Below, one piece after another: positions 1 to 32,835 of a stretch of 32,835 nucleotides of DNA (within the stretch, counting starts at the first letter, position 1; each line of letters opens with the position of its first letter). The position numbers and the translations under genes are program-made. The notes beneath the pieces are model-generated. The model had not been told where the DNA came from. It did not search any database and saw nothing but the letters and a program-made list of their open reading frames with translations. Source of the stretch: Calditrichota bacterium (GTDB lineage: Bacteria; Calditrichota; Calditrichia; Calditrichales; Calditrichaceae); the NCBI GenBank assembly GCA_024278755.1, contig JAJRSO010000010.1, positions 1 through 32,835 of the forward strand. The letters are read 5' to 3'.

Positions 1-146
1 CCTACAAAAGGTTCAATATAGGTAAAATTCGATTGTTTTAATCTATCTGGTATAGCATTATCTATTTCGGTTAATAGTTGAGCTTTACCACCAGCCCATT
101 TAATAAATGGTTTTGCTATTTTATTCATTTCTTTTAATTTTTCCAT
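1..146 (-). CDS. DNA adenine methylase, Dam/D12 class (N-terminal part, cut by window edge)
   Basis: The 48 visible codons read MEKLKEMNKIAKPFIKWAGG, then KAQLLTEIDN and so on to YIEPFV at the edge. The FIKWAGGK motif followed about 25 residues later by YIEPFxG is the S-adenosylmethionine-binding start of class D12 (Dam-like) N6-adenine DNA methyltransferases. The ATG at 146 is used here; an internal ATG at 128 would shorten the protein by six residues and is also possible. The rest of the gene, including the catalytic DPPY motif, lies to the left. It begins 27 bases after the proposed cassette junction at 172/173, so it is the first gene of the fourth cassette. In this defence-rich array it may be an orphan methylase or part of a restriction system. 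Target sequence cannot be told. Confidence 0.8.
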   Translation of the reverse strand, partial: MEKLKEMNKIAKPFIKWAGGKAQLLTEIDNAIPDRLKQSNFTYIEPFV

Positions 147-166
147 TTTTCGTTTATTCCTATTGT

Positions 167-298
167 GCCTAACGGTGAGTATAAGAATAGTAGCCGATTT
201 CGGAACTCAAATCTTTCAATTTACTATAAAGTTGAAGCGGGCTACAACCCTTGAATTTACTACTATCTCGGCTATTATTTTTATACATTGTTATGGGC
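167..298 (-). repeat. attC-like recombination site A
   Basis: This is an imperfect inverted repeat of 132 bases. The left arm (167-197) starts GCCTAACGG and runs to TAGCCGA. The right arm (268-298) ends in CATTGTTATGGGC. Apart from a few short gaps the arms pair over about 30 bases. The minus strand has the canonical integron core GTTAGGC at the left end (fits GTTRRRY), so the predicted crossover is between 173 and 172. The centre carries GAATTTACTACTAT (253-266), also found in sites B and C. It lies 38 bases downstream of the last gene of its cassette. Confidence 0.7.
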
Positions 299-336
299 TG
301 GGCTTTCTCTTTAAGTACTTGTCTATGACTGAAACT

Positions 337-549
337 TTATAACTTATGTTCTGTTTTGTTTTGGTAATCACAATAACCATTATTATTTACCCAATTAGCT
401 ACTAATTTAATTTCATAATCTTCATCTTCTGTTTCATTTGGAACAGATTCAAGCTCATTACGAAATTCTTCTGCACCTTTAACAGTATGAATAAATGATG
501 GTGATATTTTGTCAGCCAAACTACGTATTGACTCATTAGAGTTAATCAA
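337..549 (-). CDS. Hypothetical protein, 70 aa, end of symporter cassette
   Basis: A short acidic soluble protein that I do not recognise. No membrane segment, signal peptide or metal-binding motif is visible. Its putative TTG start overlaps the TGA stop of the upstream 81-residue gene (TTGA), which suggests translational coupling and argues that it is real despite its size. It is the last of four genes in the cassette that also holds the symporter-like gene, and it ends 38 bases before the attC-like site. Function unknown; it could be a fourth subunit or a non-essential tail gene. Confidence 0.45.
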   Translation of the reverse strand: MINSNESIRSLADKISPSFIHTVKGAEEFRNELESVPNETEDEDYEIKLVANWVNNNGYCDYQNKTEHKL

Positions 550-791
550 TAATTGCTTTCTAATTTCGATAAAAAATGTTTTGCAAAGGTATTAAGTCCT
601 ATGAAAATATCTTGGATTACCCCTTGATTTTGCATTTTTTCAATCATTATATTAAGCTCTCTAATCTCATCATCAAGAACCTTAATTTCACTATGTGTTT
701 TAGCCGCTTTTTCCTCCATAGAATCTATCATTCCATCGAAAAGTAATTTTAAGCCGCTACCAATTTTTTTATTATAACCACAGATTGCCAT
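546..791 (-). CDS. Hypothetical protein, 81 aa, coiled-coil prone
   Basis: A small protein with a clear start: AAGGAAAT lies a few bases before the ATG at 791. The middle (about residues 24-56, MEEKAAKTHSEIKVLDDEIR onward) is rich in E, K, I and L with heptad-like spacing, so a short coiled coil is likely. There is no predicted membrane span. It follows the 238-residue membrane protein by 41 bases and overlaps the next small gene by 3 bases. I recognise no family. It may be a cytoplasmic partner of the two membrane proteins encoded in front of it, but this rests on gene order alone. Confidence 0.6.
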   Translation of the reverse strand: MAICGYNKKIGSGLKLLFDGMIDSMEEKAAKTHSEIKVLDDEIRELNIMIEKMQNQGVIQDIFIGLNTFAKHFLSKLESNY

Positions 792-832
792 AATATTTCC
801 TTTGTTTAGTTTTATTACTTTATTTAATGTTC

Positions 833-1549
833 TTATACATTAGCCCATGTAACTGCTGAAAAAATCAATTGAAAACCAGTTGCACCACTAAAAAATAATT
901 TAATATGTGAATAGTCAAATCCCGCTTGTGGTAATAAATCAATTTGAGCACAAAAGAGAAATGCAAAAACTGTAAGAATTGTAAATGTTATAAAAACAGG
1001 AACATCTGCAAATTTGTATCCAGATAACACATTAGAGTGTACTTTTGTAATGTTTTCCTTTTCTTTACCATTGATAGTTGAGTCTAGCTTCATCTCGGCT
1101 AAAACATCAACAACTGTATCTCCGATCCAACAATAAAGAAAAAATACAATTGCAACTAATAATACACTGCTTGCACCAATCCAATGGTTGTCCTTACTTA
1201 TTAAGATTAATATAAAATTTGCTAATGCCACTATAATCAATAAAACGTTTGATATCTTAACTAATTTTTCAACTAATTTCTTTTTACTATTATCTGTAAT
1301 TTTATCAATTATTTCCTTACCACTTAAATCTCCATTTTCAGACTTTCTTTCTACAAACCAATACAGATAAGTTACAGCGATAACAAGTACACTACTTATT
1401 AATTCCCATGTTTTACCAATAAAATCTAAATAATTTTGGAAACAGTTGATTATCACAAAATTTGATATTACTAGGAGTACTGCTGCAATAATTAAAAGGT
1501 TGTAGTACCTCTTGTTTTTCGAGTATGGTTGAATTGTATAGTTACTCAT
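833..1549 (-). CDS. Hypothetical six-segment membrane protein
   Basis: The protein has 238 residues and about six hydrophobic segments, near residues 17-38, 47-66, 95-117, 122-144, 184-207 and 215-237. It has no signal peptide or known motif. A polar stretch rich in K, D and E (about 67-94) and another (145-183) would lie in the cytoplasm if the N-terminus is inside. Its ATG overlaps the stop of the symporter-like gene by four bases (ATGA), so the two are translationally coupled and probably work together. I do not recognise the family. It could be an accessory membrane subunit of the transporter-like protein or an unrelated membrane effector. Confidence 0.65.
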   Translation of the reverse strand: MSNYTIQPYSKNKRYYNLLIIAAVLLVISNFVIINCFQNYLDFIGKTWELISSVLVIAVTYLYWFVERKSENGDLSGKEIIDKITDNSKKKLVEKLVKISNVLLIIVALANFILILISKDNHWIGASSVLLVAIVFFLYCWIGDTVVDVLAEMKLDSTINGKEKENITKVHSNVLSGYKFADVPVFITFTILTVFAFLFCAQIDLLPQAGFDYSHIKLFFSGATGFQLIFSAVTWANV

Positions 1550-3201
1550 TTCGTTATCCTTTTAAATAATAAACCACCAAAATAAATTGCGAAACTTAAT
1601 ATGAAACAAACAATTATCGGGTACCACGCATATTCTGGATTGAATAAAACAGAATAAACACCGATACCTATACCTACGGCAGATGCTATAAGCATACTTA
1701 ATACAGCCCAATTTTCATTAGGTCTTGATTTTAAAAACACAACCCCAATAATTAGGGGTAAAATTGATAATATTGCAGTATAGAAAGTTAGTAATAGATT
1801 TATAAATAAATCACCACCACCAATAATATAATTATCAAAAACAATAAAAAATACGACTGCAATTATTACTGAAAGAAAACCAAAATATTTCCCTTTGTTT
1901 AAAATCAAACGTGTCTCATTTATATCGAATGTTTTTTGTTCTTCTATCAGTTTGCATGTTTTTGAATTTATGTCATAAGTATATGTAAAAGAAATACCCA
2001 TTATAAAAGAATCTAATGTAGAAAGCATTATTGAAATAATACTAACAATAAAAGTATAGCCTAGAATTTGCTCAAGAATAAAACTTGAATTAATCATCTG
2101 TTTTGGGAAGTCAATTAGAATATCTTCAAATGTCCAATTCGGGAAGGAAGTTGAAATTAACAACCCAAATACGATAAATAAGATCCAAGTAAAAGGTGAT
2201 TCTATTGCAAAATTCAATAATCCTTTTTTAATATTTTGATTAATTTCTGAATCTGAATGTGATTCTTTTACCGATAAAAGTCTTTGCCAATTGGTCAAAT
2301 CGACAAACTGCCAACCTAATGGAAGAATTATTAATGAAATAAGACCAATATATCCAAATCCTTCTAAATTAATAAAGTTGTTTAACTCAAACTTATTACT
2401 ATTAGTACTAATGATCAAAACTGAAAGGACTATTATTGAAATGAAAAACAAGGTAATAACAAGATTCAAAATTTTATCGAAAGATGTGCTTAGTGAAATA
2501 AATCTTGCTTTTCTGATTAGTAAAATGATTGGTGTCATAATTGTTAATACAATCAGTCCCCAGTTTAATGCACCGTTTATTGTAATTCCATTATTGAATG
2601 TCAAATACAGCAAATAAATTATTATTCCAAAAACTCCAAAATATGTAAATGTTAATTGCAGCTGATCTGTTCTTATAGAACTAACTTGTCCAGCTCTGAA
2701 AAGGTAAACAGCAATAAAGAAAATAAAAATAAATACTGAAACATAGAGCCAAATATTATCAGGAAAGATCGAAAGCAAAACTCGGGAACCAAACCATAAT
2801 TCAGCAATAATGAAACCAATGAATCCGACTACTGTTAATAGCGAAGCAATGATTCTCGCTTTTTGCCCATAGGACTCACCTATAAGTCCAAATAAGGTTT
2901 TTCCATTGCCTAAAAATTTTGAAATCTTGTTAAAACTAAAGTAGAAAAGAAGTATCCCTATTCCCCAAAATACAGCGTTAACAAAGGGGACAAAAAGAAA
3001 CATAGAAGCACCCCAAAATAGAAATGGGTATATTGTGCTTACTTGAAATCCATAAGCAATAGATGAAGATGTAAATTCTGTCTTTCCAACTTTTTTAAAT
3101 GCAGCAAAATAATCGTCAGGATGTTTTATTACATCCTTTTTTACATTCAGTGCTGCAAAAAGATAAATTAACAACGGTATTAAAATTATCAGTATTCCCA
3201 T
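1546..3201 (-). CDS. Sodium:solute symporter (SSS/SLC5)-like membrane protein
   Basis: The protein has 551 residues and about 13 hydrophobic helices, the usual length and topology of the SSS family of sodium-driven carriers. Family-like features are FRAGQVSSIRTDQLQ (about 168-182), matching the helix-5 region in which a conserved TD precedes the next helix, and LSTLDSFIMG (393-402), matching the conserved helix-8 LSTxDS segment that helps bind sodium in this fold. The substrate cannot be predicted. AAAAGGAT precedes the ATG at 3201. It is the first gene of a four-gene cassette bounded by attC-like sites and is coupled to the next membrane protein gene. A carrier in an otherwise defence-like array is unusual; it may have been recruited as a sensor or membrane effector, but this is speculation. 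Confidence 0.75.
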   Translation of the reverse strand: MGILIILIPLLIYLFAALNVKKDVIKHPDDYFAAFKKVGKTEFTSSSIAYGFQVSTIYPFLFWGASMFLFVPFVNAVFWGIGILLFYFSFNKISKFLGNGKTLFGLIGESYGQKARIIASLLTVVGFIGFIIAELWFGSRVLLSIFPDNIWLYVSVFIFIFFIAVYLFRAGQVSSIRTDQLQLTFTYFGVFGIIIYLLYLTFNNGITINGALNWGLIVLTIMTPIILLIRKARFISLSTSFDKILNLVITLFFISIIVLSVLIISTNSNKFELNNFINLEGFGYIGLISLIILPLGWQFVDLTNWQRLLSVKESHSDSEINQNIKKGLLNFAIESPFTWILFIVFGLLISTSFPNWTFEDILIDFPKQMINSSFILEQILGYTFIVSIISIMLSTLDSFIMGISFTYTYDINSKTCKLIEEQKTFDINETRLILNKGKYFGFLSVIIAVVFFIVFDNYIIGGGDLFINLLLTFYTAILSILPLIIGVVFLKSRPNENWAVLSMLIASAVGIGIGVYSVLFNPEYAWYPIIVCFILSFAIYFGGLLFKRITK

Positions 3202-3247
3202 TTTTTATCCTTTTAGTTATTATTATAGTAGTGTCTTTCTTTGCCTT

Positions 3248-3387
3248 GCCCATAACGGTTTGAATATGGTGCGTTTGGCATTTCAATGCTCCATAATTTC
3301 AATTTACTACTATATTTATTTATTGCTATCATCTTCATTATTAGTACCATCCGCCAAATGCACTATATTTTTTGTTGTGTGTAGTGC
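3248..3387 (-). repeat. attC-like recombination site B
   Basis: A 140-base imperfect inverted repeat. The left arm is GCCCATAACGG followed by a segment reading TATGGTGCGTTTGGC. The right arm is CCGCCAAATGCACTATA followed by GTTGTGTGTAGTGC. The central CAATTTACTACTAT (3300-3313) is shared with sites A and C. The predicted crossover is between 3256 and 3255. The site begins at the base next to the stop codon of the SLATT gene, the typical position of attC at the 3' end of an integron cassette. Confidence 0.7.
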
Positions 3388-3957
3388 TTATTTCTTTCGC
3401 AATGGTGTTGGTAAAAAATTATCAATTTCTTCGTCACTAAATGTTAACTCTTCATTTATTTGTAATGCTTTTTGTGCCACCGAATATGCTTTACTATATG
3501 TCCTTGGTGAACCTTTGTAAGTTTTTGAAAGTTCCTCTTGTAACTCGTCTCTTTTGACTATTATATCATTTGTACTAATTAATCTTGCCTTTAAGTCTGT
3601 TAGCAGCGATAAATATTTTTCTCTGATTTCTAACAATTCCAAAGCCGCTGTTGAATGCTTTTGAATAGTTTCACCTAAATTATACTCTTTTAAATAACTT
3701 GTTAAAGCAAATAGAACTGCTGATAAGATTGTACTTACTATCAAAGCCCATTCTTCACCTTTAAAAACACGAACCAAAAGCCCTGTTGTAATTAAACCCG
3801 ATAGAATAATTTGTAGGTTTTTAATTCTATTGTTTCTCTTTTCCAATAAGTCTGCACACTTTTCTTGAGTTTTGTGTGAATAAACTATTTTACCATAGTT
3901 TTCTCTAAGCTGAGCTTCTAATAACTCATATTCGCTAAGACGGGAATTCGTATCCAT
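3388..3957 (-). CDS. SLATT-domain two-helix membrane protein (putative pore-forming effector)
   Basis: The protein has about 189 residues, with an N-terminal helical segment, two adjacent membrane helices (LQIILSGLITTGLLVRVF and WALIVSTILSAVLFALTSYL) and a long C-terminal helical, charged region. This is the SLATT layout, a family predicted to form membrane pores or channels and found next to nucleotide second-messenger synthases. The start at 3957 is chosen because GGAGAG lies upstream of that ATG; a longer frame from 4023 would lie deep inside the preceding gene. The first codons overlap the CD-NTase 3' end by 23 bases, so the two are coupled. The likely role is to damage the membrane when the cyclic nucleotide made by its partner signals infection. 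Function is inferred from family and neighbour. Confidence 0.75.
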   Translation of the reverse strand: MDTNSRLSEYELLEAQLRENYGKIVYSHKTQEKCADLLEKRNNRIKNLQIILSGLITTGLLVRVFKGEEWALIVSTILSAVLFALTSYLKEYNLGETIQKHSTAALELLEIREKYLSLLTDLKARLISTNDIIVKRDELQEELSKTYKGSPRTYSKAYSVAQKALQINEELTFSDEEIDNFLPTPLRKK

Positions 3958-4816
3958 ATATTTCTCTCCATTTTTGTTTTGCACTCCACTCTTTTTCGTC
4001 TCGTTGCAGCTGTATCGCTTCAACTGCTAGATTGTAAGCGGTTTTTGCTTTATATTCAAATTTTCCTTTTCTATAAATTAACTGATTGCTACCTAATGCG
4101 TACCAATAAGCTTGGTTTTCATTTTGGTTTTTTAGGAATTCAAAGAAATCCCTTGACATCAAGTCGTAGTATAAATATGATTGGTTTTTATTTGACCAGT
4201 CCTTTAAAAAGTTATATGCTAAAGTATCTATTAATAAGCCTCCCATAGGTACATTACAAAAGCCTTTCCAAGCTCTTGTCATTTTGCAAAGACGCTTCAA
4301 ATTGTAATTTAATTTTGGGTCTTCCTCTTTTATTTTATTAATTTCAGGATGTGGGTCTGTTTTTTTCCACGAACCACCACCATTTGAGTCCTGATATGTA
4401 TATGATTTGTCAGAATTCTCGAAGGCAGGAACAACCTCAAAATTTGTTCCATCAGAGAAAGTAATAGCAATAACTTGTCCATCTGCTCCAATACTTGTCG
4501 CACTATAAGTTTTCTTTATTGAATCTTTAACTGCTTGCAATAAGGATGATTGACCATTATAAGTGTAATTGTCATAGGTTGCTTTTAAGTGTGCTGGTAA
4601 CACAAAAATCATATCAATATCACTTTCATTTTTGATTGATGTATTTCTACCATATGAGCCAACATAACGACTAAATAAAGTTTCACTTGGACTATCCCAA
4701 AAATCAATATTAAGTCTATTAGTAATAGCCTTATATCGTGTTGAAATCGTAGAACGTTTGTCTGTTCCTATAATTAAATTGTCACAAAACTGTTTAAAAT
4801 ATTGAGCTTCACTCAT
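3935..4816 (-). CDS. CD-NTase (SMODS family cyclic-oligonucleotide synthase)
   Basis: The 293-residue protein has the nucleotidyltransferase core: GSYGRNTS (53-60), then the metal-binding pair DID (66-68) and a third acidic residue in FEVVPAF (E127). This order and spacing is that of the SMODS/CD-NTase family, which makes cyclic di- or trinucleotides upon phage infection in CBASS-type systems. The product cannot be told from sequence. The C-terminal half is helical, as in the family. No Cap2/Cap3 or HORMA/TRIP13 genes are present, so with the SLATT gene it would form a two-gene minimal system. It is the first gene of a 1.6-kb cassette; its start lies 45 bases inside the proposed junction at 4862/4861. 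The ribosome site is weak. Confidence 0.85.
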   Translation of the reverse strand: MSEAQYFKQFCDNLIIGTDKRSTISTRYKAITNRLNIDFWDSPSETLFSRYVGSYGRNTSIKNESDIDMIFVLPAHLKATYDNYTYNGQSSLLQAVKDSIKKTYSATSIGADGQVIAITFSDGTNFEVVPAFENSDKSYTYQDSNGGGSWKKTDPHPEINKIKEEDPKLNYNLKRLCKMTRAWKGFCNVPMGGLLIDTLAYNFLKDWSNKNQSYLYYDLMSRDFFEFLKNQNENQAYWYALGSNQLIYRKGKFEYKAKTAYNLAVEAIQLQRDEKEWSAKQKWREIYGYEFPS

Positions 4817-4848
4817 TGCTTATCTTTTAGGTTTTAGATGGTTTGTTC

Positions 4849-4987
4849 GCATTACACACAACGGTTGGGCTATGCGGAGTTTGGGCTTTTGAAACAATAA
4901 ATATTCAATTTACTACTAATTTTATCTAATGCTACAAACTTCAATCTCAGCATATTGCCCAAATTACGTATAGCCTTTGTTATGGGC
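4849..4987 (-). repeat. attC-like recombination site C
   Basis: A 139-base inverted repeat. The left arm contains ACACAACGGTTGGGCTATGC and then TTTGGGC (to 4886). The right arm is GCCCAAATTACGTATAGCC followed by TTTGTTATGGGC (4957-4987). The arms pair over about 30 bases with few mismatches. The central CAATTTACTACTA (4906-4918) is shared with sites A and B. The predicted crossover is between 4862 and 4861. It closes the large restriction/ABC-3C cassette and precedes the CD-NTase gene. Confidence 0.7.
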
Positions 4988-5060
4988 TGGCATTGTTTCA
5001 ACTCCATATATTTTTCTTTCAAATTTGCTACAATATTCATTTCTTACGGTGCGTTGGCAA

Positions 5061-5122
5061 GACATACTCTTTTGCAATTTTTGGTCAAGCATTGGCTCGT
5101 GGGAATTGCAAATGTGTATGGC
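5061..5122. repeat. Large hairpin just after mod
   Basis: GACATACTCTTTTGCAATT (5061-5079) pairs with AATTGCAAATGTGTATGGC (5104-5122) with few mismatches, around a 24-base loop. It begins 12 bases after the mod stop codon. There is no run of T, so it is not a standard terminator. GTTGGC lies outside both arms (5053-5058 and 5129-5134). It may protect the mRNA 3' end or be the remnant of an older recombination site lost when cassettes fused. Confidence 0.55.
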
Positions 5123-5133
5123 TTTCGGGTTGG

Positions 5134-7149
5134 CTATTCCAATTCTATTATTGTTTCATCTCCTGATATGTTCCTTATTTTCAGTCTTAAAGGTTTTTTA
5201 TCACTTTCAATTTTTCCATTCCAAAACTCTTTTGTTTTCTTGCTATTTAAACTAATATATCCGAGTTTATCAATTTTAATTTCACTGTCACTTTGCCATT
5301 TTCCTGTTGAGTTGGTGCAATCAAGACTTATTAGTTCAATTAGTTCTAATCCTTCTTCGCTAATGTTTATTGGTTTAAATTCCTTGCCTTTGCTTATTGC
5401 TTGTAAATTACCTTTTTCGTTAAACTCATTAATCTTTTGCATCAATCTGTCGCTTACAAATTTTGTGATTTCTGTTGTGTAAATCCCATCTTTTTCAGTT
5501 GTTGTAAATTCTGCAATATCTTCTACTACAACATCGTGCAATAGGTTTTTAAGGTCTTTTAATTCAACTTTTATTTCGGTGGCATTATTGTCTTTTATAA
5601 ACTGTTCAATCTCTTTATAATCGACAATATCAATGTAATAAACAATTACTTTTTTAGCTGATATTTCAAGGTTTTGTAATTCCTGATTTACAATTTTATT
5701 GATAAGCGGAATATCCAAAACTTTTTCTTTGCTATCAATTAAGTTAGGCACGTAAACAGGCACAGTACCAAGTTTACTATCTTGTATTGCTCCAAACCAA
5801 AATTTGCTTACTCCTTCAATTCCTTGTTGCAGACTTGGAATAAGTTTAGCCATTTTATCCATAGTTTGCACAGGATTACGAAACAGATTTACACCGTCTT
5901 TTATTTCCATTATTTGAAACTCTGCACCCGCTTCTTTTAATCTGTCTCTTGTGGTTTGTATGCTGTTTACTCCAATATCACAATGTATAAATTTCCTGCC
6001 TAAATCGTTGGCTACTTTTGCTGTAACTCCGCTTCCACCAAAGAAATCGGCTACTATCATATCTTTGTTTGATGATGCTTTAATTATGCGTTCTAATAAA
6101 GCTTCTGGTTTCTGTGTAGAGTAATCCAATCTTTCTTTTGCCATTGGGTTAACAATAGGAATGTCAAGCCAAATATTTTGAATTAACTGTCCTTTATATT
6201 TATCTGCATATATTTTCCTATATATTCGGCTATTAGGGTCGTCAGGAATAACAAGTTCATTCTTATCATATAGCTCTTGCAATCTTGATTTTTGATACAG
6301 CCAACCATTTTCAGGTGGATTTATGCCCATAAACACGTATTTGAGATTGGGACGAAATAATGAATTAACTAATGGTGATTTCATATATTTTCTTCCATCA
6401 CCATCATCGTAAACAAATCTTTCTTTCAAATAATTCTTAGTGTTTTCATCTTCAAGTGAATATTCTGCATTAAAAACGTATTCATCACCCTTACAATACC
6501 AATAAATTGTATCATTAGTAATTCCAAATTGTTTGGAAGCGTAAGAAGTTGCTAATTTTCTTCTCCAAACAATCTCATTAACAAAATTATCTTCCCCAAA
6601 AATCTCATCCATTAAAATCTTTACATAATGACCAATATGCCAATCAAGATGCACATAAATACTTGCGGTATCACTCATAATGGATTTAATGGCTTGCAAG
6701 TTTTCAAACATCCAATTTAGATAATCTTCTTTTTTCCAAATATCGCCATACATTTTTTCATCAAATGCTTGCAGTTCGCTGTTGTCAAGTTCTTTTTCGG
6801 CTTGTGCTATTTTTTCAGCAAGTTTCGGGTTTCTGCGTATATGCACTTTTTTAGCATAATCAGCACCGCTGGCAAAAGGTGGGTCAATGTAAACCAAATC
6901 AACTTTTATTCCCTGCTCTTTCAAGTAAGCACAGGCAGAAATACATTCGCCACGAATTACAAGGTTTTCAGAGTTGTTGCCAACTTGCTCTATCGGTTCA
7001 ACTTCGTAATAAGGCATTCCACGTTTAATACGGTCGTAAACTTTATCATTATCACGATAACGCAATACTCTGCGAGTTCTACTGAAATTATCTAAGACCG
7101 CTTGTCCTTCAACTGTGTTTGGTGTGTATGGTATATATTTTATTGGCAT
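5134..7149 (-). CDS. mod: Type III restriction-modification system methyltransferase subunit Mod
   Basis: The 671-residue protein carries the catalytic motif YIDPPFASG (DPPF at 89-92), then the S-adenosylmethionine-binding motif ADFFGGSGVT (367-376). This order, catalytic before cofactor site, is that of beta-class N6-adenine methylases, including type III Mod subunits. The segment between includes the target-recognition region. The start at 7149 is chosen because AAAAGGAGAT lies just upstream; the frame is open to 7176 but that would overlap the ABC gene. It is the last gene of the operon, 19 bases after the ABC ATPase stop codon, and works with Res, encoded three genes upstream. The recognition site is unknown. 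I saw no simple tandem repeats that would suggest phase variation. Confidence 0.92.
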   Translation of the reverse strand: MPIKYIPYTPNTVEGQAVLDNFSRTRRVLRYRDNDKVYDRIKRGMPYYEVEPIEQVGNNSENLVIRGECISACAYLKEQGIKVDLVYIDPPFASGADYAKKVHIRRNPKLAEKIAQAEKELDNSELQAFDEKMYGDIWKKEDYLNWMFENLQAIKSIMSDTASIYVHLDWHIGHYVKILMDEIFGEDNFVNEIVWRRKLATSYASKQFGITNDTIYWYCKGDEYVFNAEYSLEDENTKNYLKERFVYDDGDGRKYMKSPLVNSLFRPNLKYVFMGINPPENGWLYQKSRLQELYDKNELVIPDDPNSRIYRKIYADKYKGQLIQNIWLDIPIVNPMAKERLDYSTQKPEALLERIIKASSNKDMIVADFFGGSGVTAKVANDLGRKFIHCDIGVNSIQTTRDRLKEAGAEFQIMEIKDGVNLFRNPVQTMDKMAKLIPSLQQGIEGVSKFWFGAIQDSKLGTVPVYVPNLIDSKEKVLDIPLINKIVNQELQNLEISAKKVIVYYIDIVDYKEIEQFIKDNNATEIKVELKDLKNLLHDVVVEDIAEFTTTEKDGIYTTEITKFVSDRLMQKINEFNEKGNLQAISKGKEFKPINISEEGLELIELISLDCTNSTGKWQSDSEIKIDKLGYISLNSKKTKEFWNGKIESDKKPLRLKIRNISGDETIIELE

Positions 7150-7168
7150 ATTTTTATCTCCTTTTAAA

Positions 7169-8962
7169 TCATCCAAAAATTCGTTTAAAAATTGTTTTCT
7201 CTGCTACATCGTGAAATTCGGCAACAATACTTTTTTGAAAATCAAAATCAAATTTTCCGTATTCAGTAGTTTTTTCATTAGGGATTATAATTTCATCTTC
7301 ATTAAATGTCAGAATATATTGAAATCGTTTATGATTGGCATTTTCAAGATATCTGTGATAAACATAATTTATTGTATTTATTCTTGTTTTTAATGAAATA
7401 CCGTGAAAAACTCCATCGTGAATTAAAAAATCCGGTAGTTTTCTATCATTAATAATATTGTATAAAAATACCATTAAATCGTAGGCTACAATTTTTAACC
7501 GTGATTGCCCCAATGCATCAGCTTTTGGTATTTCTATTTCAATGTCAAAAGGTAATTTTTTACGATTTGCTGTTGGCTTCGGTACTATATCAAAATAAGC
7601 ATTATCATAACTTTCATCAACGAAAATAGCTTGTTTTAATATATCAATAAACAATTTTCTTAATTCTTCTACTTTACTTTCATACTCTTTTAACTCTTTT
7701 GAAATGAGTAGTTTTACTTTACTTATTGTTACATTCAAATTATTAAGCATTTCTTGATATTCATCAATTTGCTTAATTACTTGTACATTTTTTTCTAAAT
7801 CAGTTTTTTCAATAATCAATTCTTCATAAGTGTTTTTAACACTATCTAAAGCCCCTTTTTCGTCTAATGATTTATAAAAACTACTGCGTTTAATTTCCAA
7901 ATTAGAAATGTCATTTAAAACTTCATTTATAGCTTCTTGCAGTTTATCTTCTTTCTGTATTAAATATTTTTTCCTGTTTGCTAATATGTTGTTTTTGAAA
8001 TCAATTACTTCATCTAATGTTTTGGCAACCTGATTTCCGAAATTTTCAACTACTTCGTTATATATTTTACGAATTTCTTTTGTCTCGATATTCTGATTTA
8101 TATTATAACTCTCTCTTATTTTATTTAATTTATTATCTAACGAATTGTATTCAGTAAGTTTGACATTGATTAGTTTAGTTACTTCAACCAACTGCGTTTC
8201 AATATCTTTGTATTTTTCAATGAAATGATAATTATCTAAACTATTTTCAAGTAAAATAATTCTTTGGTCTATATTTATACGTTCGCTTTTATATTCTTGA
8301 ATGGATTTACCTGTTTCAATTTTAATTTTTTTCTCCGCTGTTTTTATAGCAGATGCATTCTCATCATATTCTTTTGATTGCTCGTTGTAATTAATTAAAT
8401 GTTTTGTAGGTAAATTGAGCAAGAAAAAATTATATATGGCTTTTTCTTTTACACTTGCGTTATACTTCATAAAATTTAACGGGTCAAATCTTTTCCCACT
8501 ATCTAAATCATCTTTTATGAAAAAATTAAAAATTGTTCTAAATCTTTCACCTTTAAAAAATACATCATCATTTTCTACAGATAAAAACAAATCCGATAAA
8601 ATGGTTTTAAATTCTGTTTTTTCAAATTCATCAAGTTTGCTTAATGATGTACCGAAATATATGTTCGATTTTTTATTAAAGTCTCTTTTTATAAAATATG
8701 TTTTGTTGTTAATTTCAAATTCTAAGATAATATCGTGTTCATCTTTTCGTAGAAAATCATATTTTTTATTAGAAAATATTTTCTGAGCACTATCTGAAAG
8801 AAAAGCATAGTCAATCAATCTTATTAAAGTAGATTTACCTATTCCGTTAACTCCGGTGGCTTCTTTATCACCTGAATATTTACCCAGAATAATATTAATC
8901 CCCGAATGGAATTTAAAATCTTGTAATAATAATCCTGTATTTGAAAATAATCGTTTTATCAT
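7169..8962 (-). CDS. ABC-3C-type ATPase with long coiled coil (DUF2326-like)
   Basis: The 597-residue protein begins with an SMC/RecN-like ATPase half containing the Walker A motif GVNGIGKST (37-45). A long charged coiled-coil region follows (about 190-450). The C-terminal half resumes the ATPase fold with FDIEIEIPKADALGQSRLKI and a segment ending LPDFLIHDGVFHGI, where the Walker B-like acidic residue is expected. This matches the DUF2326 ATPases of ABC-three-component (ABC-3C) conflict systems. It is expected to bind DNA or nucleoprotein ends and control the partner effector. It starts five bases after the middle-component gene and stops just before mod. It is not a transporter: it has no membrane segments. 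Confidence 0.8.
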   Translation of the reverse strand: MIKRLFSNTGLLLQDFKFHSGINIILGKYSGDKEATGVNGIGKSTLIRLIDYAFLSDSAQKIFSNKKYDFLRKDEHDIILEFEINNKTYFIKRDFNKKSNIYFGTSLSKLDEFEKTEFKTILSDLFLSVENDDVFFKGERFRTIFNFFIKDDLDSGKRFDPLNFMKYNASVKEKAIYNFFLLNLPTKHLINYNEQSKEYDENASAIKTAEKKIKIETGKSIQEYKSERINIDQRIILLENSLDNYHFIEKYKDIETQLVEVTKLINVKLTEYNSLDNKLNKIRESYNINQNIETKEIRKIYNEVVENFGNQVAKTLDEVIDFKNNILANRKKYLIQKEDKLQEAINEVLNDISNLEIKRSSFYKSLDEKGALDSVKNTYEELIIEKTDLEKNVQVIKQIDEYQEMLNNLNVTISKVKLLISKELKEYESKVEELRKLFIDILKQAIFVDESYDNAYFDIVPKPTANRKKLPFDIEIEIPKADALGQSRLKIVAYDLMVFLYNIINDRKLPDFLIHDGVFHGISLKTRINTINYVYHRYLENANHKRFQYILTFNEDEIIIPNEKTTEYGKFDFDFQKSIVAEFHDVAEKTIFKRIFG

Positions 8963-8967
8963 AGTAA

Positions 8968-9234
8968 TTACTCAAATAAATTCATTTGTTGTTTTCTTGT
9001 TCTTGGTGTTAATTTAACTTTATAGTTATCGTATTCTATTAACCCAAAACTATAAAGAAAAACCAAACTTTTTATAAACAAATCGGGTGTGCGTTTTATA
9101 TCTTTATTTAAAAAAGATTGCATAACCTTTTCTAATAACACCGTTTTTTTATGATGCTTCAGTTCCTTTATTACATCAGTTGCTACAACCAATATATTTG
9201 TGGAAAAATCGGTTTCAGGGTGTGGTAATATCAT
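8968..9234 (-). CDS. ABC-3C middle component (MC6-like)
   Basis: An 88-residue protein starting MILPHPETDFSTNILVVATD, with a C-terminal winged-helix-like part (FIKSLVFLYSFGLIEYDNYK). Size, the N-terminal pattern and the FLYxxGLIEY segment fit the small middle component that bridges the ATPase and the effector in ABC-3C systems; MC6 is the closest type I recall. The ATG overlaps the stop of the effector gene by four bases (ATGA), and the ATPase gene follows after five bases. Family assignment is from memory of the pattern and is less certain than for the ATPase. Confidence 0.7.
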   Translation of the reverse strand: MILPHPETDFSTNILVVATDVIKELKHHKKTVLLEKVMQSFLNKDIKRTPDLFIKSLVFLYSFGLIEYDNYKVKLTPRTRKQQMNLFE

Positions 9235-10115
9235 AATTTTTCTCCTTTTGTTTTACGACCTATTAAACATTGCTCAAAAAGGTAGATTAATACAGCTCTG
9301 ATATAAAATGAAAATTCATCATCATTTTCACTTGAATATTTATCTAAATACTTTTCCGTAAGTTGTTGTAAACGACTTTTAAAATCTCCTGACTTGTTAT
9401 TAAAATCATTAATAATACGAACTTTTAATTTGTTTGTATCTTCATCTTCGTATCCAAACAATAAACTTTTTATTTCATTAAAAACACCATTTTCAAAATA
9501 TATATCGTACTCTTGAAAAACGTTGTCTATATCTTCTTGATTATAATTCAGGCTTACTTTATCAGAAAAGTATATTTGTTTTTTATATTCAATATTTTTA
9601 TCAGTAAAAGAAGTATCTTTAATCAAATCTTCAATTATCTCTTTTAGATAATCTTGTGCAAATAGTTCTTTTTCAACATTTAAGTAATTACCTATTTCCC
9701 TTTTCTGAAAACTTGATAATTCTTCAATAAATTGCAAAATATTTTTCAATCCTATTTGAGTTGTGTCTTTTTTTAAAGATTGTATTTTAGAAATTGCCCA
9801 CTCAGGAATATCATTGTTTGTAACAAACATCCAATTATTATATTTATCTTTCCAAAATTCTGAATATGAACTAAAATCATCTTCGATTTTTTCTAAATAT
9901 CTTTTTTTATCTATTTTTTCGGGACCATAACAAGCTATAATAGTTTCTTTGTCCACAATAATACCATCAGCACCTTTGTCTTTAATATCTCTTGGTGGGA
10001 TATAGTTCTCAGCACCATATCGAAACATAAATAATTTTGTTATGAAGTTCTGGAACTCATATTTGAACAAAGATTGTATTTGTATTTTTAAACTATTATA
10101 TAATGGTTTATTCAT
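9231..10115 (-). CDS. ABC-3C effector with nuclease-like N-terminal domain
   Basis: The 294-residue protein has an N-terminal restriction-endonuclease-like fold (about 1-110): FQNFITKLFMFRYG, then KGADGIIVDKETIIACYGPE. The pattern GxDG...CYxPE is the one I associate with the N-terminal domain of ABC-3C effectors. The usual PD-(D/E)XK lysine is not visible where expected, so activity may be altered or lost. The C-terminal part is helical and acidic, and probably binds the middle component. The gene start overlaps the res stop by eight bases and its stop overlaps the next start by four, so res, effector, middle component and ATPase form one coupled unit. Confidence 0.65.
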   Translation of the reverse strand: MNKPLYNSLKIQIQSLFKYEFQNFITKLFMFRYGAENYIPPRDIKDKGADGIIVDKETIIACYGPEKIDKKRYLEKIEDDFSSYSEFWKDKYNNWMFVTNNDIPEWAISKIQSLKKDTTQIGLKNILQFIEELSSFQKREIGNYLNVEKELFAQDYLKEIIEDLIKDTSFTDKNIEYKKQIYFSDKVSLNYNQEDIDNVFQEYDIYFENGVFNEIKSLLFGYEDEDTNKLKVRIINDFNNKSGDFKSRLQQLTEKYLDKYSSENDDEFSFYIRAVLIYLFEQCLIGRKTKGEKL

Positions 10116-13008
10116 TGAAAAAATCTTTTATTTTTAAACTAAGTTTACTTAAATTGGCAGTTATATCTTCATTATCTACAAGATATAAAAAATCAAATTT
10201 GTTATATCCGAATTTATCTTTATTCTGCTCTAAAAATTCTGTTTCTACAAACTTTCGCTTTTTTTGAAAAACAGGGTCGTTTTCAAAACCTTTTCCTTTT
10301 GTTTCAATGATAAGAGCTTTATGTATCTCATTTTCTTTTCGCTTAATTATTAGAAAGTCGGTTGTATATTTCCCTATATTTTTCCAATAATTATTTTCTT
10401 TTGCGAAGCATTTTATTATAAACTCTGTTAAACCACGTTCACCGTTATAATAAATTTCTAAATCATTGTTTTTAAAGTCAGATAGATTGAGCGTTTTTTG
10501 TAAAATTTCTTTTTCAAATCCGCTTTGTTTAAAATCGTAAGGTAAATAATGAAATGTATTATCCTTGCTTTTTATGGCAGATGAATAATCAAATTGTTTT
10601 TTAAAATCATCAAATGAAATTACCATAGCTTCCATTCCTGCCTGAACAAGACCTTGTTTCATAATCTCATAAGATTTCTCTACTTCTGAATTGTCAATTT
10701 CTGTGGGATTACCACTTTTATCTAATTCAAGTATTTTTGAAACATCCTTTTCTATTGGAAACAATTTGTCGTTTTGCTCAACCGATTTTAAATTGTCAAC
10801 AATTAGTAAATCTGCATCTTGCTTTAATACTTCACTTTTGGTTTGTAATTGTCGTTTTATGCTAAAAGCAATTCTAATTTGTGAGTTTATTTGATACAAA
10901 TCGTAAAGCTCATTAAAGTAAAGATGATTATCTTTTTTGAAAGTTATTTTTTGAAAAAGAAAATTTAGCTCTTTTACGTAATTGTTTAAATCTGAAACAG
11001 TTATTTTATTGTAACTTTCTTTTGATATTTCAAATAACCACCTATTAAAATTGGCAAAATTTGTTCCTGTTTGTTCTATCATTTTTATATCAGCATCGTC
11101 AATATTGCTAAGTTCGCTTGTTTTGATTAATGCAGATTGTTTGTAATTATCAATTTCTTTAAGTAAAGTTTCTAATTTCTTTTTAGTATTTGGCTTTTCT
11201 TCTTCGTTTATAGAATTGTATGTTATTTGAAGTTGGTAAAATTCAACTTTTGGCAGTTGTAAATGTTCTATTCTTGAAAAACGCTCAACTTGTTCAGGTT
11301 CAATTTTTTTGTCAAGTTTATTTAATTCTTCAATACTTGTTTGTTGTTCTTTTTTAAGTTGTTCATTTAATACCTTTGCATTGTATTCGTTAAGCCAAAT
11401 TCTTGCTGTTTCGTGTTTACCTTTGTCAACTTGCCTTAAACATCTACAAGAAGTTTGCAAAACCATATTTTTAGGACTATCTCCTTTTTGCGAAAGAATA
11501 ATCGCTGTTAAACTTGGGCTGTCCCAACCTTCTTTTCCTATTTGCACAAGTAAAACATATCTTTTTTTTGTTGCAGAAATGGTTTTAGGAACATCAAGCG
11601 TATTAAAAAGCAATTCGTTTTCAGCAGGTAGTTTATATTTTTTATTTCCCTTATGATAACGAAGTATTTCATCAGGATTTATTTTTAAAGTTCCTGTTAG
11701 GTATGGATAAACTTCTTCTTCAAGGCTTTCTATATTGCTACAATAAATAGCAATTTTTGCAATATTTCCATTTTCGTAAACTTTGTTTTTATAATGTTTA
11801 TTAAAATCTTTAATGCCCTTTTCAATTACTTGAAATTTATCAAGATTTTGAGCAATTTTTACTTTTGGTGTTTTAAGAAAATTATTAATCGCTGTTACAA
11901 GAGGATAATAATAAACCGTATTTGTTATTTGAGAAAACTTAAAAAAGGCTGTTTCAGTTACATTTATTTTATCTGCCTTTGACAAATAAGGTGTACCTGA
12001 AAAACCGAGAACAGTAGTTATGTTTCCTGTTTCTTGCCAATTATTTACAACTTGTCTTAATTTTATATCACCGTCTGTTGCGTGATGCACTTCGTCAATT
12101 AAGATTGATAAATTTGGAATTTTTCCAATCAGGTTTCTAAGCTCATTTGCGTATTTATCTTTTTCGTCTTCCGATTTCTCAAACAATTCTTGCTGAGCAT
12201 CAAGGTAAGTCCGATTTAAGATTACTTTTTCAGCATTTACAACAAATACTTGTCCGAATGGATTTGGCAAACAGTGATTTACCTTTTGAGCATTTGGATT
12301 TTCAGCCTTATTGCTTTTGCTCGCTGTTTTTGCTTGGTCAAGTATTTCAAATTTTAATAACTGCTTTATTTTACTTGCCGATGGTTCTGGTAGAACCCAA
12401 CTTGGGTCAAATTTTTCAATTGTTTTTAAACTTGGAACAATTGATGATTTTAAGCCCGAAGGGATTAAAACAAGAAAATTATGTGCAAAGTTTTTATTAT
12501 CAGGTTCATTATCTGCAAAATATAAGTCAAGATAAATCATTGAAGCCATTAAGAATGTTTTACCTGCTCCCATAGGCAAACTCATAAGATAGTCGGCATA
12601 GTTTACATTGTAAAAAATTCGTTTAATTATTTCTTCATATTCAATATTTTCAGGTTGTTCTATGATTAGTTTTTCAAGCTCTGGGAGTAGTGTTGTTTTT
12701 CCGTTTTTTTGTCTTGTAAAGTCAAATAATGCTAATGCCGATTTATTCTTTGAAAGAAAATCTCTTGTATTTTGATTTATATTTAATTTTGACAAATCAG
12801 TTCCATTTGTAAAAAATCCTTCTGCGAATAATTGCCAAAGGGGTTTATTTTCTCCTTTAATTTTAAGAAACAAATATGTTTCAATTGCTTGAATTTGAGT
12901 GTCTCGTAATTCTCCTTTCTTACGTATGTATTTTACAAGGTCTTTTACGCTACAATCGTCTGATTGTAACCACTCAATAGTTTTATATTTAATTATATTA
13001 TTTAACAT
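10108..13008 (-). CDS. res: Type III restriction-modification system endonuclease subunit Res
   Basis: This protein has about 966 residues, with an SF2 helicase core followed by a nuclease domain. Visible motifs are Walker A PMGAGKT (about 145-151), DEVHH (305-309), SGTP (337-340), the segment GKEGWDSPSL, and QTSCRCLRQ (518-526, motif VI arginine finger). Near the C-terminus YTTDFLIIKR and, after a short gap, ALIIETKG give the PD-(D/E)XK order D...ExK. It cleaves DNA, with Mod, when sites are unmethylated. The ATG at 13008 is preferred because GAGAGAAAG precedes it; a TTG at 13023 is the alternative. The start overlaps the XRE gene by 11 bases. Its usual partner mod lies three genes downstream, separated by the ABC-3C genes. 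Confidence 0.9.
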   Translation of the reverse strand: MLNNIIKYKTIEWLQSDDCSVKDLVKYIRKKGELRDTQIQAIETYLFLKIKGENKPLWQLFAEGFFTNGTDLSKLNINQNTRDFLSKNKSALALFDFTRQKNGKTTLLPELEKLIIEQPENIEYEEIIKRIFYNVNYADYLMSLPMGAGKTFLMASMIYLDLYFADNEPDNKNFAHNFLVLIPSGLKSSIVPSLKTIEKFDPSWVLPEPSASKIKQLLKFEILDQAKTASKSNKAENPNAQKVNHCLPNPFGQVFVVNAEKVILNRTYLDAQQELFEKSEDEKDKYANELRNLIGKIPNLSILIDEVHHATDGDIKLRQVVNNWQETGNITTVLGFSGTPYLSKADKINVTETAFFKFSQITNTVYYYPLVTAINNFLKTPKVKIAQNLDKFQVIEKGIKDFNKHYKNKVYENGNIAKIAIYCSNIESLEEEVYPYLTGTLKINPDEILRYHKGNKKYKLPAENELLFNTLDVPKTISATKKRYVLLVQIGKEGWDSPSLTAIILSQKGDSPKNMVLQTSCRCLRQVDKGKHETARIWLNEYNAKVLNEQLKKEQQTSIEELNKLDKKIEPEQVERFSRIEHLQLPKVEFYQLQITYNSINEEEKPNTKKKLETLLKEIDNYKQSALIKTSELSNIDDADIKMIEQTGTNFANFNRWLFEISKESYNKITVSDLNNYVKELNFLFQKITFKKDNHLYFNELYDLYQINSQIRIAFSIKRQLQTKSEVLKQDADLLIVDNLKSVEQNDKLFPIEKDVSKILELDKSGNPTEIDNSEVEKSYEIMKQGLVQAGMEAMVISFDDFKKQFDYSSAIKSKDNTFHYLPYDFKQSGFEKEILQKTLNLSDFKNNDLEIYYNGERGLTEFIIKCFAKENNYWKNIGKYTTDFLIIKRKENEIHKALIIETKGKGFENDPVFQKKRKFVETEFLEQNKDKFGYNKFDFLYLVDNEDITANLSKLSLKIKDFFNE

Positions 13009-13201
13009 TCTGCTTTCTCTCAATTAATAAATCTTTCACTTCAACATCAAGTATTTCCGCAATTCTATAAAGCACTTCAAGTCTCGGTTGTTGCCGATTT
13101 TGAACATATGAGTTGACCATATTAAAACTTTTTTCAAGTTTCTCAGCCAACCAAGTTTGCTTAATTCCTTTTTCTTCTAATACTTCTTTTATTCTATTCA
13201 T
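12998..13201 (-). CDS. XRE-family helix-turn-helix regulator
   Basis: A 67-residue single-domain protein starting MNRIKEVLEEKGIKQTWLAE, with the five-helix HTH pattern (KQTWLAEKLEKSFNMVNSYV as the HTH core and LYRIAEILDVEVKDLL as the last helices). This is the size and form of controller proteins that time expression of restriction-modification genes. The ATG at 13201 is preferred because AAGG lies about five bases upstream; ATGs at 13216 and 13213 are possible. It is the first gene of the operon and overlaps res. Palindromes at 13246-13275, in front of it, may be its operators. The control role is inferred from position. Confidence 0.85.
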   Translation of the reverse strand: MNRIKEVLEEKGIKQTWLAEKLEKSFNMVNSYVQNRQQPRLEVLYRIAEILDVEVKDLLIERKQNVK

Positions 13202-13245
13202 TGTGCCTTGCATCAATTCAAAAATTTGTTTGCTAAAATATAAAA

Positions 13246-13275
13246 ATATAACTTCTTATATCTTATTTTTCAAGA
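13246..13275. promoter_or_regulatory. Candidate operators for the XRE regulator
   Basis: Two adjacent palindromes lie 45-75 bases in front of the XRE start: ATATAACTTCTTATAT (13246-13261, perfect 6-base arms) and TCTTATTTTTCAAGA (13261-13275, 4-base arms). The region is AT-rich, so chance palindromes are not excluded, but the position fits autoregulation of the restriction operon. Confidence 0.4.
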
Positions 13276-13458
13276 TATTTTTCTAACAATTTATATTATG
13301 TCTAAAACTCAACTGTGGGTTGAAAAAATAGCTCTTTTGGTTTTTTAGTGTTGATATTTTGCGTGTCGGCAAAAAACCAAATGTGCTATTTGTGTGGTGG
13401 GTTTTGCTTCTCTTTTGTAGCAAATTTGTCATTCCATTTTCATTCTTCCTGCTTGCCC

Positions 13459-13504
13459 ATAACGTCCCAATATACCTATTGTATATAGCGGGACTATATG
13501 TTAT
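13459..13504. other. attI-like site beside the recombinase gene
   Basis: ATAACGTCCC (13459-13468) faces GGGAC (13490-13494), then TATAT and GTTAT (13500-13504). This makes a short inverted site with the same AAC...GTT ends as the larger cassette sites. The junction to the first cassette is predicted between 13463 and 13462, with minus-strand G|TTATGGGC. It lies about 40 bases in front of the recombinase start, where integrons carry attI. Its short length differs from the 130-140 bp sites of the cassettes. Confidence 0.55.
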
Positions 13505-13542
13505 ATTTTATTATTTATATTACGAAAGATAAAATAATATAT

Positions 13543-14385
13543 ATGAAAAGACAAGAAATTATAGAGAAGTTCAATAAGCAAATTTGTATCGAAAACTATT
13601 CGGATCAAACGATTAAGAATTATTTATCTGTATTAAAACTGTTTTTAGAATGGGTTGAAAAATCTAAATTAAAAAAAGTGGATGAAAACGAAATTCAAAA
13701 TTATCTCTATTATTGTAAGACCGAGAAAAAATACTCCTACTCAACAATGAAGCAAGTTATTGCAACCATTGGGTTTTTATATAAAAAGGTTTTTTGTCAG
13801 CCACTTCCCAAAGCATTGGATATAAAATTACGAAAACCAACCCATTTACCAACGGTATTATCCATAGGAGAAATATCCAAAATCCTTAAAGTAACAAATA
13901 ATTTAAAACACAAAACCATTTTGATATTAATTTATTCGGGTGGTTTGCGTCTTGGAGAGTTAATTAATTTAAAAATAAGCGATATAGATTCGGAAGCAAT
14001 GAAAATACATATAAGAGGAGCAAAAGGAAAAAAAGACAGATATATTATGCTGTCTGAAAATGTATTGACTTTATTAAGAGCATATTATAAAGCCTACACG
14101 CCAAAAGAATATATTTTTGAAGGACAAAAGGGCGGCCGGTATAGTCCGCAAAGTGTTCAGTCGGCCTTTAAATCCGCTCTTAAAAGATCCGGAATAAAAA
14201 AGAAAGCCACCGTCCATACGCTTCGCCACAGTTTTGCCACACATCTTCTGGACGAAGGAACCGATATTCGCTATATTCAGGAACTATTGGGCCACAAACG
14301 GCTAGAAACCACTCAGATTTATACCCATATTTCTTCCTATTCCATCAATAAAATTAAAAGCCCCGCGGATAAGTTAAAAATATAA
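13543..14385 (+). CDS. Tyrosine recombinase, integron-integrase-like but lacking the IntI insertion
   Basis: The 280-residue protein has an N-terminal core-binding domain (about 1-95) and a catalytic domain with the tyrosine recombinase residues: R in SGGLRLGELINL, K in GAKGKKDRY, HTLRHSFATHL (H-x-x-R), LLGH and the nucleophile tyrosine in TTQIYTH. The C-terminal IKSPADKL resembles the end of IntI proteins. The roughly 20-residue extra domain of true integron integrases, between the lysine and the HxxR box, is absent, as in XerC/D. The ATG at 13543 is preferred; the frame is open from 13498 but that start overlaps the att-like site. Codon and base use change from AT-rich to G+C-richer near 14125. 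It reads away from the cassette genes and probably inserts and excises them. Confidence 0.85.
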   Translation: MKRQEIIEKFNKQICIENYSDQTIKNYLSVLKLFLEWVEKSKLKKVDENEIQNYLYYCKTEKKYSYSTMKQVIATIGFLYKKVFCQPLPKALDIKLRKPTHLPTVLSIGEISKILKVTNNLKHKTILILIYSGGLRLGELINLKISDIDSEAMKIHIRGAKGKKDRYIMLSENVLTLLRAYYKAYTPKEYIFEGQKGGRYSPQSVQSAFKSALKRSGIKKKATVHTLRHSFATHLLDEGTDIRYIQELLGHKRLETTQIYTHISSYSINKIKSPADKLKI

Positions 14386-14395
14386 ACATTTGCCC

Positions 14396-14653
14396 CTATT
14401 TAAACCGTTCCGGCTTAAAATCCAGCGTATCGATAAAACGCTTTTTGCGGTTAGGATTACCCAGTTCGGCCACATTCTTAAATCCCGGATCGTCATCAGA
14501 TTTGTAAAATTCGACCTCTTCATTGGAGCAACTGCCGCAATCTTCGTCGCTGCTGCAACCGCCGAGGTTCTGTTTTTTCTTCCCGAAAAACTGACCCAGC
14601 GAAAGCAGCGCGAAAGCTACCGCCATTACGATTAATCCAAGTAAAAATTCCAT
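14396..14653 (-). CDS. Small Cys-rich membrane protein (NqrM/DUF539-like)
   Basis: An 85-residue protein with one N-terminal membrane helix (MEFLLGLIVMAVAFALLSLG), a short basic stretch (GKKKQ) and a Cys cluster CSSDEDCGSC. This resembles the NqrM (DUF539) pattern, in which a membrane helix is followed by clustered cysteines that may bind iron for Na+-NQR assembly. No nqr genes are in the window, and the remainder (acidic, then KRFIDTLDFKPERFK) is not diagnostic. AAGGGGGG lies six bases before the ATG. It is convergent with the recombinase gene and is the first gene with clearly chromosomal base composition. Other Cys-rich anchors, such as FeoB-associated proteins, are possible. Confidence 0.6.
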   Translation of the reverse strand: MEFLLGLIVMAVAFALLSLGQFFGKKKQNLGGCSSDEDCGSCSNEEVEFYKSDDDPGFKNVAELGNPNRKKRFIDTLDFKPERFK

Positions 14654-15100
14654 ATTGCCCCCCTTGCGAAGCCTTAACGGACTCGAAAGGTTTATATTGT
14701 TTGTTCTGCAATCTTTTTGAGGCGTTCATGATTGCGTTAACTTTACGAACCAAAAAAGACACTTTATCGATCCTTGCGGGTAAAAACGAACAAAAAAAGA
14801 ATAGCCCTGGATTGCTACAGAGAAACACCGATTTAAAAACACACCTAGGGGTGCTCTCGAATTCTTGAAATTGATTTTGCTTATTCTTACTCGTTTACCA
14901 CGCGCTTGTTTTGTATCTGTTGAAAGCAGGCGCTGAACGCTTTATTCTGTATTTATAAACCACGCCGTCAAAAGATAAAAAACCGGCAATGCTTCTTTAC
15001 TGTTTCATTTGCGAAAATCCGTGTAAATTCGCGGCAAATCGTTAAACTACCTTATCCATAAATTTTAGATAGAATCCGGTAGGCTTGCCATGGTTTACGC
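14654..15100. other. Gene-poor intergenic region
   Basis: About 450 bases without a convincing gene. A minus-strand frame crosses part of it but has no ribosome site and overlaps the Cys-rich gene. A short motif AAATCCGTGTAAATTCGCGG near 15017 resembles one arm of the inverted repeat near 23973. No RNA gene was recognised. Confidence 0.5.
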
Positions 15101-16162
15101 TTATTTCACCGCCGCTTCCAGCAGTGAAATCTGTGCTTTGTCCGCATCTAAGCGGGCGCGCACACCGAGGGGCAGAGTCGGCTTATTGGCAATATGCCCG
15201 ATGGAAAACCCCACACAGACAGGGAAATCAAAATCCTTAAACACGTCTTCAATCACCTCCTCCACGCTTAAGCTGGAATTAAACGCCGGTTTATAGCTGG
15301 CCGGTTTGGTGGAATCGAGCCGGTCGAAAAAGACACCGCGGCATTTATCAAATTTCCCGGCCTGTTTCATCTGGTTTAAAATGCGATCCAAATCGTAAGG
15401 CTCTTCGCCCACTTCTTCGAAAAACAGGATGGAATTGTCGCCGCTAAAATCATACGGCGTTCCGATAAGCGCCTGCATCAGAGTTAAATTGCCGCCCCAA
15501 AGCCGGCCTTCGCCCACGCCGCCGCGGAACTTCCATACTTCATTAATAGAACGAGTGTCTGTGTTAAAAGATTCCGCATCTATCAATCCCACCGCCTTTG
15601 GCTTAGTCAGAACATCAAAAAAATATTGTTTGGTGTAATCCGTAAAGGTAGAAACCGCCACCGGCCCGTGAAAGGTGACCAGCCCCGTCTGCCGGTGAAT
15701 GCCATTCAGCAGGGAAGTGATGTCGCTATAGCCAACGAGAATTTTAGGATTCTTTTTAATCAGATTATAATCCAGATGCGGCAGTAACTGAGCGCTGCCG
15801 TAGCCGCCGCGGATGGCGACCAAGGCGTCCACTTCGGGATCGCGAAACATTTCGTGTAAATCAGAAACCCGCTCTTCGACGCTGCCGGCGAGGTAACCCC
15901 GTTTTTTAAAAACATTTTTCCCAATCTTTACCTTAAAGCCCAGATGTTCCATATTTTCTTTGGCTTCCATCAGCGTGCGGTGCGCTTCAAACAGGGGAGA
16001 CGCCGGGGTAACCAGTCCCACGGTTCCACCTTGCGGTAAAGCTTTCGGACGAAGCAGCGGTTTTAATTTGGAAGAAGGATCGGCCTGAAGAGTGGCAGGC
16101 AATAGAGGCAGCAGCGCGGCCGTCAGACCGGATTTAAAAAAGGAGCGTCTTGTCAGCGTCAT
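15101..16162 (-). CDS. LD-carboxypeptidase (peptidase S66), Tat-exported
   Basis: The 353-residue protein belongs to the muramoyltetrapeptide carboxypeptidase family, which removes the terminal D-alanine from tetrapeptides during peptidoglycan recycling. The nucleophile serine is in RGGYGSAQLLP (S123). Other family segments are GYSDITSLLNGIH, GGNLTLMQALIGTPYDF, ILFFEEVGEEPYDLDRIL (catalytic Glu region) and GHIANKPTLPLG (catalytic His region). The N-terminus has a twin-arginine signal, TRRSFFK, followed by a hydrophobic stretch ending near ALLPLLPATLQA, so it should be exported, unlike the cytoplasmic LdcA of Escherichia coli. GAAAGGACAC precedes the ATG at 16162. It is divergent from the FecCD permease gene. 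Some S66 members instead cleave microcin-type adducts (MccF), so the substrate is not certain. Confidence 0.9.
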   Translation of the reverse strand: MTLTRRSFFKSGLTAALLPLLPATLQADPSSKLKPLLRPKALPQGGTVGLVTPASPLFEAHRTLMEAKENMEHLGFKVKIGKNVFKKRGYLAGSVEERVSDLHEMFRDPEVDALVAIRGGYGSAQLLPHLDYNLIKKNPKILVGYSDITSLLNGIHRQTGLVTFHGPVAVSTFTDYTKQYFFDVLTKPKAVGLIDAESFNTDTRSINEVWKFRGGVGEGRLWGGNLTLMQALIGTPYDFSGDNSILFFEEVGEEPYDLDRILNQMKQAGKFDKCRGVFFDRLDSTKPASYKPAFNSSLSVEEVIEDVFKDFDFPVCVGFSIGHIANKPTLPLGVRARLDADKAQISLLEAAVK

Positions 16163-16268
16163 TTGTGTCCTTTCGATATTTTAAAATCGTTGTATTACTT
16201 CTTTGTTTTCTTTAGAAACCATTGGCGTAATTTAAGCGGTTTGCTCAAAGAGTTCAAACGCTAAAAAA

Positions 16269-16297
16269 TTGACATTTTCATTAAACATTTTGATATT
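16269..16297 (+). promoter_or_regulatory. Sigma-70-type promoter for the FecCD permease gene
   Basis: TTGACA at 16269-16274 and GATATT at 16292-16297 are separated by 17 bases. The predicted transcription start is about 23 bases before the ATG at 16327. No regulator box for iron or vitamin B12 was recognised. Confidence 0.6.
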
Positions 16298-16326
16298 CGT
16301 CTCTATCGAAAATAAAAAGAGTAACA

Positions 16327-17289
16327 ATGCGCAAAAAGCTGATCTTAATCCTGTTTTTTATTTCCGCCCTTACAATTCCTCCATTTATCGGAGAAGGGGT
16401 TTTTTCCCTGTGGCCGTCCGGAAATGAACTAAGCCGTTATATTCTGTTTCAGGTGCGTTTGCCGCGTATCTTTTTTGCCTTTGCCGTCGGCGCCGGTCTG
16501 GCGTTGACGGGCGCTGTTTTTCAGGCCTTACTTAAAAATGACCTGGCCACGCCTTACACGCTGGGCGTCTCTTCGGGCGGCGCCCTGGGAGCGGTTTTGG
16601 CCTTAAAAACCGGCCTGGAGTTTCAGCTATTCGGATTTTCAACCGTTACCCTGTTTTCGATGGCAGGCAGTCTGCTAACGCTGATTCTGATCTATCTTAT
16701 CGCCTGGAAGCGGCGTAGCTTTTCCGGCTTTACCCTCATCCTGGCCGGAGTGACCATCAGCCTTACCTTTTCGACTTTCATCCTGTTTGTGCACTATCTG
16801 GCGGATTTCACCGAAACCTACCGTATGGTACGCTGGCTGATGGGCGGGCTGGATGCGGTCGGCTGGCAATTTCCACTTTCTCTTTTTGTGCTGCTAAGCG
16901 GCGCGTTCATCTATTTTTATTTTCATGTGGACGCTTTTAATCTGCTGCTCACCGGCGATGATTTGGCAAAGAGCAAGGGGGTTAATGTGAGGCAATTGCA
17001 AAAGATCAGTTTTTTGCTTGCCTCCGTTTTAATCGGGGCGATTGTTTCCATGGCCGGCCCCATCGGTTTTGTCGGTTTAATTGTGCCGCATGTGCTGCGT
17101 CTGCTGCTCGGTTCCGACCATCGTAAATTGTTGCCGGCCTCGGTGCTTCTCGGGGGCGCTTTTCTTGTCTGGTGCGATACCTTTGCCCGGATGATCCTCT
17201 ATCCCACGGAACTGCCGGTGGGCATTGTCACCTCGCTTTTTGGCGGCCCCTTTTTTATTTTTCTATTGATTCGGAACCAATCCCGATAA
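16327..17289 (+). CDS. FecCD/BtuC-family ABC transporter permease
   Basis: The 320-residue protein has nine or ten membrane helices and FecCD family motifs: RLPRIFFAFAVGAGLALTGA near residue 44, LATPYTLGVSSGGALGA (about 74-90), and GPIGFVGLIVPHVLRLLLG (about 243-261). The last includes the EAA-like loop that contacts the ATPase. The family imports iron-siderophores, heme or cobalamin. No ATPase or binding-protein gene is next to it: the next gene (17332-18213) is convergent and unrelated, so partners must be elsewhere. A sigma-70-type promoter precedes it. The substrate cannot be told. Confidence 0.9.
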   Translation: MRKKLILILFFISALTIPPFIGEGVFSLWPSGNELSRYILFQVRLPRIFFAFAVGAGLALTGAVFQALLKNDLATPYTLGVSSGGALGAVLALKTGLEFQLFGFSTVTLFSMAGSLLTLILIYLIAWKRRSFSGFTLILAGVTISLTFSTFILFVHYLADFTETYRMVRWLMGGLDAVGWQFPLSLFVLLSGAFIYFYFHVDAFNLLLTGDDLAKSKGVNVRQLQKISFLLASVLIGAIVSMAGPIGFVGLIVPHVLRLLLGSDHRKLLPASVLLGGAFLVWCDTFARMILYPTELPVGIVTSLFGGPFFIFLLIRNQSR

Positions 17290-17331
17290 GACCTTCCGAA
17301 TATTTAAAAACCTGGGATAATACTGCCGCTG

Positions 17332-18213
17332 TCATTTACGGCAAAAATTAAAACGGTAGTCCTCTCCGTCGGCGTCCTCCAGATAATAGAGCCGGCAGCG
17401 TGTCTTATCGGACGGACGTTTGTCAAAATGCAGAAGATATTCAATCCCTGCCGGAGAATCACTGACCATATAAATTTCCGCTTTGGTAAAAGGATAATCG
17501 TAACGAGCGGAAATCTTGCGGGCGGCACGCAGGAGCTGTTTATCGGAGATGGAATCGGGCACGGCGGTATAAATGGAAACCGTCTTGTTTTTCTCCCGCA
17601 GCGAAATCAGAACGCCGTACTTCAGAATAGGCAGCGGAACTTTTGCCAAACCAATTGCCGGCAGCCTTAGGCGTAAAAAAAGTTCTTCCGTTTGCGGACG
17701 CATTACCCGGATTTCCAATGCTCCGTGATAAACTTTTTGCTGGTACGCTTGGCCAATTTTCCGAGCCTCTTGACGGGCGTCTTTTTGTGAGGAATATAAA
17801 TTTGGCCGCAGGGTCAGATAGATGGTTTTGTACAAATCGGTTTTATCAAAAAACATTTTAGCGTCAAAAGCAGGCAGGATACTGTCGGTGAAAGCCGACG
17901 CCATGCGGGTTAAGCTTAAGGTACGCGGGCCGGCCAGGTCGCTGCGTAACCAGCCTTTTCCCCCTTCGTCCGTAATAATTTGATACCAGCCGTTTTTGTT
18001 TTTTATAACCCGTACTTCGTCTCCGTCTTCGAGAACGCCGGTTTTTAATGACCGTGACGAAGGCTGGCCGCGCATATTGACCCGCTCTTTAATGACGTAC
18101 AGCGGCGGAAAGATGCCGGCTGTCGGCATGGGTGCCGTCTCCTTTTTTACCGTGGAAGGAGTGCAGGACAGAAATAAAAGAATTAAAACAGAGGCTGTTA
18201 GAAAACGCCGCAT
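17332..18213 (-). CDS. SH3-domain lipoprotein
   Basis: The 293-residue protein starts with a lipoprotein signal (MRRFLTASVLILLFLSC), so it should be lipid-anchored at Cys17. A bacterial SH3 domain follows (about 38-95): VIKERVNMRGQPSSRSLKTG, then GDEVRVIKNKNGWYQI and GWLRSDLAG. Such domains bind cell-wall peptides or proteins. The remaining 200 residues are not recognised; they contain alternating hydrophobic and charged stretches and end CRLYYLEDADGEDYRFNFCR. AAGGAG lies before the ATG at 18213. It is convergent with the permease gene with a 42-base gap, and stands alone. A cell-envelope role is inferred. Confidence 0.8.
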   Translation of the reverse strand: MRRFLTASVLILLFLSCTPSTVKKETAPMPTAGIFPPLYVIKERVNMRGQPSSRSLKTGVLEDGDEVRVIKNKNGWYQIITDEGGKGWLRSDLAGPRTLSLTRMASAFTDSILPAFDAKMFFDKTDLYKTIYLTLRPNLYSSQKDARQEARKIGQAYQQKVYHGALEIRVMRPQTEELFLRLRLPAIGLAKVPLPILKYGVLISLREKNKTVSIYTAVPDSISDKQLLRAARKISARYDYPFTKAEIYMVSDSPAGIEYLLHFDKRPSDKTRCRLYYLEDADGEDYRFNFCRK

Positions 18214-18388
18214 ATAAGCTCCTTACAATTGGATTTTCCGGATTGTGCCGCAGTTTTTTCCGCGACAATGTTTAAAGATACACTGTTTTAAAAGGCCTCA
18301 AAGTTAATCAAAACAGACCCGAATACAAAATCGACTTATTGTTCGAATAGATCTTACTTTTCTTCTATAGAACGACTGCTACATTGTG

Positions 18389-18412
18389 TCATTCCCACGA
18401 AGGCGGGAATCC
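18389..18412. repeat. REP-like short hairpin
   Basis: ATTCCC (18391-18396) and GGGAAT (18405-18410) form a stem around ACGAAGGC, within TCATTCCCACGAAGGCGGGA. This is the common REP-like intergenic palindrome type seen in many genomes. A smaller imperfect hairpin, GTAATCCGGCGGATTGC, lies at 18504-18520 in the same gap. Nothing else was recognised in the 335 bases between the lipoprotein and the large outer-membrane protein gene, apart from the terminator. Confidence 0.6.
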
Positions 18413-18420
18413 AACACATA

Positions 18421-18460
18421 AAAAGTCATTCCCGATAAACTCATTCGGGAAGTACTTTTT
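18421..18460 (-). terminator. Rho-independent terminator of the NHL/outer-membrane operon
   Basis: On the minus strand AAAAAGTACTTCCCGA pairs with TCGGGAATGACTTTTT around an ATGAGTTTA loop, ending in a run of T. It lies about 90 bases after the stop of the 1180-residue outer-membrane protein gene. The stem has a one-base bulge. Confidence 0.6.
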
Positions 18461-18548
18461 GCAACAGACTCTGCCTTCCGGAAGGATTGATGCTGGGTTT
18501 TCCGTAATCCGGCGGATTGCATTACACATAATAGTTAATGCGAGGCGC

Positions 18549-21500
18549 TTAGAAAAAAGCCCGGATTTCGGCCTGGCCGGAATGAATCACCCGTTCGAAG
18601 CCCGCTTCGTTTCGGCCGTTATAAAAAATACTAAAAACAATATTTTTTGCCAGCGTATATTCAAACCGCGCCTGCCATGTTTGCGAAAGGCCTTCTTTTT
18701 TGCCGTGAGCCATTTCGTAGGGAACGCTGCGTGTTAACGGATTTGTTACCACCTGCACCGATTGCAACTGATATTCCGCCGAAGCTCTTCCGCTGCCCGG
18801 CAAAGCATAATTTAGACGTGATTTAAGCAGACCGTACCACAGTTTTAACGGATAGGAAGCAGAACGGTTGTCTTCGCTGCCCAGTTCGCTTTCCAGACCG
18901 ATTTCCCAACGGCTGTGCGGACGCCAGGAAAAATTCTGCTGCAGGTACCAGCCTAAAATATCCCGGCTGCGCAGCGGATTGGCCGCGCTGGAGCGCAGGA
19001 TGGTGCGGTTACGCAATTCCGTTTGTCCTTTTAACCAATTATTTAAACGCCACGATGCGCGCAGACCGGTTTCCTGTGAACGGCGCGTTTCATTTTCTCC
19101 GCTTAATAAAAACTGGCTGCTGGCGCTGCTACGGTAGCGGTAGCGCAGACGAAACGAAAGTTTACGGTTACGACGCATAACATATAAATCCTGGTTCAGT
19201 TGTGTGGAGCCGCGAACGGTGTTTTTCCCCTGAAATTGCGAAAGATCCAGCAGGTACACCGGCAGCAGGTCGCTCGCTTTTGTCTCTTCTTCCACGCGGA
19301 AATAGGTTTCGGAACTGATTTTAGTGAGAATGCGGGCAAAGGTATTTTTTGGGTTTTTCCGGTAGCGCGCCGCATCCAGTTTAAGCCGGAAAGCAGCCTG
19401 TACCGTGGTTACCGGTTCAAATTTTCCGGAAGGCAAAATAAAAAGCAGGTACTCGCCGTCCGGATCCGGGACATATTCCTGCAAATCTTCATCGAACCGC
19501 AAATTTCCCCGACCCTGACCGGCGTTAAAATAAATCTTTTCTTTTAAGGCTGTCTGCTCCGAAGAGATTCGGTACTGCATCGAAGCGGAGATAGCTTTTT
19601 TGTAAGCGGAATGGGACAGATTAATTTCCGCCAGATCGGTTGTGCGATCCTGCCACACCGTATCCTGAAGCGAAGCATCCGTATAAAACAGTTTTAGCGT
19701 ATCCACCTGAACGGTTTCGAACTCTGCACTGAAATCTTTCTGACGGCGTACCAACTGCACATCGGCAGAGGTGTTTTTTACATTTACCAGTTTAAGGGAA
19801 ATTCGCTGTGTGGTGGTAACCGATTGCGGCAACAGTTTATCGGCCCGCTTGTAATCGTAAACAGAATCAAAACGCCGGCCGAACTGATAAAATCCCTGCA
19901 TGTGTTTCCACCGGTATAAATTCAGTTTTGTGCCGAAGTCTTTAAATTCGAAACCGGTAATTAAACCCTTCCGGTTGTTCCGGCGCTGTTCGGCTTTAAA
20001 CGTAAATTGCGGATCGAATTTCCAAAAAGCCCGATTGGCCTCAAGCTTCCAACGCTTCCAGGTGTTTGCAGATTCCAATGCGTCCGAGCGGCTGTCAATA
20101 AATTCATATCCGGCGCTAAGATTACTGCCGGGGCGCTGATAGGCGGCTTCCCCTTCAAAGCGCTGCGCGTCGAAACCGATACGCTGCAAATGCCCGGTAT
20201 TGCCGCTGAAACGCAGGCTTTTAACAGGCTGCCAGGCCATTTTTGTCTGGTAACTCTTTTCTTCCTGTTCGTTTTGCTCTGTTCCCGGAATATTCCAGAA
20301 GCGCTGAAAATCCGCTTTACGGAAACGATCGGCCGAGCGAAAAGTGTTTTCGATATAGCGCGCGTCGGCCTGTATCGAAAAACGGCCCAGCTGTACGGAC
20401 TGTATTTTTAGATTCGCTTTTTCAAATTTTGCTTTTAACTGAACGGCGCTGCCTGTATTATCCGTATCATCCCTGGATGAAAGAATATTATGGTCCTGTC
20501 GGGAAAGGGCATATTCAAATGAAACGGATGCGGTTGTTCCGGATTTCCAGTCGATTCGCATATCGGCCAAATCGTGGCGGGAAGGCAGGGCCAGCAGGCG
20601 TACCGGTAAATAGCGTCCCGTCTTTGGGCCTGTCCAACTGTAAACACCAAGCCGGTCACGGGAATAATCACCGTTTCCGTCGCCCACATCGGAAAAGACC
20701 ACCGTGTAATCGCCGGCATTCTTTCCGCGGTATTTAAAATAAGAATAGGACGCGTCTTGCCAGAGCGTATCGCGCTTTATATAGCTCCCGCTAAAATCGG
20801 ATAAATAAGTTTCTCCCGGAACAAAGGCCTGCAACGGATCGTCGCCGGCGGCGCGCAAAATTGCTTTTTCTTCCGCATTCACACCGCTGCCCTCGTCCAG
20901 TACCTGCCGCGGGTCGTCTGTTTCGCGATAAGCCTGAAAACGAAAATTAAGTTTGCCGTTGTACCAGCCGCTGTTTAGCGCCGAGCTGTACACATTGCGG
21001 TTATATTTCTGTACCGCGGGATAATATTCAAAATCCACTTCGATACGCGATTCGCTGGTTATCAGGCGCCGGCTTGTAAAACGAATCTGCCCGTTTCCAT
21101 ATTCGATGATATAGTCGCTGCTTTCGCCGCGCACCATTTTTTCCCCGTTGATCCAAATCCGTTCCGTGCCTGCCAAAACGATAATGTCTTTTTCACCGTT
21201 TTTGCCGATTAGCTGATAGGGCCCCTGCCGGCCTTCCTGACCCAAAAAGGAAAGATGATTAAAAAAACCGCGGGTCGTAGCGATAACGGCGTTTAACTGT
21301 TGCTGTTTGTACGAGCCGGTCAGCGTAAGTCCCTGCAATTTACGCGATACCGCCGCGAAAGCTGAGTTTTTATATTGCAAATTAAAATCGCCCACGGTAC
21401 CCTGTACATAAGGGCTTTTAAATTTTACAAAAACCTTATCCACTTCGTGCAGGGTTTGTGTATTACCCTCCGGCTGAATGGGTGTGGATTCATCGGTTAA

Positions 21501-22091
21501 GGCGGCGATTACTTCCATATCTTCGGTAAGTTTTCCGGATAATTCTACGTTGAGTCCGGAGTTGAGAGAAAAATCGCGGTTGGTGCCAATTTGCACGCCG
21601 CGCATGATGCTACCGCTGGTTTGCAGTCCGCTGTGTAAATTAACAAACGGGTTTTCAAACTTCACACGGCGGATTTTCACCCGGGGGAGGCTGTCTCGGG
21701 AGGATGTATCCGCCACATTTTCGGCCGCGTAGAGTGTGTAGCTTGCTTTTAAATTGAATGGCAAACGTCGGTAACGGATACGCAGGGTGTCGCCCCTTTG
21801 CAACGAAAAGAACCGGATATGGCCGTTATCTTCAATAAGATAATCAATCTCTTTTTGCAGTGGATGCCTGTTTTTAAAAACCCGAAGAGACTGGGGTTTT
21901 AAGATATGGTTTCCCGGAGGCGTAAAAACAAATCCGGTGGCAGGAACGGTTATCAGAGTGTCGGTCTGCCAGCGGTAGGGATGCAGATAGGTTTGTGCGT
22001 ATAATTCAGAAGGAATAAGAAACGCAAATAACAGCGCACTTATAAAAAAAAAATGCGAAAGAGAGGATATTTTTTTTAGCTTAACTGTCAT
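18549..22091 (-). CDS. Large outer-membrane beta-barrel protein, uncharacterised family
   Basis: The 1180-residue protein has a signal peptide (hydrophobic stretch then SELYAQ, cut near residue 33). The rest is mostly alternating polar/aromatic strands typical of a large beta barrel, ending in FF. The segment from about 160 to 240 contains GSIMRGVQIGTNRDFSLNSG, ALTDESTPIQPEGNTQTL and EVDKVFVKF, patterns I associate with an uncharacterised outer-membrane family of FCB-group bacteria. No TonB box or plug domain was seen. The upstream NHL-repeat gene ends 54 bases before it, so they probably form an operon; a terminator lies about 90 bases after the stop. Assembly or surface attachment of extracellular material is possible, but no function can be assigned. 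Confidence 0.75.
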   Translation of the reverse strand: MTVKLKKISSLSHFFFISALLFAFLIPSELYAQTYLHPYRWQTDTLITVPATGFVFTPPGNHILKPQSLRVFKNRHPLQKEIDYLIEDNGHIRFFSLQRGDTLRIRYRRLPFNLKASYTLYAAENVADTSSRDSLPRVKIRRVKFENPFVNLHSGLQTSGSIMRGVQIGTNRDFSLNSGLNVELSGKLTEDMEVIAALTDESTPIQPEGNTQTLHEVDKVFVKFKSPYVQGTVGDFNLQYKNSAFAAVSRKLQGLTLTGSYKQQQLNAVIATTRGFFNHLSFLGQEGRQGPYQLIGKNGEKDIIVLAGTERIWINGEKMVRGESSDYIIEYGNGQIRFTSRRLITSESRIEVDFEYYPAVQKYNRNVYSSALNSGWYNGKLNFRFQAYRETDDPRQVLDEGSGVNAEEKAILRAAGDDPLQAFVPGETYLSDFSGSYIKRDTLWQDASYSYFKYRGKNAGDYTVVFSDVGDGNGDYSRDRLGVYSWTGPKTGRYLPVRLLALPSRHDLADMRIDWKSGTTASVSFEYALSRQDHNILSSRDDTDNTGSAVQLKAKFEKANLKIQSVQLGRFSIQADARYIENTFRSADRFRKADFQRFWNIPGTEQNEQEEKSYQTKMAWQPVKSLRFSGNTGHLQRIGFDAQRFEGEAAYQRPGSNLSAGYEFIDSRSDALESANTWKRWKLEANRAFWKFDPQFTFKAEQRRNNRKGLITGFEFKDFGTKLNLYRWKHMQGFYQFGRRFDSVYDYKRADKLLPQSVTTTQRISLKLVNVKNTSADVQLVRRQKDFSAEFETVQVDTLKLFYTDASLQDTVWQDRTTDLAEINLSHSAYKKAISASMQYRISSEQTALKEKIYFNAGQGRGNLRFDEDLQEYVPDPDGEYLLFILPSGKFEPVTTVQAAFRLKLDAARYRKNPKNTFARILTKISSETYFRVEEETKASDLLPVYLLDLSQFQGKNTVRGSTQLNQDLYVMRRNRKLSFRLRYRYRSSASSQFLLSGENETRRSQETGLRASWRLNNWLKGQTELRNRTILRSSAANPLRSRDILGWYLQQNFSWRPHSRWEIGLESELGSEDNRSASYPLKLWYGLLKSRLNYALPGSGRASAEYQLQSVQVVTNPLTRSVPYEMAHGKKEGLSQTWQARFEYTLAKNIVFSIFYNGRNEAGFERVIHSGQAEIRAFF

Positions 22092-22145
22092 TGAATCAAA
22101 GTTAATTGGTTGTTCAAACGATTTATAAAATCGTTATCTGCCAAA

Positions 22146-23027
22146 TTACCGCAGGTATCCGATAATAACCTGATCGCCATCTATCAGGTAGAGAAGGGTG
22201 GTGTTTACCGTTTTTAATACCGCTGCGTCTCTTAAACGTTTCAGCGGTTTTCCGGTTTCTAAACGAATTACGGCAATGTCAGAAAAATCGGAATTAATCA
22301 AAAACAACCGGTTTGCTTCCGAATCGCTAAGTAAAACAGAACCGTCATCCAAAACGCAGAGTCCGGCCGGATGGATAAACTGCGGGTCGGTGATCCGGCG
22401 AATAAAATTCCCGAAAAAATCGTATACAAAAACCGCTTTGGCGCCGGCGTCGGATACGAGTAAAAAACGGTTGCCCGTAATATCCAGTTGCTGGGGTTCC
22501 TGTAATTCCCCCTCTCCTGATTCGTAGGTTCCGAAACTGCGTTCTTTCTCGCTACGGCGGTTTATTTTTATAATTTTATTTTCACCGTGATCGAGAAGAA
22601 ACAGATCATTGTTCGAATTGAGCGCACAGCTTAGTACTTCTTCGAACTGCACATCGGGATTATCGGCTTCGTTACTGGTTAAACCGGAAATAAAATTCAG
22701 CCGCCGGTCGTATCGCTGCACACGGCGGTTGTTATAGTCGGAAATATAAATATTGATCAAGGATCGCATCCAAATATCGGTGGGATTATCAAACTGTTCG
22801 GCCTCAAAGCCAAAACCGCCAATAGTGCGCAGAAACTGTCCACGTTTATTAAAAACCTGTATTCGGTTATTGCCGGAATCTACCACAAAAAGCTTGCCGT
22901 CTACCGAAATCGTAATTGCCTGCGGATGGCTAAAAGGTTTTCCCTGACCATCGATTCGGCCCGTTTCGATAAAGGTACGGGCAAAGAGCAGGTTACAAAA
23001 TAAAAGAATCAGCAGGATACTTTTCAT
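22146..23027 (-). CDS. Exported NHL-repeat beta-propeller protein
   Basis: The 293-residue protein has a short signal peptide (MKSILLILLFCNLLFA). At least four NHL-type repeats of 40-45 residues follow, for example HPQAITISVDGKLFVVDSGN then RIQVFNKRGQFLRTIGG, and NPTDIWMRSLINIYISDYNN then RRVQRYD. This gives a five- or six-bladed propeller that would act in the periplasm or at the outer membrane. The gene lies directly before the large outer-membrane protein gene in the same direction. A binding partner for that protein is the simplest guess. The ribosome site is weak. Confidence 0.8.
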   Translation of the reverse strand: MKSILLILLFCNLLFARTFIETGRIDGQGKPFSHPQAITISVDGKLFVVDSGNNRIQVFNKRGQFLRTIGGFGFEAEQFDNPTDIWMRSLINIYISDYNNRRVQRYDRRLNFISGLTSNEADNPDVQFEEVLSCALNSNNDLFLLDHGENKIIKINRRSEKERSFGTYESGEGELQEPQQLDITGNRFLLVSDAGAKAVFVYDFFGNFIRRITDPQFIHPAGLCVLDDGSVLLSDSEANRLFLINSDFSDIAVIRLETGKPLKRLRDAAVLKTVNTTLLYLIDGDQVIIGYLR

Positions 23028-23085
23028 CTAAAGAATGTAACGGTTATGCCGATCTAATTCAAGGCCTGAAAAAGTCCGCCAATAT

Positions 23086-23114
23086 TTGACAAATAAGGAA
23101 ATAATGTATAAACT
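23086..23114 (+). promoter_or_regulatory. Promoter for the small outer-membrane protein gene
   Basis: TTGACA (23086-23091) is followed by TAAACT (23109-23114) at 17 bases, or TATAAA (23107-23112) at 15 bases. The untranslated leader would be about 85 bases and ends with an AGGAG ribosome site. Confidence 0.55.
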
Positions 23115-23204
23115 CGATGTGTTATTCGTCATAGGGATTCAGGTTTTTTATTTATACACTTAACAGATATTTATTAATCACATAACCAATACAAGGAGAA
23201 CTTT

Positions 23205-23744
23205 ATGAAGAAGTTCGTTATATTTGCCGTGGCAGTATTTGCCTTAACTGTTTCACCCGTTGCAGCCCAGGAATTTGGTCTGTTTTCGGTTAACCCGAGC
23301 GCTTCCATTGTTTTGCCGGAAAACCATAATATGGGGTTTGGCATCAATGTATCCGCCAATGTTGGCGAAGTAATGGAAGGCCTTTCAATCTATCCGACGG
23401 TTGGTTACTGGACCGCCAGTTGGGAAAACTATGATAACAGCTCTACCAGTAATATTTCTCTAGGGGCAGATGTCCATTATTCAATGGATGCATTTCCGAA
23501 AGGTATGTATGTGGGTGCAGGGCTAAGTTATAATATGCTGACCTGGGAGTATGATTATGTTGATCCCTGGACCGGACAAAATAGAACCTGGTCGTTTGAC
23601 GACAGTAATTTTGGCTCTTCCGCTTTCGTCGGTTATGCTTTTACAATGGGTAATTTTGGACTTTTTGCGGAAGCGCGTTACAACATCATTAATAACTTTA
23701 ACAACCTTCAGTTTACCATTGGCGTTCCATTTAGCCTTAAATAA
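23205..23744 (+). CDS. Small outer-membrane beta-barrel protein
   Basis: The 179-residue protein has a standard signal peptide (MKKFVIFAVAVFALTVSPVAAQ, cut after VAA). The mature part, about 157 residues, has eight alternating strands, for example MGFGINVSANVG, SIYPTVGYWTASW, GMYVGAGLSYNML and FGLFAEARYNI. This is the size and pattern of OmpA/OmpW-like eight-stranded barrels, though the exact family is not recognised. The last residues, LQFTIGVPFSLK, lack a terminal aromatic residue. CAAGGAGAA lies just before the ATG. It has its own promoter and terminator, so it is a single-gene unit and probably well expressed. Confidence 0.8.
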   Translation: MKKFVIFAVAVFALTVSPVAAQEFGLFSVNPSASIVLPENHNMGFGINVSANVGEVMEGLSIYPTVGYWTASWENYDNSSTSNISLGADVHYSMDAFPKGMYVGAGLSYNMLTWEYDYVDPWTGQNRTWSFDDSNFGSSAFVGYAFTMGNFGLFAEARYNIINNFNNLQFTIGVPFSLK

Positions 23745-23770
23745 TCAGTACGTTGTAAATGTAAATTTTA

Positions 23771-23804
23771 AAGGGTTGTCCTGCACAGGGCAGCCCTTTT
23801 TTTT
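23771..23804 (+). terminator. Rho-independent terminator
   Basis: AAGGGTTGTCCT and AGGGCAGCCCTT form a 12-pair stem (two G-T pairs) around GCAC, followed by eight T. It lies 27 bases after the stop of the small outer-membrane protein. Confidence 0.9.
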
Positions 23805-23914
23805 CTTCCGGGAAACCACCCGCTTTTAATCGCCCGGCCGGGTTGTGTCCATTTACGATTAACAGCCCGTGTAAAAAAAGGTACTATGTCGTTTTGTACG
23901 GGTAGTTTAAAAAA

Positions 23915-23994
23915 AGCCGCAGATGAACACGGATGTTCGCCTATTAAATATATTGATTTTTTTTGTTAAATTTATTCGCGTTCATTCGCGGCTA
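23915..23994. repeat. Imperfect inverted repeat in a gene-free region
   Basis: AGCCGCAGATGAACACGGAT (23915-23934) pairs imperfectly with TTCGCGTTCATTCGCGGCT (about 23976-23994). The whole stretch 23805-24356 (about 550 bases) holds no convincing gene or RNA. This repeat is the only clear structure in it. Confidence 0.5.
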
Positions 23995-24356
23995 AGAATT
24001 TTTTATTTTTTAAGCGCGCAACGCACAACGTATTGCCAGATAAAACTAAAACAGAACAAATAGAATTGCTCGGTTTTTCTCCTGCCATTTCGGTCTGTCC
24101 GTCTCTGGCGTGATGGTAATCTGTGGCTTTTCTTTTTTGTATTTCTTCTTACCCACACGGATCGACATAGCGCAACAAAAATTAAATCCTAATCTGAGCC
24201 GTCAGGCGATGGTTGAAATTTAATTGGGTTGAAAATCTCGGAAAGCTTCAGGATAGCGGGAAAGGCGGGTTTAAAGTAGTCGATTAAGGATGTCGAAAGC
24301 CGTATTCGTCAGTTGGCGCCAGAGGTAGGATAATAAGGAAGCGCGTGGCTTTGAGC

Positions 24357-24386
24357 AAAAAAAAGCCCGGCATTTGCCAGGCTTTA
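24357..24386 (-). terminator. Terminator of the rplU-rpmA operon
   Basis: On the minus strand AAAGCCTGGC pairs with GCCGGGCTTT around AAAT, followed by a run of T. It lies about 20 bases after the L27 stop codon. Confidence 0.9.
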
Positions 24387-24404
24387 AATTAAAATGACTT
24401 CTTT

Positions 24405-24668
24405 TTATGAAACCAGTTCTTCATAAACACTTACTTTTTTGCGATTACGGTCTTTCCGTTCGAACTGAACAAAACCGTTGATTTTGGCAAACAGCGTATC
24501 ATCGCCGCCGATGCCTACATTGTTACCGGGATGGATTTTCGTACCACGCTGACGCATAATAATAGAACCCGCTGTAACAAACTCACCGCCGAACGCTTTA
24601 ACGCCAAGACGTTTGGAATGGCTTTCGCGTCCGTTTCTGGAACTACCAACACCTTTCTTATGAGCCAT
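24405..24668 (-). CDS. rpmA: 50S ribosomal protein L27
   Basis: An 87-residue protein starting [20 protein letters not shown], with the L27 signatures [20 protein letters not shown] and [17 protein letters not shown]27 lies near the peptidyl-transferase centre of the large subunit. It begins directly with MAHKKG, so the cleaved N-terminal extension found in Firmicutes is absent. AAGGAGG lies just before the start. Its ATG shares one base with the stop of rplU (TAATG), so the two are coupled. Confidence 0.97.
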
Positions 24669-25213
24669 TACGCCTCCTTTTCTTTCGCTTTAGCAGCCGC
24701 TTTTTTGGGAGCCGCTTTCGGTTTAGCGGTTTTAGCTTTTGTTTCTGTTTTCGGCTTGGCCTCTTTTTTAGCGGCCGGCGCCTTTTTTGCTGTTGTTTCC
24801 TTTTTAGCGGCTGTTTTCTTTACAGCTGCCGGCGCTTTTGCCGCTTTGGTTTCCGTTGCCGGCTTTGCTTCTGTTTTGGCTTTAGCCTTTGACGGTTTAG
24901 CCACACCGATATCTTCGATTTTTATCAGAGAAAACCCCTGACGGTGGCCGTTTTTCTTCTGATAGCCTTTGCGGCGTTTTTTCTTGAAAACAATCACTTT
25001 TTTATCGCGCCCGTGTTCAACGATAGAAGCGGTAACCGTCATATTTTTTACAACCGGTTGGCCGATTTCGGTAACGCCGGCGTCGTCCGTATAGGTAAGA
25101 ACGCGGTCGAATACGACTTTACTGCCGCCCTCGGCTTCGAGCAGAGGGACTTTTATGTTTTTATTTTTCTCAACCTGGAATTGTTTCCCGGCAATTTCAA
25201 CTACTGCGTGCAT
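24668..25213 (-). CDS. rplU: 50S ribosomal protein L21 with long Lys/Ala-rich C-terminal tail
   Basis: Residues 1 to about 103 are a normal L21: [20 protein letters not shown] at the start, [19 protein letters not shown] near 77-95 and LIKIEDIG at the end of the fold. The protein then continues for nearly 80 residues of almost only K, A, T, E and P (such as [19 protein letters not shown]), which resembles histone H1 or AlgP-type tails. Most L21 proteins have no such tail. It may bind rRNA or other nucleic acid. TAGGAGAT precedes the ATG. rplU-rpmA follow the RNase G/E gene, the usual bacterial order. Confidence 0.95.
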
Positions 25214-25451
25214 CTATATGATCTCCTAAATCTTTCTCATCAGAAAAGAGCGTTTAATATAAATATATGGCCTTTAATTGTCAAACAAATTTTCCGGCAA
25301 TAAGCTTCGTAGTTTTTAGCTTGGGAAAAACAAAAATGTAATACGAAACATGTACCGGAAATTGTAGTGCAATCCGCTGGATTGCGCAGCAAATTAATTT
25401 TCAAATCGTATTTAATCCGTACAAAACAATCCGCGGACGGCGTTACAAAAT

Positions 25452-26999
25452 TTATTTTTTTGGGGGCTCTCCCTGATCCAAACGGGTTTTGTTCAGACGA
25501 TCATACACCTGAAACGTACCGAGAGGAAGCGACTTATCCTGAACGAGTTTAATTTTCATCCAGTATTTCCACATCAGTTTCATCCGTCGGTTGTATCGGC
25601 CCTTATTCATAAAACGGTACACTTCAGGCGTCACCCGAACGGTGATACGGCGATCCCCCCGGCCGAAACGGTAGCGTTGCACCCAGCGTTCCACTGCCGA
25701 AACGGTTGTGTTTAGCGTTGGTACCAAACCGGTTCCGTTACAGACCGGGCAGGCGTCATTTATCGTGTGCACTACGCTGGGACGCACCCGTTGCCGGGTC
25801 ATTTCAATTAAACCGAAGCGGCTGATTTTCTCAATCTTGGTAATGGAACGGTCTTTCGTAAATTCTTTGCGCAGTTCCATAAATACTTTTTTCTTGTTTT
25901 CTTCATTGATCATATCAATAAAATCAATGATAATTAAACCGCCGAAATCGCGCAGACGAGCCTGGCGGGCAATTTCACGGGCGGCGATTAAATTGATCTT
26001 AAGAGAATTACTGTCGTGATCCTTACGGCCGATAAATTTGCCGCTGTTCACATCGATGGAAACCAACGCTTCGGTGGGTTCGATAATCAGCGAACCGCCG
26101 TTTTTGAGCCAAACCTTAGAGTGGCTGAGTTTTTCAATTTCCGGTTCAATATTATAATGATCAAAAATGGAAAGCTTGTCTTTGTAGTAGGAAACTTTAT
26201 GTGACAGGTGCGGCGCCACATATTTTACATACGAAACAATTTCGCGCATTAGTTTACGGGAATCTACCACCACGCTGTTCACATCGGCGGTAAACAGGTC
26301 GCGGATAATGCTGGAAGCCATGGCCATATCTTTAAAAACAAGAGCCGGCGCTTCTTTGCTTTTTATCTCGCCTTCAATTTTTTTCCATTCCGACATTAAT
26401 TTTTTTAAATCTTTACTGAGTTCCCGCTACTGTTTGTTCTCGGCAACGGTACGGATGATCACTCCGAAATGGTCCGGAATGATTTGCCGGGCTAAATTTT
26501 TAAGCCGGCGTCGCTCTTTTTGGTCGGCTATTTTTCGGGAGATACCGATGTTCCGCTTTCCCGGAATGAGCACCATAAACCGTCCGGGAAGCGATAGCTC
26601 CGTGGTAACCCGGCAGCCTTTGGTATTGATGGGCTCTTTAATAATCTGCACCAGAATGTCCTGGCCTTTTTTCAGATTTTTGGCAACGTTAAAATCGTCT
26701 ACCCGTTTATGTCTCGGCTTGTTTTCCGGAGCGGCGTCTTCTTCTTCATAGTCGATAAAATAATCCTGGTAGGTAGCCGATACATCGGAAAAATGTAAAA
26801 AGGCGTTTTGTTCCAAACCGATATCTATAAACACAGCCTGCATGCCGGGGAGTACACGGCTTACTTTTCCTTTGTAAATATCGCCGACCATACGTTCGTA
26901 TTCGGGGCGCTCCACAAAGAGTTCCACCAAATTCGAATCTTCCAAAATAGCGATTCGGGTCTCTTCATTGGTAGCGTTAATAATAATTTCTTTTGTCAT
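25452..26999 (-). pseudogene. rng: Ribonuclease G/E, interrupted by one in-frame TAG
   Basis: Read through one stop, the frame gives about 515 residues, the normal RNase G length. Residues 1-190 hold the S1 domain (GDIYKGKVSRVLPGMQAVFI, then GLEQNAFLHF) and the start of the RNase H-like part. The TAG is at 26427-26429, in VIIRTVAENKQ-stop-RELSKDL; relatives have a normal residue here, so GAG to TAG is one possible change. After it come the catalytic acids in VSIDVNSGKF and IIIDFIDM, and the zinc-link motif CPVCNGTG. The enzyme matures rRNA and decays mRNA. The first product would lack all catalytic residues; the second could start at the ATG at 26396 but lacks the S1 domain. No frameshift or further decay is seen, so a sequence error is also possible. 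Confidence 0.85.
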
Positions 27000-27122
27000 A
27001 GTTTTAGTCGTCCTTCCTTACGAACTGCCGGAAGGAAACAGAGGCATTAAAACGGATGTGTTTAAAAGCGTGTTTACAAGTATTCGGAAAAGGTTTAAAC
27101 GATTCATTTTAATCGGTTTGCC

Positions 27123-27143
27123 TCCGGCAGGTCATCTGCCGGA
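27123..27143. repeat. Perfect hairpin between the radical SAM and RNase G genes
   Basis: TCCGGCAG and CTGCCGGA form a perfect eight-base stem around GTCAT. There is no T run. It lies in the 177-base gap in front of the RNase G/E gene, so it could be an mRNA processing or stability element. Confidence 0.5.
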
Positions 27144-27176
27144 AGAAACGAAAAAAATGGATGTTCATGTTCATTT

Positions 27177-29801
27177 CTATTTTAGAATTTCTAAGGGGGT
27201 CATTTCCCTTTTTTCAATTTGGATAAGCTGTCGGCGTCTGTGTACATGTAATTGCTGCGTTTCCAGTTGCCGGCTGCTAAAAAGTTGTTGTAAAATTTCA
27301 CGGATGCGTACCGTACGATGTTCGATGCTGCGGGTTTTAATTTGCAAAATATGATCCTGCCGTTTGAGCGAATCGATAAACGGACGGATATTAATTTGTT
27401 TGTATTTCCCTTTAACCCGGCGTTCTATCTGTATTTCTTCGGCCGTTAGTATTTTTTGAAGGGCTAAATCAAAATCCGCGGCGGATGTGGCTGTGTCGCT
27501 TAAATCCACTTCATATTCGCTACTGTTTATGGCTGCCGCCAGCGCGGTGACTTTTTCGCGAATGACTTTAAAATCGGTAATATTCAGCCCGTCCGGTAAA
27601 TAGGGATTAAGCAATGCGGAAATAGACGCCGGGTCAAAGGCGGCATCAATTTCCATATCCAGATATTCGGCATCGCTGGTGTATCCCAAAGACAGTGGCG
27701 GCGCAAACGATACTTTTGGATGGGGGTTAAACCCCTGGCTGTATAAAAGCGGAAGGCCTGCCTGCTTTGAAGCGCGTTCAAATAAGCGCACTAAGTCCAG
27801 TTGTGATAAATAGCGGGCATAGTTTTTTTTCTGAAACTGCATGCGTACCCGCATGGGTATCGGTTTCGGTTTTGCTTTTTGCGCTTCCGGTTTAATATCT
27901 GTCCAATCCGTTGCCGGTTCTGTTGCTTGCGCCATTTTTTTTGGCCGATAGCAATTGGCATATTCGGCAAAGCTCTGTTTCCGCTGAATACCGCAACCGT
28001 AACAACCGCCTTGCTTGCAGTCGGCCTTGGTCTGTTCGGAAAAGGCTGCGTTTCGATCGTTAGAAAGAAATTTTTTACTGACGCCCTTATCGATATGATC
28101 CCAGGGAAGCGGACTTTCCGTATCCAGTTCCTGTGCAAACCATTCGAAGGGAAGATTGTTTTTTTGAGCCGCCCGCTGCCAAATATCCATCTTAAAGTAT
28201 TCGGACCAGCCGTCAAATTTGGCGCCGTTTCTCCAGGCTTCGTAAATTACTTTAGCCATTCGGCGGTCGGCACGGCCTAAAACGCATTCGAGTAACGACA
28301 CTTCGGGATTCCGCCAATTCATTTTTACCTGGCGGTATCGTGAAAATCGTTGTCTTAAAATTGAAATTTTACTTAGAAATTCTTCACTTGTATCCTGCTT
28401 TTCCCATTGAAACGGTGTGTGTGGTTTCGGCGAAAACGGCGATACCGAAATATTAAAACGGATTCGTCCGTAAGAATTGCTTATTTTCACAACCTCGTCA
28501 ATAAGATCGGCAATGGCTTCTACATCCTCCTCTGTTTCGGTTGGCAGTCCAATCATAAAATAAAATTTTAAAAGTTTCCATCCGTTTTCCAGTGCGATAT
28601 GCAAGGCATTAAATAAATCTTCGGAAGAAATATTTTTGTTAATCACCCTGCGCAGACGCTCACTACCCGCTTCGGGCGCAAAGGTAAAGCCCGATTTTCG
28701 CACCGATGAGGCAAAGGCGGCAATTTCGGGGGTGAAGCTGTCCAGTCGCATGGAAGGAAAAGAAACGTTAATGTTTTTGCCGGACAAGTTTTGCCGGCTG
28801 CTGCGCATTAAGGTATTTAGCTGAGAATAATCGGAAATAGACAGGGATAAGAATGAAACTTCTTCGTATCCGGTGTTTTTAAGTACGGTGTCTATCTGAT
28901 CGATTATATCTTCGGGAGCGCGTTCCCGCGTGGGCCGGTAAATCATTCCGGCGTTGCAGTAACGGCAGCCTTCCGTACAGCCCCGCATTACTTCGACGGC
29001 CAGCCGGTCGTGTGTCACTTCCACCAGCGGCACCAACGGGCTTTGCGGATAAAAGGTATTCTGAAGTCCGGGCAAAATCCGTGTTAGTATTCGTTCCGGC
29101 GCCCGTTCTTCGGTTTTTTTCAGTATGGAAAAATGACCCTGCTCGTCATACTTCGCTTCATAAAAACCCGGTACATAAACGCCGCGGATTTGTGCCAACT
29201 CCTTTAAAATCTCTAAACGGGTTTTCCCCGCCTGTCGCCCTTCTCCAATGGTGTTGCTGATTTCGGTAAAAGCTTCTTCACCGTCACCGATTAAAAAGGC
29301 GTCCATAAATGCGGCCATCGGTTCGGGATTGCAGCTGCAGGGCCCGCCGGCAATAACAAAGGGAGCTTCCTCTTTGCGTTCGGAGGCGTACAGCGCCACA
29401 CGGCCAAGATCGAGCATGTTCAGAATATTGGTGTAGGTTAGTTCATATTGCAGCGTAAAACCGATGATATCAAATTCCGAAAGCGGCGTAAAAGATTCCA
29501 GGCTGTATAAGGGAAGCTGGTGCTCGCGCATTTTGGCTTCCATATCCGGCCAAGGCGCGTAAACCCGTTCGGCCCAGAGTTCTTCCTGTTGATTTAGTAC
29601 GTGATACAAAATATCAAAACCGATATAAGACATGGCAATCTCGTATAACTCCGGGAATGCCAGAGCGATGCGTACCGATATCTTATCCGTATTTTTATGA
29701 ACCGCATTTAATTCGTTGCCGAGATACCGGCCGGGTTTTAAAACAAAGGGTAAAATTCTGCTGTTGAGTGTATGTTCTATATATGTATTTTTTTTCTGCA
29801 T
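27177..29801 (-). CDS. Radical SAM protein fused to a DUF2344 domain (TIGR03960/TIGR03936 type)
   Basis: The protein has about 874 residues. The N-terminal part matches the TIGR03960 family (start KPGRYLGNELNAV). The radical SAM cluster motif is GCTEGCRYCNAGMIYRP (Cys near 275, 279 and 282), which binds the 4Fe-4S cluster. Later Cys pairs in CKQGGCYGCGIQ (about 595-606) may bind another metal. The C-terminal domain, from about 650 (MRVRMQFQKKNYARYLSQLD, then SQGFNPHPKVSFAPPLSLGY), is the TIGR03936/DUF2344 domain. The reaction is not known. The ATG at 29801 is preferred because homologues begin near the KPGRY segment; an upstream ATG at 29852 is possible. It leads the conserved series with RNase G/E, L21 and L27. 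Confidence 0.9.
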   Translation of the reverse strand: MQKKNTYIEHTLNSRILPFVLKPGRYLGNELNAVHKNTDKISVRIALAFPELYEIAMSYIGFDILYHVLNQQEELWAERVYAPWPDMEAKMREHQLPLYSLESFTPLSEFDIIGFTLQYELTYTNILNMLDLGRVALYASERKEEAPFVIAGGPCSCNPEPMAAFMDAFLIGDGEEAFTEISNTIGEGRQAGKTRLEILKELAQIRGVYVPGFYEAKYDEQGHFSILKKTEERAPERILTRILPGLQNTFYPQSPLVPLVEVTHDRLAVEVMRGCTEGCRYCNAGMIYRPTRERAPEDIIDQIDTVLKNTGYEEVSFLSLSISDYSQLNTLMRSSRQNLSGKNINVSFPSMRLDSFTPEIAAFASSVRKSGFTFAPEAGSERLRRVINKNISSEDLFNALHIALENGWKLLKFYFMIGLPTETEEDVEAIADLIDEVVKISNSYGRIRFNISVSPFSPKPHTPFQWEKQDTSEEFLSKISILRQRFSRYRQVKMNWRNPEVSLLECVLGRADRRMAKVIYEAWRNGAKFDGWSEYFKMDIWQRAAQKNNLPFEWFAQELDTESPLPWDHIDKGVSKKFLSNDRNAAFSEQTKADCKQGGCYGCGIQRKQSFAEYANCYRPKKMAQATEPATDWTDIKPEAQKAKPKPIPMRVRMQFQKKNYARYLSQLDLVRLFERASKQAGLPLLYSQGFNPHPKVSFAPPLSLGYTSDAEYLDMEIDAAFDPASISALLNPYLPDGLNITDFKVIREKVTALAAAINSSEYEVDLSDTATSAADFDLALQKILTAEEIQIERRVKGKYKQINIRPFIDSLKRQDHILQIKTRSIEHRTVRIREILQQLFSSRQLETQQLHVHRRRQLIQIEKREMTPLEILK

Positions 29802-29965
29802 TCTGTGAAAAGTAAACGCAAAAAAGCGAATACTATTTCCAATCTGTTTCATTCGACGCTAAATATATCATTTAGGCGAGGAGATAGCAAACTTCTGTAT
29901 CACATACGAAAGTATGCGGGAATATTTTTAATAGCAATTATCAATTTAGTAAGAGAAAATTAATT

Positions 29966-30406
29966 TCAGCCCATTAAATTTTTAATCATTTCCACCACTG
30001 TCGGAACGTTGGCGTGCGTATCGGGAATAATAATTACCGCATCGTCCCCGGCGACGGTTCCGATAATATGATTGTCTTTCAGTTTATCGAGATAAATACC
30101 AACTCCCTGTGCCCGTCCCGCCAAAGTGCGGATAACCACGGTGGATTAATTATGCGTCACGTTGATAATTTCCATACCGATGATGTTTTTCATGGCCCGG
30201 GAATTGTCATCTTCGTGGATAACGTATTTAAAGCCCTCTCCGTCGGGTATGCGCACGATGCCTATTTCGTGCAAATCGCGCGAAAGAGTGGCCTGAGTTG
30301 TGTCAAAGCCAAGATTTTTAAGACTCTGAAGCAGTTTCTCCTGGCTGGATATTTTTCCGCTGGTAATAATTTCTTTGATCTTAGACTGTCTGTTCTTTTT
30401 TGACAT
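29966..30406 (-). pseudogene. argR: Arginine repressor ArgR, interrupted by one in-frame TAA
   Basis: Read through one stop, the frame gives 146 residues, the normal ArgR length. The N-terminal winged helix is intact: KIKEIITSGKISSQEKLLQS, then TTQATLSRDLHEIGIVRI. The TAA is at 30146-30148, in MEIINVTHN-stop-STVVIRTLAG. The C-terminal hexamer and arginine-binding domain continues normally, with IGTVAGDDAVIIIPD (the conserved GTxxGDD motif). The truncated 86-residue product would have a DNA-binding domain but no arginine sensing. ArgR normally represses arginine synthesis genes; none is in the window. Whether the stop is real or an error cannot be decided here. Confidence 0.85.
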
Positions 30407-30606
30407 AATTCAGCTTTCGTATAATCTGACTGCCTATTCAATGTGCGTATTAAAATTAGAAATTTTTGATAAATATTACAAGCCCTGAATATTTTAATTT
30501 AAAAGAGACACAATCTTTTATTCCGGTTCGGCCAGGTTTAGCAAAAATGCAATTTTTTTCTGTTTTTTTTCGTTAACGAATGCAGGGATTTTTCAGGGGG
30601 GAAAAA

Positions 30607-30975
30607 ATGACCAAGCAGGATTATGTAAATCATGGTATGCAGTATTTTGCGCAGAAAAAATATGACCGGGCTATTTTCTTTTTCCGCCGGGCTTTGGAGT
30701 GTGATGAAGAATTTGAAAACGCCTACCGGGCGTTATGCGAATCGTTAAACCGTATAAATGAAATAGATGAAGCGCTTTTATTTGCCCGCCGTTGGGAAGA
30801 ACTAAATAATCGTAATCCATTGGCGCATCTGATGCTATCCAAATTGTATGTGCAAAAGGGAATGAAGATGCAGGCGAAAAAAGAGATGGAATTGTACCGG
30901 CGTTTTCTGGCCGAACAAAAAGCCTTGGCACATACGGCAAAAAAGAAGCTGGCCCTTCCGGAACAGAAAGTTTAA
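30607..30975 (+). CDS. Small TPR-repeat protein
   Basis: This protein has about 122 residues and two or three tetratricopeptide repeats: YVNHGMQYFAQKKYDRAIFF then FRRALECD; ENAYRALCESLNRINEIDEA; PLAHLMLSKLYVQKGMKMQA. A charged tail follows. The start at 30607 is chosen because AGGGGGG lies just before that ATG; the frame is open from 30580 but that start has no ribosome site. There is no signal peptide, so it is probably cytoplasmic and binds partner proteins. It stands alone between argR (divergent) and gdhA (convergent), with a terminator right after it. Confidence 0.8.
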   Translation: MTKQDYVNHGMQYFAQKKYDRAIFFFRRALECDEEFENAYRALCESLNRINEIDEALLFARRWEELNNRNPLAHLMLSKLYVQKGMKMQAKKEMELYRRFLAEQKALAHTAKKKLALPEQKV

Positions 30976-30990
30976 CTGTATAAACGAAAA

Positions 30991-31016
30991 AAGTCCGGCA
31001 AAACCGGACTTTTTTT
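30991..31016. terminator. Bidirectional terminator between the TPR gene and gdhA
   Basis: AAGTCCGG and CCGGACTT pair around CAAAA, with T runs on both strands. It lies 15 bases after the TPR gene and 25 bases after the gdhA stop codon on the other strand. Confidence 0.9.
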
Positions 31017-31040
31017 ATCTACTTTAGTATGATTGAACAA

Positions 31041-32835
<1,795 letters not shown>

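Follow-up and report, generated by a model that had tools for sequence, protein, structure and literature searches.

How a conserved transcriptional regulator comes to be interrupted by a single stop codon, and whether the living organism carries that interruption at all, is the question raised by the argR gene of this Calditrichaceae bacterium. The window considered here, meaning the whole stretch of DNA that was analyzed (32,835 nucleotides), contains on its minus strand a gene for an arginine repressor of the “ArgR/AhrC” type whose codon 87 is TAA (tta in plus-strand letters), which confirms the in-frame stop reported by the initial annotation. The features of the locus are as follows.

29966..30406, minus strand: argR (ArgR/AhrC repressor), interrupted; defined by the read-through frame and profile matches.
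30149..30406, minus strand: N-terminal part of argR, the DNA-binding domain PF01316 (residues 1–67) plus linker; profile match.
30146..30148, minus strand: in-frame TAA at codon 87 of argR, where every same-class relative compared has Glu (GAA/GAG).
29966..30145, minus strand: part of argR behind the stop, comprising most of PF02863; E = 6.7e-16 alone.

The open reading frame ahead of the TAA (30146–30406, minus strand) encodes 86 amino acids and by itself matches PF01316 across residues 1–67 with an E-value of 3.4e-23. Reading through to the natural stop, a TGA at 29966–29968, gives 145 residues with an X at codon 87, and the PF02863 match spans residues 80–142 of this product. PF02863 is the domain of arginine binding and oligomerization, the C-terminal domain of ArgR being responsible for hexamer formation and arginine sensing. 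As the TAA falls seven residues into this match, it lies inside a domain; the earlier description of a stop between two intact domains thus holds for the domains, which are otherwise intact, but not for the position of the stop. The 58 codons 3′ of the TAA match PF02863 independently (E = 6.7e-16), and the read-through product scores 130.1 bits against TIGR01529 (argR_whole), marginally below the cut-off of 130.45. Both domains of the known ArgR/AhrC repressors can therefore be recognized on read-through, but in contrast to those repressors the frame is broken at codon 87, so that PF02863 is present yet shares no single open frame with the N-terminal part. This is the sole PF02863 match of the 3.94 Mb assembly (95.8% complete), in agreement with the view of argR as a single-copy gene.

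Comparison with relatives indicates that the interrupted frame is more than a chance alignment, as not only does the 58-codon tail retain its domain match, but the ArgR C-terminal domain, found in 32 of 60 relatives searched, is interrupted by a stop in none of the 32. At the stop column, Glu occupies all 29 rows from same-class loci (these include four second loci of listed genomes and represent about 25 genomes) and also five named Calditrichia loci, while four loci from other phyla have Gly, Gly, Gln, and Ala. The congener, G001, is uninformative on this point because no ArgR match was found in its 72% complete assembly. A PF02863 match is absent from the other 28 of the 60 relatives, including all six of family f2, which suggests that argR is dispensable in the class. 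This lends some plausibility to a one-off pseudogene, arising by relaxed selection on arginine control and independent of the other stops described below. Such an origin is nonetheless improbable, as the substitution is of the same type as that in a neighboring gene and in many others and argR is otherwise undecayed.

That neighboring gene encodes an RNase E/G, and the claim that a second interrupted gene lies 3.7 kb away was borne out.

25452..26999, minus strand: RNase E/G (rng), the sister defect; profile matches and relatives.
26427..26429, minus strand: in-frame stop (TAG) of rng, at a site where G001, the congener, has GAA (Glu).

RNase G is present in 40 of 40 relatives and is free of stops in every row above the cut-off. 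The congener, 94.6% identical here, has GAA at the stop site, and the remaining relatives mostly have Glu or Asp. With Glu at both sites in relatives, the two stops of the window are each one G>T step away from a Glu codon. The neighbors of argR include, besides RNase E/G, a radical SAM protein (TIGR03960/TIGR03936) and ribosomal protein L21, an order that recurs in relatives, where the matches cluster on the same contigs; for the radical SAM gene, the named neighbors are Calditrichaceae/Caldithrix assemblies. Elsewhere in the window, positions 833–14385 form an island of low GC content (25–32% compared with 41–49%) that carries an integrase (13498–14385), a CBASS-like pair in which a SMODS nucleotide cyclase overlaps a SLATT_4 (2TM) effector, a DNA methylase, a DUF2326/PDC-M68B-like protein, and a ResIII helicase.

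The two stops are not isolated cases. Stops flanked on either side by same-frame coding signal were sought in 1,061,607 bases (approximately 27% of the genome) in scans that returned 48 rows, then 17 more, then 17, all sorted by eye. Among 32 rows examined further, 18 had the look of genes cut by TAA or TAG, three were TGA codons that probably encode selenocysteine, and 11 appeared to be ordinary gene ends or were ambiguous; rows outside the 32 were taken as ordinary gene ends. Together with the two in the window, 20 genes thus appear, by this visual judgment, to be cut by a single TAA or TAG. The earlier suggestion, that a pair of such stops within the window hints at base-calling errors or at functions being lost from a population, gains support from some 20 similar cases in 1.06 Mb, the 10 resolvable of which all fit one type of substitution. 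As a control, the complete, single-contig genome of the relative G006 gave 20 rows in 400 kb and 19 in a second 400 kb, among which one gene was clearly cut (L273:15332) and one case was ambiguous (L273:4622) in 800,000 bases. The clear case, an integrase gene on the plus strand in which TGA replaces an expected Arg, is an ordinary mobile gene in decay, and its type of mutation apparently differs from that of the TAA/TAG set. In the congener, no clear cut gene was found in 187,069 bases (16 rows, with L224:7511 ambiguous). In the genome with this excess, the cut-gene sites occur on both long and short contigs, the contigs reaching 322 kb. An ABC-transporter family tried as a probe for stops showed none among the matches listed and had little power.

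The TGA codons were treated as selenocysteine codons and not counted because the genome has a tRNA-Sec gene and because one of the codons is conserved. It lies in frame in the gene of a multiheme cytochrome c (L076:16424, minus strand, contig C79; weak match to TIGR04315), recurs as the same codon in four genomes (this one, G001, G004, and G009; L251, L252, L253), and is likely a selenocysteine; selenoprotein cytochromes are listed in PMC13188914. In a peroxiredoxin (L082:11762, minus strand), for which distant peroxiredoxins have Cys at the TGA position, and in a DUF3179-like protein (L074:16658, minus strand), TGA stands, as judged by eye, at an expected Cys, and both are likewise likely selenocysteines; PMC9312934 lists DUF3179 selenoproteins.

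What residue each cut gene had before its stop could be inferred at 10 of the 20, giving nine Glu and one Ser.

ArgR: Glu; relatives GAA/GAG.
RNase G: Glu; G001 GAA.
L072:3285, isocitrate/isopropylmalate-dehydrogenase-like: Glu; the three nearest relatives GAA/GAG, farther ones Asn, His, or Ser.
L091:7735, tetratricopeptide-like: Glu; GAA in G006.
L060:9183, oligopeptidase B: Glu; GAA, with Glu in PDB relatives.
L153:4439, GlnRS: Glu; GAG in the nearest relative, Glu or Asp in the others, Asp in PDB relatives.
L070:16433, FtsK: Glu; from solved structures only.
L073:5813, TatD: Glu; from solved structures only.
L067:1343, cysteine desulfurase: Glu; from solved structures only, a distant G006 paralogue having Ala.
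L091:18185: Ser; TCC in G001, one relative.

The cut genes without an inferred residue are L065:11579, L087:15180, L081:8987, L059:2967, L078:15681, L096:589, L072:3801, L072:501, L157:9854, and L165:6512. In several of these, distant homologues have residues that are not one G>T step from a stop (Gln at L078:15681, Arg at L096:589, Val or Gln at L059:2967, Leu at L065:11579), and the paralogues of L087:15180 have Gln, Lys, Glu, or Pro at the stop column. For the peptidase T site a close orthologue was not found. An apparent TAG inside the GlnRS of G016 proved to be that gene's own end.

All 10 resolved sites can be explained by a single G>T or C>A change, and all lie in a GpA/TpC context. An unweighted, symmetric G:C>T:A process acting on the genome's own codon usage predicts 54% Glu and 69% GpA/TpC, so that at least nine Glu in 10 has a chance of 0.021 and 10 of 10 in GpA/TpC a chance of 0.025. 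The usual route to nonsense, C:G>T:A, is required at none of the 10 despite 64 target codons per 1000. Read on the coding strand, the changes are nine at Glu versus one at Ser, the Ser coming from one relative; a clear case for strand symmetry would take more Ser sites than one in 10. No stop of the CpC type (GGA>TGA) was found. A methylation or base-modification motif was considered and set aside, as the site contexts share none by eye. Comparing repeats of the assembly with one another to obtain an error spectrum yielded four short pairs, and the one contig-end overlap examined has no excess of G>T.

The predominance of Glu raises another possibility. As the first resolved sites were all Glu, a reading of UAA and UAG as Glu was examined, in which a suppressor tRNA or recoding would act in conserved genes, at a few dozen sites, and leave the same codons as stops elsewhere, so that ArgR and RNase G would be full length. 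Nuclear codes in which UAR is Glu are known from some ciliates and from Blastocrithidia, where, as here, UAA and UAG stand at Glu positions. Glu at nine of 10 resolved sites, in genes otherwise intact, would fit such a code, but the Ser at L091:18185 means that UAR is not confined to Glu positions, many ordinary genes terminate with TAA or TAG, and the congener has no clear case in its 187 kb. In contrast to the known codes, moreover, no cognate tRNA was found: none of 46 tRNA matches had a UUA or CUA anticodon, in a list from 150 of 225 scored candidates that may be incomplete, as tRNA-Trp was not seen. ARAGORN with introns allowed gave matches with such anticodons that look like noise. Weakened by the Ser site, the tRNA survey, and the congener, an alternative code is very improbable, the least so favored of the explanations considered. 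As a separate observation on tRNA genes, a tRNA-Gln(ctg)/Arg(acg)/Glu(ctc) cluster occurs twice with differing spacing, at L149 (C2:15-453) and L150 (C50:141078-141659), the result of either duplication or contamination.

A substitution spectrum of this kind is that of oxidized guanine, since 8-oxoguanine pairs with A. Two origins may be envisaged, one in the sample and one in the cell. In the first, which appears somewhat the better bet, the argR TAA and the rng TAG would be errors of the assembled consensus bearing an oxidized-guanine signature, and the organism would carry an intact argR. Both would be Glu codons changed by one G:C>T:A substitution and would belong to the genome-wide set of this assembly, and they would go back to DNA damage or to a similar bias in base calling. 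PMC12390751 describes ex vivo oxidation leading to G>T artefacts in sequencing libraries; as here, these are G>T/C>A changes without other damage, but there they are low-frequency, strand-asymmetric mismatches in deep data, whereas here they would have become fixed in an assembled consensus. Several observations count against consensus errors. Contigs of up to 322 kb suggest decent coverage, under which random read errors should be outvoted; the sites lie on long as well as short contigs; and the earlier residue was inferred in 10 of the 20 genes, some distant homologues of the others being at odds with a Glu origin.

In the second, the stops would be real and the sampled population would be loaded with nonsense mutations of the G:C>T:A type, caused by oxidative mutagenesis or by a mutY-like mutator, a possibility to be taken seriously even if it is not the expected one. 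One type of substitution across the genome, the even distribution of the stops on long contigs, and the GpA/TpC context of every resolved site are all in keeping with it. In PMC10625568, mutY-deficient Pseudomonas aeruginosa is reported to show C>A changes where the context is CpC or TpC; the TpC changes resemble the sites here, but for the CpC changes no counterpart (a GGA>TGA stop) was found. Moreover, mutY and mutM are both present in this genome, above the profile cut-off and stop-free, so that a mutator through loss of either was rejected. The cut genes also include some expected to be essential (ftsK, glnS, and a cysteine desulfurase), which argues against stops in living cells, and the congener shows no clear cases.

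Real mutations of some age would be expected to leave decay behind the stops, and none is seen. Across argR, rng, the radical SAM gene, and the genes for L21 and L27, 633 columns do not vary among five or more relatives, and this genome differs at four of them: the ArgR stop, two changes of Pro to Ala, and one of Val to Leu (GTG>TTG, also G>T). These five genes look, from their sequences, to have been under selection until now, a pattern to be expected of an erroneous stop or of one that arose very recently. The undecayed tail of argR likewise gives no support for an old loss. The stop, the lack of it in relatives, the excess across the genome, and the earlier residue at 10 sites are observations; an origin in oxidized guanine, and a technical one rather than a biological one, is inferred from them and seems the more plausible interpretation.

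The consequences differ with the origin of the stops. If the argR stop is real, the predicted product is an 86-residue DNA-binding part incapable of oligomerization, hexamer formation, or arginine sensing, and the arginine genes would be predicted to be no longer tuned by arginine; were reads to confirm the stops generally, they would amount to a naturally occurring load of G:C>T:A mutations in presumably essential genes. If the sequence is instead accepted as it stands, conserved genes by the dozen, argR, rng, ftsK, and glnS among them, would be annotated as lost or broken, and the literature would gain a regulator that arginine does not control. The single substitution type behind the resolvable cases may offer a simple flag of consensus damage in assembled genomes. 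For this organism, the evidence points to the argR and rng stops as erroneous bases or as a mutation burden of the oxidation type, and not as a special feature of its biology.
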